The notes below the pieces were generated by a model. The model was not told the origin of the DNA and did not search any database. It saw only the letters and a list, made by a program, of their open reading frames with translations. Made by a program: the position numbers and the translations under genes. DNA of 64,000 nucleotides, from contig NZ_CP054020.1 of assembly GCF_013282625.1 (NCBI RefSeq), positions 248,001 to 312,000 on the forward strand, written 5' to 3'. This DNA is from Thiomicrorhabdus xiamenensis (GTDB lineage: Bacteria; Pseudomonadota; Gammaproteobacteria; Thiomicrospirales; Thiomicrospiraceae). Shown here in pieces: positions 1-64,000 of the stretch. How positions within the stretch are numbered: position 1 is the first letter of the stretch; each line of letters opens with the position of its first letter.

Positions 1-44
1 TGGAATATCAGAATGCGCCGTTAAATGAGGTTTTGAGGTTAAAG

Positions 45-431
45 ATGCGAAATATTAAGTTTCCTTTTCTGGAACATATCGGAGCGGAATTGACGGCGTT
101 TGAGTCCGGTAGCGCCGAAGTCGAGTTGCACGTTAAACCCTATCATCTACAGCATATGGGGTTTGTTCATGGCGGGGTGATTTCCACCTTGATGGATAAT
201 ACCGGCTGGTATGCGGCGGTTTCCAATCTTGAGGAAGGCTGTACGGCGGTCACGATGGAAATTAAGGTTAATTATCTGAAGCCTGCATCCGGTAAGCATT
301 TGCTGGCCAGTGCCACGGTCAAACGCAAAGGGCAGAAAGTCTCTTTTGTGACCATTGAGCTGCTTGATGGAGACCAGCTGGTGGCTTATGCGACGGGAAC
401 TTATGCAATTCTGTCGGAGACTGGAGCCTGA
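45..431 (+). CDS. PaaI-type hotdog-fold thioesterase
   Basis: A 128-residue single hotdog-domain protein of the PaaI/YdiI acyl-CoA thioesterase type. The family hydrolyses acyl-CoA thioesters in the cytoplasm; the substrate cannot be told from sequence. The signature helix HGGVISTLMDN lies at residues 42-52, with the His-Gly-Gly and Asp expected for the active site. I start at the ATG at 45 because TGAGG sits just upstream; an in-frame TTG at 33 would add four residues but lacks a good ribosome site. The gene stands at the window edge, convergent with hemG, so its upstream partners are not visible. Confidence 0.85.
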   Translation: MRNIKFPFLEHIGAELTAFESGSAEVELHVKPYHLQHMGFVHGGVISTLMDNTGWYAAVSNLEEGCTAVTMEIKVNYLKPASGKHLLASATVKRKGQKVSFVTIELLDGDQLVAYATGTYAILSETGA

Positions 432-468
432 TTCCATAATTCGTCAGGCACCTGGATTCATGGGCGTT

Positions 469-1005
469 TCAGGGGGCCTGTAGCCGACCGATCTCTTTTC
501 CGAAATCCTCGACCCGCTCCCAGTCGGTAAATTCAAACGAGGCCGTTGTGTCGGTCGGGCCGTGTGTGAGTTTCATAATCAAGCGGATCATCATACGGTC
601 AAGAAAAGCGTAGTTTGGATAGTCGATTCTTCCTGCAAAAACTTCCGCTTTGGTCGGCTTCCAATCGGTCTGCTTAAAAAGCTTTTTGAAATAAGGATTG
701 CTCTCCGGGCGGTTTTTTTCCGTTTTCCGCGCGACAACATTGACCGAGAAAAAAGCGCTCGCTTTACGGCTCAAAAGTTCCAGATTCTGTTCGATAAAAT
801 GCAAGACGGCGGGGCGATAGTTTCCGTAGCGGATGCTCGCTCCAAGAACCAGTTTGTCAAAAGGCTCAAGATCCATATGCATCGCCTGATCGAGAGAGAC
901 GAGGCTTACCTGGTTGTCGTCGTCCGCTATGGTTTTCTGCAAATGCTCGCAGATTTTTTTGGTATGGCCGTCCACAGTGGAATACACAATAAGGGTATGT
1001 GACAT
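469..1005 (-). CDS. hemG: Protoporphyrinogen IX dehydrogenase (flavodoxin type)
   Basis: A 178-residue flavodoxin-fold protein, close to the 181 residues of E. coli HemG. It would oxidise protoporphyrinogen IX to protoporphyrin IX in heme synthesis, passing electrons to the quinone pool at the membrane. The FMN-phosphate loop is at residues 8-19 (YSTVDGHTKKIC), and the HemG-like segment GASIRYGNYRPAV follows near residue 55. A basic/aromatic insert near residues 100-125 matches the long-chain insertion that separates HemG from ordinary flavodoxins. It lies 59 bases after a small membrane-protein gene on the same strand. A general flavodoxin-domain protein is the alternative. Confidence 0.88.
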   Translation of the reverse strand: MSHTLIVYSTVDGHTKKICEHLQKTIADDDNQVSLVSLDQAMHMDLEPFDKLVLGASIRYGNYRPAVLHFIEQNLELLSRKASAFFSVNVVARKTEKNRPESNPYFKKLFKQTDWKPTKAEVFAGRIDYPNYAFLDRMMIRLIMKLTHGPTDTTASFEFTDWERVEDFGKEIGRLQAP

Positions 1006-1064
1006 CGTATTGGCTCCGCTAAATTCTGTTGAGACAGCCGTTTCGCGACGGAAAGGCGATCGGC

Positions 1065-1361
1065 TTATTTGGAAAACTTTTCGTTACGGTTGCGCCACAG
1101 CTTAGCCACTTCTTTATCCGTGCCGACAAAAGCGACAAGCAGGCAGATCAGACCAATACCGCCGAACAGGACAACGGGCAGTATTCCCCCCAGTTCGTTG
1201 ATCATCAGAGAGAAATACAGGGTAATGCCGGCAATTCCGAAAAACAGCACGCCCATAATTTTCAGGACGGTACGATGAGATGGGCTGTATTCGTACTCTC
1301 CGGTGGAGTTTTCCAGCGGACGCAGAATGGGAGCGGCAAGTTTGCGCAGGATTTGTTTCAT
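1065..1361 (-). CDS. Small two-helix membrane protein, unknown function
   Basis: A 98-residue protein that I do not recognise. It has two hydrophobic segments (about residues 34-54 and 59-79) separated by a short turn, a basic N-terminal stretch and a charged C-terminal tail ending in KLWRNRNEKFSK. This predicts an inner-membrane hairpin. It precedes hemG by 59 bases on the same strand, so co-transcription is possible, but nothing ties it to heme synthesis. Confidence 0.65.
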   Translation of the reverse strand: MKQILRKLAAPILRPLENSTGEYEYSPSHRTVLKIMGVLFFGIAGITLYFSLMINELGGILPVVLFGGIGLICLLVAFVGTDKEVAKLWRNRNEKFSK

Positions 1362-1494
1362 GGTAGCAAAGACTTTATAGGTTGATGTGTTCCTAGATTA
1401 GCTTTGTTGTGCGGATTAATAAAGTCTAATTTCCACTCATGTGGTTTCAACAGGGCTTGCTTCAAGCAGTTTGCCCGATCACTTGTATCGGTCA

Positions 1495-2022
1495 TCAGGT
1501 CTCTTGTGTCGCTTTCTCAAGCAGTGCCAACTGATTCAGAAAAAGCGTGAAATAACGGTGCTCGTATCCGTGGTCGAGAAGATCTTTGCGGGTCAGGTAA
1601 TATTTGTGGTCGTCAATATGCGCTTTATTAACCATCCGCACGGCCGCCAGCGTATCCAGAACCGGTTTTCCGTAGACCGACGGGGTTGTTGCGATGACCA
1701 ATTGTTTGGCAACCCGTTTAAGTTCCCGAAGACCGTTCTGCCAGTCGTCCAAATGCTCCAGAACCGCGAGACAGACCACAAGGTCAAAACTGTTATCGGC
1801 ATACGGCAGGCGGGTGTTTAAATCGCAGTAGGCACAACTTCCGTCGACATCGCAGGTGGTCATTTCAAAGCCCATTTCGCTGAGCAGTCTGTGGGCGTCA
1901 CCGTAACCGCCGCCGACATTCAGGCAGGTTTTGCCGCGGGTACTGTGATCCAGACGACTGTCGATCGTATGTTTGAGTTGCCGGTAGCGTAATTTGCGCG
2001 TTGCGAAATCAAGTAAAGCCAT
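1495..2022 (-). CDS. Class I SAM-dependent methyltransferase
   Basis: A 175-residue Rossmann methyltransferase. Motif I (NVGGGYGDAH) is at residues 35-44, an acidic ribose-binding residue follows in the TTCDVDG strand, and the post-motif DLVVCLAVLEHL is near residues 80-91, as in Methyltransf_11/UbiE-like enzymes. The protein is short, with no added substrate domain, so the substrate is unknown. It starts at the ATG at 2022. A tiny ORF lies upstream on the same strand. Confidence 0.8.
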   Translation of the reverse strand: MALLDFATRKLRYRQLKHTIDSRLDHSTRGKTCLNVGGGYGDAHRLLSEMGFEMTTCDVDGSCAYCDLNTRLPYADNSFDLVVCLAVLEHLDDWQNGLRELKRVAKQLVIATTPSVYGKPVLDTLAAVRMVNKAHIDDHKYYLTRKDLLDHGYEHRYFTLFLNQLALLEKATQET

Positions 2023-2148
2023 TAGGGATTATTGTTCTCTGTTGAAAGTTTGCTCAGGTCGGTATGTGAAACTGCATTATGCCTTGAAGCGTTTGTAATG
2101 CAATGTACATCCGGCGCTGAGATGTTTTTCCTGGCGCTGGACGGCCGG

Positions 2149-2313
2149 CTATTTGGGCGCTTGCTTGATTTTACGCAGCTTATAACGGGGCGAGTGTTCG
2201 TACAGATCGTCCCAACCTTCATCGGTTCTCGGGTCCTCGTCACGCGGGTACGGCGTTTCGTCTTTGACCCACTCGTAACCGAACAGACGGAAAATAGCAT
2301 TAAGAAATGACAT
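2149..2313 (-). CDS. Small acidic protein of unknown function
   Basis: A 54-residue protein beginning MSFLNAIFRLFGYE, with an acidic middle rich in Asp, Glu and Pro and a basic tail (KLRKIKQAPK). I start at the ATG at 2313 because an AGAGAG sequence lies about 8 bases upstream; the ATG at 2340 lacks a ribosome site. It sits between the ferric-reductase-like gene and a methyltransferase gene, all on the same strand. No family is recognised. Its composition looks like a genuine small protein rather than a shadow frame. Confidence 0.5.
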   Translation of the reverse strand: MSFLNAIFRLFGYEWVKDETPYPRDEDPRTDEGWDDLYEHSPRYKLRKIKQAPK

Positions 2314-2430
2314 GGGTCGACTCTCTGTAGTTGGCGCCATCGTTTTATCATACTGGAACTTTGCGCGAAAGGCCTTTCGGTTCTGGCAGGCCGATCGATG
2401 ACGCGCTTTTTAAAAGGTTGCGAGGCCATC

Positions 2431-3765
2431 TTAACGCATGGCAAACAATTCCTGATGGAAGTCTTCGCTTGGCAGACCGTGGTCGATGAAATCCCGATGC
2501 AGGTGCTCGCCGAAACCGCTTGGACCGCAGAACCAGATACTGCTCAGCAGCCATTCCGGTACCGTTTCGCGAATTTGTTCCGGCGTCAGGCGTCCGTCTT
2601 TCGGTGTCACGATCAGGTGTAAACGGATGTTAGCGGCTTCGGCATCGGCGCGCAATTTGTCGATCGCCTGTTGGTCGTATTCCGAGGTGACATGAAACAG
2701 GTCGACTTTCTGGTTTCCGGGATGCTTGGCCAAATGTTTCATTCTGGCGATAAAAGGCGTGATTCCGATTCCGGCGCCGATCCAGATCTGCCGAGGCTGA
2801 TGGTCCTTAAAGTGGAAGCAGCCGTATGGCCCTTCAACCGTGACCGGCATGCCGACGTGCAGGCGCGAGTGCAGTTTGTGCGTCCAATCGCCCAACTCTT
2901 TAACGATAAAGGTCAAACAGGGTTTCTTCGGATCCCAGGCGGAAGCGATGGTATAGGGATGCGCGCCTTCCGAGGTGTTTGAGGTGACAAATGCAAACTG
3001 TCCGGGCTCGTGGCCAGGCCAGGTCTGATCTACGCGGATGCTTCCTTCGATTGCGCGTACCCCCGGGTAGGACGAGATCGACTGGATCGTTCCGCGAACT
3101 TGTCTGCTGTGACCGACGCGACCGAGCAGAACCAGTATGGCGGACACGGTTCCCGCCAGCAGCAGCGCGGCCATTACCCAGCCGACCGGCTGGCGCCAAT
3201 AGTCGAAGTCCATCAGCACGACACTGTGGAAGGCGAGGACCAGATAGACGGCGGCCAGCCATTTGTGTGTTTTCTTGAACCAGTGATACGGAAACCATTT
3301 GAGCAGTGCCAGAATCATCAGGACGGCGGCAATATAAAATGCCCATTCTCCAAGGCTCTCGGCGAGTCCGCGCTGGTCGCGGAACCATTGCTCTAGGGCT
3401 GGCAGTTGCTCCTGGCTTCTTGGTCCGCGCTCAGGGCGTTCCAGCCAGCCCCAGCCGACCATCCATTTAGTGCCCAGAGCCCACCACCAGTGCAGAACGG
3501 CAAAAACCAGAGCGGTGATCCCCAGCCACTTATGCAGACGGTACATCTTGTCCAAACCGTTCAGGCGCGCTTCAAACCAGACCGGACGCAGTGCCAGGAT
3601 CATCGCCACACTCATGACGCCGATGGCGATTACGCCGGAGTACTGCACGAAGACGCCGCGAAAAGCGAAATAGCTCATCGGCTCGGGCAGAAGAGAATCC
3701 GCGAGTAGCCAGAGGCCGCTCAATGACAGGAAAATCAATCCAAAAGCAATTTTAATCGGTTTCAA
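2431..3765 (-). CDS. Ferric-reductase-like membrane flavocytochrome
   Basis: A 444-residue protein with an N-terminal ferric-reductase transmembrane domain and a C-terminal ferredoxin-reductase-like FAD/NAD domain. About six hydrophobic helices span residues 5-215. His78, His92, His167 and His180 sit in two helices at spacings suited to bis-His heme ligation. The flavin motif HPYTIAS is at 269-275, the NAD loop GAGIGITPF at 330-338, and a terminal FCGPSGF lies near 420. The family moves electrons from NAD(P)H through FAD across the membrane to ferric iron or another acceptor. The acceptor here is unknown. No iron-uptake gene is adjacent. Confidence 0.85.
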   Translation of the reverse strand: MKPIKIAFGLIFLSLSGLWLLADSLLPEPMSYFAFRGVFVQYSGVIAIGVMSVAMILALRPVWFEARLNGLDKMYRLHKWLGITALVFAVLHWWWALGTKWMVGWGWLERPERGPRSQEQLPALEQWFRDQRGLAESLGEWAFYIAAVLMILALLKWFPYHWFKKTHKWLAAVYLVLAFHSVVLMDFDYWRQPVGWVMAALLLAGTVSAILVLLGRVGHSRQVRGTIQSISSYPGVRAIEGSIRVDQTWPGHEPGQFAFVTSNTSEGAHPYTIASAWDPKKPCLTFIVKELGDWTHKLHSRLHVGMPVTVEGPYGCFHFKDHQPRQIWIGAGIGITPFIARMKHLAKHPGNQKVDLFHVTSEYDQQAIDKLRADAEAANIRLHLIVTPKDGRLTPEQIRETVPEWLLSSIWFCGPSGFGEHLHRDFIDHGLPSEDFHQELFAMR

Positions 3766-4060
3766 CGCGGAACCCTCCCAATCGGATAAGCACGATTTAA
3801 TTACAGCATGCCCGGTTTTTCGTGGTACCAGGGCAAATTATCTGCACGATAGTATGTACGTAAAAAGTGCAAACTTTGTGTAATTAGGCGGAACTGTGTA
3901 AATAATATCAGGAATTTGTCGCCATGCACCGGTTAACGCTCAACCCGCATACGGAGTGGCGTGCCATCGACGACCATGCCGCAATATTCTGCCGTTGTCG
4001 GTCGCGTTTGGGTTTATGATGTGCGCCTGTTTTTAAAGCTGATATTTCAAAGGGTACTCC
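3766..4060. other. Divergent intergenic region
   Basis: About 295 bases lie between the ferric-reductase-like gene (leaving leftwards) and the first yaeQ gene (leaving rightwards). The half next to the reductase is AT-rich and should carry its promoter. I saw no convincing gene, tRNA or strong hairpin. Confidence 0.5.
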
Positions 4061-4600
4061 GTGGCGCTGAAACCGACCGTTTATAAATTCAAAATCTCGC
4101 TGTCCGATCTGAACCGTTCGCACTATGATGCGATCAGTCTGACGGTGGCCAAACACCCTTCGGAGAATGACGAGCGCATGATGACGCGTTTGCTGGCGTA
4201 CTGCCTTAATGCGCAGGAAGGATTGGATTTCGGTGCCGGTTTGAGCGAGGTTGATGATCCGGCGATTTCTCTGACCACTCTGGATGATCAGCTGGCACTA
4301 TGGATCGATGTCGGCGAACCGGCGGTCGATAGAATCAAAAAGGCCAGTCGCAAAGCGCAAAAGGTCAGAGTCTATAGTTTCAACAGCAAATCCGATGTCT
4401 GGTGGGAGCAGGGGCAGGCACAGTTCAGCCGTCTGGAGGTCGATGTTTACCGCTTCAACTGGAATGAAATTCAGGCCTTTGCCGCCATGTTGGAACGCAC
4501 CATGGATTTTTCGGTCACCATTAGCGGCAACTCCGCTTATATCGCGGCGGCGAAAGGGGAGTGCGAAGTGCATTGGGAAGCCTTGCTAGAGAAAGAATGA
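4061..4600 (+). CDS. yaeQ: YaeQ family protein, copy 1
   Basis: A 179-residue YaeQ-family protein, full length for the family. YaeQ proteins adopt a PD-(D/E)XK nuclease-like fold; their role is unsettled, although E. coli YaeQ was linked to suppression of an rfaH defect. Strongly conserved stretches include KHPSENDERMMTRLLAYCLN (31-50) and the segment around DVWWEQG. The start is a GTG at 4061 preceded by AAGGG. A second copy at 10475 is about 82% identical over the full length by eye. Their nucleotide sequences differ much more at third positions, so the duplication is old or the copies arrived separately. Confidence 0.92.
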   Translation: MALKPTVYKFKISLSDLNRSHYDAISLTVAKHPSENDERMMTRLLAYCLNAQEGLDFGAGLSEVDDPAISLTTLDDQLALWIDVGEPAVDRIKKASRKAQKVRVYSFNSKSDVWWEQGQAQFSRLEVDVYRFNWNEIQAFAAMLERTMDFSVTISGNSAYIAAAKGECEVHWEALLEKE

Positions 4601-4684
4601 ATTTCATTTTACTCAGACCCCGGAGATTAAACTTGCTAAGCTAAGATTGCGTTCGAGTAGCGATCAAGCAAGAGGATTGAATCG

Positions 4685-5938
4685 ATGAAGCAGGCTGCAC
4701 TGAACTACCATCGAGAGGCTAAGCCAGGTAAGTTGTCGGTGGAAATTACAAAACCGGCAGATACCCAGCAGGATTTGAGTCTTGCCTACAGTCCGGGGGT
4801 TGCGGAACCCGTCAAAGAGATCATGGCGGATAGTCAACTCGCTTATGACTACACCATCAAAGGCAATCTGGTGGCGGTGGTTACCAATGGGACGGCAACT
4901 TTAGGGCTGGGCAATACCGGCGCTTTGGCTTCCAAGCCGGTCATGGAGGGTAAAGCCTTGCTCTTCAAACGTTTTGCCAATATCGACAGCTTTGATATTG
5001 AAATCGATGAAACCGATGTCGATAAGTTTGTTGAAATCGTCACTAAAATTGCGCCGACTTTTGGCGGTATTAATCTGGAAGACATTGCCGCACCTGCCTG
5101 TTTTGAAATCGAACAGAAATTGATTGAAGCGCTGGATATACCGGTTTTTCACGACGATCAGCACGGCACCGCGATTATCTGCGTTGCCGCGCTGCTAAAT
5201 GCTTTACAAATTCAAAATAAAGCTTTAGCGGATGCCAAAATCGTGTGTGTCGGCGCCGGGGCGGCGGGGATCGCGATTCTGAACCTGCTTTTGGAGAGTG
5301 GCGCTCAACACGACAATATTCTGCTCTTGGATTCCAAGGGCGTAGTCCACTCCGGGCGCGATGACCTGAATGTTTATAAACAAGCTTTTGCGGTTGAAAC
5401 CGATAAGCGCACTCTAACGGATGCGATGCAAGCCGCGGATGTTTTCCTAGGGTTGTCGGTTGCGAATCTGTTGACCGCAGAAATGTTGTTGTCCATGGCC
5501 GCCAGGCCGGTGGTACTCGCGATGGCAAATCCGGACCCAGAAGTTTTGCCGGAAGCGGCACTGGCTATTCGTGACGATATTATTATCGGCACAGGTCGCA
5601 GCGACTACCCGAATCAGGTTAACAATGTGCTCGGCTTTCCATATATTTTTCGCGCTGCTTTGGATTGTCGCGCCAAAGAGATCAATTCTGAAATGAAACT
5701 GGCTTGCGTGGAAGCCCTGAGAAATCTGGCAAAAGAACCGGTTTCTCAACAAGTGTTAGATGCCTATGGTTTGCGGGAACTGAGCTTCGGCAAAGATTAT
5801 ATTTTGCCAAAACCTACCGATTCACGGCTTCTGCAACAACTTCCTCCTGCTATTATCCAGGCCGCAAAAGCAAGTGGTGTTGCGAGGGAGGTATTGGGAA
5901 CCACAACGGAACGGTTTTATTCAGCGGAGTCCGAATAA
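4685..5938 (+). CDS. maeB: NAD(P)-dependent malic enzyme
   Basis: A 417-residue malic enzyme that decarboxylates malate to pyruvate and CO2 in the cytoplasm, yielding NAD(P)H. The N-terminal malic domain has Tyr35 in [12 protein letters not shown] and Lys90 in [16 protein letters not shown] (157-163) and the dinucleotide loop GAGAAGIAI (190-198) follow. It is about half the length of E. coli MaeB because the C-terminal phosphotransacetylase-like domain is absent; this short form is common. GAGGA lies 10 bases before the ATG. It stands alone, convergent with the response regulator. Confidence 0.9.
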
Positions 5939-5982
5939 AAGGTAGCGCGCACAAAGTATAATTTATGCCGTCTTGCAAGGTT

Positions 5983-6348
5983 CTATTGAGCGAGAACCTG
6001 TTGCATCATGAATTCAAAAGTATCTTTGTCGGTCGGTTTTTTTAAGTAACCACTCATTCCTGCTTCAAAGCAGGCGTCTTTCGTCTCTTGAGAATCGTTG
6101 CCGCTCAAGGCAACGATGGGGGTCTGGACGTTCATGGCCTTAATTTCTCTCGCGCACTCGAAACCGTCCATTTCCGGCATAACCAAATCCATCAGGATGA
6201 CATCGAATGCAAAGAGTTTTAACGTGGCCAGCGCTTTTTGAGCACTGGATGCGGTAACGACTTCATGCCCCAGTCTGGTGAGCATGTGCGCTTGAATCTG
6301 TTGGAAGATCTCGTTGTCTTCAACCAATAAAATTTTTAAAGATCGCAA
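5983..6348 (-). CDS. Single-domain CheY-like response regulator
   Basis: A 121-residue receiver domain with no output domain. The acidic pair is in LLVEDNEIF, the phosphoacceptor Asp in ILMDLVMPEMDG, the Ser of ALSGND and the Lys of KKPTDKD, so all receiver residues are present. The frame opens with TTG at 6348, one base after the stop of the upstream chemoreceptor, and no later Met could give a complete domain. The tight coupling implies it is translated with the receptor and acts in the same pathway. Confidence 0.85.
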   Translation of the reverse strand: MRSLKILLVEDNEIFQQIQAHMLTRLGHEVVTASSAQKALATLKLFAFDVILMDLVMPEMDGFECAREIKAMNVQTPIVALSGNDSQETKDACFEAGMSGYLKKPTDKDTFEFMMQQVLAQ

Positions 6349-6349
6349 T

Positions 6350-8536
6350 TTAGGAATTTTCTTTTTTGGTTAATGAATATTTCGACGCATCCAGCACCTG
6401 AGTATCCCCTAGATCAAAATAGGCCATTTCATTACGCAGGGTCTCGGCCTGATGTCGCAAGTTTTCCGCAGAAGCGCTGGTCTCTTCAACCAAAGCGGCA
6501 TTCTGTTGAGTGGCACTGTCGATCTGACTGATCGCCTGGTGAACCTGTTGCACGCCTTCTGCCTGTTCCTGCGCGGCCTGTGCGATTTGCGAAACCATAT
6601 TGGTCACCTGTTCGATCGACTGGTTGATGTCGTTCAGCATTTCGCCCGATTCGGAAGCCAGTGTCGAGCCCTGACTGACGCGGCCAACGGTTTCATCGAT
6701 CAGTGTTTTGATCTCCTTAGCCGCTTCGGCAGATTTTTGCGCCAAATTGCGGACTTCCGAGGCAACGACCGCAAAACCGCGCCCATGTTCGCCTGCTCTG
6801 GCCGCTTCTACTGCGGCATTCAACGCCAGCAGGTTGGTCTGGAAGGCGATGCTGTCGATCAGGGTTACAATATCGGCAATCTTATGGCTGGATTCTTCGA
6901 TGGCCGTCATCGCCTGAATCGTCTGCTGCATAACGCCGACACCTTGTCCGACTTTGCTCTGAACGTCGATAGATACTCTGTTGGCTTCCTGTGCGTTGGT
7001 ACTGCTGCTCTGCACCTGTGAGTTCATTTGCTCCATGGTGGCGGAAGTTTCTTCCAGAGCGGACGCCTGCTGTTGGACTCTTCCGCTCAGAGCCAGAGAG
7101 CCCTGCGCGACTTCGCGCGCCGCGGTATCCACGGAGATGGAAACCTCAGAGGTCATGCCGACCACTTCTTTAATTTTGTGCGAAGAGAAGTTGATGGCAT
7201 TTTTCAGATCATGAACCTGGCCTTTAAAGACACCGGCCGGCAACTCTTTGGTTAAATCGCCCTGTGCCTGAGCCGTCATGACATCGCTGATCGAACTCAT
7301 GACGCCGCCGAGGGTGGTCATGGTGCTGTTGATGGTATTGCCCAGTTCCTCCAGGTCGCCTGGGAAGACATCGACCCGGTAGTTGAAATCACCTTCTTCA
7401 ATGTGACGCAGAACGCGGGTAATGTCGTTGATGTTTTTAATCTGATTGGTCTTATCCAGCCATTCGACCACATAACCGACTTTCTGGTTCTGACGGATAA
7501 TCGGCACTACGGTAAGTTCCAGAATCAGATCCGAAACGGTCAGATTTCCGCTCCACGGCTCCATAAGCGCCTGCACCATTTTGCGCTGATGCGCAGGGTC
7601 TTTGTGGAAGACGTCCATATTGGAACCGACGACCTTATCCGCTCTGAAGTTCGGCAGCGCTTTTTGCAGGCTTTGTTCGTTGCGTTTGAACATCTCGGCC
7701 AGTGACTGGTTGATGCTCTTAATATTAAATTCCGCATCGGCCACCATTAGATTGGTACTGGCGCTGTTCATCGCCGTGGTCAATACGGCGGCGTTTTTGG
7801 CGGCATCGTAACTTTTTGCTTCCGATTCGGCGACGCGAGTGCGCAGCATATTGATCAGAAAGCCCAGTTCGGTTTTGTCGGCCACGGCTTCCTGAAGGTT
7901 GCCGTTGGCGACCTGTTCAATACCGTTTTTTACCCCTTTAGACAGGCTGCCACTTTTTAAAATCGACCCAACCGTTGCAATCAATGCAACCATGCCCAGA
8001 GCAGCCAGCCCCCAGGTTAAGGTGGAGGACTGCGCTTGCAGAGCCAACCCGATAATCGCGATCAGAGCGACAGCAAGGCTGATAAATGGCAGGGTGAACT
8101 GTTTGGCTTTCGGTTCCTGTTTGGTCCATGGAAAGCTGGCTTTGCCGGCTTTAATATCCGCATACAGTTTGGTGGCGTATTGTTTCTGCTGATCTGTGGC
8201 CGGGTATCTTACCGAGAGATAGCCGGTGATCTTGCCCCCTTCCATAATGGGGGTGGCATTCGCCATGACCCAGTAATAATCGCCGTTTTTGCGCTTGTTC
8301 TTGACCAGGCCTTGCCACGGTCTGCCGGCTTGCAGTGTTTTCCAGAAATCGACAAAGGCTTCTTTAGGCATGTCCGGATGGCGCAGAATATTGTGCGGTT
8401 TGCCGGTAAGTTCGACATCGCTGTAACCGGAGGCTTCTCTGAAACCTTCGTTGTAATCGACAATATTACCTACCAGATCCGACGTCGATAGAATGACTAG
8501 ATCGTCCGCCAAAAAATATTCGTTGCCTGAACTCAT
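6350..8536 (-). CDS. Aer-like PAS methyl-accepting chemotaxis protein
   Basis: A 728-residue chemoreceptor. The N-terminal PAS domain (about 10-115) contains [16 protein letters not shown] and the [19 protein letters not shown] pattern of Aer-type FAD-binding redox sensors. Two hydrophobic helices at 147-168 and 173-193 form a membrane hairpin without a large periplasmic domain. A second PAS-like region (about 245-365), HAMP-like segments and a coiled coil follow. The signalling tip is [20 protein letters not shown] and neighbouring residues, near 570. It probably senses redox or energy state and controls CheA. The companion response regulator follows directly. Confidence 0.9.
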
Positions 8537-8883
8537 GACATTATGTCTCCAAAAAGGTGCTTTTCTCTATATCGGCGCAAAGACAAGTTTTGTTAGCAAG
8601 TTTTGCACGAGAGAGTGCATTGACGTTAGTAAGAGAAAAATAGCATAAAAACCGCTCTTCACTGGAATTTGTTGGGACAAATTTGACCATTTTTGAAGGC
8701 ATCTCTCAGTTATGAGAGGAGACCATGACGGTTTTGAGTCTGTGCAGTGAGCATGGTCTATAAGCGTTTTCTGATCTCGTTCGAGAGCGCCCGGTTAAGT
8801 TTGTCACCGATACAGGTTGGATGCCATGAGAATCGGTGCTGGTTGCAGGAAAGGGGGGACGCCCGAGCGTATGTTAAGAATAG
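8537..8883. other. Intergenic region with inverted repeats
   Basis: About 347 bases lie between dbpA and the Aer-like receptor, both on the minus strand. The part next to 8537 should hold the receptor promoter. Two inverted repeats are visible: CTCTCA/TGAGAG at 8703-8718 with a four-base loop, and AGACCATG/CATGGTCT with arms at 8720-8727 and 8752-8759. No T-run follows either. No convincing coding frame was seen. Confidence 0.45.
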
Positions 8884-10275
8884 TCAATTCAAAAAACGTG
8901 CGCGCGTTTTACGTCCTTTCAGTTTGCCATGGTTCAGTTGATTCAGAGCTTGCTGACTGACGTTCTTGCTGACCGCAACATAGGAACGCATCGCTGTGAC
9001 TTTTATTTTGCCGACCTGATCTCCGGCAATGCCGCCGTCTCCGGTCAGCGCGCCTAAAATATCGCCCGGGCGGATTTTACTTTTCTTGCCGCCGTCAATT
9101 TGCAGGGTCACCATCGGGGCTTTGATCGGGCGTTGCATCAGTACGGAATCGTCGGGGAGCGCTTCGGTTTCAATCTCAAACCCTAAGGCTTCTTCCAGCA
9201 GTGCCACTTTGTAATTTTGCTTGTCGCTGATCAGCGAGCAGGCAAAACCGCTTTTACCGGCACGGCCGGTGCGCCCGATACGGTGAATATGCACTTCCGG
9301 ATCGTGCGCCAGATGATAGTTGATGACTACTTCGACCGAATCGATATCCAGACCGCGCGCTGCGACATCGGTGGCGACCAGTACGGTTGCACTTTGATTG
9401 GCAAACTGAATCAGGGTCTGGTCGCGTTCGCGCTGCTCCAGATCGCCATGTAGCGCCACGGCGCTGAATCCTTGCGTCTTAAGGTCGTCGGTCAAATCCT
9501 GCACTTCGCGTTTGGTATTGCAGAACACCACTGCAGAAGTGGTCTGATGCGCCAGCAAAACCAGTTTGACCGCTTTTTGACGTTCGGCCTCATTGGCAAC
9601 CTGATAAAAGTGCTGGCGAATGGCGTTGTCATTGTGTACAGATTCAACTTTAACGTGCTGCGGATTCTGCAGAATATGCGCGGCGAGTTGTTGAATCGAA
9701 TCCGGAAAGGTCGCGCTGAAGAGCAGACTTTGGCGTTCGTCCGGCGTTTGTTCGATAATGGTGGTCAATGACTCTTCAAAGCCCATCTCCAGCATGCGGT
9801 CGGCTTCGTCCAGCACCAGTACATTCAGATCATCCAAAAACAGCGTACCGCGTTTTACGTGATCTTCCACACGTCCCGGTGTGCCGACCACAATATGCGC
9901 GCCGTATTCCAGTGAAGCCGCTTGCGGTTTAAAAGGCGTACCGCCGCACAGGGTCAGCAGTTTGACGTTTTCGATCTGACTGGCGAGTTTGCGGATTTCG
10001 GTCGCCACCTGTTCCGCCAGTTCTCGGGTCGGGCATAATACCAACGCCTGCGTTGAAAACCACTTCGGTTCCAGCTTTTGCAGTAAGCCCAAACCGAAAG
10101 CAACGGTCTTTCCCGAACCGGTTTTGGCTTGCGCAATCAGGTCGTCGCCATTCAAAATAAACGGCACGCTCTGCGCCTGAATCGGCGTCATGGCGGTGAA
10201 GTTCAGGTTTTGCAATGCGCCAAGCAATTCAGGGCGTAGGGCAAGTTCAGAAAAAGAGTCGGAAGAATGTGTCAA
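8884..10275 (-). CDS. dbpA: ATP-dependent RNA helicase DbpA
   Basis: A DEAD-box helicase that acts on 23S rRNA during large-subunit assembly. The Q-motif region (MTPIQAQSVP), Walker A AKTGSGKT, PTRELAEQ, DEAD in VLDEADRM, SAT in FSATFP and the HRIGRTGRAGKSG motif are all present. The C-terminal DbpA RNA-binding domain begins near VTLQIDGGKKSKIRPGDILG. I favour the TTG at 10275, giving 463 residues (E. coli 457). The frame is open up to another TTG at 10341, which would add a 22-residue hydrophobic extension untypical of the family. Which TTG is used is uncertain. Confidence 0.9.
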   Translation of the reverse strand: MTHSSDSFSELALRPELLGALQNLNFTAMTPIQAQSVPFILNGDDLIAQAKTGSGKTVAFGLGLLQKLEPKWFSTQALVLCPTRELAEQVATEIRKLASQIENVKLLTLCGGTPFKPQAASLEYGAHIVVGTPGRVEDHVKRGTLFLDDLNVLVLDEADRMLEMGFEESLTTIIEQTPDERQSLLFSATFPDSIQQLAAHILQNPQHVKVESVHNDNAIRQHFYQVANEAERQKAVKLVLLAHQTTSAVVFCNTKREVQDLTDDLKTQGFSAVALHGDLEQRERDQTLIQFANQSATVLVATDVAARGLDIDSVEVVINYHLAHDPEVHIHRIGRTGRAGKSGFACSLISDKQNYKVALLEEALGFEIETEALPDDSVLMQRPIKAPMVTLQIDGGKKSKIRPGDILGALTGDGGIAGDQVGKIKVTAMRSYVAVSKNVSQQALNQLNHGKLKGRKTRARFLN

Positions 10276-10474
10276 AGGCGGGCCTGCTATTTTCAACGGC
10301 AATACTAAAAAACCGGTTAAGGTGGAAATCGTGGAAATCAAAAGAATATTGTACGTTAAGGCGTGAATCCGAGTGCGGTTGATTTAACCAAGCCGATTCA
10401 ATTGAGACAACTCAAAGAGGGTTTTGTGGGATGATGTGCAGCTTGTTGGATGATAATGTAAAAAAGGTTAATCC

Positions 10475-11014
10475 ATGGCGCTCAAACCGACCGTATATAA
10501 ATTTAAAGTTTCTCTGTCAGATATGAATCGCTCGCATTATGATGCTTTGAATTTAACGGTGGCCAAACATCCGTCGGAAAACGACGAGCGCATGATGACG
10601 CGCTTACTGGCTTATTGCCTGAATGCTCAGGAGGATTTAAGTTTTGGCGCCGGGCTAAACGATGTGGATGCCCCTTCGATTAGCTTAACCACCTTGGATG
10701 ACCAGATTGCGCTGTGGGTGGATGTGGGCGAACCTGCGTTTGAGCGCATTAAAAAGGCGAAGCGTAAAGCCAGTCAGGTCAAGGTGTACAGCTTTAACAG
10801 CAAGTCCGATGTGTGGTGGGAGCAAGGCCGCTCGCAATTTAGTCAGCTACCGGTCGATGTCTATCGTTTTAACTGGGATGAAATTCAAACTTTGGCTGGG
10901 ATGCTAGAGCGTACAATGGATTTCTCAGTCACCATCAGCGGTAACTCGGCCTATATTGCAACGGCAAAAGGCGAATGTGAAGTCGCTTGGGAAACCTTGC
11001 AGGAACAAGCGTAA
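10475..11014 (+). CDS. yaeQ: YaeQ family protein, copy 2
   Basis: The second 179-residue YaeQ protein, the same length as the copy at 4061 and differing at about 32 positions by eye. Changes cluster near residues 96-104, 119-127 and the last ten residues, while the 31-52 and 105-117 blocks are unchanged. Unlike copy 1 it starts with ATG. A VF530-type DNA-binding protein gene follows 24 bases later, suggesting one transcript. Molecular function is unknown for the family. Confidence 0.92.
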   Translation: MALKPTVYKFKVSLSDMNRSHYDALNLTVAKHPSENDERMMTRLLAYCLNAQEDLSFGAGLNDVDAPSISLTTLDDQIALWVDVGEPAFERIKKAKRKASQVKVYSFNSKSDVWWEQGRSQFSQLPVDVYRFNWDEIQTLAGMLERTMDFSVTISGNSAYIATAKGECEVAWETLQEQA

Positions 11015-11038
11015 CCATAAGGTTAAAGGATTCACTCA

Positions 11039-11326
11039 ATGACAAAACAGTCGAATACGCCAAACTTGGAACAAACCTCTACCCAACGCAATAATCCATT
11101 GCATGGTCTTACCTTAAAAACGATTGTCAGTGAGCTGGTCGAATATTACGGCTGGGATGGTTTAGCAGAGAAAGCACCGATGAACTGTTTCAAAAATAAC
11201 CCAAGCCTCAACTCTAGCTTGAAGTTCTTGCGTAAAACCCCTTGGGCAAGAGATAAAATCGAACAACTCTATCTATTCACACAACGAGAAATCGCCCGTC
11301 AGAAAAAAGCGAGAGACGATCGTTAG
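11039..11326 (+). CDS. VF530 family (DUF2132) DNA-binding protein
   Basis: A 95-residue protein of the VF530/DUF2132 family, small helical proteins thought to bind DNA. After a Gln/Asn-rich head, the family core runs from about residue 20: [20 protein letters not shown], then the conserved [20 protein letters not shown] and a final helix. The conserved Trp in RKTPWAR is present. It lies 24 bases after the second yaeQ and is the last ordinary gene before an AT-rich accessory stretch. Confidence 0.85.
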
Positions 11327-11825
11327 CTCTCTAGCAGTTTGTTCTAACAGTGCTTATCTAGACAGTTAACTCCATAAAAACCCGGTTCACGTGAAGCCAG
11401 CTTAGTACGCTAAAACTCCCCTTGTAATAAATTGTGCAAAAGTTCTTGGAGTAGCGAACGATCTAGGTGCCCCTTGAGGGTAAGAAACGCTACAGTTTCT
11501 CGTCTCTCCGCTTCGCTTCAGCCGAGTTCTCCGTTTGAGTGAAGCGAGTTCAGCGCACAAGTTTTAGAACTTGCCAATTTAAGGCAGAGCGAAAAAGTAA
11601 AGAAAGCTTCGTAATTAGGCTAGTAATTTAATTTTACTTTGCCCCCAATTGTTCGATTATTATGCACTCCCACGCGAGAGCGCGGGAATAAAGTATAATA
11701 ATAATTATTATTAAGTCTTAACGAGGGAAAGTGCTGATTTTTACTGAATGAAGTGCATTTTTACTTTAAAAATAGATTTTTATCTGTATTGTTGTTTGTT
11801 GCTTTCCCTATTAACGAGGTTCGAG
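11327..11825. other. Non-coding AT-rich stretch with several inverted repeats
   Basis: About 500 bases without a credible gene. Inverted repeats include an 8-bp pair TCGCTTCA/TGAAGCGA (11513-11520, 11540-11547), a hairpin CAAGTT-TTAG-AACTTG (11558-11573), an imperfect GC hairpin at 11669-11686, and a perfect 18-bp AT palindrome at 11696-11713. The palindrome lies 112 bases before the start of the following lipoprotein gene. Composition falls sharply towards AT. It looks like a decayed or acquired segment, but I recognise no insertion sequence or attachment site. Confidence 0.4.
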
Positions 11826-12380
11826 ATGATTAAATATATCACTTTGATTTTTGCTGTATTTTTCTCTTCAGTTGCAAGTTGTTCACAAGTTTTTATTTTC
11901 AATGATGAAAAAGAACTTTCTAAGTTCGTAGATTTGCAAATCATGCTAAATGACATAAGAAATAAGCAAATTGCTGAGGGAAAAATTGAAGGAAAAAAAT
12001 ATCGTACTTTGAAGAAGGGGAAGAAATTGGTTTTTAAAGCCAAAGTTGATAACTTTATCACCAGAGGTTTTACTCAAAAAGTAACGTCTTTTTCCTATCA
12101 AGTAGGTTCTCGATCGAAAGCAGATTTAAAGCTACAGAAAAGAGTTCCTCAAAAAAGAAACCTGATTATAGATTTAGAAGAAGAATCAAGTCCTAATTTA
12201 TTTGCTAGATTACAAAAGAACCGAAAATTTATAACAGTCGAATGTGATGGTGGATTCCTAAAAAGAAATAGGGATATTGATGATCCGATGCCCTCACTTA
12301 ATGGCCCAGTTAGAGAATATAATAAGCCGGGTTATAGAGAGCCAGTGTTGTTCAAGAGCTGTAAAATTATTAATGGATGA
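11826..12380 (+). CDS. Putative lipoprotein of unknown function
   Basis: A 184-residue AT-rich gene product that I do not recognise. The ATG at 11826 is preceded by GAGG and gives a short signal peptide ending in the lipobox VASC (Cys at residue 18), predicting an envelope lipoprotein. An upstream ATG at 11748 would add a hydrophobic stretch with no ribosome site. The mature protein is Lys-rich and contains the pair CDGGFLKR and LFKSCKIING near the end, possibly one disulfide. Codon use is unlike the neighbours, consistent with acquisition by transfer. Confidence 0.6.
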   Translation: MIKYITLIFAVFFSSVASCSQVFIFNDEKELSKFVDLQIMLNDIRNKQIAEGKIEGKKYRTLKKGKKLVFKAKVDNFITRGFTQKVTSFSYQVGSRSKADLKLQKRVPQKRNLIIDLEEESSPNLFARLQKNRKFITVECDGGFLKRNRDIDDPMPSLNGPVREYNKPGYREPVLFKSCKIING

Positions 12381-12473
12381 TTTTATAAAATGGATCGAAT
12401 AGAGTTTATGAAATTCAGTAAATAACTAGGGCAGAGGGATCAATGGGATCAGGCTCGATTGATTTACTTGTTT

Positions 12474-12770
12474 CTAATTCAGTTTGATTAACGAGCTTTC
12501 AATATTATGCTTAAAACTGTCATTTAAAGCATACCAATCTTGAACATCTACTCTAAATGGTAAATCAGAAAATTCAAAAGCATCTTTGAGCTTGTAGAGT
12601 TTTTCGATAGGAAGTTTTTCGTCGGCTCTGACGAGTAAATCTAAATCAGAATAAGGTCTGGCTTGATCTTTTGTTCTGGAGCCATAGGCAAAAACAGCAT
12701 GGGGTTCATCGATAATACTGTTAACGATACGAAGAACTTCCAGAGATTGCTGCTCGGTGAGTTGAAGCAT
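12474..12770 (-). CDS. mntA: MNT-domain nucleotidyltransferase, antitoxin of HEPN/MNT pair
   Basis: A 98-residue minimal nucleotidyltransferase. The catalytic signature GSX10DXD is exact: GSRTKDQARPYSDLD near residues 30-44, with a further Asp in RVDVQDW. In characterised type VII systems the MntA antitoxin adds AMP to the HepT toxin and silences it. Its gene follows the HEPN gene with a 2-base gap, so the pair is translationally coupled. Lower GC than the flanking metH supports mobility. Function as a toxin-antitoxin pair is inferred from family and motif. Confidence 0.85.
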   Translation of the reverse strand: MLQLTEQQSLEVLRIVNSIIDEPHAVFAYGSRTKDQARPYSDLDLLVRADEKLPIEKLYKLKDAFEFSDLPFRVDVQDWYALNDSFKHNIESSLIKLN

Positions 12771-12772
12771 CT

Positions 12773-13192
12773 TTAACCTTTGGCTTTCAATGCATTGAGT
12801 AGCTTGCTTGCTTCTGGCAAAAATTGCACTGCGACTTTAAACACTTCATCAGCTGTATTTTCATTGTAGGTATGGCTGGTTTCATTACGAGCGCGGTGAA
12901 ATAGCATCCAGTTTTCTACCGAGTCAATCAGTTGGTACTCGGCGGCTAAACGAAACAACTCTTGGCGTGATACACCATCGACTTGGCTTTTACCCAAGTT
13001 CTCACCCAGCCAGCGTTTAATGAACTTCCAGCTGAGTTCATAAGTGAATTCAAAATGTTGAACTACGCCTGAAACTAAAGTGCGGAGCAGAGGTGAGGAG
13101 TCGGTAGATTTGAATTCATCAACGACTTTTAGGCTTTCATCAAGTCTAGAAATCGCTTTTTCTAATGCTGTGAAATCAAGTTTATTATCCAT
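12773..13192 (-). CDS. hepT: HEPN-domain (HI0074-type) toxin of HEPN/MNT pair
   Basis: A 139-residue all-helical protein of the HI0074/nucleotidyltransferase-substrate-binding branch of HEPN. The HEPN RNase motif RX4HXY is present as RNETSHTY near residue 103, which favours an active RNA-cleaving toxin. The conserved FEFTYELSWKFIKRWL helix lies near residues 47-62. It is encoded directly before the MNT gene on the minus strand and 43 bases after the metH stop. The pair may serve plasmid- or phage-type stabilisation or stress response. Confidence 0.85.
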   Translation of the reverse strand: MDNKLDFTALEKAISRLDESLKVVDEFKSTDSSPLLRTLVSGVVQHFEFTYELSWKFIKRWLGENLGKSQVDGVSRQELFRLAAEYQLIDSVENWMLFHRARNETSHTYNENTADEVFKVAVQFLPEASKLLNALKAKG

Positions 13193-13235
13193 CTGCTCAC
13201 CTCAATTATTCAGAGTGACAATACACGATGCCTGT

Positions 13236-16200
13236 CTACTGCGCAAAGTCTTCAGGATCATACCCCAGATTCGGTGCCAGCCATTTCTCGGCTTCTTCTA
13301 CGCTCCAGCCTTTGCGGTGGGCGTAGTCTTCAACTTGGTCACGACCGACCGAGCCGATACCGAAGTATTTTGAGTCAGGATGCGAGAAGTAGACACCGGA
13401 AACCGCCGCAGTCGGCGTCATGGCGTAGCTTGACGTCAGTTCCAGACCGATTTCGGTATCCGGTTTAAGCAGTTCCCAGATGGTGCCTTTTTCGGTGTGT
13501 TCCGGACAGGCCGGATAACCCGGAGCAGGGCGGATACCCTGGTATTTCTCACGAATCAGAGCTTCATTATCCAAGTTTTCATCCGGCGCATAACCCCATT
13601 CTGTTTTACGCACCATTTCATGCAGGGTTTCGGCAAAGGCTTCGGCAAAACGATCGGCGAGTGCTTTCAGCATAATCGCTTCATAGTCGTTGTGCTCGGC
13701 TTCAAATTCGGCCGCTTTTTCATCACAGCCGATCCCGCCGGAAACCGCGAATAGACCGACGTAATCAGCGATTCCGGTTTCTTTCGGCGCAATATAATCG
13801 GATAGACATTGGTTGTAACCGCCGCGTTTTTTCTCAGCCTGTTGACGTAGGTTGTGCAGAACGGTCAGCACTTCGGTGCGCGACTCGTCGGTATAGACTT
13901 CAATGTCGTCGCCAATCGTATTCGCCGGATAGAAGCCGTACACCGCTTTGGCGGTCAGCCATTTCTCGGCAATGATTTTTTCCAACATCGCCTGCGCATC
14001 GGCATACACCTTGCGCGCTTCTTCACCAACCACCTTGTCATCCAGAATGCGTGGGAACAGACCGTGCAGTTCCCAAGATTGGAAGAACGGCGACCAGTCG
14101 AAACGTTCCAGCAGTTTTTCCAGCGGGTAATCCTCAATGACACGGGAACCCAGGAAACTTGGTTTCACCGGCTGATAACCGTTCCAGTCGATCTCAATAC
14201 GGTTTTCACGCGCCTTGTTGATCGGTACGCGTTTGACCTGCTTGGCGCGCGCTTTACGCTCTTCACGCACGGTTTCGTATTCTTCTCGAATCTTCGCGGC
14301 AAAGTCGGCTTTCAGATCGTTGGAAATCAGGCTTTGCGCGACACCCACCGCACGAGAGGCATCCTTAACATACACAACAGGATGGTCGTATTGCGGCTCG
14401 ATTTTCACTGCGGTATGCGCTTTGGAAGTGGTTGCACCACCGATCAGCAGCGGCAAGTCCATATTGCGCTCTTTCATTAGTTTGGCGACATTGACCATCT
14501 CCTCCAGAGATGGGGTAATCAGACCGGAAAGCCCGATGACATTCGCGCCTTCGGCCACTGCGGTGTCGAGAATTTTCTCGGCAGGCACCATCACGCCAAG
14601 GTCGATGACCTCGAAGTTATTACATTGCAGAACCACGCCGACGATGTTTTTACCGATGTCGTGTACGTCGCCCTTAACGGTTGCCATGACGATTTTCCCG
14701 TTTGCCTGGCCTTCGGTTTTCGCCGCCAGCAGATAAGGGTCAAGATAGGCCACCGCGCGTTTCATAACACGCGCCGATTTCACTACCTGTGGGAGGAACA
14801 TTTTTCCGGAACCGAACAGGTCGCCGACCACGTTCATACCGTCCATTAGCGGGCCTTCGATCACTTGCAGGCCGGAGCCCAGTTTTTGATAGGCTTCTTC
14901 GGTGTCCGCTTCGATAAAGTCGGTAATCCCCTTGACCAGTGCGTGTTCCAGGCGTTTTTCGACCGAGGCTTCACGCCAGGCGGTGTCTTGTACTTTACCG
15001 GCAGCGGAACCATCGCCACGGAACTCTTCAGCGACTTCCAGCAGGCGCTCACCGGCTTCCGGGTCTTTGTTGAGGATCACGTCTTCAACGGCCAGGCGCA
15101 GTTTTTCCGGCAGGTCGTCGTAAATCGCCATCTGACCGGCGTTAACGATCCCCATGTCCATGCCTTCTTTGATCGCGTAGTACAGGAACACCGAGTGAAT
15201 CGCTTCACGCACCGGATTGTTACCACGGAACGAGAAGGAAACGTTGGACACCCCGCCGGAAATCTTGGCATGCGGCAGGTTGGCTTTAATCCAGGTGACC
15301 GCATTAATAAAGTCCAGACCGTAGTTGTTGTGCTCTTCGATACCGGTCGCGACCGCGAAGATATTCGGGTCGAAAATAATGTCTTGCGGCAGGAAACCGA
15401 CTTTTTCAGTCAGTACTTCGTAAGAACGTTTACAGATTTCGATTTTGCGTTCTAGCGTATCTGCCTGACCGTCTTCGTCGAAGGCCATTACGATGGTTGC
15501 CGCGCCGTACTGTTTTACCTTGCGAGCGTGTTCGATAAAGGCTTCTTCACCCTCTTTGAGCGAGATGGAGTTAACCACACCTTTACCCTGAATGCATTTC
15601 AGACCGGCTTCGATGACTTCCCATTTCGAGGAGTCGATCATAATCGGTACGCGTGAAGCTTCCGGCTCGGAGGCCAGAAGATTCAGGAATTTAACCATGC
15701 ACGCTTTGGCGTCCAGCATCCCTTCGTCCATATTGACGTCGATAATCTGTGCGCCGTCTTCCACCTGTTTCACCGCGATCTCGATCGCTTCTTCGTAGTT
15801 TTCTTCGATAATCAGGCGTTTGAATTTAGCGGAACCAGTGACGTTATTACGCTCACCGACGTTCACAAACAGAGAGTCTTCGTCAATGTTCAGTGGTTCC
15901 AGACCGGACAAACGGCAGGCAGGGTGGGTTTCCGGTAAGCTACGCGCCGGATGTTTTTGCGCGGCTTCCGCCATGGCCTGTACGTGCTCCGGCGTGGTTC
16001 CGCAGCAACCACCGATAATATTGATCCAGCCGTGTTCCGCCCAGTGGGCGATTTCCGCCGCCATCTGTTCCGGGGTTTCGTCGTATTCACCAAATTCGTT
16101 CGGCAGACCGGCGTTCGGGTGAATCGACACATAGGTTTCGCAGACGCGGCTCAGCTCCTGAACGTAAGGGCGCAGCTCTTCAGGCCCCAAGGCACAGTTC

Positions 16201-16940
16201 AGACCGACCGACAGAGGTTCGGCGTGCGCCACGGCGTTATAGAAAGCTTCGGTGGTTTGACCGGAAAGGGTTCTTCCACTTGCGTCCGTAATCGTTCCCG
16301 AAAGCATAATCGGCACTTCATAACCGATTTCGTTTTCCACTTCTTTAACCGCAAAGATTGCCGCTTTGGCGTTAAGGGTATCGAAAATCGTTTCAATCAG
16401 AATGGTGTCCACGCCACCTTCAAGCAAAGCATGTGTGGCCTGTTTGTAGGCCGTAACCAGTTCGTCGAAAGAGGTGTTACGGAAGCCCGGATCGTTGACG
16501 TCCGGCGAAATCGACGCGGTGCGGTTTGTTGGCCCCAAAACACCTGCGACAAAGCGCGGTTTACCATCTTCGCTTTCGGCAATGTCACAGGCTTCGCGCG
16601 CTACCTTGGCGCAAGCAAGGTTGAGTTCGCTGACATATTCCTGCATGTCATAGTCAGCTTGGGCAATGGTGGTGGCGTTAAAGGAGTTGGTCTCGATAAT
16701 ATCGACACCTTTGCGCAGAAAGTCCAAATGAATATCGCGAATCACGTCCGGTTTGGTCATCGCCAGAATATCGTTGTTGCCTTTGATATCCATGTGATAG
16801 TCGGCAAAGCGCTCGCCACGGAAATCCTCTTCGCTCAGGTTTAAACCCTGAATCATTGTCCCCATGGCACCGTCAAGGACGACGACTCGCTCGGCCAGCA
16901 AGGATTTCAAAATGGATAAACGTTGTGCGCGTGAACTCAT
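13236..16940 (-). CDS. metH: Cobalamin-dependent methionine synthase
   Basis: A 1234-residue MetH (E. coli 1227) that transfers methyl from methyltetrahydrofolate to homocysteine through cobalamin. All four modules are present: the homocysteine domain with zinc ligands Cys249, Cys312 and Cys313 (GLNCALG, GGCCGTT); the pterin domain with [17 protein letters not shown]; the B12 domain with the DxHxxG loop and His760; and the reactivation domain with [12 protein letters not shown]. It is monocistronic, and the HEPN/MNT pair follows on the same strand. I saw no cobalamin or SAM riboswitch in the 165-base upstream gap. Confidence 0.97.
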
Positions 16941-17105
16941 GAAACTTTCCCGTAAATTATGCGGTTAGAGAGATAAAATTAAGCCGGTTATTTTACCCGA
17001 TTTTGAAATTTTCGTCTGTAATCATTCTCATTGCACTTTGATCGGCTCAGGAGCACTCGAAAGGATTGAGGCTTCTCTGCGGTTTTCTTTGGGTAGTACG
17101 CTTTT

Positions 17106-18362
17106 CTATTTGGTTTTTGAGCACTTTGATAGCCGGTTGCGTCCGGTTTCTTTTGCGGTGTAAAGAGCATTATCTGCCTGCATAATGGCGTGTTCTAGCG
17201 AGTTGCCATGTGTACAAAGACCAAGACTGATGGTGACCGGCAAGCCGACGCTAGCTTTCGATTCTGTTTCAATCTGCTGTCGAAGGGCTTCACAGTTACC
17301 GGCTAATTCATCATGCGAATTGAGTTCACCAAAGACGCAAAATTCTTCTCCACCAAAGCGTGCCACTAAATTATAAGAGAAGTGCGTCTGCAAGCTTTGG
17401 GCAACATAAACAATGACTTCATCACCTTTTTGATGACCATAGGTATCGTTCACTTTTTTGAAGTGATCGATATCGATCATTAAGGTAAAAAATGGTTTTT
17501 GGGCTGTTTTCCATTGTTTGAACAGAGTTTCGCCGCGCTCAAAAAAGTGACGCCGATTAAAAAGGTTTGTGAGGGAGTCTCTGCGAGAGATGTATTCGAT
17601 TTCCCGATAGGACTCGCTCAGTTCAATATTCTGTTTCAGTCGTACGTAAAACTCTTCAGGAGTGAAAGAGGTGTTAAAGAAGTCATTGACACCATATTTC
17701 ATCATTTTGAGCGCCAGCTCGATATGTTCCACTGGCTCACAGGCCATCATAGGTAGCTGGTTTGAGTTGTATTGCTGGCGTATGTCATTAATCAGATTGA
17801 ACAGTTCGTTTGGATCTATATGGCTTGAATCTTCTAGGAGAATCATATCCGGCTTCTGTGTTTTTAAGTGTTTTCGGATTCTTGAAGGTTGTTCAAAGGA
17901 GGTCACCTGATAGCGCTGCAGATACAGCATATTAATCAGTCTTTGAGAAAAGCGGGATTGATTGGTGCTTAATAGCCAGATTTGACGTCGAGGGTTTTTG
18001 TGCAGATTGAGCATGGTATCAACTGCATAGTTGATTGCTGCCGGATTGTCTTTCAGGACAAAATCGGCGACTTTTCTGTATATGTGATCGTTGCGTTTTT
18101 TTTCATTAAAAGAGGCGCTGAAAACGACGGTTGTAATGTGCTCTTTCAGCAGAAGCTTTAGAACCTCGCCTTTGGGCGCGTCAGGAAGATTCAGATCGCA
18201 CAGCGCGACCTCGACGGGAGCACCGCTTTCAAGAAATGAGTGGACTTCGGAAAGAGTGTGGCAGATTTTTATCGGTAAAGAGCTACGGGCTTTTAGTTCC
18301 TGCTTAAGCAGGTTGGCGATTGATTTCTGGTCATCAACGATTAAAAAAGTCGGCTGAGTCAT
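17106..18362 (-). CDS. Diguanylate cyclase with tandem receiver domains
   Basis: A 418-residue cytoplasmic protein. The first receiver domain has the acidic pair Asp10-Asp11 and the likely phosphoacceptor in LCDLNLPD. A second receiver-like domain (about 128-245) is degenerate, with MILLEDSSH in place of the usual Asp-containing strand. The C-terminal GGDEF domain has GGEEF at 337-341 and should make cyclic di-GMP. The product-inhibition I-site RxxD is replaced by FSYN. The layout resembles PleD/WspR-type response regulators. No partner kinase is adjacent. Confidence 0.88.
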   Translation of the reverse strand: MTQPTFLIVDDQKSIANLLKQELKARSSLPIKICHTLSEVHSFLESGAPVEVALCDLNLPDAPKGEVLKLLLKEHITTVVFSASFNEKKRNDHIYRKVADFVLKDNPAAINYAVDTMLNLHKNPRRQIWLLSTNQSRFSQRLINMLYLQRYQVTSFEQPSRIRKHLKTQKPDMILLEDSSHIDPNELFNLINDIRQQYNSNQLPMMACEPVEHIELALKMMKYGVNDFFNTSFTPEEFYVRLKQNIELSESYREIEYISRRDSLTNLFNRRHFFERGETLFKQWKTAQKPFFTLMIDIDHFKKVNDTYGHQKGDEVIVYVAQSLQTHFSYNLVARFGGEEFCVFGELNSHDELAGNCEALRQQIETESKASVGLPVTISLGLCTHGNSLEHAIMQADNALYTAKETGRNRLSKCSKTK

Positions 18363-18576
18363 TATTCTCTATGGTGATATGCTCTGGTTTCGGTTAATTA
18401 TCATACCCTTATATTTACTTAAATATACTTAATTTCAGGCAGGAATTACTGAGTTTCCGAGAAAAGAATTTTCTGATGCTCTTACAGGTATGCAGAGCAG
18501 GAGTTGCTATAATAGTTGTTTTGTTTGCCATCAAGCCGGGGGCGTCTGCGCCGGGCGTAATTAGATTGAATTGACT

Positions 18577-19662
18577 ATGTTGTGCCAAGTTTTTCCTGAA
18601 TCCTACCAACAGCAGCTTGCTGACAAGGTAGAACGTTTGCAGTCTTTACTGCCGCAGACTCCGAATCTGCAGGTGTTTGAATCGCCGTCGGCGCATTACC
18701 GCGCGCGCGCCGAATTTCGTGTCTGGCATGAAGAAGACGATACCTTTTATATCATGTTCGATCAGGAAACCAAGCAGAAAGTCCGCATTGACGAATGTCC
18801 GATGGCGATCGAGCCGATTGCTAATCTGATGGCGCCGTTGATGGAGGCGATTAAAAGCGAACCGGTATTGCGCAAGAAACTGTTTCAGGTCGATTTTCTG
18901 GCCACGCTGAGCGGCGAAATGCTGGTCACTTTGATCTATCGCCGTCAGATTGAGGGCGATGAGGAATGGTTGCAGGCGGCGGATAATCTTCGCAAGCAGC
19001 TGCCGATCACGCATATTATCGGGCGCGCCCGTAAGCAGAAAATTCTGCTGGATGCCGATTTTGTTACCGAGACGCTGGAAGTGGACGGCAAGCCTTATCA
19101 CTACCAGCAGATCGAAAACAGCTTTACCCAGCCGAATCCTTATGTCGCGCAGCATATGCTGCATTGGGCACGTTCGGTTTCCGGGCAGTCGGATGGTGAT
19201 CTGATCGAACTGTACTGCGGTAACGGCAACTTCTCGATCGCTTTGGCCGATCGTTACCGTAAGGTGCTGGCGACGGAAATTTCCAAAACTTCGGTCGCCT
19301 CGGCGCAGGTGAATATTGCGGCTAATCAGGTCGAAAACCTGCAGATTATCAAGATGGCGGCCGAAGAGGTTACCGAAGCTTTCGGCGGACGCGAGTTCAA
19401 TCGTCTCAAAGGAATCGATCTGCAATCCTATGATTTCAGCACGATCTTTGTCGATCCGCCGCGCTCCGGTCTGGATGACCTGACCCGCAAGATGGTCTGC
19501 GACTATGAGCGGATTATCTATATTTCCTGCAACCCGAAAACTCTGGCCAGAGATTTGGAAGTTCTGACGCAGACGCATGAGATTCAGCAGACGGCGTTGT
19601 TCGATCAGTTTCCTTACACGCATCATATTGAAAGCGGCGTTTTTCTGACCCGTCGTTCCTGA
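18577..19662 (+). CDS. trmA: tRNA (uracil-5-)-methyltransferase
   Basis: About 361 residues, TrmA-type, making ribothymidine at position 54 of tRNA. The SAM loop is [12 protein letters not shown]. The PPRSGLDD motif and the catalytic nucleophile in the [12 protein letters not shown] segment are present. The N-terminal Fe-S cluster of RumA/RlmD is absent, as expected for TrmA. The ATG at 18577 or the TTG at 18571 may be used; they differ by two residues. It lies divergent from the diguanylate cyclase. Confidence 0.95.
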
Positions 19663-19791
19663 TCCCGCACCGTTCAAGCTTTTGGCTTTGGCTGACGATC
19701 ATACTTTCGTCATATTTTGCGGGTTGGGCTTGTGTAAAATGGGGCCAGTTTTTTTCGTATATTAGCGATTAGTAATTTTTAGGAGAATCCT

Positions 19792-20556
19792 ATGGTATTT
19801 GCCTGGATTGGCGCACTGTTTATCGGGATTACGCTGGGGCTTCTGGGCTCAGGCGGATCGATCTTAACCGTTCCGGTTCTGACCTATGTGGTCGGTCAGG
19901 AGACGAAAGTGGCGATAGCCGGATCATTGATGATTGTCGGTATTATCAGTGTCTTTTCGGCAATACCCTATGCTCGACAACAGCTGGTTCAGTGGAAAAC
20001 CGTGGTTCTCTTCGGGGTTCCGGGAATGGCCGGTGCCGTAGCCGGTGCCTGGAGTGCGCATTTCGTTTCGGATGCGATTCAGATGCTGATTTTCACCGTT
20101 CTTTTGTTGATTGCGGCTTATTTCATGTACAAGCCGATGAAGCTTCAGGACGGGGAACATGAACCGCGCGCTTTTTATAAGATCGCTATCGACGGTTTCA
20201 TCGTCGGGAGTGTTACCGGTCTGGTCGGTGTCGGCGGCGGCTTCCTGATTATCCCGGCGCTGGTGCTTCTGGGCGGTCTGTCGATGCGTCTGGCGGTCGG
20301 AACCAGTCTGGTGATTATTGCGGTGAAGTCGTTTGCCGGTTTTGTCGAATATCTGTCGGTGCTCAAAGCGCTGGATCTGACTTTGGACTGGAGTATTATC
20401 GGAATTTTCTCGGCGATCGGTATTTTCGGTGGCTGGCTGGGGCACAAGATCAGTTCCAGAATCGATCAGGAAGCGCTTAAGAAAGGCTTCGCAATCTTTA
20501 TGCTACTGATGGGGCTGTTTATTCTTTATAAGAACATTCCGGCACTGCTCGCCTAA
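19792..20556 (+). CDS. TauE/SafE family membrane transporter
   Basis: A 254-residue polytopic membrane protein with about eight hydrophobic segments in two halves. Each half opens with a Gly-rich helix: GITLGLLGSGGSILTVPVL near residue 10 and GSVTGLVGVGGGFLIIPAL near 145. This is the TauE/SafE (DUF81) repeat. Family members export sulfite, sulfoacetate or other organosulfur anions; the substrate here is not determined. TAGGAGAATCCT precedes the ATG, and a strong terminator follows. Confidence 0.88.
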   Translation: MVFAWIGALFIGITLGLLGSGGSILTVPVLTYVVGQETKVAIAGSLMIVGIISVFSAIPYARQQLVQWKTVVLFGVPGMAGAVAGAWSAHFVSDAIQMLIFTVLLLIAAYFMYKPMKLQDGEHEPRAFYKIAIDGFIVGSVTGLVGVGGGFLIIPALVLLGGLSMRLAVGTSLVIIAVKSFAGFVEYLSVLKALDLTLDWSIIGIFSAIGIFGGWLGHKISSRIDQEALKKGFAIFMLLMGLFILYKNIPALLA

Positions 20557-20580
20557 GCTGAACAGCTTTCTTTCATATAC

Positions 20581-20611
20581 AAAAACGGCGCTTATTAAGC
20601 GCCGTTTTTTA
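20581..20611 (+). terminator. Intrinsic terminator after the TauE gene
   Basis: A perfect GC-rich hairpin, AAACGGCGCTTA/TAAGCGCCGTTT, followed by a T-run on the plus strand and preceded by an A-run. It can therefore act in both directions, ending the TauE gene and the small exported-protein gene that converges on it. Confidence 0.9.
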
Positions 20612-20640
20612 TTGTCCGCAGTGCAACGCTGATTAACCGC

Positions 20641-20895
20641 CTACTGCTGTCCGTGCCCGAGTTCTTCAGGCGTTTCCTTTAATTCAGGTTTGCGCTGTTC
20701 TGCCTGTTTAAGGTCTTGAATATAGGCGCGAATAGCTGCTGCGAGCGCCGGGTTCTCTTTGGCATAGTTTTCGAATCCGGCTGTATACGGATCATTATAG
20801 GAACCGCTTTCCTGAGAGGCCGAGGCCAGACTCGGCAGGTTTAAACCGGTTGTGACTGCCAGAGCGGCAAACATTAAAGGCAAGTTTTTTCGCAT
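20641..20895 (-). CDS. Small exported protein sharing a module with the MBL-fold protein
   Basis: An 84-residue protein with a clear Sec signal peptide (about 1-27, ending SLASAS). The mature part is 57 residues. Residues 35-66 (DPYTAGFENYAKENPALAAA onward) match residues 28-59 of the exported MBL-fold protein at 24326 at 16 of 32 positions. The ATG at 20895 is chosen because of an excellent GGAGGTG upstream; the longer frame from 20940 has no ribosome site. The tail is charged and Glu-rich. No named family is recognised. Confidence 0.75.
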   Translation of the reverse strand: MRKNLPLMFAALAVTTGLNLPSLASASQESGSYNDPYTAGFENYAKENPALAAAIRAYIQDLKQAEQRKPELKETPEELGHGQQ

Positions 20896-21151
20896 ATACA
20901 CCTCCAAATCATTTTTGTGAGTTAATGAGCTGAAACGCAAGTGTCATTGCGAACAATAATCTAAGGACGGTATTGGTTTTTTTAAAGGGCGTCGATACTG
21001 GAAAGTGTCTAATTTCCATCTATTCAGTCGGGCATACGACCATTAACAAACTGTCATTTAAGTTTCATATTGACTTCTATTGCGGCCGCTACCATTCCCC
21101 CGATTAAAAATACTTACAGATATAACGGGTTTATTCTCGGGGGCATGCGAA

Positions 21152-23689
21152 GTGAAAAATTTATCGATTGTGAAACGACTGTGGCTCAATTTGTCGATTG
21201 CGGTAGTGATTACTTTTGCAATCGCCTGGGGCGGTTTAAGCGGTTTGTGGAAAGCGCAGGCTTCTTCCAACAGCATTCTGCAGCAGGAAACGCAGAAGAT
21301 CGCGCCGATCGAAAATTTTCATGACGGTTTCCGCGCGCTGGTGGACGAAATGATGCGCTTGCTGCTGACCCGCTCTGACGAAGGGCAGGTGAAATTTGCC
21401 CAGGCTTTGGATGCCCAGCAGAATCTGCTGCTTGAGTTTTTCGCGATGCTGGGTGTCGAGGTCGAAGATAACGGCAATGGCTATTTGCAAACGGCTGCGG
21501 ATCAGGGCGAAATTCAAACGCCAGAGACGGCAGAACAGGTCGAAGATCTGCTGGCGATCAACCGCGTTCTGATCAATCTGCAGAAAGCGACACAGAGTTA
21601 TCTGTTTCTGAAAAAAGATATCGAAAACACCTATCAATACGGTATCGAAAGCAGCTCGGAGTCAATTGAAGAGAAACTGAATGTTTTGCTGGTCAGTGAA
21701 GCAGTGACTGAAGAACCGGCTCTGCAGCAGAATATCTCAAGTTTGCAGGAGAAGTTGCGGATTTCCAAACGTCTGGCGGCGCAACTGATGGTTTCCGGCG
21801 ATTTTGCTTTTCTTGACCAGTTCGAAGAAAAGGGGTTGGGCGAAAGTGCGAAACAGGATCTCGCTTCGCTTAACGAGGGGTTGAGCGGTAACTTCCTGGT
21901 GCAGGAAACATTCGAAGGCGTGAATGATTCGCGCGACGGCTTTATCGAAAGCATGCATGATATCCGCGACGGTCTGCGCACGGCTAGGGAGAATGACCGA
22001 ACCATCTCAAAACTGGTCTATTCGGCGCAAGAACATTTTGACCGGCTGTTGAATTTCTACAAACAGCAGCGGGTTGATGCCTTGCAGGAAGTTGAAATCC
22101 TTTCTGCCGAGCGTATCGAGCAGATGGTCTGGGTTGCCCTCGGCGGTCTCCTGACTATGGTGCTGGTCAATATGCTGTTTATCCGTTCGATTACCCGACC
22201 TTTGAATCGCATGAAGCGACAGGTTAACCATATTACCCGCCGAATGGACTTTGACGCCTGGCAGACAGCGCAAGGCCGTAATGAACTGACCGATATGGAA
22301 CAGTCGATCGAGGCGCTGTTAAAAAGCTTTTCCGGGGCCATGCAGGAGGTGATTGTCAGCAGCCAGTCGCTTGCACACGGCGATCTGGATATTTCGCTCT
22401 CTGAAAATTATCAGGGAGATCTGAAAAAAATGGCTGATCATTTCAATGCCAGTATCGGGCAGGTAAAGCAGACCTTGAATGGGCTCGAAGAGGTCAGTCA
22501 GTCTCTGGCCAACGGAAACTTAAACCATCAGATTGCGTTGAAAGATTACACAGGCCAGTATCACTCGGTTATGAGCGGTTTGCAGAAAGCGATTTTCGAA
22601 CAGAAGCAGGCGATTGACGAAGTGCGGCGTATTTCTCTGGCGATGGAGCGGGGGGATTTTTCTCTGCGCATCGAACATCAGATGCCGGGCGATCTCGGCT
22701 ATCTGAAAAGCCATTTGAACGATGCGCTGCATAATCTGGAACAGGCGATTTTCAATAAGGTTGCGGCTTTGCAGGCGTTCAGTGAAGGGGATTTCTCCTA
22801 CGAGATTCCGGGACAGTATCAGGGCAAACTGCGCGAACTTAAAGAGCATATGGTTTCCATGGCGGAAAAAGTCAGTCAGATGCTGGATGAAATTAAAGTG
22901 TCGTCGCATCTGGCCGAAGTCGGCGTTCGCGAAATCAGCGACGGTAATCAGGAATTGAATCAGCGGGTCGAAAGTCAGTCCGATCTGATTCAGAAAACAT
23001 CCCAGCGCATGGGGGCGATGGTGACCTTTCTGGAGGGCAGTTTTGCCCAGTCTTCCGAGGTGGCCGAAGCGACGGCGAATGTCAAACAGCAGACCTCTTC
23101 CGGCGTTAATACCGTCGAAGAGATGGTCGATGCCATGCAGCAGATCGAACTGGCGAGTCAGGAGATTGCTGGCATGACCGATACCATCGACAGCATCTCT
23201 TTCCAGACAAACCTGCTCGCGCTGAATGCCGCGGTCGAAGCCGCCAGAGCCGGAGAGATGGGGCGCGGTTTTGCCGTGGTCGCCCAGGAGGTGCGTAATT
23301 TGGCGCAGCGTTCAGCGGAAGCCTCGCAGCAGATCCGCCAGGTAACCGAGCAGACGTTGCAAAGGGTGGAACGCGGCTTAAAACTGTCCGAGCAGACGCG
23401 TTCGGTATTCAGTAACAATGTCGACCATATTGAGAAGATCGCCGAGCAGGCCGTGCAGATGAAGTCATCGATCAAAGATCAGAATCATTCGATTATCGAA
23501 GTCAATGAAGCGTTGCAGAAGATTGAAAATGTCACTTTTGCCAATGCCGAACTGGTGAAGCAGGTGACCTCGACCTCGACGGAAATCATTGAACAGGTTT
23601 CCAGCGTGCAGAATAAGATGCAGAGTTTCTCATTAAGAGAGATGGCATTGAAGCGACCGCCTCAGCTGTCTAATAGCGCTGTTCAATAG
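21152..23689 (+). CDS. Methyl-accepting chemotaxis protein with periplasmic domain
   Basis: A chemoreceptor of 845 residues from the GTG at 21152, which gives a classic N-terminal membrane anchor ([21 protein letters not shown]). A frame from a TTG at 21080 has no ribosome site. A large helical periplasmic domain follows, with a second membrane helix near [20 protein letters not shown], then HAMP and repeated HAMP/coiled-coil segments. The signalling tip is [20 protein letters not shown] and neighbours. The ligand is unknown. It lies between two genes for exported proteins that share a module. Confidence 0.9.
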
Positions 23690-23706
23690 GGTGGGCGAAT
23701 AAGAGA

Positions 23707-24285
23707 CTAAGCTTTCAAGCTTTTTAAGGTGGTTGCAAATATCTGTTGCGCCAGATAGTCGGTCTGATGGTGTTTGGGCTGCGAGCCGGGAAGGAAATCG
23801 CGCATATTTCCGATCTGGAAATGGAACAGTGTCATTCCGAGAAGAGTGGTGATGGTAAAGTGCAGATCGCTGTCCGGATTAATTTGTCGAAGAATTTTTT
23901 CCAGCTGTTTACAGCTTTCAGCCATTACGGTTTCCGCAAGAAACTGCAACTTTTGAGGATCGTTTTGTAACAGCTCGCGGAGAATTAACTGGCGGAAAAA
24001 GGTGTCTTCGGCCATTTTATAGGCGCTCAGACGAATCACTTCTTTAAGTTTCTCTTCGGCGCTCTGTTCGCCGACCAATACTGCAATCAGTTGTTCGTTG
24101 TGCTGATCGAAAACCGATTTCAAAGTGGCCTGATAAAGGCTCTGTTTGTCTTTGAAATGGTTGTATAGCGAAGGGGCTTTAATTCCGCAGGCTTTGGCAA
24201 TATCCCGCATTGAGACGGCCTCGAATCCTTTTTCGGAGAAAAGTTCCGCGGAATGCGCCAGTATACGGTCATAAGTCTGCATCAA
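23707..24285 (-). CDS. TetR family transcriptional repressor
   Basis: A 192-residue TetR/AcrR regulator. The N-terminal helix-turn-helix (about 8-54) includes the typical FEAVSMRDIAKACGIKAPSL and YNHFKDKQSLYQATL. The C-terminal helical part is the ligand and dimer domain, with an unknown inducer. It follows the MBL-fold gene by 40 bases on the same strand. A palindrome at 25463-25480, in the promoter region of that gene, is a good candidate operator, which would make the operon autoregulated. Confidence 0.88.
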   Translation of the reverse strand: MMQTYDRILAHSAELFSEKGFEAVSMRDIAKACGIKAPSLYNHFKDKQSLYQATLKSVFDQHNEQLIAVLVGEQSAEEKLKEVIRLSAYKMAEDTFFRQLILRELLQNDPQKLQFLAETVMAESCKQLEKILRQINPDSDLHFTITTLLGMTLFHFQIGNMRDFLPGSQPKHHQTDYLAQQIFATTLKSLKA

Positions 24286-24325
24286 TTAAAGCCCTTTGTT
24301 TCGAATTTATTCTTATGGGTAAATC

Positions 24326-25426
24326 TTACTCGAAACTTTGTCCTAAGTCGCCCCCGGTGAGCTCTTTATAGACGTGAACCGCATTGTGCTGATGCGTTTG
24401 CTGGTACACCGGACGGTCTTTATAGGCAGACTGGTCGATTGAAGCCATATCTTCTTCCTTGCCACCTGCGGCAATCTTCTGCTTGACGGCATTGCGCAGA
24501 AACTCAAGATAGCCCAGAGTGTCTTCGCTGATTTTCGCCATATCGGTCGGAGCGCCGTGTCCCGGAACGACAATGACATCTTCCGGCATAGCGGCTTTCA
24601 TCGCTTTGAAAGTGTCAACCCAGTGTCCGGTATGGGTGTAGGAGAACAGGGCCAGAGAACGCTTGTTATAGGCAACGTCACCGGTATACAGCAGATTACG
24701 GCTTGGGATATAGGCGAGTGTCGATCCCGGAGTATGTCCTGGTCCGAAATTAAGAAGCTCGACCGTTTCGCCGCCGCCGACATCGATTACCAGCTTGTCG
24801 TCAAATTCGGTGAACTTGTCACTGACATTGCGCGCCGAGTGGGTGATGTCCTCGCCGACGCGTCGCGCCCAGCTGGCTTTGATCTCTTTAAAGCCGTTGT
24901 TGAAGTCCTGATTGGCGCGGCTGTGCGAATAAAGGTTTTTGACGCCGATGTTCACCCAGTAGCTGGCACCCAGATAGGCGTGGCCCTGAGAGTTTTCTAC
25001 CGCGATCCATTTCACCGGTTTATCGGTGTGTTGTTTGATCTGCTGGTGGAAACTGTATGCAACGGCGGGGTTTGGTCCGGCATTGAAAACGAAAACGCCG
25101 TCTTCAAACTCGACCCATGACAGGTTGTTGTTCAAACCGAAGTTTTCCGGTGTGTGCCAGATCAGACTGCCGACCACGGTATAGGCTCCATCGGTCACTT
25201 TCTGAGGTGCAGGGAGTGTCAGTTTCTTTCCGATATAACCGGCTTTGCGTTCCGCACTCTGCACATCTTTCATGTAAGCTTCGAGACTTCCGCTTAAAGC
25301 GCCGTTTTCTTTGGCGTAGGCGGCAAATCCCTGTACAAAAGGATCATCGGAAGAAGCCTGAACCTGAAAGCTGATGCCGCAGGTCAAGGTTGCCAGTATA
25401 GCGGTGGTAATAGGGCGAAAAAGCAT
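24326..25426 (-). CDS. Exported metallo-beta-lactamase-fold protein, degenerate metal site
   Basis: A 366-residue protein with a Sec signal peptide (about 1-24), an N-terminal module (28-61) shared with the small protein at 20641, and a metallo-beta-lactamase fold resembling SoxH/quinoprotein-relay hydrolases. The usual HxHxDH motif reads ENSQGHAYLG at 144-153, so the His, His, Asp and His positions become Asn145, Gln147, His149 and Ala150. The later ligands remain: His231 (GPGHTPGS), Asp250 (YTGDVAY) and His290 (VPGHGAP). It may bind one metal or have lost hydrolase activity. AAGGAG precedes the ATG. The TetR gene follows. Confidence 0.85.
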   Translation of the reverse strand: MLFRPITTAILATLTCGISFQVQASSDDPFVQGFAAYAKENGALSGSLEAYMKDVQSAERKAGYIGKKLTLPAPQKVTDGAYTVVGSLIWHTPENFGLNNNLSWVEFEDGVFVFNAGPNPAVAYSFHQQIKQHTDKPVKWIAVENSQGHAYLGASYWVNIGVKNLYSHSRANQDFNNGFKEIKASWARRVGEDITHSARNVSDKFTEFDDKLVIDVGGGETVELLNFGPGHTPGSTLAYIPSRNLLYTGDVAYNKRSLALFSYTHTGHWVDTFKAMKAAMPEDVIVVPGHGAPTDMAKISEDTLGYLEFLRNAVKQKIAAGGKEEDMASIDQSAYKDRPVYQQTHQHNAVHVYKELTGGDLGQSFE

Positions 25427-25462
25427 AAGCGCTCCTTGGTGGGTTTTGAGTCGAAATTAAAT

Positions 25463-25480
25463 CTAACTAACGTTTGTTAG
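25463..25480. promoter_or_regulatory. Candidate TetR operator palindrome
   Basis: An 18-bp near-perfect palindrome with arms CTAAC-AAC and GTT-GTTAG around an AACGTT core and one mismatched pair of positions. It lies 37 bases before the start of the MBL-fold gene, where a promoter is expected. Size and symmetry suit a TetR-family dimer, and a TetR gene is in the same operon. No second copy was seen in front of the small exported-protein gene. Confidence 0.5.
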
Positions 25481-25572
25481 GTAGATGATTCTAACAACTC
25501 TTGTCGCCATTAGCGCTTAAAAAAATTTATAACGAATAAGTTGTTTTTGGGGGTGTTTGTGAAACGCTCTTT

Positions 25573-26568
25573 TTAAAAACGACACGTCTGTAAATGCAGG
25601 TTGCCGCCTTCGACACCGTCTTCCAGTATCAGAAATTCAATGCTGCCTTTGCCACGGCGTTTGAATTGTATGCCTTCCGGTTTGCCTTGTGGGCTGTCGA
25701 TTTCGCACAACAGACGCAAGCCTTGTGTATCGCGATCGGTTCCGCTCAGTTGATTGCTTTCATCCCAGTAATAGACGGCATAGGAGAGTGCCTGATCGCC
25801 AACCGCTCCGGCGAGGATCAGTTGCCCCTGATGGCTCCCGTCGGCATCTTTAACCGGACTCATGCCGCGCAGACCGCGGCCGTCCAGATTGAGCCACAGC
25901 CATTTGGTTTTTTTAACGGCGAAATGGCTGTCTGATTGCAGTTTCAGGCGCAGAACCGGTACCCAGTTGCCGCGTAATACCGGGCCGCGAAAGCCGACCA
26001 GAAGACGGCCTTTGGCATCGACGGTCAGCGCTTCAAGATCGATTCCGTTCTCTTTACTGGGAATAGAGATAAAAGGCGCGACGATTTTCTGCTCGGCCAG
26101 GATCTCCTGTAGCGAAAGGCTTTGTATTTCCGTTATGTCTGCATTTTGATTCAGCGTCAGTCGGAATAGCCGTTGCCGTTCTTCTTCAGGGCTGGTTTGC
26201 GCCAGCCGTTTCAGGTTTTGTTTTTGGTTTTTGTCGGCCTTTAATTTTTTGCGCTTGGCGCTGTGCGATCCGAGCGCGTACAGGAAAGGCGCCTGGTAAG
26301 CGAGTGCCTCCAGATCCAGTTCGACCGAATCCTTATCCAGAGAAGGCGTTTGTTGCAGCTGCCAATCGGCGCCATGTCGTTTCAATATCGCCAGACGACT
26401 GCCTTCGTCGGTGACCAGCGCCAGATAGTCGTCGAATTCGACTATTCCACTCAGGTTATCGGCGTCGATTGGCAGCGCTGGAAGGGCTGCGGCGCGACTT
26501 GTGACCGCGAACAGGCTGAATAAAAGCACTGCGCAGGCATAGAAAAAAAGCGATAAGGTCTTTGGCAT
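25573..26568 (-). CDS. Exported DUF3616-like protein
   Basis: A 331-residue protein with a signal peptide (about 1-27, TSRAAALPALP). The repeated strand motifs (LSGIVEFDDYLALVTDEGSR, IDLEALTVDAKGRLLVGFRG, LDGRGLRGMSPVKDADGSHQ, PEGIQFKRRG) resemble the DUF3616 family, which has a propeller-like build and often occurs in exported proteins. A Lys-rich linker sits near residues 105-130. No enzymatic motif is visible, and function is unknown. It is divergent from ttcA. Confidence 0.7.
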   Translation of the reverse strand: MPKTLSLFFYACAVLLFSLFAVTSRAAALPALPIDADNLSGIVEFDDYLALVTDEGSRLAILKRHGADWQLQQTPSLDKDSVELDLEALAYQAPFLYALGSHSAKRKKLKADKNQKQNLKRLAQTSPEEERQRLFRLTLNQNADITEIQSLSLQEILAEQKIVAPFISIPSKENGIDLEALTVDAKGRLLVGFRGPVLRGNWVPVLRLKLQSDSHFAVKKTKWLWLNLDGRGLRGMSPVKDADGSHQGQLILAGAVGDQALSYAVYYWDESNQLSGTDRDTQGLRLLCEIDSPQGKPEGIQFKRRGKGSIEFLILEDGVEGGNLHLQTCRF

Positions 26569-26658
26569 GAAGCATTCCCGGCTAAGAATTTAGATTTGGC
26601 GAGTGTCGATTATTGTAAAATAGGCGCTAAATTTTTACAGCAAGCAAATAACAGAGCC

Positions 26659-27465
26659 ATGAGCGAAGCGGAATCGACAACTCAACCGAAATTGACCAAG
26701 AAAGAGCGTACCAAGGACTGGATTATCCCACCAAAATCGATAATGAAACTGGTCGGGCGAGCCATGGCGCAGTACAAGATGCTGCGTGACGGCGATCGGG
26801 TGCTTCTGGGGCTTTCCGGTGGAAAGGATTCTCTGGCCCTGCTGGTTATTCTCAAGCATCTGCAACGGCATGCGCCGGTCAAATTCGAGCTGGCGGCCTG
26901 CACCATAGATCCGGAAATTCCCGGCTTTGATCCTTCGCCGTTGAAGGAATGGGTTGCTAAGCTGGGTGTTCCCTATTTCTACGAGTCGGAAGATTTGGTC
27001 GCTCTTGCCGATGCGCATATGAAAGGCGATTCTTTCTGCAGCTTCTGCGCGCGTCAGAAACGCGGCAAGCTTTATACCGTGTGCCGTCGCGAAGGCTACA
27101 ACGTATTGGCGTTGGCGCAGCATCTCGACGATCTGGCGGAAAGCTTTATCATGTCGGCGTTTAATGCCGGTCAACTGCGTACCATGAAAGCGCATTATCT
27201 GAACGACGAAGGCGATATCCGTATTATCCGACCTCTGGTCAGAGTACGTGAAAATCAGACGCGTGATTTTGCCGAGGCGGCCAATCTGCCGGTCATTCCG
27301 GATAACTGTCCGGCCTGTTATGCCAAGCCGCAGGCTCGCGCCGAAACCAAAGCGCTTCTGCTGGAACAGGAAAAGAAGAACAAACATCTGTATGCCAATC
27401 TCTGGACCGCTATGCAACCGCTGATCGCCGACGACAATCACGAAGGCACAGCACAGCTGAAATAG
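26659..27465 (+). CDS. ttcA: tRNA 2-thiocytidine biosynthesis protein TtcA
   Basis: A 268-residue PP-loop ATPase that thiolates cytidine 32 of tRNA using an Fe-S cluster. The PP-loop is SGGKDSLAL. The Cys pair is in FCSFCARQKRG and the third conserved Cys pair in NCPACYAKP. I start at the ATG at 26659 (MSEAESTT), because an upstream TTG at 26596 would add an untypical N-terminus. An acyltransferase gene follows 18 bases later. Confidence 0.94.
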   Translation: MSEAESTTQPKLTKKERTKDWIIPPKSIMKLVGRAMAQYKMLRDGDRVLLGLSGGKDSLALLVILKHLQRHAPVKFELAACTIDPEIPGFDPSPLKEWVAKLGVPYFYESEDLVALADAHMKGDSFCSFCARQKRGKLYTVCRREGYNVLALAQHLDDLAESFIMSAFNAGQLRTMKAHYLNDEGDIRIIRPLVRVRENQTRDFAEAANLPVIPDNCPACYAKPQARAETKALLLEQEKKNKHLYANLWTAMQPLIADDNHEGTAQLK

Positions 27466-27483
27466 CCGAATATCGAGACAGTA

Positions 27484-28419
27484 ATGAATTCTAAGCCGAA
27501 AAAACGCTCTTTATTAAAGCGCTCAGTCCACCGGGTAGCAAGTTGGATTGTGGTTGCACTGATCCAAATTCTGTCGATGTTGCCGCTGTCGGCAGTCCGC
27601 CTGTTAGGGAAAGGAATGGGCACACTCTTTTACTGGTTGCCGAGCCATGCACGTTTTCTGGCTCAGTGTAATCTGCGCGCCGTTTATCCGCAGCGCTCCG
27701 AACAGGAGCACAAAAAACTGCTCAAAGCGACTCTGCAGCACAACGCTCAGTCGATACTGGAGCTTGGTGCCATGTGGCGCTGGCCGAAAGAGAAAGTTGA
27801 AAACTCGGTCAGAGAGGTGAAGGGGCAGGAGCTTTTGGATGCCGCCTATGCAAAAGGAAAGGGCGTTCTGTTGCTTGGTCCGCACATCGGTAACTGGGAG
27901 GTTGCCGGAAGTTACATTTCCATGAATTATCCTTCAACGATTATGTACCGTCCGCCGAATCTGCAGGGGTTGGAAAAGAGTATGCGTGCAGCAAGAACGC
28001 GTTTCGGCGCGACTCTGGTGCCGACCGATCTGCGCGGCATTCGTCAGATTATCAAAGCCTTGAAAGAGAATCAGTTGTCGGCGATATTGCCGGATCAGGA
28101 CGCCGGGAAAAACGGCGTGCATGCCCCTTTTATGGGGGTGCCGGCACGTACGATGACGCTGGTCAGCAAGTTATTGCAGAAAAGCGAAGCGGAGTGTCTG
28201 TATCTGATCGCGCTGCGTCATCCGCAGGGCGGTTTTGTTTTGCATATCCTGCCGGCGGACCGTCAGGCATTGGCGGCCGAGGATCCGCTTGCTGCCGCCA
28301 GTGCGTTGAATCAGGGGATTGAAACCTGTATCCGTCTGGCACCGGAACAATATCTCTGGACCTATCGCCGCTTCCGCGGCCAGCCGGAAGGCGCTCCGAA
28401 TATCTATCGCAAGCGCTAA
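27484..28419 (+). CDS. LpxL/HtrB-type lysophospholipid acyltransferase
   Basis: A 311-residue inner-membrane-anchored acyltransferase. An N-terminal hydrophobic anchor (about 17-38) is followed by the HX4E catalytic motif HIGNWE near residue 139 and the QDAGKNGVHAPFMG substrate motif. These features match the late lipid A acyltransferases (LpxL, LpxM, LpxP), which acylate Kdo2-lipid IVA. Which acyl position or chain it uses cannot be told. It follows ttcA by 18 bases and probably shares its transcript. Confidence 0.85.
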   Translation: MNSKPKKRSLLKRSVHRVASWIVVALIQILSMLPLSAVRLLGKGMGTLFYWLPSHARFLAQCNLRAVYPQRSEQEHKKLLKATLQHNAQSILELGAMWRWPKEKVENSVREVKGQELLDAAYAKGKGVLLLGPHIGNWEVAGSYISMNYPSTIMYRPPNLQGLEKSMRAARTRFGATLVPTDLRGIRQIIKALKENQLSAILPDQDAGKNGVHAPFMGVPARTMTLVSKLLQKSEAECLYLIALRHPQGGFVLHILPADRQALAAEDPLAAASALNQGIETCIRLAPEQYLWTYRRFRGQPEGAPNIYRKR

Positions 28420-28435
28420 TTCGGGTTGCCGTTTT

Positions 28436-28900
28436 CTAGGCGTCTTGCTCTTTTGAGCCGATTTTGACGTAATTCCCCTTCACTTCAAGAATAATCACTT
28501 CCGTACCGTTCTGCGGATCCACCGGAGGAGTTTGCGGATCAATCAGCCAGTAGGTTCCACGATAGAAAACCGAATAGTCGCCGTTTTTGTCCTGATGCAA
28601 TCGGCCGTAGCCATGGGCGTTTTCAGGGGCAAAACTGTCCGCTTCATTCGGGTGCTGGCTTTTTTTCAGGTATGGGTTCAGAAGCCAAGTGAAAAGCGCG
28701 CCGAGTGCGGTAATAATCACCAGCTGCAGTCGCCAGTCGAGCGGCTGATAAAGGCTGTAGATCCCCATCAGGATAAACGCCAGCGCGACCCAGAAAAGCA
28801 CGAAAGTCCCGACGATCAGCACTTCGCCGAGCATCATAAGAATACCGACGATAATCAGAATCGATGGGGTCAGGGAAGAGTCGATCATCCATTCGAACAT
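28436..28900 (-). CDS. NfeD family membrane protein
   Basis: A 154-residue short NfeD protein. Three or four membrane helices (about 10-80) precede a soluble OB-fold-like domain with GYGRLHQDKNGDYSVFYRGTYW and a terminal VILEVKGNYVKIG, typical of NfeD. NfeD proteins accompany SPFH/stomatin proteins, and here the SPFH gene is directly upstream with a 10-base gap. It is the last gene of the long minus-strand train that begins at def. Confidence 0.9.
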   Translation of the reverse strand: MFEWMIDSSLTPSILIIVGILMMLGEVLIVGTFVLFWVALAFILMGIYSLYQPLDWRLQLVIITALGALFTWLLNPYLKKSQHPNEADSFAPENAHGYGRLHQDKNGDYSVFYRGTYWLIDPQTPPVDPQNGTEVIILEVKGNYVKIGSKEQDA

Positions 28901-28910
28901 CTGGGCTCTC

Positions 28911-29825
28911 CTATTTGTCCTGTTTGAGCAGATGCTGGATCAGGCTCATGGAACCGAGCAGTTCGCTGGTTTCCACCGGGATGACAATTTTATTGCTGGA
29001 ATCGGATTCGGCCAATCCGGAAAAGGCTTTAACCCGATCCTTGGCCAAGAGATATTCCGCTGCCTGCGGATTTTCCTGCATCGCCTGATTGACGGCTTCG
29101 ATCGCCAGTTGCTGACCGATACCAAGCTGTTCCTGCTGGTAACGCTCGGCATCGGCCGTTCTCTCAAGCGCCTCGGCTTCAAGAAACGCCTTCTGCTTCA
29201 AGGCTTCGGCTTCGGCAATGACTGCATTTTTTTCCGCCTGCGCTTTGGTTTCGATGGCGCGTCTTTCACGCGTCGCCTGCAGTTGCAGTTCCATCGCTTT
29301 CTGTACTTCTTCCGGCACCGAGATATCGCTGACCTCGACTCGGGTGACTTTCAGGCCCCATTCGTTGCTGGCATTATTCAGCGCCTGCATCAGGGAGGCA
29401 TTCAGGTCGTCGCGCGAACTCAGGGTTTCGTCCAGCTCCAGCGAACCGATCTCGGAACGCAGGGTGGTCTGGCACAGCTGGCTGATCATCTGTTTAACGT
29501 CCAGCGCCGAGTAGGTGGCCGACTGGGCATCGGTAATGCGGATAAAGACGATACCGTCAATGAAGATCGAGACGTTGTCTTTGGTGATGACCCTTTGCGA
29601 AGGGATATCGATGGTCTGTTCCTGCATGTTGTATTTGACGCGGACATCATCGATAAAGGGAATAATAAAGTTCAGTCCACCCTCCAGGGTGCTGTTGTAT
29701 TTTCCGAGCCGTTCGATAACCCAGTTTTCGGCTTGCGGAACAACTTTGACTCCGCGCATCAGAATAAACAGTACCGCGATAAAAAGAATAATGACCAATG
29801 CGTTGTCGGTCAGTTGAATATCCAT
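28911..29825 (-). CDS. SPFH/stomatin family protein (QmcA-like)
   Basis: A 304-residue SPFH protein from the ATG at 29825, which has GGAGG upstream; the longer frame from 29885 would overlap the previous gene. It has an N-terminal membrane helix, the SPFH core (VIERLGKYNSTLEGGLNFI, YSALDVKQMISQLCQTTLRS), then a long Ala/Glu/Lys-rich coiled coil (ATRERRAIETKAQAEKNAVI). It probably forms membrane cages that organise proteases or lipids with NfeD. E. coli QmcA is similar in length. Confidence 0.9.
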   Translation of the reverse strand: MDIQLTDNALVIILFIAVLFILMRGVKVVPQAENWVIERLGKYNSTLEGGLNFIIPFIDDVRVKYNMQEQTIDIPSQRVITKDNVSIFIDGIVFIRITDAQSATYSALDVKQMISQLCQTTLRSEIGSLELDETLSSRDDLNASLMQALNNASNEWGLKVTRVEVSDISVPEEVQKAMELQLQATRERRAIETKAQAEKNAVIAEAEALKQKAFLEAEALERTADAERYQQEQLGIGQQLAIEAVNQAMQENPQAAEYLLAKDRVKAFSGLAESDSSNKIVIPVETSELLGSMSLIQHLLKQDK

Positions 29826-29857
29826 ATCAATAACGCCTCCATAAGATGGCAAAAGTT

Positions 29858-30445
29858 TTATGCAATCTTTTTGCCGACGAACCAACTATAACGCTGCTTA
29901 GGGTTCAGGTCGAGCGAATTTTCCGATGCAAGCCAGCCTTCGCCATAGACTTCACAGCGCAAGCCGGAGAAAAGTTTCGGCAGTTCGCCGCTGCTAAGAT
30001 AGAAGTCGGCATTGCCCGGTCCGTTTTCCTGCTTCGGGCCGAGAAAACTCTGGTAGAAGAGCAGTCCATTCGGTTTCAGGGCCTGCATAATCTGTTTGGC
30101 GATTGAACGGTCGAGATAGCGACTGACGACAATGGCGTCGTACTTTTGATAAGGCAGCAGCATCTGCTCCAGATCGGTAATTAACGGTGTAATCGGCAGG
30201 TGATTCAGGCTGGCGTAATTATTGAGCACCGTCAGGGCATTATCGGAGATATCCCAGGCATCGGTTTTCAAGCCGCAGCGTGCCAGAAAGCGGGCGTTAC
30301 CGCCCAGACCGCAGGCCAGTTCGAGTGCTTTGCCGGAAAAAGGCAACAGTTTGCTGTGCTGCTGCAGCACATAGCACGGATTGGCTGGAGTCTTAAGGTT
30401 GGCGTCGGCATAACGCTGCTCCCATTTCTGTTGCACGCTGCTCAT
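29858..30445 (-). CDS. Class I SAM-dependent methyltransferase
   Basis: A 195-residue methyltransferase. Motif I is ALELACGLGGNARFLAR near residues 37-53, with DAWDISDNAL as motif II and YDAIVVSRYLDR as motif III. The build resembles TehB/UbiE-like small-molecule methyltransferases; the substrate is unknown. It lies between trkH (10-base gap) and the SPFH gene on the same strand, a position that says little about its role. Confidence 0.8.
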   Translation of the reverse strand: MSSVQQKWEQRYADANLKTPANPCYVLQQHSKLLPFSGKALELACGLGGNARFLARCGLKTDAWDISDNALTVLNNYASLNHLPITPLITDLEQMLLPYQKYDAIVVSRYLDRSIAKQIMQALKPNGLLFYQSFLGPKQENGPGNADFYLSSGELPKLFSGLRCEVYGEGWLASENSLDLNPKQRYSWFVGKKIA

Positions 30446-30455
30446 TGTTTATCCT

Positions 30456-31907
30456 TTATTTACGCCAGAAAGCGGCCGTAAAGAGTACCAGTAGAGTAAA
30501 GATTTCCAGACGGCCCAGCAACATGGCAAACGTCAGCACCCATTTCACCGGATCGCTGAGACTCTGGTAATTTGCCGAGACTGCGCCGAGCCCGGGGCCT
30601 AGGTTGTTCATCATCGCCGCCACCGAAGAGAAGGCAGTGACCTGATCGACGCCGAGCGCCATGACTACCAGCATAATGATGGTGAAAGTAAAGACATAAA
30701 CCGCGAGGAAGCCCCAGACCGCCATCATGACCTTTTCCGGAATACTCTTATTTCCGAGTTTAACCGGCATGATTGCATTCGGGTGCAGTAATCCCTGAAT
30801 TTCGCGGATCACCTGTTTGCTCAACAGCAGGAAGCGGATGACTTTCATGCCCCCGGCAGTCGAGCCGGCGCTGCCGCCGATAAAACTGACAAAAATCAGC
30901 AGAACCGGCAGAAATCCGGGCCATGCGGAGAAATCGGCATTGGCGAAACCGGTGGTCGTGGCCAGAGAGACGCTCTGAAACAGGCCGTAGCGAATGGATT
31001 CTTCCCATGTCGGATAGACGTTATGCAGATAAAGGAACAGACTGACTAGAACGGTCACCAGAATCAGCAGTGTGGCGTAAAGTTTGAACTCCGGGTCGCT
31101 GAGGTAGACGTTGGTATTCAGGTTGCGGAAGGCGCTGAAATGCAGGGCGAAATTAATTCCTGCCAGAAACATAAAGAAAATTGCGACCAGCTCGATTTCA
31201 AAGCTGTCAAAGTGCCCGATACTGGCATCATGAGTTGAGAAACCGCCGATAGCAACGGTCGAGAAGCTGTGGCTGAAGGCGTCGAACCAGTCCATGCCGG
31301 CCATCCAGTAAGCAATCGCACAGGTCAGAGTCAAACCTAGATAGATATACCATAGCGCTTTGGCCGTCTCGGAAATACGTGGGGCGATTTTTGAATCCTT
31401 GACCGGTCCCGGTGTTTCCGCTCGATACAACTGCATGCCACCAACGCCGAGCATCGGCAGAACGGCGACCGCCAGTACGATAATCCCCATGCCGCCAAGC
31501 CATTGCAGCTGTTGCCGATACCAGAGTATCGATTGCGGCATATTGTCCAAGCCGGTCAGAACGGTCGCCCCGGTCGTAGTCAGGCCGGAAAAGGACTCGA
31601 AAATTGCGTCAGTGAGGCTCAGAGAGACCTCTTGTTCGATGTACAGCGGCAGAGCACCGACGACCCCTAATACCACCCAGAACATTACCACGACGAAAAA
31701 GCCGTCGCGGATCTTCAGGTCGTGTTTGTAATCGCGTACCGGAAGCCAGAGAAGTAGACCAAACAAGAGGACGCCGCCCATGACCGATGCGAATTCGATC
31801 AGCGCGCCGTCATTGTAGATGGCGGCGATAATGACGGGCGGTACCAGCGTTAAACTGAAAATCATCAGTAACAGGCCGATGACCTTGAGTATGATTTTGG
31901 AGTGCAT
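30456..31907 (-). CDS. trkH: Trk potassium uptake protein TrkH
   Basis: A 483-residue potassium channel subunit of the inner membrane (E. coli 483). It has four MPM repeats with pore loops containing the conserved Gly: TTTGATVLTGLD, GGFSTHDASIGH, TTTGFANADFSAWP and NNLGPGLGAVSAN. It works with the regulatory protein TrkA, encoded directly upstream with a 6-base gap. Potassium uptake would be driven by membrane potential. Confidence 0.96.
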   Translation of the reverse strand: MHSKIILKVIGLLLMIFSLTLVPPVIIAAIYNDGALIEFASVMGGVLLFGLLLWLPVRDYKHDLKIRDGFFVVVMFWVVLGVVGALPLYIEQEVSLSLTDAIFESFSGLTTTGATVLTGLDNMPQSILWYRQQLQWLGGMGIIVLAVAVLPMLGVGGMQLYRAETPGPVKDSKIAPRISETAKALWYIYLGLTLTCAIAYWMAGMDWFDAFSHSFSTVAIGGFSTHDASIGHFDSFEIELVAIFFMFLAGINFALHFSAFRNLNTNVYLSDPEFKLYATLLILVTVLVSLFLYLHNVYPTWEESIRYGLFQSVSLATTTGFANADFSAWPGFLPVLLIFVSFIGGSAGSTAGGMKVIRFLLLSKQVIREIQGLLHPNAIMPVKLGNKSIPEKVMMAVWGFLAVYVFTFTIIMLVVMALGVDQVTAFSSVAAMMNNLGPGLGAVSANYQSLSDPVKWVLTFAMLLGRLEIFTLLVLFTAAFWRK

Positions 31908-31913
31908 CTGAGG

Positions 31914-33317
31914 TTAGCTCCAGCTGAACCAGCTCGGTTTGCTGGTTGCGAACAGTTCGGCAACCGCAGAGGTGCTGTTCGGGTCGGTCAGGAAGAGTAC
32001 GACGTGATCCTCCGCTTCGATCTCGAGATCGCGGTGGGCGATAATGACCTGATCGTTGCGGATAATGGCGCCGACGGTAATGTCGCTCGGCCAAGGAATT
32101 TCGGCAATGGTTTTACCGATGATTTCCGAGGTGTTTTCGCTACCGTGCGCGACTACTTCCATCGCTTCGGCCGCGCCTCGTCGCAGAGTGACGGCCTTGA
32201 CAGTGTCTCCCTGACGAGTGTGGTGCAGCAGGTTACTGGTTGTGATCCGGTCGGCGGAAATCGCGACATCGATACCGTTGAGCTGGATCAGCTCAACATA
32301 CGACTGATTGTTGACCAGTGCGATCACTCGACGCACACCGAGCTTTTTGGCCAGCATACCGGAAATGATATTGGCTTCGTCGCTGTTGGTAACGGCGACA
32401 AACAGGTCGATTTCATCAATATTCTCTTCCAGCAGGAGATCTTTATCGGAGATGTCGCCGTGGATAATAACGGTGTTGTTCAGTTTTTCCGCGACCTCTC
32501 TGGCCTGATTCATGTTGTGGTCGACCAGTTTGACCTGATGGGTCTTTTCCAGCGCCTGCGCCAGATGGAAACCGACATTTCCTCCGCCGGCAATCATAAT
32601 GTTACGAGAAGGCTTCTCTTTACGCTGACGCAGTTCGGTAATGATCGCCGGGACATGCTGTGGTTCGGCAAGGAAGAAGACTTCGTCCCCGGTACGAATT
32701 ACGGTGTCGCCGGTCGGCATAACGATTTCGTCCTTACGGTAGATCGCGACAATGCGGGTCTTAATGTGATTCGGCAGATGGTTTCTCAGCGTATTGATTT
32801 TCTTATTAACCAGCAATCCGTCTTCATGGGCCGGCATGGCGACCAGGCGCAACTTACCGTCATGGAAGTCGATTACCTGCAGCGAACCGGGATAGGCGAT
32901 AAGCTGGAGAATGTAGTTGGTAACCAGGTTTTCCGGGCTGATAAGCAGGTCGATATCAATCGCTTTCTCGTTTTCAGCGCGGTTGAAAAGTTCCGGGTGC
33001 TCAAGATAGGAACGCCCGCGGACGCGGGCGATTTTGGTCGGGACTCGAAACATGAGTTGAGCCAGATGGCAGGCAACAATGTTGGTTTCGTCGTTCTGGG
33101 TCGCAGCGATCAGCATATCGGCGTCTTCCAGGCCAGCCTGCATCAGAATGTCCGGGTGAGAGGCGTGTCCGAATACGGTTCGAATATCAAGACGGTCTTG
33201 CAGACGTTGCAGGTGAAGTCGGTCGATATCCACTACGGTAACGTCATTGTTTTCGTTTGCCAGAACTTCGGCCAGCGAGGAACCAACCTGGCCGGCGCCT
33301 AAAATTACAATATTCAT
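31914..33317 (-). CDS. trkA: Trk potassium uptake regulatory protein TrkA
   Basis: A 467-residue cytoplasmic gating protein with two RCK units, each an NAD-binding Rossmann half (GAGQVGSSLAEVL at 7-19, GGGNVGFHLAQAL near 240) and a TrkA-C domain. It gates TrkH according to nucleotide binding. Length and layout match E. coli TrkA (458). It follows ntrX by 34 bases in the same direction, linking potassium uptake to the NtrYX transcript. Confidence 0.96.
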   Translation of the reverse strand: MNIVILGAGQVGSSLAEVLANENNDVTVVDIDRLHLQRLQDRLDIRTVFGHASHPDILMQAGLEDADMLIAATQNDETNIVACHLAQLMFRVPTKIARVRGRSYLEHPELFNRAENEKAIDIDLLISPENLVTNYILQLIAYPGSLQVIDFHDGKLRLVAMPAHEDGLLVNKKINTLRNHLPNHIKTRIVAIYRKDEIVMPTGDTVIRTGDEVFFLAEPQHVPAIITELRQRKEKPSRNIMIAGGGNVGFHLAQALEKTHQVKLVDHNMNQAREVAEKLNNTVIIHGDISDKDLLLEENIDEIDLFVAVTNSDEANIISGMLAKKLGVRRVIALVNNQSYVELIQLNGIDVAISADRITTSNLLHHTRQGDTVKAVTLRRGAAEAMEVVAHGSENTSEIIGKTIAEIPWPSDITVGAIIRNDQVIIAHRDLEIEAEDHVVLFLTDPNSTSAVAELFATSKPSWFSWS

Positions 33318-33351
33318 TTAACTATTGTCTCAATATTCCCTTCGGACGGTT

Positions 33352-34686
33352 TCAAACCGGATTTTTCGGGTCGATTCCGAGGTTTTTCAGTTTCCGGTAC
33401 AGGTTGGTGCGGTCGATACCGGATCGTTTGGCGGTTTCGGATACATTTCCGCCGGTTTCGCGTAAAAGTTGTGATAGATAAGCGGCTTCAAGGCGGTCTT
33501 TAGCTTCTTTCAAGTTAACGCTGGTATCGATCGCCGCCGTCTGGGCACTTTCGTTATGCGATTCGCTGAGATACTTGCGGACTTCTTCGTCGGAAATTTC
33601 GCCGTTGCCGAGAATCAGTATACGCTGCACCAGATTCTGCAACTCTTTAAGATTCCCAGGCCAAGCGTACTGACGCAGAATATTTTGCGCCGGAACGCTG
33701 AAATGACGGTATTCCAGAGCATCGTGGGTCACATAATGATTGATGAAAAAGTCCAAAAGTTCCGGGATGTCTTCCGTATGCTGGCGTAGCGCAGGAATTG
33801 CGATCGGCATGACTTTCAGACGCTGATAAAGGTCATCGCGGAAGTTTTTGTGTTCCACTTCAAGTTCCAGATCCCCGCGGCTCAAGGCAATCACGCGGAT
33901 ATCAAGATCGATGGTTTCATTGCCGACCTGAACTTGTTTATGGTTAATCAGGTCGGTAAGAATGTTTTGTGCGTCAATACTCAGTTGTTCGATATTGGCC
34001 ACTACCAGTGTGCCCTGATCGGCCTGACGTAATTGCTGGATCAGGGCGGATTCCTGCATCTGCTCCAGATAGCGGTTGAAGTCATAGGCCGAGAGCTCGA
34101 CAATGGCGGCGTCTTTGCGGTTGCTGGTTTTGTGCAGCGCGCGCGCCAGATGGTGCTTGCCGCTACCGGATTCGCCTTCGATCAGGACCGGCATGGTGAA
34201 TTTGGACAGGCGTTCGATGGTTTCGCGCAGACTGACCATCGCCTTGCTTTTGCCGATCGGCAGAAATTGTTCCGGCAGCTTCTGTTTGAGTTGACGGTTT
34301 TCCTGATTCAGGCGGATATTTTCCATCGCCCGTTCCGCGGTGACGATCAATTTGGCCAGCGAAAGCGGTTTTTCCAGAAAATCATAGGCCCCGAGACGGG
34401 TTGCCTCGATCGCCGTTTCAATGGTGCCGTGGCCGGACATCATGATCACTTTGGTGTGTTCCAGAAGCGCTTCTTCCTGCATCTCCTTGAGCAGCGAAAT
34501 ACCGTCCACATCCGGCATCCAGACGTCAAGAAACATAATGTCAGGCAGGCTCTGACGCCAAGCCTGTTTCGCTTGTATGCCATTGGCGGCCGTGGCGACT
34601 TGATAACCTTCCTCGGCAAAGATTTCTTGCATTAAATTGCGGATATCTTTTTCATCATCAACGATCAGCAGTTTGCCAGGTTTCAT
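33352..34686 (-). CDS. ntrX: NtrX-type response regulator lacking the sigma-54 loop
   Basis: A 444-residue regulator with receiver (phosphoacceptor Asp54 in FLDVWMPDVDG), AAA+ and Fis-type helix-turn-helix domains (ETAKRSGIDRTNLYRKL). Walker A is intact (GESGSGKHHLARALH, from 171). The stretch that normally holds the sigma-54-contacting GAFTGA loop (about 195-224) is shortened and has no such motif. Walker B reads GTLVVANIEQ at 225-234 without the Asp-Glu pair. It probably cannot remodel sigma-54 polymerase and may act as a plain DNA-binding activator or repressor. The start overlaps the ntrY stop by four bases. Confidence 0.9.
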   Translation of the reverse strand: MKPGKLLIVDDEKDIRNLMQEIFAEEGYQVATAANGIQAKQAWRQSLPDIMFLDVWMPDVDGISLLKEMQEEALLEHTKVIMMSGHGTIETAIEATRLGAYDFLEKPLSLAKLIVTAERAMENIRLNQENRQLKQKLPEQFLPIGKSKAMVSLRETIERLSKFTMPVLIEGESGSGKHHLARALHKTSNRKDAAIVELSAYDFNRYLEQMQESALIQQLRQADQGTLVVANIEQLSIDAQNILTDLINHKQVQVGNETIDLDIRVIALSRGDLELEVEHKNFRDDLYQRLKVMPIAIPALRQHTEDIPELLDFFINHYVTHDALEYRHFSVPAQNILRQYAWPGNLKELQNLVQRILILGNGEISDEEVRKYLSESHNESAQTAAIDTSVNLKEAKDRLEAAYLSQLLRETGGNVSETAKRSGIDRTNLYRKLKNLGIDPKNPV

Positions 34687-36905
34687 GTTCTCTCGCTAGC
34701 TAAAACAGGTAGGGTGATTATAAAGCAGGTTCCCTCGGCGGGTGAAGCCTTAACGCGGATTTGCCCATGATGTTCATCAACTATCTTGCGGACAATCGCC
34801 AGCCCCAACCCAGTTCCTTTCGGTTTGTCGGTAGCGTAGGGTTCGAAAATCCAGTTCTGAGCCTCCTTGGGAATGCCGGGGCCGTTGTCGCAGACCATAA
34901 TCTGCAGTACATCTTCATCGATCTGTTCGGCGGAGATTTCGACGCTTGGCTGCGGCAGGTCTTCGGTTGCTTCCAGCGCATTTTTGATCAGGTTGTGGAA
35001 CAGTTGGCGCAGGCGGGCTTTATCGGCCATTACCAGCGGACAGTTGTTGTTCAGGTGCGAGGTTACTTGCCATTTTGCATTCGGATTCTGATACATCTCG
35101 GTGATGCCTTGGATCAGAGAGCACAGTTCGGTTTTTTGCAGCTCGACCTCCGGTGTATTCGCATAGTCGCTGAAAGCCTGCACCAATGTCTGCATGGTGC
35201 TGACCTGCTCGATAATGGTTTGCGTCAGGCGCTCCAGCAGTTCGCGGTCCTCGCCCTGCAGACGACGGCCGAGTTTGAAGTTCAGACGCTCTGCGGAGAG
35301 CTGGATCGGTGTCAGAGGGTTTTTGATTTCGTGTGCCAGTCGGCGTGCAACATCGCTCCAGGCGGCATGCAGCTGTGCCTGTACCAGATCGGTAATGTCG
35401 TCGATAACGATAATGTACCCCGCGACCTGCTTCTCCAACGACGGTAAAGGCGAGCCGTGCAGCATGAGAATTTTCTGTCCTTCGCTGCTCTGGAATTCGA
35501 ACTGCAATGCCCATGTCAGGTTGGGTTGATTTTGATGGTCGTCAAAGTGTTGTACGATCTTGTCGAACAGCAGTTGCAGGCTTTGCTGATGCATGGCTTC
35601 GTCGTCCTGCAGGGTTTCCAGATTTTTTGCCTTGGCCAGAAACGGCAGGCTCTGTTCGAGAAGGTGTTCGCTTTTTATGCCGAGTATACGCTCGGCGGCA
35701 CTGTTAAGGGTTCGGATCTGTTTCTGCGTATCGAGCGTGATGACGCCGCTGGAAAGGTTCTGAATAATGGCTTGCAGATAGAGTTTCTGGACTTCGGCTT
35801 GCTGGTGGCTGAGTTTGATATCGTTTCGAGCTTGGGCAATGCGCGCGATCATATCGTTAAACGAGTTGATCAAATCGCCGAATTCATCCTGCTGTTTGAC
35901 CGGCATGCGAATGGTATAGTCGCCGCGCGATACCGCCTTGGTTCCGCGAGCCAGAACCCGGATCGGACTGGTGAAGTTCTGTACCGCGCGAATGGTAAAT
36001 AGCACCGCCGTAACCAGTGTCAGCAGCACCACCATCGACAGGATCAGCGTAAAGCTGAAAGTCAGAGGTCCTTTGAGATAGGAAAGTTCGCGGTACTGCT
36101 CGGTCGCCAGTGCAACCGAATCGGACAGTTCGGTGATGTTGGTCGGCAGAGGGAAAATCGCTTGCAGGGCGTATTGTGCATTCAGGCTGTTGGTGATCGG
36201 GATGAATACGCGTACAAACTGTTCTTTCTGAGTGGCTCCCGGCTGACTTTCGATTGCGGCGTAAGGGGTTTCCTTGCGAACCTGCTGGAAAAGGTTATCG
36301 CCGGGCGTATTCGGCAGGATCTGGGTGTTGTCCTGCGAACTGAAAGCGATCAGTTGCTGGTTGGTCTGGTACAGAGCGACTTCCTGGGCGTTGATCAGGT
36401 TACGGATGCTGTCCACTGCCGCGATCGGATTGAATTCCAGTGCAATCTGTTGCTGCGAGACGACAGACTGTGTCAGTTTGAGGCTGTCGCGGGTTTTATT
36501 GTCGAGGGTTATGCTGGCCAGACTGGAAGCCTTCTCCAAGGCGTCTTCGGTGGTCACATCGAACCACTGGCTGATCCCTTGTTGGATGAAGTTCAGTGAG
36601 AAAGCAAAGATGGTGATAGCCGGAATCCCCATTAACAGCGTCGCCAGAAGCGTCAGGCGGATGGTGACTTTGATGCCGGGAATTTTCTGTTTCAGCTGTC
36701 GGTAGAGTTTCCATAGAGTGCGGAAAAAGAGCACCAGTAACACACCGACACCAAGCCAGGTGATGAATAGCAGAACCGAATAGACTTCAGCGAACTGTGA
36801 AGCGTTTTGCAGAATCTGACTCATTACGGCCAGCATAACCATCAGAACGCTGAACAGCAGACTGACCCAGCCAAATTGTTTGATAAACCTTCCTAGAGAG
36901 CCCAT
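34683..36905 (-). CDS. ntrY: NtrY-type membrane sensor histidine kinase
   Basis: A 740-residue kinase. Hydrophobic helices near 13-35, 42-63 and 84-112 and a further one near 283-308 bracket a periplasmic region. HAMP (about 310-365), a PAS domain, the phosphoaccepting His in RRLAHEIKNPLTPIQLSAER and the ATPase motifs NALEAT, DNGPGIP and GTGLGLAIVRKIV follow. The homologous NtrYX systems respond to nitrogen or redox and envelope state. Here it is coupled by overlap to ntrX and precedes potassium-uptake genes. Confidence 0.93.
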   Translation of the reverse strand: MGSLGRFIKQFGWVSLLFSVLMVMLAVMSQILQNASQFAEVYSVLLFITWLGVGVLLVLFFRTLWKLYRQLKQKIPGIKVTIRLTLLATLLMGIPAITIFAFSLNFIQQGISQWFDVTTEDALEKASSLASITLDNKTRDSLKLTQSVVSQQQIALEFNPIAAVDSIRNLINAQEVALYQTNQQLIAFSSQDNTQILPNTPGDNLFQQVRKETPYAAIESQPGATQKEQFVRVFIPITNSLNAQYALQAIFPLPTNITELSDSVALATEQYRELSYLKGPLTFSFTLILSMVVLLTLVTAVLFTIRAVQNFTSPIRVLARGTKAVSRGDYTIRMPVKQQDEFGDLINSFNDMIARIAQARNDIKLSHQQAEVQKLYLQAIIQNLSSGVITLDTQKQIRTLNSAAERILGIKSEHLLEQSLPFLAKAKNLETLQDDEAMHQQSLQLLFDKIVQHFDDHQNQPNLTWALQFEFQSSEGQKILMLHGSPLPSLEKQVAGYIIVIDDITDLVQAQLHAAWSDVARRLAHEIKNPLTPIQLSAERLNFKLGRRLQGEDRELLERLTQTIIEQVSTMQTLVQAFSDYANTPEVELQKTELCSLIQGITEMYQNPNAKWQVTSHLNNNCPLVMADKARLRQLFHNLIKNALEATEDLPQPSVEISAEQIDEDVLQIMVCDNGPGIPKEAQNWIFEPYATDKPKGTGLGLAIVRKIVDEHHGQIRVKASPAEGTCFIITLPVLASERT

Positions 36906-36920
36906 GAATCGTCCTTTCGC

Positions 36921-37685
36921 TTATTGCCAGCTTAGCGGGGTGGTCAGGTTGACCTCGAACCAGCCGCTGTCCAGTCGCCAAGTTGGATCAAGGAGAGCTT
37001 CCAGTAGCAGCGGTGCAGGCAGAGTCCAGTAATCGAGGAAAATACGCATTCGCAGTCGATATTTCTGCGTCGGGTGCAGTTCTTTAAGGTGTGCTATTTC
37101 AAAGGCTTCCAATGTTCCCATGGTTTCCAGTGCGCGGTCGATGGTGGCGAAGCGTTGTAGTTTGTCATTACGGTTGTTGAACAGGACGTACTGGCGGTTA
37201 ATGCCGTAACTGGTCAGTTCGGTCAGGTAGCGAACATGTTTGCGGGTTCGCTGATAGGGGAAGCCAAGAAAAGAGCTGCTTTCGGTCAATAGAATTTCGG
37301 TTTTAAACTTAATCGGAATGCCGTGATTGATCGCCGAGATTTGTTTGCTTCCAATGCTGAAACGGCTTTGCGAATCGATTTTCAGCTGGTTGCTTTCACG
37401 GTAATCAACGACTTTCAGAATGGTGATGCCAGGCGGACTGTCGCCGTCGGTAGCGCTTTTTTCGGTCAGGATTTCATCGAGGTCGATGCTAAGAACCTCT
37501 TTGTCCTGCGGTTCTTCTTGCAGATCGGCGCTTTCCGCAGTCTGTTCATTGAGCAGCAGGTTGAAGGGTTCAAGGCGAAGTTTGTTCGGGAACTCGGCAT
37601 GACTGACGCTGGTGGTCGACAAAAGTATCCATGCAACGGAAAAAGAGATAAGTCGTATGAGAATCGTTTTCCGCATGGGTTTCAT
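36921..37685 (-). CDS. DUF4390 family exported protein
   Basis: A 254-residue protein with a signal peptide (about 1-30, ending VSHAEF). The mature part is beta-rich, with motifs such as NLLLNEQTAESADL, GIPIKFKTEILLTESSSFL and YRLRMRIFLDYWTLPAPLLL typical of DUF4390 proteins found between rsmB and ntrY in this lineage. Function is unknown; conservation beside ntrY suggests a role in envelope sensing. Either the ATG at 37685 or that at 37676 could be the start. Confidence 0.82.
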   Translation of the reverse strand: MKPMRKTILIRLISFSVAWILLSTTSVSHAEFPNKLRLEPFNLLLNEQTAESADLQEEPQDKEVLSIDLDEILTEKSATDGDSPPGITILKVVDYRESNQLKIDSQSRFSIGSKQISAINHGIPIKFKTEILLTESSSFLGFPYQRTRKHVRYLTELTSYGINRQYVLFNNRNDKLQRFATIDRALETMGTLEAFEIAHLKELHPTQKYRLRMRIFLDYWTLPAPLLLEALLDPTWRLDSGWFEVNLTTPLSWQ

Positions 37686-37712
37686 AGCATCCGAGATCGC
37701 GAATTAGGCGGT

Positions 37713-39050
37713 TTAAGCACTCTGGGCCTTTTCCAGCAGGCAGTAGTAAAAACCGTCCATGCCGTGGTTGCCCGGTAGAATCTGTCGGCCGGTAGTACTG
37801 CCGTGCCAACCCCATTCTACTGCTAAAGGAACGAGTTTTGCATCCGTCGTACGCTCCAGAAACGCCTGTATCTGCTGACTGTTTTCCTGCGGTAAAACCG
37901 AACAGGTCGCGTAAAGCATGCGGCCGCCCGGTTTTAAAGTGGGCCAAAGGGCATCGAGAATACGGCTTTGAATCTGAACCAGTTCTTCGATATCTTCCGG
38001 CACGCGATGCCATTTTATGTCCGGATGACGGCGGATAATGCCGGTTGCCGAACAAGGGGCATCAAGCAGGATCTTGTCGAAGGGTCGTCCGTCCCACCAG
38101 GTTTCAGGTTCGGCGGCATCACCGACGGTGTAGTCGCACTGCAGATCCAGTCGGTACAGGTTCTCCGCCAGGCGGTCCAGACGCTCGGGCTCTTTTTCCA
38201 GTGCGAAAAGGTCGATATCGCCGTCGCTGTATTCCAGCAGGTGACTGGTTTTACCGCCCGGGGCGGCACAGGCGTCGAGAATATGCTCTCCGGCCTTTGG
38301 CTGGAGAAGTTGCGCGGCCTGTTGGGCGGCCGCATCCTGTACGCTGAATCCGCCTTCATCATAGGTCGGCAAACGGGTAATGTCGGTGCTTTGTTGCAGA
38401 ATCAGCCCCTGTTCACAATCGGGGTGCAGTTCCGTAGCAAAACCAGCGTCAGAAAGCAGTTGCTGAAGCTGGTCACGGTTTTGAAATTTACGGTTGTTGC
38501 GTAGCGTCAGAGGCGCAATCTGGTTGTTGGCTTCGAGGATCTGCTGCCAGTTGTCCGGATAAGCTTTGCGTAGCGCTTTAAAAAACCATTGCGGGTGGGC
38601 ATATTTCTGCGCAGGCTTGAGATCAACTTCGGCGCAGATCGACGCCTGTTCGCGCATGAAATTGCGCAAAACGCCGTTGATCAGGCCTTTTGCCCAGGGT
38701 TTCTTGAGTTTTGCCGTAACATTGACAGTTTCCGATACCGCTGCATGTTTCGCGGTATCGGTGTAGAGAATTTGAAACAGGCCGAGAAGAATCAGCTGGT
38801 TGACGTCTTCGTCTTTGGCTTTGAGTTTTTTCTTAAGAAGCTGCGAACGGATCGCCATCAAACGGAATTGCCAGCGCAAGGTGCCCAGCACCAGATTCTG
38901 TACAAAAGCGCGTTCGCGGCGGTCGGAAAACTGCGCCAGCCCTTCGGGAAGCACCTGGCTCAGGGAGCGCCCCTGTTCAATTACGCTGAGACACATCTTC
39001 AGCGCAACGAAACGTGTGTGGCTGCCGCTGTTTTCGTTCGACTGGCTCAT
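37713..39050 (-). CDS. rsmB: 16S rRNA (cytosine-967-C5)-methyltransferase
   Basis: A 445-residue RsmB/Sun (E. coli 429). The N-terminal NusB-like RNA-binding domain covers about 1-140. The SAM motif is DACAAPGGKTSHLLEY. The two catalytic Cys are in LLDAPCSATGIIRRHP and YATCSVLPQENS. It methylates C967 of 16S rRNA. The start overlaps the fmt stop by four bases, so the two are translationally coupled. Confidence 0.96.
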   Translation of the reverse strand: MSQSNENSGSHTRFVALKMCLSVIEQGRSLSQVLPEGLAQFSDRRERAFVQNLVLGTLRWQFRLMAIRSQLLKKKLKAKDEDVNQLILLGLFQILYTDTAKHAAVSETVNVTAKLKKPWAKGLINGVLRNFMREQASICAEVDLKPAQKYAHPQWFFKALRKAYPDNWQQILEANNQIAPLTLRNNRKFQNRDQLQQLLSDAGFATELHPDCEQGLILQQSTDITRLPTYDEGGFSVQDAAAQQAAQLLQPKAGEHILDACAAPGGKTSHLLEYSDGDIDLFALEKEPERLDRLAENLYRLDLQCDYTVGDAAEPETWWDGRPFDKILLDAPCSATGIIRRHPDIKWHRVPEDIEELVQIQSRILDALWPTLKPGGRMLYATCSVLPQENSQQIQAFLERTTDAKLVPLAVEWGWHGSTTGRQILPGNHGMDGFYYCLLEKAQSA

Positions 39051-40009
39051 TGCAGTTTCTGCCCCTGAAGTTGTCTGGATTGTGCGAAGTCATAGGCCGG
39101 CATGGCTTTCTTGCCGGCTGCCTGAAGGGTCTGCAGACAGAGAATCCCATTTCCGGTTTGGATCCAGATTCCGGCTTTATTGACCAGTTGCACGGTTCCG
39201 GCCGGTGCCGTCTTGTCGAAGGCTTCGTTGTTCAGCTCGTCTGCTTGAGGCAGTCTGGCCTGCCAGATGCGCAAAGGCTTACCTTCGAAGTCGCAGAAAG
39301 CCACCGGCCAGGGGTTAAAGGCCTGAATCAGGCGTTGCAGAGAGTCCGCTTCCTGTGACCAGTCAATCTGCGCTTCGGCTTTGGACAGCTTTTCCGCATA
39401 GGTAACTTGCGATTCGTCCTGCTTTTGCGCCTCGTCTTGCAACTCCTGCAGATCATTCAGCGTAGCGATAAGCGCTTCGGCACCCATTGTCATCAGGCGG
39501 TCATGCAGGCTTTGTGCGCTGTCTTCAGGCTGGATGGCGGTTTCGGTTTTATACAGCATGTCGCCGGTATCCAGTCCGACATCCATCTGCATAATCGTTA
39601 CGCCGGTCTTCTCGTCGCCGGCTTGAATGGCGCGCTGAATCGGTGCGGCGCCGCGCCAGCGTGGCAGAAGGGATGCGTGAATGTTGAGGCAGCCGTATTT
39701 CGGCATTTCCAATACCGCCTGCGGCAGAATCAGACCATAGGCGACGACAATCATGACGTCGGCGTTAAGTGCAGCGACTTCCGCCTGAGCGTCCGGGTCT
39801 TTCAACGTCAGCGGCTGATAGACAGGAATGTTGTGTTGCAGAGCAAGCTGTTTAACCGGGCTGGCGGTTAATTTTCGCCCACGTCCGGCAGGACGGTCCG
39901 GCTGAGTGTAAACCGCAATAACCTGGTGTTCGGAGTCCAGAAGCGCCTGCAGGGGCGCAACGGAAAAATCCGGCGTACCGGCAAAAATGACTCTTAATGG
40001 CTGGCTCAT
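39047..40009 (-). CDS. fmt: Methionyl-tRNA formyltransferase
   Basis: A 320-residue Fmt (E. coli 315) that formylates initiator Met-tRNA. The conserved GTPDFSVAPLQALLD near the N-terminus, the formyl-folate segment NIHASLLPRWRGAAPIQRAI and the following GDEKTGVTIMQMDVGLDTG are present, with a C-terminal OB-type tRNA-binding domain. Its ATG abuts the def stop directly. Confidence 0.97.
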   Translation of the reverse strand: MSQPLRVIFAGTPDFSVAPLQALLDSEHQVIAVYTQPDRPAGRGRKLTASPVKQLALQHNIPVYQPLTLKDPDAQAEVAALNADVMIVVAYGLILPQAVLEMPKYGCLNIHASLLPRWRGAAPIQRAIQAGDEKTGVTIMQMDVGLDTGDMLYKTETAIQPEDSAQSLHDRLMTMGAEALIATLNDLQELQDEAQKQDESQVTYAEKLSKAEAQIDWSQEADSLQRLIQAFNPWPVAFCDFEGKPLRIWQARLPQADELNNEAFDKTAPAGTVQLVNKAGIWIQTGNGILCLQTLQAAGKKAMPAYDFAQSRQLQGQKLQ

Positions 40010-40549
40010 TTAGCTTCCTTGATGTTGCAGCTTGCGGTATTTCTGCATGGCACGGGTGCGCTTAAGATTGGACAGATGGTCGATAAACATGACGCCGTTC
40101 AAATGATCGATTTCGTGTTGCAGGCAGACTGCCAGCAGCTCGTTCGCTTCGATTTCCACCGTTTTGCCGTCGCGGTTCATACCGCGGACAATGACGTCGC
40201 TCGGGCGAGTGACTTTTGCATAGACGCCAGGCAGCGACAGGCAGCCTTCTTCCCAAGTGATGCTGCCGGCTTCCTGGACGATTTCCGGATTGATCAATGC
40301 GATCGGCTGATCCTTGGTTTCGGAGACGTCAACCACGATAATGCGTTCCTGTACCGCGATTTGCGGAGCCGCAAGGCCGATTCCCGGTGCGTCGTACATG
40401 GTGTAGAACATCTCTTCGATCAGTTTGTCGATCTGATCGGTCATCTCGCTGACCGGTTTGCACACCTCGCGCAGGCCTTCATCCGGGTAGAGGACAATAT
40501 CAAGCTTTTCCAATTGCTGTTCCACCTGTTCTTCCATAGCGTCGCTCAT
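40010..40549 (-). CDS. def: Peptide deformylase
   Basis: A 179-residue type I deformylase that removes the formyl group from new proteins. The three motifs are GIGLAAPQ, EEGCLSLPG and QHEIDHLNG, giving Cys and two His metal ligands plus the catalytic Glu. Compared with most deformylases there is an acidic N-terminal extension of about 13 residues (MSDAMEEQVEQQLE) before the usual KLDIVLYPDEGLR start. Neither this ATG nor the one at 40537 has a clear ribosome site. It heads the long minus-strand gene train and diverges from dprA. Confidence 0.95.
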   Translation of the reverse strand: MSDAMEEQVEQQLEKLDIVLYPDEGLREVCKPVSEMTDQIDKLIEEMFYTMYDAPGIGLAAPQIAVQERIIVVDVSETKDQPIALINPEIVQEAGSITWEEGCLSLPGVYAKVTRPSDVIVRGMNRDGKTVEIEANELLAVCLQHEIDHLNGVMFIDHLSNLKRTRAMQKYRKLQHQGS

Positions 40550-40626
40550 TCATTAAAGTCATAGTAAGTTGTATATAGTGGTATATACTTATGGGTTTAA
40601 AAATAATCCGTGCATTATAACTGACT

Positions 40627-41748
40627 ATGCCCAAGATGTCTGAATTACCCGCTCTGCTCCGCTTGCATCAGGCCCAGCCCAAGCTGAGTCAGTTGCAGGC
40701 GCTGCTGGATCGCTTCGGCTCTTTTAGCGAAGCGCTGCAGGCGGGTGAAACAAGCTTGCGGGAAACTGCCGGTCTGACGCCCTGGCAACAGCAGCAGATT
40801 TCGGCGCAGGAGATCGGCAGCAGAGTGGATGAAGCGCTTGACTGGCAACAGGATCGGAATGGCGCTTATTGGCAACAATGGCTCAGTTACTGGGATGAGG
40901 ATTACCCGCAGCTTCTCAAAGAGATCAGCGATGCGCCGCCGATTTTGGCGGTGCGCGGCGACCTTGCTCTACTGAATGATCCGCAGATTGCGGTGGTCGG
41001 CAGTCGTAACGCTTCCAAAACAGGCATGGACAATGCCTATGACTTCTCTCGTTTCCTTTCGCAGCAGGGTTTGTGTATTACTTCCGGTATGGCCGCAGGA
41101 ATTGATACGGCTGCGCACAAGGGTGGTCTTCAGGGGCAGGGCAAGACGGTCGCAGTGCTAGGAACCGGGCTGGACCGGGTCTATCCGGCCAGTAACCAGC
41201 AGCTGGCTCGCGATATTGCTGCCGAAGGCGTAATGGTCTCGGAGTTTCCGCTGGGAACCAAACCTTTGGCGCAGAATTTTCCGAAAAGAAACCGTATTAT
41301 CAGCGGTTTGAGCGTCGGAACGCTGGTGGTCGAAGCGAGCTTGAAAAGCGGTTCTTTGATCACCGCCCGTACCGCATTGGAACAGGGACGGGAGGTTTTC
41401 GCCATTCCCGGATCGATTCATAATCCGCAGGCAAAAGGCTGTCACCAGTTGATTAAGCAGGGGGCCAAGCTGGTTGAATCGGGAGAAGACGTGTTTGCCG
41501 AGCTTGGCTCCATTCTGCAACTTGCTTTGCAACCGGAGGCGTTCTCCGCACAGACCGAAAACCCGGAAGGTTCCACAGCGGAATCCTCCAAATTACTGTC
41601 ATTGATTGAGTTCGAGCCTATTTCGCTAGACGAATTGCTGGTTTTAAGCAAAATGCCGCTTTCATCCCTGCAGAGCGAGTTGATGGCTTTGGAGTTGCAA
41701 GGGAAAATCGAAAAACTCTCGGCAGGTCGCTGGCAGAGAATTCGTTGA
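40627..41748 (+). CDS. dprA: DNA processing protein DprA
   Basis: A 373-residue DprA/Smf, which loads RecA on incoming single-stranded DNA during transformation. The Rossmann core includes VVGSRNASKTGMDNAYDFSR, GMAAGIDTAAHKGGL, TVAVLGTGLDRVYPASNQ and the conserved FPLGTKPLAQNFPKRNRIIS. The C-terminal winged-helix segment is ISLDELLVLSKMPLSSLQSE. With comM further on, it suggests a transformation route. The start is an ATG near the divergent def promoter. Confidence 0.95.
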   Translation: MPKMSELPALLRLHQAQPKLSQLQALLDRFGSFSEALQAGETSLRETAGLTPWQQQQISAQEIGSRVDEALDWQQDRNGAYWQQWLSYWDEDYPQLLKEISDAPPILAVRGDLALLNDPQIAVVGSRNASKTGMDNAYDFSRFLSQQGLCITSGMAAGIDTAAHKGGLQGQGKTVAVLGTGLDRVYPASNQQLARDIAAEGVMVSEFPLGTKPLAQNFPKRNRIISGLSVGTLVVEASLKSGSLITARTALEQGREVFAIPGSIHNPQAKGCHQLIKQGAKLVESGEDVFAELGSILQLALQPEAFSAQTENPEGSTAESSKLLSLIEFEPISLDELLVLSKMPLSSLQSELMALELQGKIEKLSAGRWQRIR

Positions 41749-41930
41749 AGAAACTGCTCCTGTATCCCCCTTCTCTTTTTCGAGTCGGAACCGAAATTCC
41801 AGTTCGCTAAATGTCTGCTTTGCCGGAATGGGCAAAATTTATCTGTTCGGCTATATAAATAAAATGTCGTTTTAAATTCATTGCAAAACGCCCTAAAATT
41901 TTGCACCCTAGAAAAAAGATGAAATTATTG

Positions 41931-41985
41931 AACCCCGTTAATTGTAATAAAGCCGCGTTTTATTGAATACGGGGTTTGTTTTTAG
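41931..41985 (+). terminator. Hairpin with T-run directly before topA
   Basis: An 8-bp perfect stem AACCCCGT/ACGGGGTT (41931-41938, 41969-41976) encloses a second stem AATAAA/TTTATT and is followed by TTTGTTTTT. The topA ATG comes only 15 bases later and dprA ended 180 bases earlier. It may end dprA transcripts, or attenuate topA if the topA promoter lies upstream, where an AT-rich tract is seen. Confidence 0.65.
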
Positions 41986-41999
41986 AGAATTGGGAATAT

Positions 42000-44513
42000 A
42001 TGACAAATTTGGTGATCGTGGAGTCGCCTGCTAAGGCTAAAACCATCGAAAAATATCTGGGTAAAGATTTCGTGGTGCGTTCCAGTTACGGGCATATCCG
42101 GGATATTCAGAAAAAAGGGATGGGAATCGATTTGGCGAACGGATTTACGCCGAATTATGAAATTTCCGCCGATAAGAAGAAAAACGTTACCGAGCTGAAA
42201 AAACTCGCCAAACAGTCTGACTCGGTCTGGCTGGCAACGGATGAGGACCGCGAGGGGGAGGCGATCGCCTGGCACCTTGCGGAGGCTCTGAATCTGGATG
42301 TCACCACAACCAAGCGTATTGTGTTTCATGAAATTACCAAACCGGCAATAGAGCATGCCGTGGCGCATCCGCGTACGGTTGATATGGATCTGGTCGATGC
42401 GCAGCAGGCGCGTCGTATCCTGGATCGTATCGTTGGTTTTGAACTGTCGCCGATTCTTTGGAAAAAAATTCGTACCGGGCTTTCCGCCGGGCGTGTACAG
42501 TCGGTTGCGGTGCGATTGATTGTCGAGCGCGAGCAGGAAATCGAAGCTTTTGAAGCCAGTTTCAGCTTTAAGGTTCAGGGCGAGTTGCAACTGCTGGACG
42601 AGAACGGTCAGGTAAGCGGTACCGTTGAAGTCAAACGCAACGCGTCTTTTGAAACCGAAGAGGAAGCTCAGGCATACCTTCTCGCCGTGGCTCAAGCCAA
42701 TCTGACGGTTATGTCTCTCGACGAAAAGCCGGCCAAACGCAGCCCGAAAGCGCCTTTTACCACCTCGACGCTGCAGCAGGAAGCCTCCTCCAAACTCGGT
42801 TTTTCGGTCAAGCAGACCATGATGATCGCCCAGAGACTGTACGAGTCCGGGAAGATCACCTATATGCGTACCGACTCGGTGAACCTGTCGGAAACTGCAA
42901 TTGATCAGGCCAAGCAGACGATTACCACCAACTATGGTGCCGAGTACAGCCATAGTCGCCGCTATAAAACCAAACAGGCGGACGCTCAGGAAGCGCACGA
43001 AGCAATTCGTCCGACCGATTTTGCCGTTAGCGAAGTGACCGGCGAACGTAACGAACAACGCCTGTATCAACTGATCTGGCGCCGTGCAATCGCTTCGCAG
43101 ATGGCGGATGCCAAACTGCAGCGTACTACGGTCGAGATCGGAATCAGTAATCTGGACGCTGAAAAACTGGTGGCCAAAGGCGAAGTGGTGACTTTCGATG
43201 GTTTTCTGAAAGTGTATGATTTCGGCGGAAAAGGCGATGAAGGTCTGTTGCCTCCGATGACGATCGGTCAGGCATTGCAGTTAGGGACTTTGGGTGCCCG
43301 TCAGAGTTTTGCCCGACCTCCGGCCCGTTATAACGAAGCCAGTCTGGTTCGAACGCTGGAAGAGATGGGGATTGGTCGACCTTCAACCTATGCGCCGACC
43401 ATTGATACCATTCAGCAGCGCGGCTATGTCGTCAAGGAAGACCGTGAAGGAACGCCGCGCGACTACCGTCAGCTGACTTTAACCGCGGACGGTTTGCAGG
43501 CGGAAACCCTGAATGAGATGGCCGGTTCCGAAAAGAGTAAACTGTTCCCGACCGATATCGCTGGCATAGTAACTAATTTCCTGACCAAGCATTTCGGTGA
43601 AATTCTGGATTACCAGTTTACTGCCAAGGTCGAGGAAAAGTTCGATATCATCGCGCACGGCGAAATGCAGTGGCAGGCAATGCTGGATGATTTCTACAAG
43701 CGTTTCCACCCTAAAGTCGAAGCCGCAGAAGATGTTTCACGTGAAGAGGCGGGGCAAGCGCGTCTGTTGGGCGAACACCCGGAAAGCGGCAAGCCGATGT
43801 TTGTCAAAATCGGCCGCTTCGGCCCTTATGTCCAGGTCGGGGACGGCGAAAACGATGAGAAACCGCAGTTTGCCAGCCTAATGCCGGGACAGAAGATGGA
43901 TACCTTGAAACTTGAGGAAGCTCTGGAACTGTTCAAGCTACCACGCGAAGTGGGTGAAATGCCGGAGAGCTACAGTGCGACCGCTGTCGACGGTTCCGTT
44001 TTCTCGGTCGAAGCCGGACAAAAACTGATTGCCAAGCAAGGGCCTTTCGGACCTTATCTGGAATACGGCAGCAAGAAGTACGCCCCGATTAAAGGTTACG
44101 ATCCTTTAAGTATCACTCTGGATGAAGCGGTAGTGCTGGTTGAGGCCAAGATACAGGCTGAAGCGGAAAAAATCGTTAAAACTTTCCCGGAAAATCCGGA
44201 TGTTAAGATCCTCAAAGGACGTTGGGGGCCTTATATTACCGATTTGACGACCAAGAAAAACGCCAAGATCGCTAAAGACGAGGATGCTCTGGCTCTGACG
44301 CTTGAAGAGTGTGTTAAACGTCTGGACGAGGCGCCGGAACCGAAACGTCGCGGCAGAAAAGCAGCAGCGAAGAAGACTCCGGCCAAAAAAGCTCCGGCCA
44401 AGAAAGCCGCCGCGAAAAAAGCACCAGCCAAAAAGACGACGGCCAAGAAAACAACCGCGAAAAAGGCGCCAGCCAAGAAGACCGCGGCGAAAAAGACGGC
44501 CGTTAAAGAGTAA
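42000..44513 (+). CDS. topA: DNA topoisomerase I with lysine/alanine tail
   Basis: An 837-residue type IA topoisomerase that relaxes negative supercoils. Toprim motifs VIVESPAKAKTI and ATDEDREGEAIAWHL are present, and the active-site Tyr is in KITYMRTDSVNLS. The C-terminal part has Topo_C repeats (FVKIGRFGPYVQVGDGENDE, LIAKQGPFGPYLEYGSKKYA, LKGRWGPYITDLTTKKNAKI) and no Cys zinc ribbons, unlike E. coli TopA. The last 55 residues are a PAKK/AAKK repeat like histone H1. The start is the ATG at 42000; an upstream in-frame codon at 41976 is untypical. Confidence 0.96.
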   Translation: MTNLVIVESPAKAKTIEKYLGKDFVVRSSYGHIRDIQKKGMGIDLANGFTPNYEISADKKKNVTELKKLAKQSDSVWLATDEDREGEAIAWHLAEALNLDVTTTKRIVFHEITKPAIEHAVAHPRTVDMDLVDAQQARRILDRIVGFELSPILWKKIRTGLSAGRVQSVAVRLIVEREQEIEAFEASFSFKVQGELQLLDENGQVSGTVEVKRNASFETEEEAQAYLLAVAQANLTVMSLDEKPAKRSPKAPFTTSTLQQEASSKLGFSVKQTMMIAQRLYESGKITYMRTDSVNLSETAIDQAKQTITTNYGAEYSHSRRYKTKQADAQEAHEAIRPTDFAVSEVTGERNEQRLYQLIWRRAIASQMADAKLQRTTVEIGISNLDAEKLVAKGEVVTFDGFLKVYDFGGKGDEGLLPPMTIGQALQLGTLGARQSFARPPARYNEASLVRTLEEMGIGRPSTYAPTIDTIQQRGYVVKEDREGTPRDYRQLTLTADGLQAETLNEMAGSEKSKLFPTDIAGIVTNFLTKHFGEILDYQFTAKVEEKFDIIAHGEMQWQAMLDDFYKRFHPKVEAAEDVSREEAGQARLLGEHPESGKPMFVKIGRFGPYVQVGDGENDEKPQFASLMPGQKMDTLKLEEALELFKLPREVGEMPESYSATAVDGSVFSVEAGQKLIAKQGPFGPYLEYGSKKYAPIKGYDPLSITLDEAVVLVEAKIQAEAEKIVKTFPENPDVKILKGRWGPYITDLTTKKNAKIAKDEDALALTLEECVKRLDEAPEPKRRGRKAAAKKTPAKKAPAKKAAAKKAPAKKTTAKKTTAKKAPAKKTAAKKTAVKE

Positions 44514-44749
44514 TCGCTCGGGCGCCTATTGAGGTGTTTACGTTCGTTTACGATTCATATCTTTAAAATGTCGGCGAAGCGTTTTGTTTTGCCGACGCAA
44601 TTTCCCGTAATTTTATCCTGAAAATCAGTTAAGATAACTGGCTTGATTTTTCGCCGGCGTTTTACGCGTTTGACTCGCGGATAAAAGGCTTTAAAGCGCG
44701 CCGATCCCCCATATTTTCAGACCAACCCATATTTGAAAGAGAGCAGCAA

Positions 44750-46510
44750 ATGAAGCAGCAACTTGCGCAAATTTTGACCGATGTGGTGCAACAACTTAAA
44801 GATCAAGGTGTGATTCCGGCCGATGCCGCACCGCGAATTCATGTTGAAAACACACGCGACAAGGCGCATGGTGACTTTGCGACCAATCTGGCGATGATGA
44901 TGACCAAAATGGCAGGAATGCCGCCGCGTGATCTGGCGCAGAAGATTGTGGATTTGCTGTCGGATCATCCGGTTATCGAAAAGGTCGAGATCGCCGGACC
45001 TGGTTTCATTAACTTTTTTGTCCAGGATACGGCTAAGTTTGACGTTCTTGCACAGGTTTTCGAGCAGGGGGATGCGTTCGGGCGCTGTAATGTCGGTCAG
45101 GGCAAATCGGTGTTGGTGGAATTTGTTTCCGCAAACCCGACCGGGCCATTGCATGTCGGTCACGGTCGTGGCGCCGCTTATGGCGCGAGTGTTGCCAATC
45201 TTCTGGATGCGGCCGGGTTCGATGTCTGTCGCGAGTACTATGTAAACGACGCCGGACGCCAGATGGATATTCTGGCCACTTCTGTCTGGTTGCGCTATCT
45301 GCAGGATCAAGGCGAGGAGTTGACCTTCCCGAGTAACGGTTATAAGGGTGATTATATTCTGGATGTGGCCGCCGAGGTTCGCAGCCAATTTGGCAACCGT
45401 CTGCATAAACCGGCATTTGAGGTTTTTGCCAATGTCACGCCGGACGAAGGTATGGAAGACGGCGATAAAGAAAAGCACATCGATGCGCTTATCGAACGCG
45501 CCAAAAACCTCCTGGGCAGTCAGTATTATGACGTTTTCCAGATTGCCGTTGATGCCATTCTCGGCGATATCCGCGATGACCTTGAAGGCTTTAAGGTGCG
45601 CTTCGATAACTGGTTCTCTGAGCGCTCACTGATGGATACCGGTGTGATTGATGCGGCTTTGGAGAAATTACAGAAAGCCGGCAAAATCTACGAGCAAAGA
45701 GGGGCGCTATGGTTCCGCTCCACTGAGTACGGTGATGAAAAAGATCGTGTTGTGGTGCGTGAAAACGGTTTGAAGACCTATTTTGCTTCCGATATCGCTT
45801 ATCATTTCAATAAGCTTGAGCGTGGTTTTGACCTTTTGATCGATATCTGGGGTTCGGATCACCACGGCTATATCCCGCGCGTACGTGCTGCGATGCAAGC
45901 GATGGAAACCAATCCGGATGCGCTGGAAGTACTTCTGGTGCAGTTTGCCGTTCTGTACAGAAGCGGCGAAAAAGTGGCTATGTCGACCCGAAGCGGGCAA
46001 TTCGTCACCTTGCGCGAACTGCGTGACGAAGTCGGTTCGGATGCGGCGCGCTTCTTCTATGTGCAGCGCAAATCGGAACAGCATATGGATTTCGACCTGG
46101 ATCTGGCAAAGTCGCAGTCTAACGATAATCCGGTTTACTATATTCAATATGCGCATGCGCGTATTTGCCGGGTGCTTGAACAAGCAAGCGAGAAAGGTTA
46201 TAGCTTTGATCTGCAGCAAGGCATGCAGAACCTTGAGCTACTGACCGAAGAGCATGAAACCTATTTGGCGACGGAACTGGCGAAATATCCGGAAATCATC
46301 GCACGCTCGGCCGTGGTTTACGAACCGCATCAGATTGCTTACTATCTGAAAGACCTGGCTAACGGTTTGCATACTTACTATAACGCCAGTCAGTTTATCG
46401 TTGATGACGACAATCTGCGACATGCCCGCTTGACGCTGATCAGTGCGGTTCGTCAGGTTCTGCGTAACGGTTTGGCGCTGCTGGATGTCTCCGCTCCCGA
46501 ATCGATGTAA
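44750..46510 (+). CDS. argS: Arginyl-tRNA synthetase
   Basis: A 586-residue class I synthetase (E. coli 577). The N-terminal Arg-tRNA-synt domain is followed by the HIGH motif NPTGPLHVGHGRGAAYG; the KMSKS counterpart is KVAMSTRSG, as is usual for ArgRS. The C-terminal DALR anticodon domain begins near NPVYYIQYAHARICRVLEQ. AAAGAGAGCAGCAA precedes the ATG. A SPOR-protein gene follows at 22 bases, a common neighbourhood in gammaproteobacteria. Confidence 0.97.
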   Translation: MKQQLAQILTDVVQQLKDQGVIPADAAPRIHVENTRDKAHGDFATNLAMMMTKMAGMPPRDLAQKIVDLLSDHPVIEKVEIAGPGFINFFVQDTAKFDVLAQVFEQGDAFGRCNVGQGKSVLVEFVSANPTGPLHVGHGRGAAYGASVANLLDAAGFDVCREYYVNDAGRQMDILATSVWLRYLQDQGEELTFPSNGYKGDYILDVAAEVRSQFGNRLHKPAFEVFANVTPDEGMEDGDKEKHIDALIERAKNLLGSQYYDVFQIAVDAILGDIRDDLEGFKVRFDNWFSERSLMDTGVIDAALEKLQKAGKIYEQRGALWFRSTEYGDEKDRVVVRENGLKTYFASDIAYHFNKLERGFDLLIDIWGSDHHGYIPRVRAAMQAMETNPDALEVLLVQFAVLYRSGEKVAMSTRSGQFVTLRELRDEVGSDAARFFYVQRKSEQHMDFDLDLAKSQSNDNPVYYIQYAHARICRVLEQASEKGYSFDLQQGMQNLELLTEEHETYLATELAKYPEIIARSAVVYEPHQIAYYLKDLANGLHTYYNASQFIVDDDNLRHARLTLISAVRQVLRNGLALLDVSAPESM

Positions 46511-46532
46511 TTACCCATAGGGATTTTTCTGA

Positions 46533-47285
46533 ATGGCTCGAGATTATCGCCCGCGGCATTCTTCCGAAACGCTGCCGCCACCGATGTTGGAATCCAGTTC
46601 GGCCCGACACAAACGTCAGGAAGAGCAGAGAACGAGCCGTAATGCCTGGTTGGTCATGCTGCTGGTGATCGGTGCGATGGTCGGGGGCTATTGGGTTATT
46701 AACCATTTCGCCAATTCCGGTTTGAAATCGGGCAGTCAGCAAATGAAGCAGGCGGTTGCCGAAGTGGATTCGATTGATGAGAACGAGTCGGTAGTGATTC
46801 TGAGTGATCCGCAACCGGAAACGCTTGAAGAACGAATCGAATTACCTGAACAAAGCGCATCGCTGCAGGAGCCAGAAGAGTCGGTATCCGAGGCTCCTCG
46901 GGAGATCCATGCACAGGCGCTGGAAGTGCCTTCCGATGAACAGATCTATGGCGAGCCGAAAAAGAACTTCTACAGTGAACTGAAGGATCTGGAAGTGATT
47001 CCGGACGATACGACTCCGGAACCGGTCGCGCTTGAAAAACCGAAATATATCCTCGCCGGCAGTTTTTTCAGCGAATCCGCTGCTCTAAGAGCGCAGAGAA
47101 GACTTGCTCAATATGAGCAGAAGCTTAAAATCCGTACCACGGTGCGTAAAGACGGGAAGCATATCTATGCCCTCTACACCGAGCCTTATTACGATCGTCT
47201 TGAGTTGAATAAGCGCAAGAACCAGCTGCGCAAGCTGGGGGCAAGTGTTATGGAGTTGGAATACAAGTCTGCAAGCCGGGAATAA
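46533..47285 (+). CDS. SPOR-domain membrane protein, FtsN-like
   Basis: A 250-residue bitopic protein. A basic cytoplasmic head (1-45) leads to one membrane helix (about 46-65, WLVMLLVIGAMVGGYWVI), an acidic Pro-rich periplasmic linker (about 80-165) and a C-terminal SPOR domain from about 170 (KYILAGSFFSESAALRAQRR). SPOR domains bind denuded septal peptidoglycan, so a role in cell division like FtsN is likely. It follows argS closely, a position where FtsN-like genes often lie. Confidence 0.85.
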   Translation: MARDYRPRHSSETLPPPMLESSSARHKRQEEQRTSRNAWLVMLLVIGAMVGGYWVINHFANSGLKSGSQQMKQAVAEVDSIDENESVVILSDPQPETLEERIELPEQSASLQEPEESVSEAPREIHAQALEVPSDEQIYGEPKKNFYSELKDLEVIPDDTTPEPVALEKPKYILAGSFFSESAALRAQRRLAQYEQKLKIRTTVRKDGKHIYALYTEPYYDRLELNKRKNQLRKLGASVMELEYKSASRE

Positions 47286-47307
47286 AAAAGCCGGCAAGGG
47301 AACCGGC
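47284..47307 (-). terminator. Intrinsic terminator after the diguanylate cyclase gene
   Basis: A GCCGG/CCGGC stem with an 8-base loop, followed on the minus strand by six T. It lies 20 bases beyond the stop of the minus-strand cyclase and overlaps the end of the SPOR gene that converges on it. Confidence 0.65.
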
Positions 47308-47328
47308 TCAGATCGCAACTCTCGACTT

Positions 47329-48360
47329 TTACAGACTGATTTCACAGACGACGCGATTGCGTCCATCTTTTTTGGCTTTGTACAGCGATTTGTCGGCGCG
47401 GTTGAAGAAGCTTTCCGCATCGTCAAGATTCGGGCGAAGCTGGGCGACACCGAATGAAGCGGTAATCGTATTGATCTCCTGATCGGAATTTTTCAGCTTC
47501 AGATGGGCAGAGGAAATCTGCTTGCGAATCTCTTGCGCGCGTTTGACCGCTTCATCCAGAGAGAAGTTTCTCAATAAGAGGACAAACTCTTCCCCGCCGT
47601 AACGGAAAATATCTTCATTTTTACTCTGGTTGCGTCTAATCAGCTTGGCAAAATAGCGCAGGACACTGTCACCGATCAGATGACCATAGGTGTCATTAAA
47701 GTTTTTAAAGTGATCAATGTCGGCGATAATCATGCAGCAGCCCGAGCCAAATTCGGCCACATCCTGAAGCATTTCCTCCATGGCCATGTTATAGGCTTTG
47801 CGGTTTCCGACTTCGGTCAGCTCGTCTTGAAGAACTTGGCTTTGTACGGCCAGAAGCTGTTGGCGAAGTTTTTTGATTTCTTCGCTGCTTTCCAGCATAT
47901 GCTTCTGAAACATCTGGTTGGTTTCCTGCATGGACGTGGCCGTACTCAGGACGTTGCTGGTAATCTCTTTGACCTGATGAACGTCCAGATTATCCTTCTT
48001 TAATTCTTCAGTAGAATATTCCAGTTGTTTGGTATGGCTGTCCAGTTTGTCATTCCAGGAATTGATCTTCTGGACCATCAGGTTGACTAGACGACGGAAC
48101 GCCTTGTCGAATTCCGAGGTGGTCGAGTCTACAGCAAAGTAATCATTATAGAGACGGCGACCGATCCGGTCGTTATACCCCATGTCATCCTTGAGAACCT
48201 GATCCAATTCTTCGCGGAATTGAGGATTATCTCCTTTGTAATACTGATACCAGAGATAATAGTTCAGTGGAATCGGGTTGATATCCTTCTCTTCGAAGGA
48301 GGCCTTTATATATTGAAATAAACGCCATGCAACCTCCGGGCTGTCTTGTATGCGATACAT
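47329..48360 (-). CDS. Diguanylate cyclase (GGDEF)
   Basis: A 343-residue soluble protein. The N-terminal half is helical, without a recognised sensor domain, ending in a coiled coil (about 100-175). The GGDEF domain has GGEEF at 255-259 with the preceding DIDHFKNFNDTYGH metal and substrate loop. The I-site RxxD is replaced by SKNE, so product inhibition is unlikely. It has its own terminator and is divergent from ubiK. Confidence 0.88.
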   Translation of the reverse strand: MYRIQDSPEVAWRLFQYIKASFEEKDINPIPLNYYLWYQYYKGDNPQFREELDQVLKDDMGYNDRIGRRLYNDYFAVDSTTSEFDKAFRRLVNLMVQKINSWNDKLDSHTKQLEYSTEELKKDNLDVHQVKEITSNVLSTATSMQETNQMFQKHMLESSEEIKKLRQQLLAVQSQVLQDELTEVGNRKAYNMAMEEMLQDVAEFGSGCCMIIADIDHFKNFNDTYGHLIGDSVLRYFAKLIRRNQSKNEDIFRYGGEEFVLLLRNFSLDEAVKRAQEIRKQISSAHLKLKNSDQEINTITASFGVAQLRPNLDDAESFFNRADKSLYKAKKDGRNRVVCEISL

Positions 48361-48586
48361 TATTATTTCCCTTGTTTTAAAATTGATTTTAGCAAAAAGT
48401 CGAGCGGCTAAATATCAAATGAGTATATTTTTCATACCGTTTTATTTGGCTTTGTTGTATTGTTTTTTCCACAACGGCTGTAAGTTAATTAACGGCCGCA
48501 TTATTAATAAACTTAATAGTGTTTGCTGGCTTAATTTCAATCGAATCGTTATAGTGACTGATAATTCGCAGTAAGAGGTATAAATT

Positions 48587-48832
48587 ATGTTTAATCCAGT
48601 GCAATTAGAGGAGTTTGCCAAAAAAGTAGCGGAAATTATTCCTCCCGGTTTTGGTGATTTTCCCGAAGAAGGCAAGAAACAGGTGCAGTTAAATCTGCAA
48701 CGTTTACTGGAGCAGATGGATCTGGTTTCCAGAGAAGAATTTGATACGCAGAAAGCGGTTTTGGCTAAAACACGGGCCAAACTGGACGCGTTGGAAAAAC
48801 GTTTCGAGGATCTGGAGCAGCATAATCGCTGA
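48587..48832 (+). CDS. ubiK: Ubiquinone biosynthesis accessory factor UbiK
   Basis: An 81-residue BMFP/YqiC protein. A short N-terminal amphipathic helix (MFNPVQLEEFAKKVAEIIPP) is followed by a coiled coil (LDALEKRFEDLEQ). It assists the late steps of ubiquinone synthesis together with UbiJ and lipids. The length is close to the E. coli protein. comM follows by 14 bases. Confidence 0.92.
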   Translation: MFNPVQLEEFAKKVAEIIPPGFGDFPEEGKKQVQLNLQRLLEQMDLVSREEFDTQKAVLAKTRAKLDALEKRFEDLEQHNR

Positions 48833-48846
48833 TCGGTTGCGATTCC

Positions 48847-50376
48847 ATGGGTCTGGCAAGAGTTTTCAGTCGCGCCATACAGGGGATGGAGTCTCCCAGA
48901 GTGGTCGTCGAGGTTCACGTCAGCTCGGGGCTGCCGAGTCTCACGATCGTCGGTTTGCCGGAAGCATCGGTTAAGGAGAGTAAGGAGCGGGTTCGCAGTG
49001 CTTTGCTTAATTCTGGATTCGATATGCCTGCCAAGCGGATTACCGTTAACCTGGCTCCGGCGGATCTGCCGAAAAGCGGCGGACGCTATGATTTAGCGAT
49101 CGCGATGGGTATTTTGATTGCAACCGAGCAGCTTGTTCCGAAATTACCCGGCGAAATCGAACTTTACGGAGAGCTGGCGTTAACCGGTGAGTTACGCGAG
49201 ATTAGCGGACTGTTGCCAAGTCTGTTACAACTTCAGGAAGCGGGTCAAGCCTTCATTCCATGGCATAATGCGGTGGACAAACAGTTATGCGCGCAAACCG
49301 GCCATAATGGAGAGATCCGACTGGTCGAGAATCTTCGTCAGGCTTGGATGTATCTGAACGGCGAAACGCCGGAGAATTTAAGTCAAGAACCGCAATTTAC
49401 TCCGCGGGTAAAACGTTATCCGCTCTGTTTATCTGATATTCAAGGGCAGGCGCAAGCAAAGAGATTGTTGGAAATCTGTGCCGCGGGCGGGCACTCTCTG
49501 TTGATGGTCGGCGAGCCGGGTGCGGGAAAAAGCATGCTGGCGTCGCGTCTGGTGACGCTGTTGCCGTCTTTAAACGAGCAGCAGGCACTGGAGAATGCGA
49601 CAATCTGTTCCCTGGCGGGTCAAAAGATTGAATTGGAAAGTTTTTATCATCGTCCTTTCGTCAGTCCGCATCACTCCGCTTCGGCCGCAGCGATTATCGG
49701 TGGCGGTAGAGTGCCCAGACCCGGAGCGATTTCCCTAGCCAATCATGGCGTTCTGTTCCTTGACGAATTGCCAGAGTTCAATCGGGATGTACTCGAAGCC
49801 TTACGCGAGCCTCTGGAAAGCGGCAAAGTGGAAATTGCTCGAGTTCAACAGCACGTGGCCTATCCGGCACGAGTTCAACTTGTAGCCGCATTAAACCCGA
49901 CGCCAAGCGGTTATTTTCCGGACGATCCGCTCGGACGTTGTAAAGATACGCCGACGCAGATTTCGCGTTATCTTAAGAAGCTCTCCGGCCCTTTATTGGA
50001 TCGTATTGACTGTCATCTTGAAGTACCGGCGGTTGAAATCGAAGCCTTGCAGAGTACTCGTCCGGACGGCGAAACCAGTGAACAGGTCCGTAAGCGGGTT
50101 GAGACTGTTCAGGCACGGCAGCTTGCACGTCAGGGATGTCTTAATTCAGGATTGAATAACCGGCAATTGAACAAGCTGGTAGGGCTGGATACCTACTCTC
50201 AAGAACTATTGCAACAGGCGGTCAAACGTTTCGGGTTGTCTGCGCGCAGTTATTACCGTATCGTGCGTCTGGCGTTGACGATTGCAGACATGCAGGAAGC
50301 AGACTCTGTCGAGAGCGCACATATTGCGGAAGCTTTGAGCTACCGTCTTTCACAAAAACTTTCGGAGCTTTTCTAA
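48847..50376 (+). CDS. comM: ComM/YifB Mg-chelatase-like AAA ATPase
   Basis: A 509-residue hexameric AAA+ helicase that aids branch migration during natural transformation. The N-terminal Lon-protease-like ChlI domain begins LARVFSRAIQGMESPRVVVE. Walker A is GEPGAGKSML, Walker B LFLDELPEF, followed by the sensor segment VAALNPTPSGYFPDDPLGRC. The C-terminal Mg-chelatase domain carries LSARSYYRIVRLALTIADM. With dprA in the same window, two transformation proteins are present; no pilus genes are seen here. Confidence 0.93.
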   Translation: MGLARVFSRAIQGMESPRVVVEVHVSSGLPSLTIVGLPEASVKESKERVRSALLNSGFDMPAKRITVNLAPADLPKSGGRYDLAIAMGILIATEQLVPKLPGEIELYGELALTGELREISGLLPSLLQLQEAGQAFIPWHNAVDKQLCAQTGHNGEIRLVENLRQAWMYLNGETPENLSQEPQFTPRVKRYPLCLSDIQGQAQAKRLLEICAAGGHSLLMVGEPGAGKSMLASRLVTLLPSLNEQQALENATICSLAGQKIELESFYHRPFVSPHHSASAAAIIGGGRVPRPGAISLANHGVLFLDELPEFNRDVLEALREPLESGKVEIARVQQHVAYPARVQLVAALNPTPSGYFPDDPLGRCKDTPTQISRYLKKLSGPLLDRIDCHLEVPAVEIEALQSTRPDGETSEQVRKRVETVQARQLARQGCLNSGLNNRQLNKLVGLDTYSQELLQQAVKRFGLSARSYYRIVRLALTIADMQEADSVESAHIAEALSYRLSQKLSELF

Positions 50377-50383
50377 AAGATTA

Positions 50384-51079
50384 ATGATGGTTGAAGGGAT
50401 TTATATTTCAGCATTGCTGACCGGATTGTTCGGTGGGGTTCACTGCCTGGGGATGTGCGGCGGTGTGGTCGGCGCTTTGACCTTTAGTCTGGAGGTTAAA
50501 AACCAGGCCAGCTGGTGGCGTATGTTGCCGTTTCAGCTTGCTTATAATGGCGGCCGAATTCTCAGTTATCTGCTGATCGGTGCGCTTTTCGGCTCCCTGG
50601 GTATGCTGTTGAACTCTTTGGCGACACTTTTGCCGTTTCAGCAGCTGCTGCAGGTTTTTGCCGGACTCTTTATGATTGCGCTCGGACTCTATCTGGCCGG
50701 TTGGTGGCAGGGGATTGTGGTTGTCGAACGTATCGGCCAGGGCCTGTGGCAGAAACTGGCTCCCTATGCGCAAAGGATGCGGACGGTTAAAAATATCCGT
50801 CAGGCAGGACTGTACGGTTTGGTGTGGGGGTGGCTTCCGTGCGGTTTAGTGTACAGTATGTTGATTCTTGCATTGAGTTCCGGTGGCGCTTTTGAGGGTG
50901 CGATGGTCATGCTGGCGTTCGGTTTGGGGACTCTGCCTAATTTGCTTTTGATCGGCGCTTTCGCCTTCTATTTTACCCGTCTGGCACGCAAGACCTGGGT
51001 CAAAGCAATTGCCGGTTTGTCGGTTGTGGTAATGGGCTTATGGCAGATCTATCTTGCTATGGTGGTTTCGGTAAATTGA
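50384..51079 (+). CDS. TauE/DsbD-type transmembrane protein (CHCLGMCGG family)
   Basis: A 231-residue polytopic membrane protein with about six helices. The N-terminal helix carries GLFGGVHCLGMCGGVVGAL, and a matching loop GLVWGWLPCGLVYSML appears in the second half. This is the UreH/DsbD-like branch of TauE/SafE proteins, often next to cbb3 oxidase or copper genes and thought to move metals or thiol equivalents. No oxidase gene is adjacent here. It starts 7 bases after comM at either of two consecutive ATG codons. Confidence 0.82.
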   Translation: MMVEGIYISALLTGLFGGVHCLGMCGGVVGALTFSLEVKNQASWWRMLPFQLAYNGGRILSYLLIGALFGSLGMLLNSLATLLPFQQLLQVFAGLFMIALGLYLAGWWQGIVVVERIGQGLWQKLAPYAQRMRTVKNIRQAGLYGLVWGWLPCGLVYSMLILALSSGGAFEGAMVMLAFGLGTLPNLLLIGAFAFYFTRLARKTWVKAIAGLSVVVMGLWQIYLAMVVSVN

Positions 51080-51124
51080 AATCGGGTCTCTTCCGCTGTT
51101 TAGTAAGACAAACCGTCGATAATA

Positions 51125-51153
51125 AAAAAGCCCGCTTTTGCGGGCTTTTTTAT
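51125..51153 (+). terminator. Bidirectional intrinsic terminator
   Basis: A perfect stem, AAAAAAGCCCGC/GCGGGCTTTTTT, around a four-T loop. It ends the ubiK-comM-TauE-like transcript on the plus strand and the secreted protease gene coming from the other side. Confidence 0.92.
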
Positions 51154-51182
51154 GGATGGAGGTTCTTTGTTGTCGGGTTCTG

Positions 51183-53516
51183 TTATTTCAAGCGAACGCT
51201 GACGCTATTGCTATAGCTGGATGTTCCGCTGTCGTTAAAGGCCTGCACACGATATTCATAGGTTCCGCTAGCGAGTGTTTCGCTGTAGGACGCAGTATCG
51301 GTGCCGACGGTAGCGACGCGGCTATAAGTGATCTGGCCGCGTACTTTTACGCCGCGCTCAATATAGAACCCGCTTTCATCCGTGCTATTGTCGTTCCACG
51401 TCAGAGTGACGGTGCTTCCATTGAGCGTAGCAGACAAGTTGTCCGGTGCAACCAGTGTTCCGGGTTCAGGAGGAGGTGGCGGTTCTGTCGAGGTGGTTTC
51501 AACTTTCACTAAAACGGCATCCGAATAAACCTGGTTGCTGTCATTGAACGCATAGACGCGATATTGATAGGTACCCAGTTCGGCAACCGAGTCGGTAAAG
51601 CTGGTACTGTCGGCTCCCAGTGTGGCGATAGTCTCAAAGGTATATTTACCGCGGATTTTCATAGCGCGTTCCACGACAAAACCGTTTTCATTGGCACTGT
51701 TATCCTGCCAGTTTAAGGTGACGTCCTGTCCACTGACCGTTGCACTCAGAGCGCTTGGCGCAAGCAGTACGCTCGGATCGATCACTTCAATCTGAATCGA
51801 TGAAGCATTACTGGCTCCGGCATTGTCGGTGACGGTCAGGGTTGCGTTATAGAGGCCGCCGGCCGGATAGCTGTATTGAACCGATTCGCCGCTGGCGGTT
51901 TGTCCGTTTCCGAAATCCCATTCATGGCTGACGATCGCACCGTTTGGATCCGGATCATACGAGTTGTAGCCGTTGAAAGAGACGGTGTCGCCGAGATTGT
52001 AGCTGGTCGCCATGGGGTCAATGACCGCAATCGGCAGTTCATTGGTGACCTGAATCGACAGGGTCGCAGAATCGCTCAGATTGTCGTTATCGGTAACGGT
52101 CAAGCTGACTTCAAATACACCGCTTTGCTGGTAGTTATGGCTTGGATCAACAATATCTGCGGTTGTGCCATCACCGAAATCCCAGTGGTAGCTGACGACC
52201 GAGCCATCGGCATCATAAGAGTTTCCCGCGTTGAATAAGATCGGCGTACCGAATGAAACCGTTGTACTGTCGGTCCAGATATCGGCGACAGGCGGCTGGT
52301 AATTGCCTAGATTCAGGGCGTAATTGATTGCGGCCTGCGCATTGATCAACCCGTGTCCATAGATATTGTCATCGCCTGCGGCGCCCAAATCGGTCGCGGT
52401 CGAGAAAAGACCGTTTTCGATCTCATCGGGAGTAATCGCCGGATTGGCTGCTACCATAAGCGCACCAACCCCCGCCGTCATCGGTGAGGAGAAAGAGGTG
52501 CCCGAGTAGTAGGTGTAGCCACCATTAATATAAGTGGTACGGATGCTGACGCCCGGAGCGACGACATCGACATAGTCGCCGTAGCTGGAAAAGCTGGCTT
52601 TGACGTTATTCTGATCGGTTGCACCAACACCTACCAGACTGGTGTAATCAGGATATTCCGGGTGTTCGTTGTAGTCGTTACCGGCAGACATAAACAGCAG
52701 TCCACCTTGGTTTCTCAGATTGGTTGCGGCGTCATTGATAGAGGCGGAGGATATACCGCCGTAACTGATATTGACGATTTTGGCGCCGCGTTGACCGGCA
52801 TAGACCATACAGTTGACCATTGAGCTGATATAGGCAGATGAATTTGTTTCGCTGATTGCAATCCGCACCGGAAGAATACTGGTATCCCAGTTCACACCGG
52901 CGACGCCTGTGATGTTATTACCGACAGCGCCGAGCGTACCGGCGGTTCCCGTGCCGTGGCCGTGGAAATCTTCAACGTCGGTCGAAATGACATTGCCGTT
53001 GGTATCAAAGCCGACATGAGCGTCGAATCCGGGGAAAGTAAGATTGTTGACCAGATCCGGGTGGTCCGTATCGACACCGGTATCGCACACCGCTACCAGT
53101 ACGTTATGACTACCCGTGGTTGCATCCCATGCCTGAGGACTGTTTATCGCCGGATGATGCCATTGAAGGCCGTAATCCGAGTCATTTGGCTCCAGTGTCG
53201 GAGCAACGAGATAGTCCGGTTCAGCAAATTTAACATAGCCGCTCGCTTGCAGAATGTTGGCAATCGCTTTTTCCCGCCCGCTTTGTGCGAATTTCGCCAT
53301 ATGAATATTGACATCCGGAATAACTTTTTCTTGCTGTAAGCCCTGGCTGTGCAACAGTGCATTGAGACTCTTCAATTCTTTTGCCGAGGCATTTTCGTTG
53401 AGTTTATAGAGGACGATTCCAGGTCTGAGTTCGTCCGCAAAAGAGGGCGAAGAGAGCAGGCTGATTGAAATCAGGACCGATGAGGCAAGCGCCGTAAGAG
53501 TGTTGCGAGAGCCCAT
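51183..53516 (-). CDS. Secreted subtilisin-like protease with PKD and fibronectin III domains
   Basis: A 777-residue preproprotein. The ATG at 53516 follows AAGGAG and gives a signal peptide (about 1-28). An I9-like propeptide comes next, then the S8 domain with Asp in AVCDTGVDTDHPD, His in DFHGHGTGTAGT and Ser in SGTSFSSPMTAG. Two PKD domains (YHWDFGDGTTADI, HEWDFGNGQTASGE) and two fibronectin type III domains separated by a Pro-rich spacer complete it. No membrane anchor or sorting signal was seen at the C-terminus. It is probably an extracellular protease for protein scavenging. Confidence 0.92.
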   Translation of the reverse strand: MGSRNTLTALASSVLISISLLSSPSFADELRPGIVLYKLNENASAKELKSLNALLHSQGLQQEKVIPDVNIHMAKFAQSGREKAIANILQASGYVKFAEPDYLVAPTLEPNDSDYGLQWHHPAINSPQAWDATTGSHNVLVAVCDTGVDTDHPDLVNNLTFPGFDAHVGFDTNGNVISTDVEDFHGHGTGTAGTLGAVGNNITGVAGVNWDTSILPVRIAISETNSSAYISSMVNCMVYAGQRGAKIVNISYGGISSASINDAATNLRNQGGLLFMSAGNDYNEHPEYPDYTSLVGVGATDQNNVKASFSSYGDYVDVVAPGVSIRTTYINGGYTYYSGTSFSSPMTAGVGALMVAANPAITPDEIENGLFSTATDLGAAGDDNIYGHGLINAQAAINYALNLGNYQPPVADIWTDSTTVSFGTPILFNAGNSYDADGSVVSYHWDFGDGTTADIVDPSHNYQQSGVFEVSLTVTDNDNLSDSATLSIQVTNELPIAVIDPMATSYNLGDTVSFNGYNSYDPDPNGAIVSHEWDFGNGQTASGESVQYSYPAGGLYNATLTVTDNAGASNASSIQIEVIDPSVLLAPSALSATVSGQDVTLNWQDNSANENGFVVERAMKIRGKYTFETIATLGADSTSFTDSVAELGTYQYRVYAFNDSNQVYSDAVLVKVETTSTEPPPPPEPGTLVAPDNLSATLNGSTVTLTWNDNSTDESGFYIERGVKVRGQITYSRVATVGTDTASYSETLASGTYEYRVQAFNDSGTSSYSNSVSVRLK

Positions 53517-53752
53517 GACTTTCTCCTTTTTTTGATTCTGCTGGAGAGGTTTCTGAGTTCGATCATAACCGGTAACTGCTTGTTTTAAAAGGTAATCAGA
53601 TTTCACTCCGGCTTATTACTCAATTGACGGTATCAAGAGTTGTTTATGATTAATTTTTCAAAAGATTTACTGAGCGTAATCGAAGGGAAATATCTAAACC
53701 GGGGAATCTTGGTTACACTGGCTCTATACGAAAATTTGATGAGGATAGGGTT

Positions 53753-54745
53753 ATGAAAGTCGTTTCTTTTAGCTGCAAAATTTACGATCGCCAGCAGTTG
53801 TGCCGAATTTTGCCGCCGGAATGGGAATCCGAATATGTCGAGCCGACATTGGATAAGCATACGGTGGTTTATGCCGACGGGGCGGATGTCATTACCGCTT
53901 TCGTGAATGATCGCCTGGATCTGGAAATTCTCCAGATTCTGGCGGAGTACGGCGTCAAAATGATCGCCTTACGTTGCGCCGGTTTCAATAATGTCGATCT
54001 GGTTGCCGCTCATGATCTGGGGATTAAAGTCGCTCGGGTGCCGGCCTACTCGCCTTATGCGGTCGCTGAACATACCGTCGGTTTGATGCTGGCCCTGAAC
54101 CGGAAGCTTTACCGCGCCTACAACCGGGTGCGTGAAGGAAATTTCTCTCTGAACGGTATGCTTGGCTTTGACTTTTATGGAAAGACCATCGGGATTGTCG
54201 GTGCAGGAAAAATCGGCCGTTTGGTCGGTAAGATGCTTAAAGCGTTTGGTTGCGAGGTTCTGGTGTACGATCCTTATCTCTGCAAAGAGTGCCCGGATCT
54301 CGGGTTGCAACAGGTCTCGCTGGAAGAGATTTATCAGCGCAGTGATGTCATCAGTCTGCACTGTCCTTTGACCGAAGAAACCAATCATCTGGTCAATGCC
54401 GAGTCGATCGCCAAAATGAAAAAGGGTGTGATGCTGATCAATACCGGTCGTGGAGCATTGATGGATACCGAGGCGCTGATTGAAGGCCTGAAATCCGGGC
54501 GGATCGGTTATCTGGGAATGGATGTCTATGAAAAGGAAGGAGCGCTGTTTTTTGAAGACCACTCATGCGAGATTATTCAGGATGACGCCTTTGAGCGGCT
54601 TTTGACGTTCCACAATGTGCTGATTACCGGGCATCAGGCGTACTTTACCGAAGAGGCTTTGCGCCATATTGCCGAAACCACCCGGGATAATATTCAAGCG
54701 TTGATAGACGGAGCGCCTCTGGAAAATGAAATCGAGGTCTGTTAG
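53753..54745 (+). CDS. ldhA: D-lactate dehydrogenase-like 2-hydroxyacid dehydrogenase
   Basis: A 330-residue D-2-hydroxyacid dehydrogenase, the length of fermentative LdhA. The NAD loop is GIVGAGKIGRLVGKMLKAFG. The catalytic Arg is in LINTGRGALMDT segments and nearby, the Glu lies in the GLKSGRIGYLGMDVYEKEG region, and the His is in LITGHQAYFTEEAL. The KEGALFFED segment is typical of the LdhA branch. It would reduce pyruvate to D-lactate. It stands alone between the protease and a ChaN-like gene. Confidence 0.85.
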   Translation: MKVVSFSCKIYDRQQLCRILPPEWESEYVEPTLDKHTVVYADGADVITAFVNDRLDLEILQILAEYGVKMIALRCAGFNNVDLVAAHDLGIKVARVPAYSPYAVAEHTVGLMLALNRKLYRAYNRVREGNFSLNGMLGFDFYGKTIGIVGAGKIGRLVGKMLKAFGCEVLVYDPYLCKECPDLGLQQVSLEEIYQRSDVISLHCPLTEETNHLVNAESIAKMKKGVMLINTGRGALMDTEALIEGLKSGRIGYLGMDVYEKEGALFFEDHSCEIIQDDAFERLLTFHNVLITGHQAYFTEEALRHIAETTRDNIQALIDGAPLENEIEVC

Positions 54746-54757
54746 CGGCGCTTGTAC

Positions 54758-55795
54758 TTACTCGGGGCGGCGACACTGTTCGCTTTTCTGCTGCGCATTT
54801 TTGAACATTGCCTGACGTATCTGGCGTTTATAAACGCTGCTTTGAAATTCTTTCGGCTGTCGGGTAAGCAGATACAGGTAATCGCCGAGTTGTAAATCCT
54901 CTTCTGTCCATTGAGGTTTCTGCGGATTTTCCACGCCAAGCGGCGTGATCACGGTAATCTTTAATTCCGGCCGGCGCTGTTTGAGTAGCGCAACGGTTCC
55001 GAGAAAAGATTCACTGTGGAAACTGCCGTTAAGATGGATAACCTGATGCTGCGGGAAGTCGTGCAGCGCTTTAAGAATGGATTCGGCCATAGTGTTATCC
55101 CGAGCCAGTTGAGCGGCATAGCTTTTTGCTTTGTGTGTTTCATCCATTGGGCGCATGGAATCCATAAATTCGTAAAATTTCTGCCGATAATCGCCATTGT
55201 CCTTAAAGGCTTGCCGGGCAATCCATTCGCGCTCCTCTTTGTGCAGCAGATTGACATAAGTCTGACCGTGCTCGCCGATACAGCGCACAATATCCGCTGC
55301 CGCATTGGCTGCGATGACCGGAATAAAATGCTGTTTGGCGAATTCGATCATCGGTCGATAGGAGCCGACATAGTTGGGCCAGGCTGGCGCTTCGTTGATC
55401 AGATATTTTTCGCCGACTTCATTGTCCAGATAACGGTTGAGGGTCGTCTGCTGGTCACGGTTGAACATCTCCATGCTTAGAACTTGCTGCGGGCGCAGTT
55501 TGTAGAGTGCCGTCTGTAGCTGCATTTCGAGAAGATGGGAGGCGTGATTTCCGTGAAATTCACCGATAAAGACGACATCGCTTTTTTGGATCGCCTGTGC
55601 CAGATCGGGGACAGTCAGCACTTTTTGAGTTTTGCTGTCGATTATCGAAAAACTGTAGGCGTTGCTTAATGGGGGAGGGAGCGATTTGGCCGTCTCCGCG
55701 CGTTTAGGTTGTTCGAGTGTTGTTTGGCAGCCGGTGAGGCTTAAAGCGCTCAATGTGAGTATGGAAAACCACGTAGCAAAGGTGCTTCTTTTCAT
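54758..55795 (-). CDS. ChaN-like haem-binding lipoprotein
   Basis: A 345-residue lipoprotein: signal peptide with lipobox LTGC (Cys23), then a ChaN-type domain. The opening signature VVFIGEFHGNHASHLLEMQL and the later SMEMFNRDQQTTLNRYL and VIHLNGSFHSESFLG are family features. Campylobacter ChaN binds haem on the outer membrane. Direct evidence for haem use here is lacking. It converges on the D-lactate dehydrogenase gene. Confidence 0.82.
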   Translation of the reverse strand: MKRSTFATWFSILTLSALSLTGCQTTLEQPKRAETAKSLPPPLSNAYSFSIIDSKTQKVLTVPDLAQAIQKSDVVFIGEFHGNHASHLLEMQLQTALYKLRPQQVLSMEMFNRDQQTTLNRYLDNEVGEKYLINEAPAWPNYVGSYRPMIEFAKQHFIPVIAANAAADIVRCIGEHGQTYVNLLHKEEREWIARQAFKDNGDYRQKFYEFMDSMRPMDETHKAKSYAAQLARDNTMAESILKALHDFPQHQVIHLNGSFHSESFLGTVALLKQRRPELKITVITPLGVENPQKPQWTEEDLQLGDYLYLLTRQPKEFQSSVYKRQIRQAMFKNAQQKSEQCRRPE

Positions 55796-56304
55796 AAAAT
55801 TTCCATGATTTTACTTAGGGTTAAGTCAAAATCTATTGAATGGATTGAGAGGTTTTATTAGCAATCTTGAGCAATTGGCTATATTATTCTCTGCGATTGA
55901 ATTGTTCTAATTTTAGAAACTAGGATAGTCCATTCGGAGCTGATTGCTAAAATTTTTTAGTGACCCGGTTCAGAAGGACGATTCGTTAATCAATCTTCGC
56001 TTAAACTTAAAGCAGTATTCTGGGACTGCGGTCGGCGCACTGCCGTTCCGGATTATTGTTTTAAACCTTCTTTGATCTTCCCTGTTCAATTCTATTTCCA
56101 TTACCGTGGTTGTCCCTTACTTAGGTGTTGTCTTTCTGTTTGTCTGCATATTTTCACTCTTTTTCAGGTAGTTCATTTCAGTGATTCGCTTGAGATCAAA
56201 TTTTGGTCAGAAATTAATTTTAAAAGTTAAATCTTTGATTTATTAGCTAAAGATACGTGGTATAAATTTAAAGAATCTGATTATTTTTATAGGGTTTTTG
56301 ATTT
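55796..56304. other. AT-rich divergent intergenic region
   Basis: About 509 bases lie between the ChaN-like gene and the GGDEF-EAL gene, which diverge. It is AT-rich, with a CTAAAA/TTTTAG inverted repeat near 55950, and should contain both promoters. I saw no gene, tRNA or confident motif. Confidence 0.45.
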
Positions 56305-58887
56305 ATGCCCATTCATGCCTGCATTAAAGAGTTTCATGGGAGTCAGGAAGTCTTCTGTCAAATACTCGAAAGAATTCAGGACGCAGCTTATTTGACCGAC
56401 GATCAAGGTCGGATTCTGTACGCAAACCCGGCAGCCGGGAAAGTTTTCGGTTATGAACGTGAATCCTTACTCGGTAAAAAGGTCATGGATTTCGAGCCGG
56501 ATATGACGCCGGCAAAATGGCAGGCATTTTTTCTTCGCCTTCAGGAACTGAAAGAGATTACCGTTAACAGTCGCTATCTGCGACCGGATGGCATGGAAAC
56601 GCCGGTTGAAATAAATTCCAATTACCTGACCCTTGAAGGTGCCGAATTCTGTATTGCGATTGCTCGGGATGTCAGCCGCGATTATCTGCAATCCGAACTC
56701 CGCTCCTTGCAAAGCCGCCTGTCCGATATGGTTCTTGAACGCGATGAAGCAGATTTGTTGCAGTACGGTCTTGATCAGGCTGAAAAACTGACGCAAAGTG
56801 AAATCGCCTTTCTGTACTTTGTGCAAAGTGACGAGCAGGATGAGGCATTGCAGGTTTGTTCCAGCCGGACCAAGGAAGTTATGGGCAGTGAATTTGCGCA
56901 TTACTTGTCCGAACAAGTCGGCATGTGGGTGCAGAGTTACATTACTCATGAGTCCGTGTTGTGTAATGATTTTTCGCAATATCCGAATAAAAAAGGTATG
57001 CCGGCGTGGCATTCGGAGATACGGCGTTTTCTGACCGTTCCTCTGGTGCAGAAAAATGCCGTCGTTGCCGTCATTGGTGTGGCCAATAAGCTCAGTGATT
57101 ACAGTCAGAACGACATCGACTTACTGTCTTGTGTGACCGAAATGATTGATGTCTATCGCCGTCGTCAAAAATCAGAACGACGGGTTGGTTTTGATTATTC
57201 TCATGATGGACTGACCGGCGTGGCGAACCGTCAGCTGATGATGGACCGGGTCGAGCAGAGTATTGCGGAAGCGACGCGGCACGGACAGAGTTTTGCTGTC
57301 TGTTATATGGATATCACCGGTTTCAGACGGGTGAATAACCTCTATGGGCATGATTTTGGTGACAGTGTTCTACAGGCGCTTGCCAAGCGTTTGCAGGAAT
57401 CTTTAAGAATCGATGATAGCATCGCCCGTTTAGGTGGGGATGAGTTTGCTTTCGTTCTGCATCAAGTCGACTCTGTATTTCATTGTGAACAGGCTTTAAG
57501 AAGGCTTTTACAGAGCATTATCATGCCGTTTGATGTTATGGGTGAACGAGTGCACCTGACGGCCTGTATCGGTGCGACGCTTTATCCTTTGGATACCAGC
57601 GATGCCAGTACCCTTCTGCATCATGCTTATCAGAGTATGTATGAAGCTAAGTCCCAGGAATACCTCAATTTCTATATCTATGATCCGCAAGAATCGGCAC
57701 TGATAAAAAGCCGTCAGACTCTTATTCAGGAATTTCCTTTTGCTTTGCGTGAAGAACAGTTCTGTCTGTATCTGCAACCGAAAATAAACCTGCAAAGCCT
57801 TGAAGTGATGGGTTTTGAAGGGCTTATTCGCTGGCGGCATCCGCAAAAAGGCCTTTTAACGCCGGACAAGTTCCTCCCCGAGCTTAACGGGACGGTTGAA
57901 GAGATTGTCCTCGGTGAATGGGTGGTCGAAAGGGCCTTGAAAAAGCTTCAGATCTGGCGTAAAGAGGGGCTGCAGCTGTCCTTAAGCATCAATATCAGCC
58001 CACGGCAGATTCAGGAACAGACCTTCAGCGATTTTGTCCTGTCAACATTGAAGAAATATCCGCCAGATCTGGCGGAGAAGCTGGAAATCGAATTGCTGGA
58101 AGACAGTGATTTTGAGGATAGCGATTCTGTGCTTGAAAACATGCGGATTTTGAAAGAGCAGGGGATTCGTTTTCTGCTGGATGACTTCGGTACAGGCTAT
58201 GCCTCGCTGGCGCATTTTTATAATTTGCCGTTTGATCTGCTCAAGATCGACCAGAACTTTGTCAAACGCATGCTCGATCGCAGCGATAATCTGGATATTG
58301 TGGAAGGCGTTTTACGCCTTTCCGAGGCGATTCAACGACCGGTGATCACTGAAGGTGTCGAATCCATCGAAATCGGCTATATGCTGATGAAACTCGGCAG
58401 TCAGTTTGCCCAAGGATACGGCATTGCCCGTCCTATGCCGATGGATCGGGTGGCAAGCTGGCTGGCGGAATGGGAGCAGGCGAATCCCTGGCAGGATCTC
58501 CGTGCGGAAATCGAGGATGACCATCTGCGTTATGACCTCGGGGTCGCGGTCTTCAGTCAGCGCTGGTGGGTCAATGCGATTGAGCGTCACCTCAAAATCT
58601 GCTGCATGGGGGAAAAGTTTTCCACGACTTACCATTCAGGGATGCCCGAACTGGATGAAAGCAAGTGTCAGTTTTACTGCTGGTACCGAGGTATCGGCAA
58701 AACCCGCTACGGTAAAACGCCGGGTTACGGTTCCCTGTATGAACAGCACCATGAAATGCATGAACTGGCCAAACAAATCTATAAATGCACGGAAATCGGC
58801 GATTATGAACAGGCTTGGTCGCTGTTCGCCCAGTTGAAGCAGGTAAGCCTTAAAATCATCGAGCAGATTGAGGGGTTTGACGCCTAA
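56305..58887 (+). CDS. PAS-GAF-GGDEF-EAL protein with C-terminal CZB domain
   Basis: An 860-residue cytoplasmic cyclic-di-GMP protein. The PAS domain (about 12-125) and a GAF domain (about 145-285) are followed by GGDEF with intact GGDEF at 377-381 and an I-site RIDD just before. The EAL domain has its Glu505 in FEGLIRW and the DDFGTGYASLAHF loop. The tail (about 740-860) is a CZB zinc-binding domain with Cys788 and His815/His816/His819, although the first His of the site is not obvious. It may link zinc or hypochlorous-acid sensing to cyclic di-GMP. Confidence 0.9.
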   Translation: MPIHACIKEFHGSQEVFCQILERIQDAAYLTDDQGRILYANPAAGKVFGYERESLLGKKVMDFEPDMTPAKWQAFFLRLQELKEITVNSRYLRPDGMETPVEINSNYLTLEGAEFCIAIARDVSRDYLQSELRSLQSRLSDMVLERDEADLLQYGLDQAEKLTQSEIAFLYFVQSDEQDEALQVCSSRTKEVMGSEFAHYLSEQVGMWVQSYITHESVLCNDFSQYPNKKGMPAWHSEIRRFLTVPLVQKNAVVAVIGVANKLSDYSQNDIDLLSCVTEMIDVYRRRQKSERRVGFDYSHDGLTGVANRQLMMDRVEQSIAEATRHGQSFAVCYMDITGFRRVNNLYGHDFGDSVLQALAKRLQESLRIDDSIARLGGDEFAFVLHQVDSVFHCEQALRRLLQSIIMPFDVMGERVHLTACIGATLYPLDTSDASTLLHHAYQSMYEAKSQEYLNFYIYDPQESALIKSRQTLIQEFPFALREEQFCLYLQPKINLQSLEVMGFEGLIRWRHPQKGLLTPDKFLPELNGTVEEIVLGEWVVERALKKLQIWRKEGLQLSLSINISPRQIQEQTFSDFVLSTLKKYPPDLAEKLEIELLEDSDFEDSDSVLENMRILKEQGIRFLLDDFGTGYASLAHFYNLPFDLLKIDQNFVKRMLDRSDNLDIVEGVLRLSEAIQRPVITEGVESIEIGYMLMKLGSQFAQGYGIARPMPMDRVASWLAEWEQANPWQDLRAEIEDDHLRYDLGVAVFSQRWWVNAIERHLKICCMGEKFSTTYHSGMPELDESKCQFYCWYRGIGKTRYGKTPGYGSLYEQHHEMHELAKQIYKCTEIGDYEQAWSLFAQLKQVSLKIIEQIEGFDA

Positions 58888-58903
58888 GCTACCCCCCTTG
58901 CCA

Positions 58904-59614
58904 TTATCTCGGCAGAGAACCGTTGTTGATGTCGATGCAGGCGCCGTTGATATATTCCGGACTTTCGGTTGCCAGCCAAAACATGGTGTCAGCCACTTCC
59001 TGTGCCGTCGCGAAGCGCCCGCTGATGGTATTCTGCAAAAACGCCTTTTGACGGTGTTCGGGAATACTGTCCAGCATATCGGTTTCCACTGGGCTCGGTG
59101 CGACGGCATTGACGATAATATCGCCCTGGAAGGCTTTGGAAAACGCTTTGGTGGCGTTGATCAGACCGGCTTTAGCGATCCCGTACCAGATGTCGGGGTG
59201 TCCGATCTGGCCGGCGATGGACGCATTGTTCACGACTCGCGCCTTATAGTCACTCGGCACTTTGAGCTTTTCTTCCAGCAGAGTGGTTAACTGCACCGGT
59301 GCGATAATGTTCAGGTTCAGAGCGTAGTCTCGTTGATCGGCAGGGTAATCGTCATAGGTGATCGGCTGCAAAAGTCCGGCATTATTGACCAGAACGTCGA
59401 TGGCCTCTATCTGATCGGCCAGAGCGGGAAGTTGTTCGATCTTTGTCAGGTCGAATGCGACACAGCGCACTTGCGGATGGTTCTGATAGTCAAAGTTTTC
59501 GCGGTTGGAAAAATCACGCGCGATAATGGTAACGAAATCGCCTTGTTCGACGAACTTTTCCGTCAGCGCCAGACCGATTCCTTTATTGCCGCCGGTAATA
59601 ACGACCTTTCTCAT
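58904..59614 (-). CDS. Short-chain dehydrogenase/reductase
   Basis: A 236-residue SDR. The nucleotide loop is TGGNKGIGLAL at about 6-16. NNAG is in VLVNNAGLLQP. Catalytic Ser, Tyr and Lys are in NNASIAGQIGH and WYGIAKAGL. The start is the ATG at 59614 with AAGGG upstream; the frame stays open far upstream but that part is a shadow of the next gene. The substrate is unknown. Confidence 0.88.
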   Translation of the reverse strand: MRKVVITGGNKGIGLALTEKFVEQGDFVTIIARDFSNRENFDYQNHPQVRCVAFDLTKIEQLPALADQIEAIDVLVNNAGLLQPITYDDYPADQRDYALNLNIIAPVQLTTLLEEKLKVPSDYKARVVNNASIAGQIGHPDIWYGIAKAGLINATKAFSKAFQGDIIVNAVAPSPVETDMLDSIPEHRQKAFLQNTISGRFATAQEVADTMFWLATESPEYINGACIDINNGSLPR

Positions 59615-59700
59615 AAATATTGCCCTTTTATTATTTGTGCCTGCCGGAACGGAAGGCTTTAAGAAAAGTATACCGATACTGTATTGCCGTCGGGGATTTT

Positions 59701-60375
59701 CTATGTGGCGGACTGTCCGTTGCCAAGTTTTTGCAGAAACCATTCTCTGGCGGCATCTGCAGCAAGGTCGAGGGTTCCCGGTTCTTCGAATAGGTGGGTG
59801 GCTCCGGGAATCACGGTTAACTCGCATTCGGCGTGCATTTGCGACTGAGCCTGCTTGTTCAGTTGCAGAACGTCGTAATCCAGACCGCCGACAATCAGCA
59901 ATGTCGTCGCTTGCACTTTGGCTAATACCGGTTGTGCCAGATCGGGCCTGCCTCCGCGCGAAACCACGGTTTTGATTTTCTCTGGAAGTGATTCGGCCGC
60001 AAACAGTGCAGCGGCGGCTCCGGTGCTGGCACCGAACAGACCGATCGGTAAACCGGCCAGTTGTGGCTGCCGGGCGACATAGTCTATGGCGCATCGGCTT
60101 CTTTCACTTAATAGCGGAATATCGAAACGGAATTCGCGGGTCAGCATATCGATTTGATTCTCATCGGCGGTCAGTAAGTCAAACAGCAAGGTCGCCAAAC
60201 CGGCCTGGTTGAGCAGTTGAGCGACATGGCGGTTACGGGTACTGAAACGGCTGCTGCCACTGCCGTGAATAAACAGAATCAGGCCTTGAGCATCGGCGGG
60301 CAGGCGCAGGTTGCCTTCCAATATGGCGTCACCGGCAGGAATCTGTAGGTTACTTTCAAAGATTTCAGGGATCAT
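59701..60375 (-). CDS. Dienelactone-hydrolase-like alpha/beta hydrolase
   Basis: A 224-residue alpha/beta hydrolase. The oxyanion segment is LFIHGSGSSRFSTRNRHVAQ, the nucleophile Ser lies in GLFGASTGAAAALFAAE, and the His is in VIPGATHLFEEPG. I start at the ATG at 60375, preceded by GTGGAG; the GTG at 60384 is part of that ribosome site. It follows the phosphoribosyltransferase gene by 15 bases, a pairing seen often in bacteria although its role is unclear. Confidence 0.85.
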   Translation of the reverse strand: MIPEIFESNLQIPAGDAILEGNLRLPADAQGLILFIHGSGSSRFSTRNRHVAQLLNQAGLATLLFDLLTADENQIDMLTREFRFDIPLLSERSRCAIDYVARQPQLAGLPIGLFGASTGAAAALFAAESLPEKIKTVVSRGGRPDLAQPVLAKVQATTLLIVGGLDYDVLQLNKQAQSQMHAECELTVIPGATHLFEEPGTLDLAADAAREWFLQKLGNGQSAT

Positions 60376-60390
60376 AATCTCCACTCATGC

Positions 60391-61038
60391 TTACTCCCGC
60401 CATGCCTCTTGAAGCTGTTGTTTAACCTCCGCGTCGCTTACCTGGTCAAATTGCAGATACCATTGTCCGATTGAGGAGAAATCATACGGCTGGAAAGGGC
60501 AGACAACCTGATCGACTTTGGATTCGACCAGTTCGACGCTTTGCGGCGGTGCGACCGGCACGGCGACCGTGACGGATGCAGGGCTCTGCAAGTGAACTGC
60601 GTCAATCGCCGCCAGCATTGTCGAGCCGGTTGCCAGCCCGTCATCGACCAGAACGATATCGCGGTTCTGCAGTATCAAATGCGGACGCTGGCCTCTGTAA
60701 GCTTTTTCGCGCCGCTCCAGTTCGTGCCGCTCTTTGGCTTCGATCGCAGCGATCTCTTTGTCGTCGATGTGATAGGCGCGAATAACGGATTGGTTGAGCA
60801 CCTTGATATTGCCGCTGGCGATGGCGCCCATTGCCAGTTCTGGAAAATGCGGGGCGCCCAGTTTACGCACGAGCATAAGGTCCAACGGGGCCTTATAGGC
60901 GTTGGCGATCTCGAAAGCGACCGGGACGCCGCCGCGGGGAAGCGCCAATATGAGCGGGTTGCGGAGGGTTGTCTGCTGCTGTAAACACTCTGCAAGCCAG
61001 CGGCCGGCAGTCTCTCGATCAGGTATCGGTAATTTCAT
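60391..61038 (-). CDS. Phosphoribosyltransferase family protein
   Basis: A 215-residue type I phosphoribosyltransferase-fold protein. The N-terminal LALPRGGVPVAFEIA and the PRPP loop IVLVDDGLATGSTMLAAI near residue 125 are clear. The acidic pair and Thr-Gly-Ser of the loop are intact. The substrate is not evident; such proteins accompany dienelactone-hydrolase-like genes as here. Confidence 0.85.
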   Translation of the reverse strand: MKLPIPDRETAGRWLAECLQQQTTLRNPLILALPRGGVPVAFEIANAYKAPLDLMLVRKLGAPHFPELAMGAIASGNIKVLNQSVIRAYHIDDKEIAAIEAKERHELERREKAYRGQRPHLILQNRDIVLVDDGLATGSTMLAAIDAVHLQSPASVTVAVPVAPPQSVELVESKVDQVVCPFQPYDFSSIGQWYLQFDQVSDAEVKQQLQEAWRE

Positions 61039-61286
61039 AAGTCGCTTTCCTATTGATTTTAAAGGGAAAGGGGGCGTGCGCTTTTTAGTCTAGCGATTTA
61101 GTGCGGGTGCCGTGTCGTTTTACGATATAAAGTTGATCCGAATAGACTATCGGGTTATGAAGTGACGGATATTTTCGAGCCGTTCTTGTTGAGTGTATGG
61201 TGGATAAATTAAACTGATTTGCTTTCAATATTTATGTTTATTAGTGTTGTAAACGTAGCCTTTATTAACTCTTTTAGGAATGATGT

Positions 61287-61796
61287 ATGAAATTTTCCCG
61301 GTTTGCTTTTGTGAAGTTGTGTTTTGCGTTATTTTTGACGATTTTTTCGGTTCCTGGATCTGCGGCGGAGTTGAATAATAAAGAGGCAATGCAAGGCCTT
61401 GAAAGTATGCATGTGATCTACGACATCCGTAAATCCAATCCGAATGCGATGTTGGTTTATCTAAAAGGAATCGAATCCAACCGAAGCAATTTGATTAAAG
61501 AAGGCGTTGAACCGTATCAGCGAATTGTCTTTATTGCCCGTTCGGTAAAGTTTATTACGACACAACCTTCCGAAGAAGTGGAAATGCAGTATGGGCCGGT
61601 CCTAGAGAAAGTTGCGGCTCAGATCGCGCGACTGCTTGAACTGGGCGTTAAAATGGAAGTTTGTTCCGCCGCGACAGCGGCTTTTAACGTCGATAATGAC
61701 ACCTTACTTCCGGGCATTAAACCGGTCCGTTCAGGGTTTCTATCGGTTATGGGGTGGCAGGCGCAGGGTTATCAGCTCGTGCCGGTTTACGATTGA
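61287..61796 (+). CDS. Exported DsrE-family protein
   Basis: A 169-residue protein with a Sec signal peptide (about 1-27, ending GSAAEL) followed by a DsrE/DsrF-like domain. The conserved Cys of the family is in MEVCSAATAAFNV near residue 129, which in cytoplasmic relatives carries sulfur. Export to the periplasm fits a sulfur-oxidising host. A strong terminator follows. Confidence 0.8.
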   Translation: MKFSRFAFVKLCFALFLTIFSVPGSAAELNNKEAMQGLESMHVIYDIRKSNPNAMLVYLKGIESNRSNLIKEGVEPYQRIVFIARSVKFITTQPSEEVEMQYGPVLEKVAAQIARLLELGVKMEVCSAATAAFNVDNDTLLPGIKPVRSGFLSVMGWQAQGYQLVPVYD

Positions 61797-61837
61797 TCGG
61801 CTCACGGCTTGTCCACTTTTGGATTGCCGAATAACAG

Positions 61838-61866
61838 ACCCGCCGAAGATTCGGCGGGTTTTTTAT
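61838..61866 (+). terminator. Intrinsic terminator after the DsrE gene
   Basis: A 9-bp stem ACCCGCCGA/TCGGCGGGT with loop AGAT, followed by TTTTT. It ends the DsrE transcript 42 bases after the stop codon and just before the tandem-repeat array. Confidence 0.9.
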
Positions 61867-61875
61867 TGATCAGCG

Positions 61876-62058
61876 ATTTATAAGTGGTTTATAAGAGGTT
61901 TATAAGAGGTTTATAAGAGGTTTATAAGAGGTTTATAAGAGGTTTATAAGAGGTTTATAAGAGGTTTATAAGAGGTTTATAAGAGGTTTATAAGAGGTTT
62001 ATAAGAGGTTTATAAGAGGTTTATAAGAGGTTTATAAGAGGTTTATAAGAGGTTTATA
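61876..62058. repeat. Perfect 11-bp tandem repeat array
   Basis: Fifteen exact copies of the 11-mer GTTTATAAGAG run from 61887 to 62051. One degenerate copy precedes them (ATTTATAAGTG, 61876-61886) and a 7-base partial copy follows. Each unit contains the palindrome TTATAA, and the spacing is near one DNA helical turn. Stop codons arise in all six frames, so it cannot be coding. It lies between two convergent genes, right after a terminator. Copy-number polymorphism between strains is likely. Confidence 0.97.
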
Positions 62059-62075
62059 GGCCGATGGATCGGAAG

Positions 62076-62747
62076 TCAGTCGAAAAAGCGGGTAAAGGCT
62101 TCCACCGGTTCCCGTTCGGTGCGGTACTGGTTGACCGGATGATCCGTATTTTCATAGCCAAGTGCCATTCCTCCAAGCAGGAGCTTATCGTCGCCGTAAC
62201 CGAGTTGTTCGCGGATAAGATCGGGATATTCTCCCAAGGCGCCTTGCGGACAGGTTCCCAGACCTTCTTCCAGAGCCAGTAGCATAATATTCTGTACAAA
62301 CATGCCGTAGTCGAAAAACGAGCCGGTTTGCAGGCTTTTATCCATAAAGAAATACAGCGCGACCGGGGCATCGAAACTGCGGTAGTTTGCCGCCCATTGC
62401 GCCATCTGCCCAGCTTTGTCATGGCGTTCTATCTGCAAGGCGCCATACAACTGTTTTCCGGTTTGTACCCGGCGCAGTTTATATGCTCCTTTCCACTCGT
62501 CCGGGTAATAAGCGTAATCCATTTTTCCTCGTTCGCCGGCCGTAAATTTATCCAGCATGGCGCTCTGCAGGCGCAGTTTTGTCTCGCCGCTGACAACCGC
62601 TACCTGCCACGGCTGGGTGTTGACCCCGGAAGGCGCATGACGTGCGGCATCCAGAATTCGTTGAATTATTTCATTGTTCACCGGCTTGTCTAAAAAGGCG
62701 CGTACAGAATGACGCTGGGTAACGGCTTGAGATACAGACAGACTCAT
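62076..62747 (-). CDS. Nitroreductase family flavoprotein
   Basis: A 223-residue FMN-dependent nitroreductase. The N-terminal RHSVRAFLDKPV and AARHAPSGVNTQPWQVAVV motifs bind FMN, and the C-terminal GMALGYENTDHPVNQYRTER is typical. It reduces nitro compounds or quinones with NAD(P)H; the true substrate is unknown. Its 3' end abuts the 11-bp repeat array, and no separate terminator was seen. Confidence 0.9.
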   Translation of the reverse strand: MSLSVSQAVTQRHSVRAFLDKPVNNEIIQRILDAARHAPSGVNTQPWQVAVVSGETKLRLQSAMLDKFTAGERGKMDYAYYPDEWKGAYKLRRVQTGKQLYGALQIERHDKAGQMAQWAANYRSFDAPVALYFFMDKSLQTGSFFDYGMFVQNIMLLALEEGLGTCPQGALGEYPDLIREQLGYGDDKLLLGGMALGYENTDHPVNQYRTEREPVEAFTRFFD

Positions 62748-62791
62748 ATTTTTCCTTTGCTAGTCCGATTGAAAATACAGATTGAAACGGA

Positions 62792-63424
62792 TTATACCCA
62801 CAGGCTCAGAGGCGGATCCATCATCAGGGCCTTGAGCAAATCGGTTTTGCTGATGATTCCGACCAGATTATCCTGCTCGTTAACAACCGGCAGGGCACTG
62901 AGCTGGTATTCGTACAGTACTTGTGCCACTCGGCGGACATCGGAGACGGGGTCTACGGTAATGACTTCCGGATTCATAAACTCCGTCACGAGGGTCTCAG
63001 CGGGAAGCCGGTCATGCAGACTGACTTTAAACAGCTGTTGGTAGGTCAGTAATCCGACCAAAGACTGTTGCGCGTTCAATACCGGCATCTGTTGAAAGCT
63101 GCCCTTTTCAAAAATTTCCAGAGCCTGCTTTAGCGTTGTGCGACTGTCCAGAGTGGCAACAGGCTGCGACATGATCTGGTAGGCATGTACCAAAACGCTA
63201 CGCTCGTTTAACTGCAGCATTTTACGATAGGCTTGCAAGTGACGGGCATTGGCAGCGGTTTCTGCAGTGTCCTCGGAATCGCTTCCCGAAATGGAAAAGG
63301 TTTGGTCGCGGGCGACATCTTCGTGCAAGTTAGGAGCTTGTCCGGCGTTCGGTTGATGCACCTTGTGCAGTTGTTCCAGGCTGCTGCGGAAGCGTCTGCC
63401 TTGAATATTATAGATAGCGAACAT
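62792..63424 (-). CDS. CBS-domain pair protein
   Basis: A 210-residue protein with an unassigned, low-complexity N-terminal half and two C-terminal CBS domains (about 85-140, MSQPVATLDSRTTLKQALE; and 149-208, FMNPEVITVDPVSDVRRVAQ). CBS pairs bind adenine nucleotides and regulate partners; none is evident nearby. It precedes the nitroreductase on the same strand with a 44-base gap. Confidence 0.85.
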   Translation of the reverse strand: MFAIYNIQGRRFRSSLEQLHKVHQPNAGQAPNLHEDVARDQTFSISGSDSEDTAETAANARHLQAYRKMLQLNERSVLVHAYQIMSQPVATLDSRTTLKQALEIFEKGSFQQMPVLNAQQSLVGLLTYQQLFKVSLHDRLPAETLVTEFMNPEVITVDPVSDVRRVAQVLYEYQLSALPVVNEQDNLVGIISKTDLLKALMMDPPLSLWV

Positions 63425-63549
63425 GATTCACCTCGCGGATAGCAAGGTTCTATCTTAGGCGTAATTCATTTCAATTTCACGCTGTAAGCATGACGGATTG
63501 ATTGAAAATATATCTGGTATTTAGGGGTATATGATATATACTTGTTTGA

Positions 63550-63754
63550 CTGTGCTAAGAGTTTTCGTTTGAGCAAGTAGTGGAAATATCGTGTTTTTAC
63601 ATGTCCTTACTGGTTTTATGCGTTTAGTGCAGGATTTGTCGTATTCATTTTGCGGTTTTCGTTAACCGTAAGAACTTTTCCTCCAATGGGCATTGTTTTC
63701 AACAGAGCCCATTATCTTTCCTGGAGTTCTTCATTCACTCCAGGAGCTTTTTTT
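63550..63754 (+). ncRNA. Candidate small RNA with three hairpins
   Basis: No credible coding frame lies between the CBS gene and the RDD gene. On the plus strand three successive hairpins occur: CGGTT/AACCG (63653-63668), AATGGGC/GCCCATT with an inner TTG/CAA (63685-63713), and a terminator. A TATACT box at 63537-63542 could be a -10 element, but no good -35 is visible. The 5' end is a guess. No known RNA family was recognised. Confidence 0.3.
63719..63754 (+). terminator. Intrinsic terminator without an upstream gene
   Basis: An 8-bp stem TCCTGGAG/CTCCAGGA with an 11-base loop followed by seven T on the plus strand. The T-run exists only on the plus strand, yet no plus-strand gene lies upstream, which is the main argument for the small RNA. 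Confidence 0.75.
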
Positions 63755-63778
63755 CACGACCTTTTTCATTCTTTGGCC

Positions 63779-64000
63779 TTAGCGGTTTTCTTCGAAAGTG
63801 ACTTCATCCGGATTATTGTCGCGGATCACCACCGTTCCCGCGATTTTGTCGTGCCATCCCTGTTTTTTCGGATCAAAACCGATCCAAATAAATCCGAGCC
63901 CTAATGGCAGGGCGGAAACAATATAAGCGAAGTAGCGGATTACCGCCTGAAAGACAGAAAGCTTGTAACCGGTTCTGGCGTCGACGATTTTCAGTTTGGT
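63779..64000 (-). CDS. RDD family membrane protein (3' part, cut by window edge)
   Basis: The last 73 codons and stop of a minus-strand gene that continues beyond the window. The translation ends with a membrane helix and the RDD-family closing motif FIWIGFDPKKQGWHDKIAGT followed by an acidic tail. The N-terminal Arg-Asp-Asp motif is outside the window. RDD proteins are small polytopic membrane proteins, some involved in ion transport. Confidence 0.88.
   Translation of the reverse strand, partial: TKLKIVDARTGYKLSVFQAVIRYFAYIVSALPLGLGFIWIGFDPKKQGWHDKIAGTVVIRDNNPDEVTFEENR

Follow-up and report, generated by a model that had tools for sequence, protein, structure and literature searches.

Why should a bacterium make, as a separate exported protein of 84 residues, a segment that also begins a much longer exported protein encoded nearby? 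The question arises in Thiomicrorhabdus xiamenensis, at a locus within a stretch of 64,000 nucleotides (the window) that sits in a complete 2.59-Mb genome. A first-pass annotation of the window had proposed that a small exported protein and an exported MBL-fold protein form a periplasmic system with a chemoreceptor and a TetR regulator whose genes lie between theirs. The genes are indeed arranged in this way:

19792-20556, + strand: TauE/SafE-type permease gene, convergent to the small gene.
20581-20609, no strand: inverted repeat AAAAACGGCGCTTA/TTAAGCGCCGTTTTT with A/T runs on both sides, read directly from the sequence.
20641-20895, - strand: gene for the small exported protein (84 aa, ATG start; GGAGGTGTATATG), laid out as signal peptide, helical module (residues 35-68) and conserved C-terminal tail KPELKETPEELGH.
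21080-23689, + strand: methyl-accepting chemotaxis protein (MCP), a neighbour outside the finding.
23707-24282, - strand: TetR-family repressor (PF00440, 63 bits), directly 3' of the MBL gene and co-directional with it.
24326-25426, - strand: exported MBL-fold protein, SoxH-like, 366 aa, with the module at residues 28-62.
25467-25480, - strand: probable TetR operator CTAACAAACGTTAG in the MBL promoter region, with the conserved pattern CTAACAnnYGTTAG.

The module is common to both proteins. BLASTP aligns them with an E value of 3e-11, signal peptides included. Mature parts alone give a local score of 97, whereas 5000 shuffles reached no more than 54, and chance similarity is thereby ruled out. 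Profile-profile comparison of the small-protein and MBL families gives a probability of 98.2% (E 5.3e-14). In both proteins the module directly follows the signal peptide, itself predicted from sequence, just as first described. Its supposed helical nature agrees with an AF2 model of the small protein, which predicts helices at residues 36-47 and 49-68 (block pLDDT about 87) between disordered ends. This model is given modest weight because its alignment holds three sequences only.

Where else does the module occur? The small-protein profile was searched across 63 genomes of the bacterial family at a threshold of E≤0.01. Outside nine small proteins, the matches are MBL frames of about 350-425 aa, with two exceptions in genome G002: one is a broken MBL, the other an additional stand-alone module. 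The module, here called the arm, is found on exported MBLs of about 370 aa in five genera, a single genome having as many as four module-bearing paralogues; the free form occurs in two genera. A third copy in the present genome, about 2 Mb away, is N-terminal in a second MBL. Among 369 genomes of the class, further matches were marginal only. The profile search suggested by the first-pass annotation thus confines the module to this protein family and lineage, and the possibility that it is widespread in unrelated exported proteins is rejected for the 63 family and 369 class genomes. A scan of viral contigs gave zero matches for the MBL, and a scan of genome contigs gave two loci only. The literature search found nothing on the small protein or on the arm-bearing MBL family.

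The MBL-fold protein scores above the PF00753 gathering cut-off (27.3 bits versus 22.7). Its best curated matches are TIGR04558 (E 9e-23) and TIGR04559 (E 4.7e-22), SoxH-like quinoprotein relay zinc metallohydrolases. It resembles these in its exported MBL fold and in keeping the C-terminal ligands H231, D250, and H290, but it falls well below both cut-offs (80.8 bits versus 300; 78.7 bits versus 280) and carries the additional N-terminal arm. No PQQ context was noticed in the loci read. Most matches to distant SoxH-like relatives start at residue 70-75, that is, beyond the arm; the arm is therefore an addition of this lineage.

In place of the HxHxDH motif, the protein has E-N145-S-Q147-G-H149-A (residues 144-150). 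Residues N145, Q147, H149, A150, H231, D250, and H290 are invariant among 22 MBL members, and most of the wider SoxH-like relatives have a similar Q-x-H replacement of the metal motif. Fold kinship with subclass B1 and B2 metallo-beta-lactamases (CphA, PDB 1x8g and 3sw3) and with PDB 8d2z is detectable by sequence; ungapped alignment to 8d2z and CphA matches N145 with His116, Q147 with His118, and H149 with Asp120. However, the protein lies far under every resistance-family cut-off (45.5 bits versus 200 for subclass B1) and has NxQxHA instead of HxHxDH. Identity as a beta-lactamase is rejected on both counts: the sub-cut-off scores; and the N and Q that stand for His116 and His118. An AF2 model of the MBL from a 3-row alignment (mean pLDDT 43.7) is too poor to reveal the role of the arm.

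The MBL gene also has a distinct recent history. Positions 24236-25482 show one mismatch in 1247 bp relative to the sister genome G026 (L030), and both flanks are about 90% identical. Between G000 and G026, dS is 0 for the MBL and 0.35 for the neighbouring TetR. The segment is a sharp, recent recombination tract that spans the MBL gene, the start of the TetR gene, and the operator.

The TetR gene belongs with the MBL. The pair is kept in G000, G026, G011, G023, G024, and G013, each time with TetR directly downstream on the same strand. All six TetR-linked MBL genes are preceded by the palindrome CTAACAnnYGTTAG; it also occurs, at no more than about 50 bp, upstream of the gene for a 137-aa membrane protein (G000, G026, G013, and G023) and of the gene for a DUF4395 membrane protein (G023 and G011). 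These two membrane protein genes account for all of the non-MBL sites, although the raw number of palindrome sites was no higher than that of a reversed control pattern in every genome. (The predicted regulon sites are positions 25467-25480 of the window and position 1501 of L107, L104, L109, L111, L108, and L110.) None of seven small genes tested has the palindrome upstream, and TetR control of the small gene is rejected. Together, the sites are good evidence for a small predicted TetR regulon, with the MBL inside and the small gene outside.

What, then, is the small protein? Profile search of the 63 family genomes identified small proteins of 76-84 aa in nine: G000, G026, G024, G011, G003, G023, and G014 within the genus; and G059 and G095 in a second genus. 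The nearest named relative, Thiomicrorhabdus sp. 6S3-12, encodes a small protein that is 98% identical. The first-pass annotation had considered the protein to be essentially the free module, a description that overlooks its own conserved C-terminal tail. The tail consensus is KPxLVETKEELGH, clearest in the form KPSLVETKEELGH of G011 and G003. In alignment, the small proteins are 43-53% identical and share intact frames, signal peptides, and the common tail. The YAKEN core is unchanged in six aligned small proteins, and a seventh has one substitution. Substitutions were counted by pooling two species pairs, G000/G026 and G059/G095: four of the 17 coding changes are non-synonymous, where a share of about 77% would be expected in the absence of selection (P 5e-6). 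The gene is therefore maintained and is not debris; its own tail together with purifying selection marks a real gene family. Searches of family libraries with the small protein gave nothing useful, the one match (KdpC) lying below its cut-off. The small protein is very probably a conserved, free-standing MBL arm.

Several features connect this free arm to one MBL clade. Both the small proteins and the TetR-linked MBLs have a short arm, YAKEN-x-x-L, without the insert present in most other MBL arms. Mean identity of the small proteins is 45% to the TetR-linked clade, versus 37% to other MBLs. A tree of the 40-residue module groups the small proteins with support of 0.985; it places one MBL among them and is otherwise weak, and it is weighed only jointly with the arm indel. 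In G011, the order on one strand is MBL, TetR, small gene, beside TauE, as a partial tandem duplicate would leave it. Most likely, the small protein arose by partial 5' duplication of a TetR-linked MBL gene, a direction and route that we infer from these comparisons.

A comparable reduction has occurred elsewhere. An AI-2E-type permease gene precedes the MBL at all 11 other loci. In G002 (L161:346-627), such a permease gene is followed by an exported, stand-alone arm of 93 aa with no MBL body. This is an independent reduction of a different MBL locus to the arm alone, as seen in one assembly that is 83% complete. At a second G002 locus (L162:147-1267), the MBL is split between a 104-aa frame for the arm and a separate 205-aa frame for the body, through either pseudogene formation or assembly error.

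Three other accounts of the locus fare poorly. The proposal of a periplasmic system of two proteins, in which the small protein and the MBL would bind a single ligand or partner and present it to the neighbouring chemoreceptor, draws on the common module and on the neighbourhood in G000, G026, and G023. These are, however, the only three of the nine genomes in which a close MCP relative adjoins the small gene; weaker relatives elsewhere in the genus occupy other locations, and the receptor is missing from the locus in the remaining six. Linkage between the binding protein and the receptor is therefore not conserved, and a system centred on the chemoreceptor and TetR is not supported: TetR and its operator track the MBL and never the small gene, and MBLs encoded far away from such a receptor also carry the arm. 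The small gene has the chemoreceptor beside it by chance, and a part for the receptor in such a system is the least probable account of all. A decaying, functionless MBL fragment might be suspected from the patchy spread (nine of 63 family genomes) and from the similar reduction in G002, yet intact frames, signal peptides, and a common tail at 43-53% identity, together with the deficit of non-synonymous changes, make decay very improbable. Finally, a free helical protein could have come before its fusion to the MBL. The armless SoxH-like relatives would suit this reverse direction, but the arm is present on MBLs of five genera and free in only two, and the free form most resembles a single MBL clade; this order of events is improbable too.

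The best explanation overall, to which we assign a probability of roughly 0.55, is that the small protein is a paralogue of the MBL arm, made by partial duplication and acting in trans at the surface on which the arm docks. A TetR-linked MBL gene would have had its 5' end, encoding signal peptide and arm, duplicated; the duplicate would then have acquired its own C-terminal tail and come under selection. In the periplasm, the arm may be a kinked helix pair packed against either the body of the MBL or a partner of the MBL. The free copy would take the same surface in trans, competing with or substituting for the arm of at least one MBL paralogue, and could thereby tune MBL assembly or partner binding. 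TetR would repress the MBL-TetR unit and a few membrane protein genes through CTAACAnnYGTTAG, with the small gene outside that control. Taken by itself, the trans-acting mechanism is put forward tentatively and is open to considerable doubt. The fuller version, in which free arms are periplasmic trans regulators competing for a docking site and arose from MBL genes at least twice in the family, is less likely still.

The main rival to this mechanism accepts descent from the MBL arm but supposes that the small protein now has an unrelated periplasmic job (for example, at the envelope or close to the TauE-type permease) without ever encountering an MBL. This is a distinct possibility. The small protein has its own conserved tail, and none of the small genes tested has the MBL-type operator. 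The first-pass annotation had also asked whether the small gene and the MBL gene co-occur. They are sometimes kept together, but the linkage is weak: an MBL lies near the small gene in four of the nine genomes, including one near-identical pair. In the other five the small gene is unlinked to MBL genes; it is near no MBL in G003, G014, G059, and G095, and in G024 about 400 kb separate it from the MBL-TetR pair. G003 has the small gene alongside only the other MBL type and without a close TetR relative. Co-occurrence of small protein and MBL is itself uninformative, because most family members have module-bearing MBLs. By comparison, TauE adjoins the small gene in five of seven genus genomes and is its most constant neighbour there. 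The two convergent genes probably share the inverted repeat at 20581-20609 as a bidirectional terminator, to judge from its sequence; the repeat was not among the matches of a terminator pattern scan. Two points weigh against an unrelated job. The module core, and not the tail alone, remains MBL-like, as the near-invariant YAKEN residues attest. Moreover, the interval between TauE and a TtcA-like gene (20557-26595) varies in content among species of the genus, and a roughly 220-aa, unrelated protein is often encoded there instead, so the adjacency of TauE may be positional only.

Microprotein-type regulators provide a precedent for action in trans by paralogues that arose through partial duplication. 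The small protein resembles them as a single domain of a larger protein that has a gene to itself, here with its own signal peptide; it differs in being known from sequence comparison alone.

Free-standing MBL arms are a small, conserved, lineage-specific family of modest interest, mainly for their origin and for the idea of action in trans. If trans action on the MBL is true, they would represent a clean case of a periplasmic regulator made by partial gene duplication, with a parallel case in a relative. The arm-bearing MBLs themselves are an uncharacterised exported family of sulfur-oxidising bacteria with an invariant, non-canonical metal motif. With a TetR regulon now predicted, the physiological role of this MBL family becomes testable.
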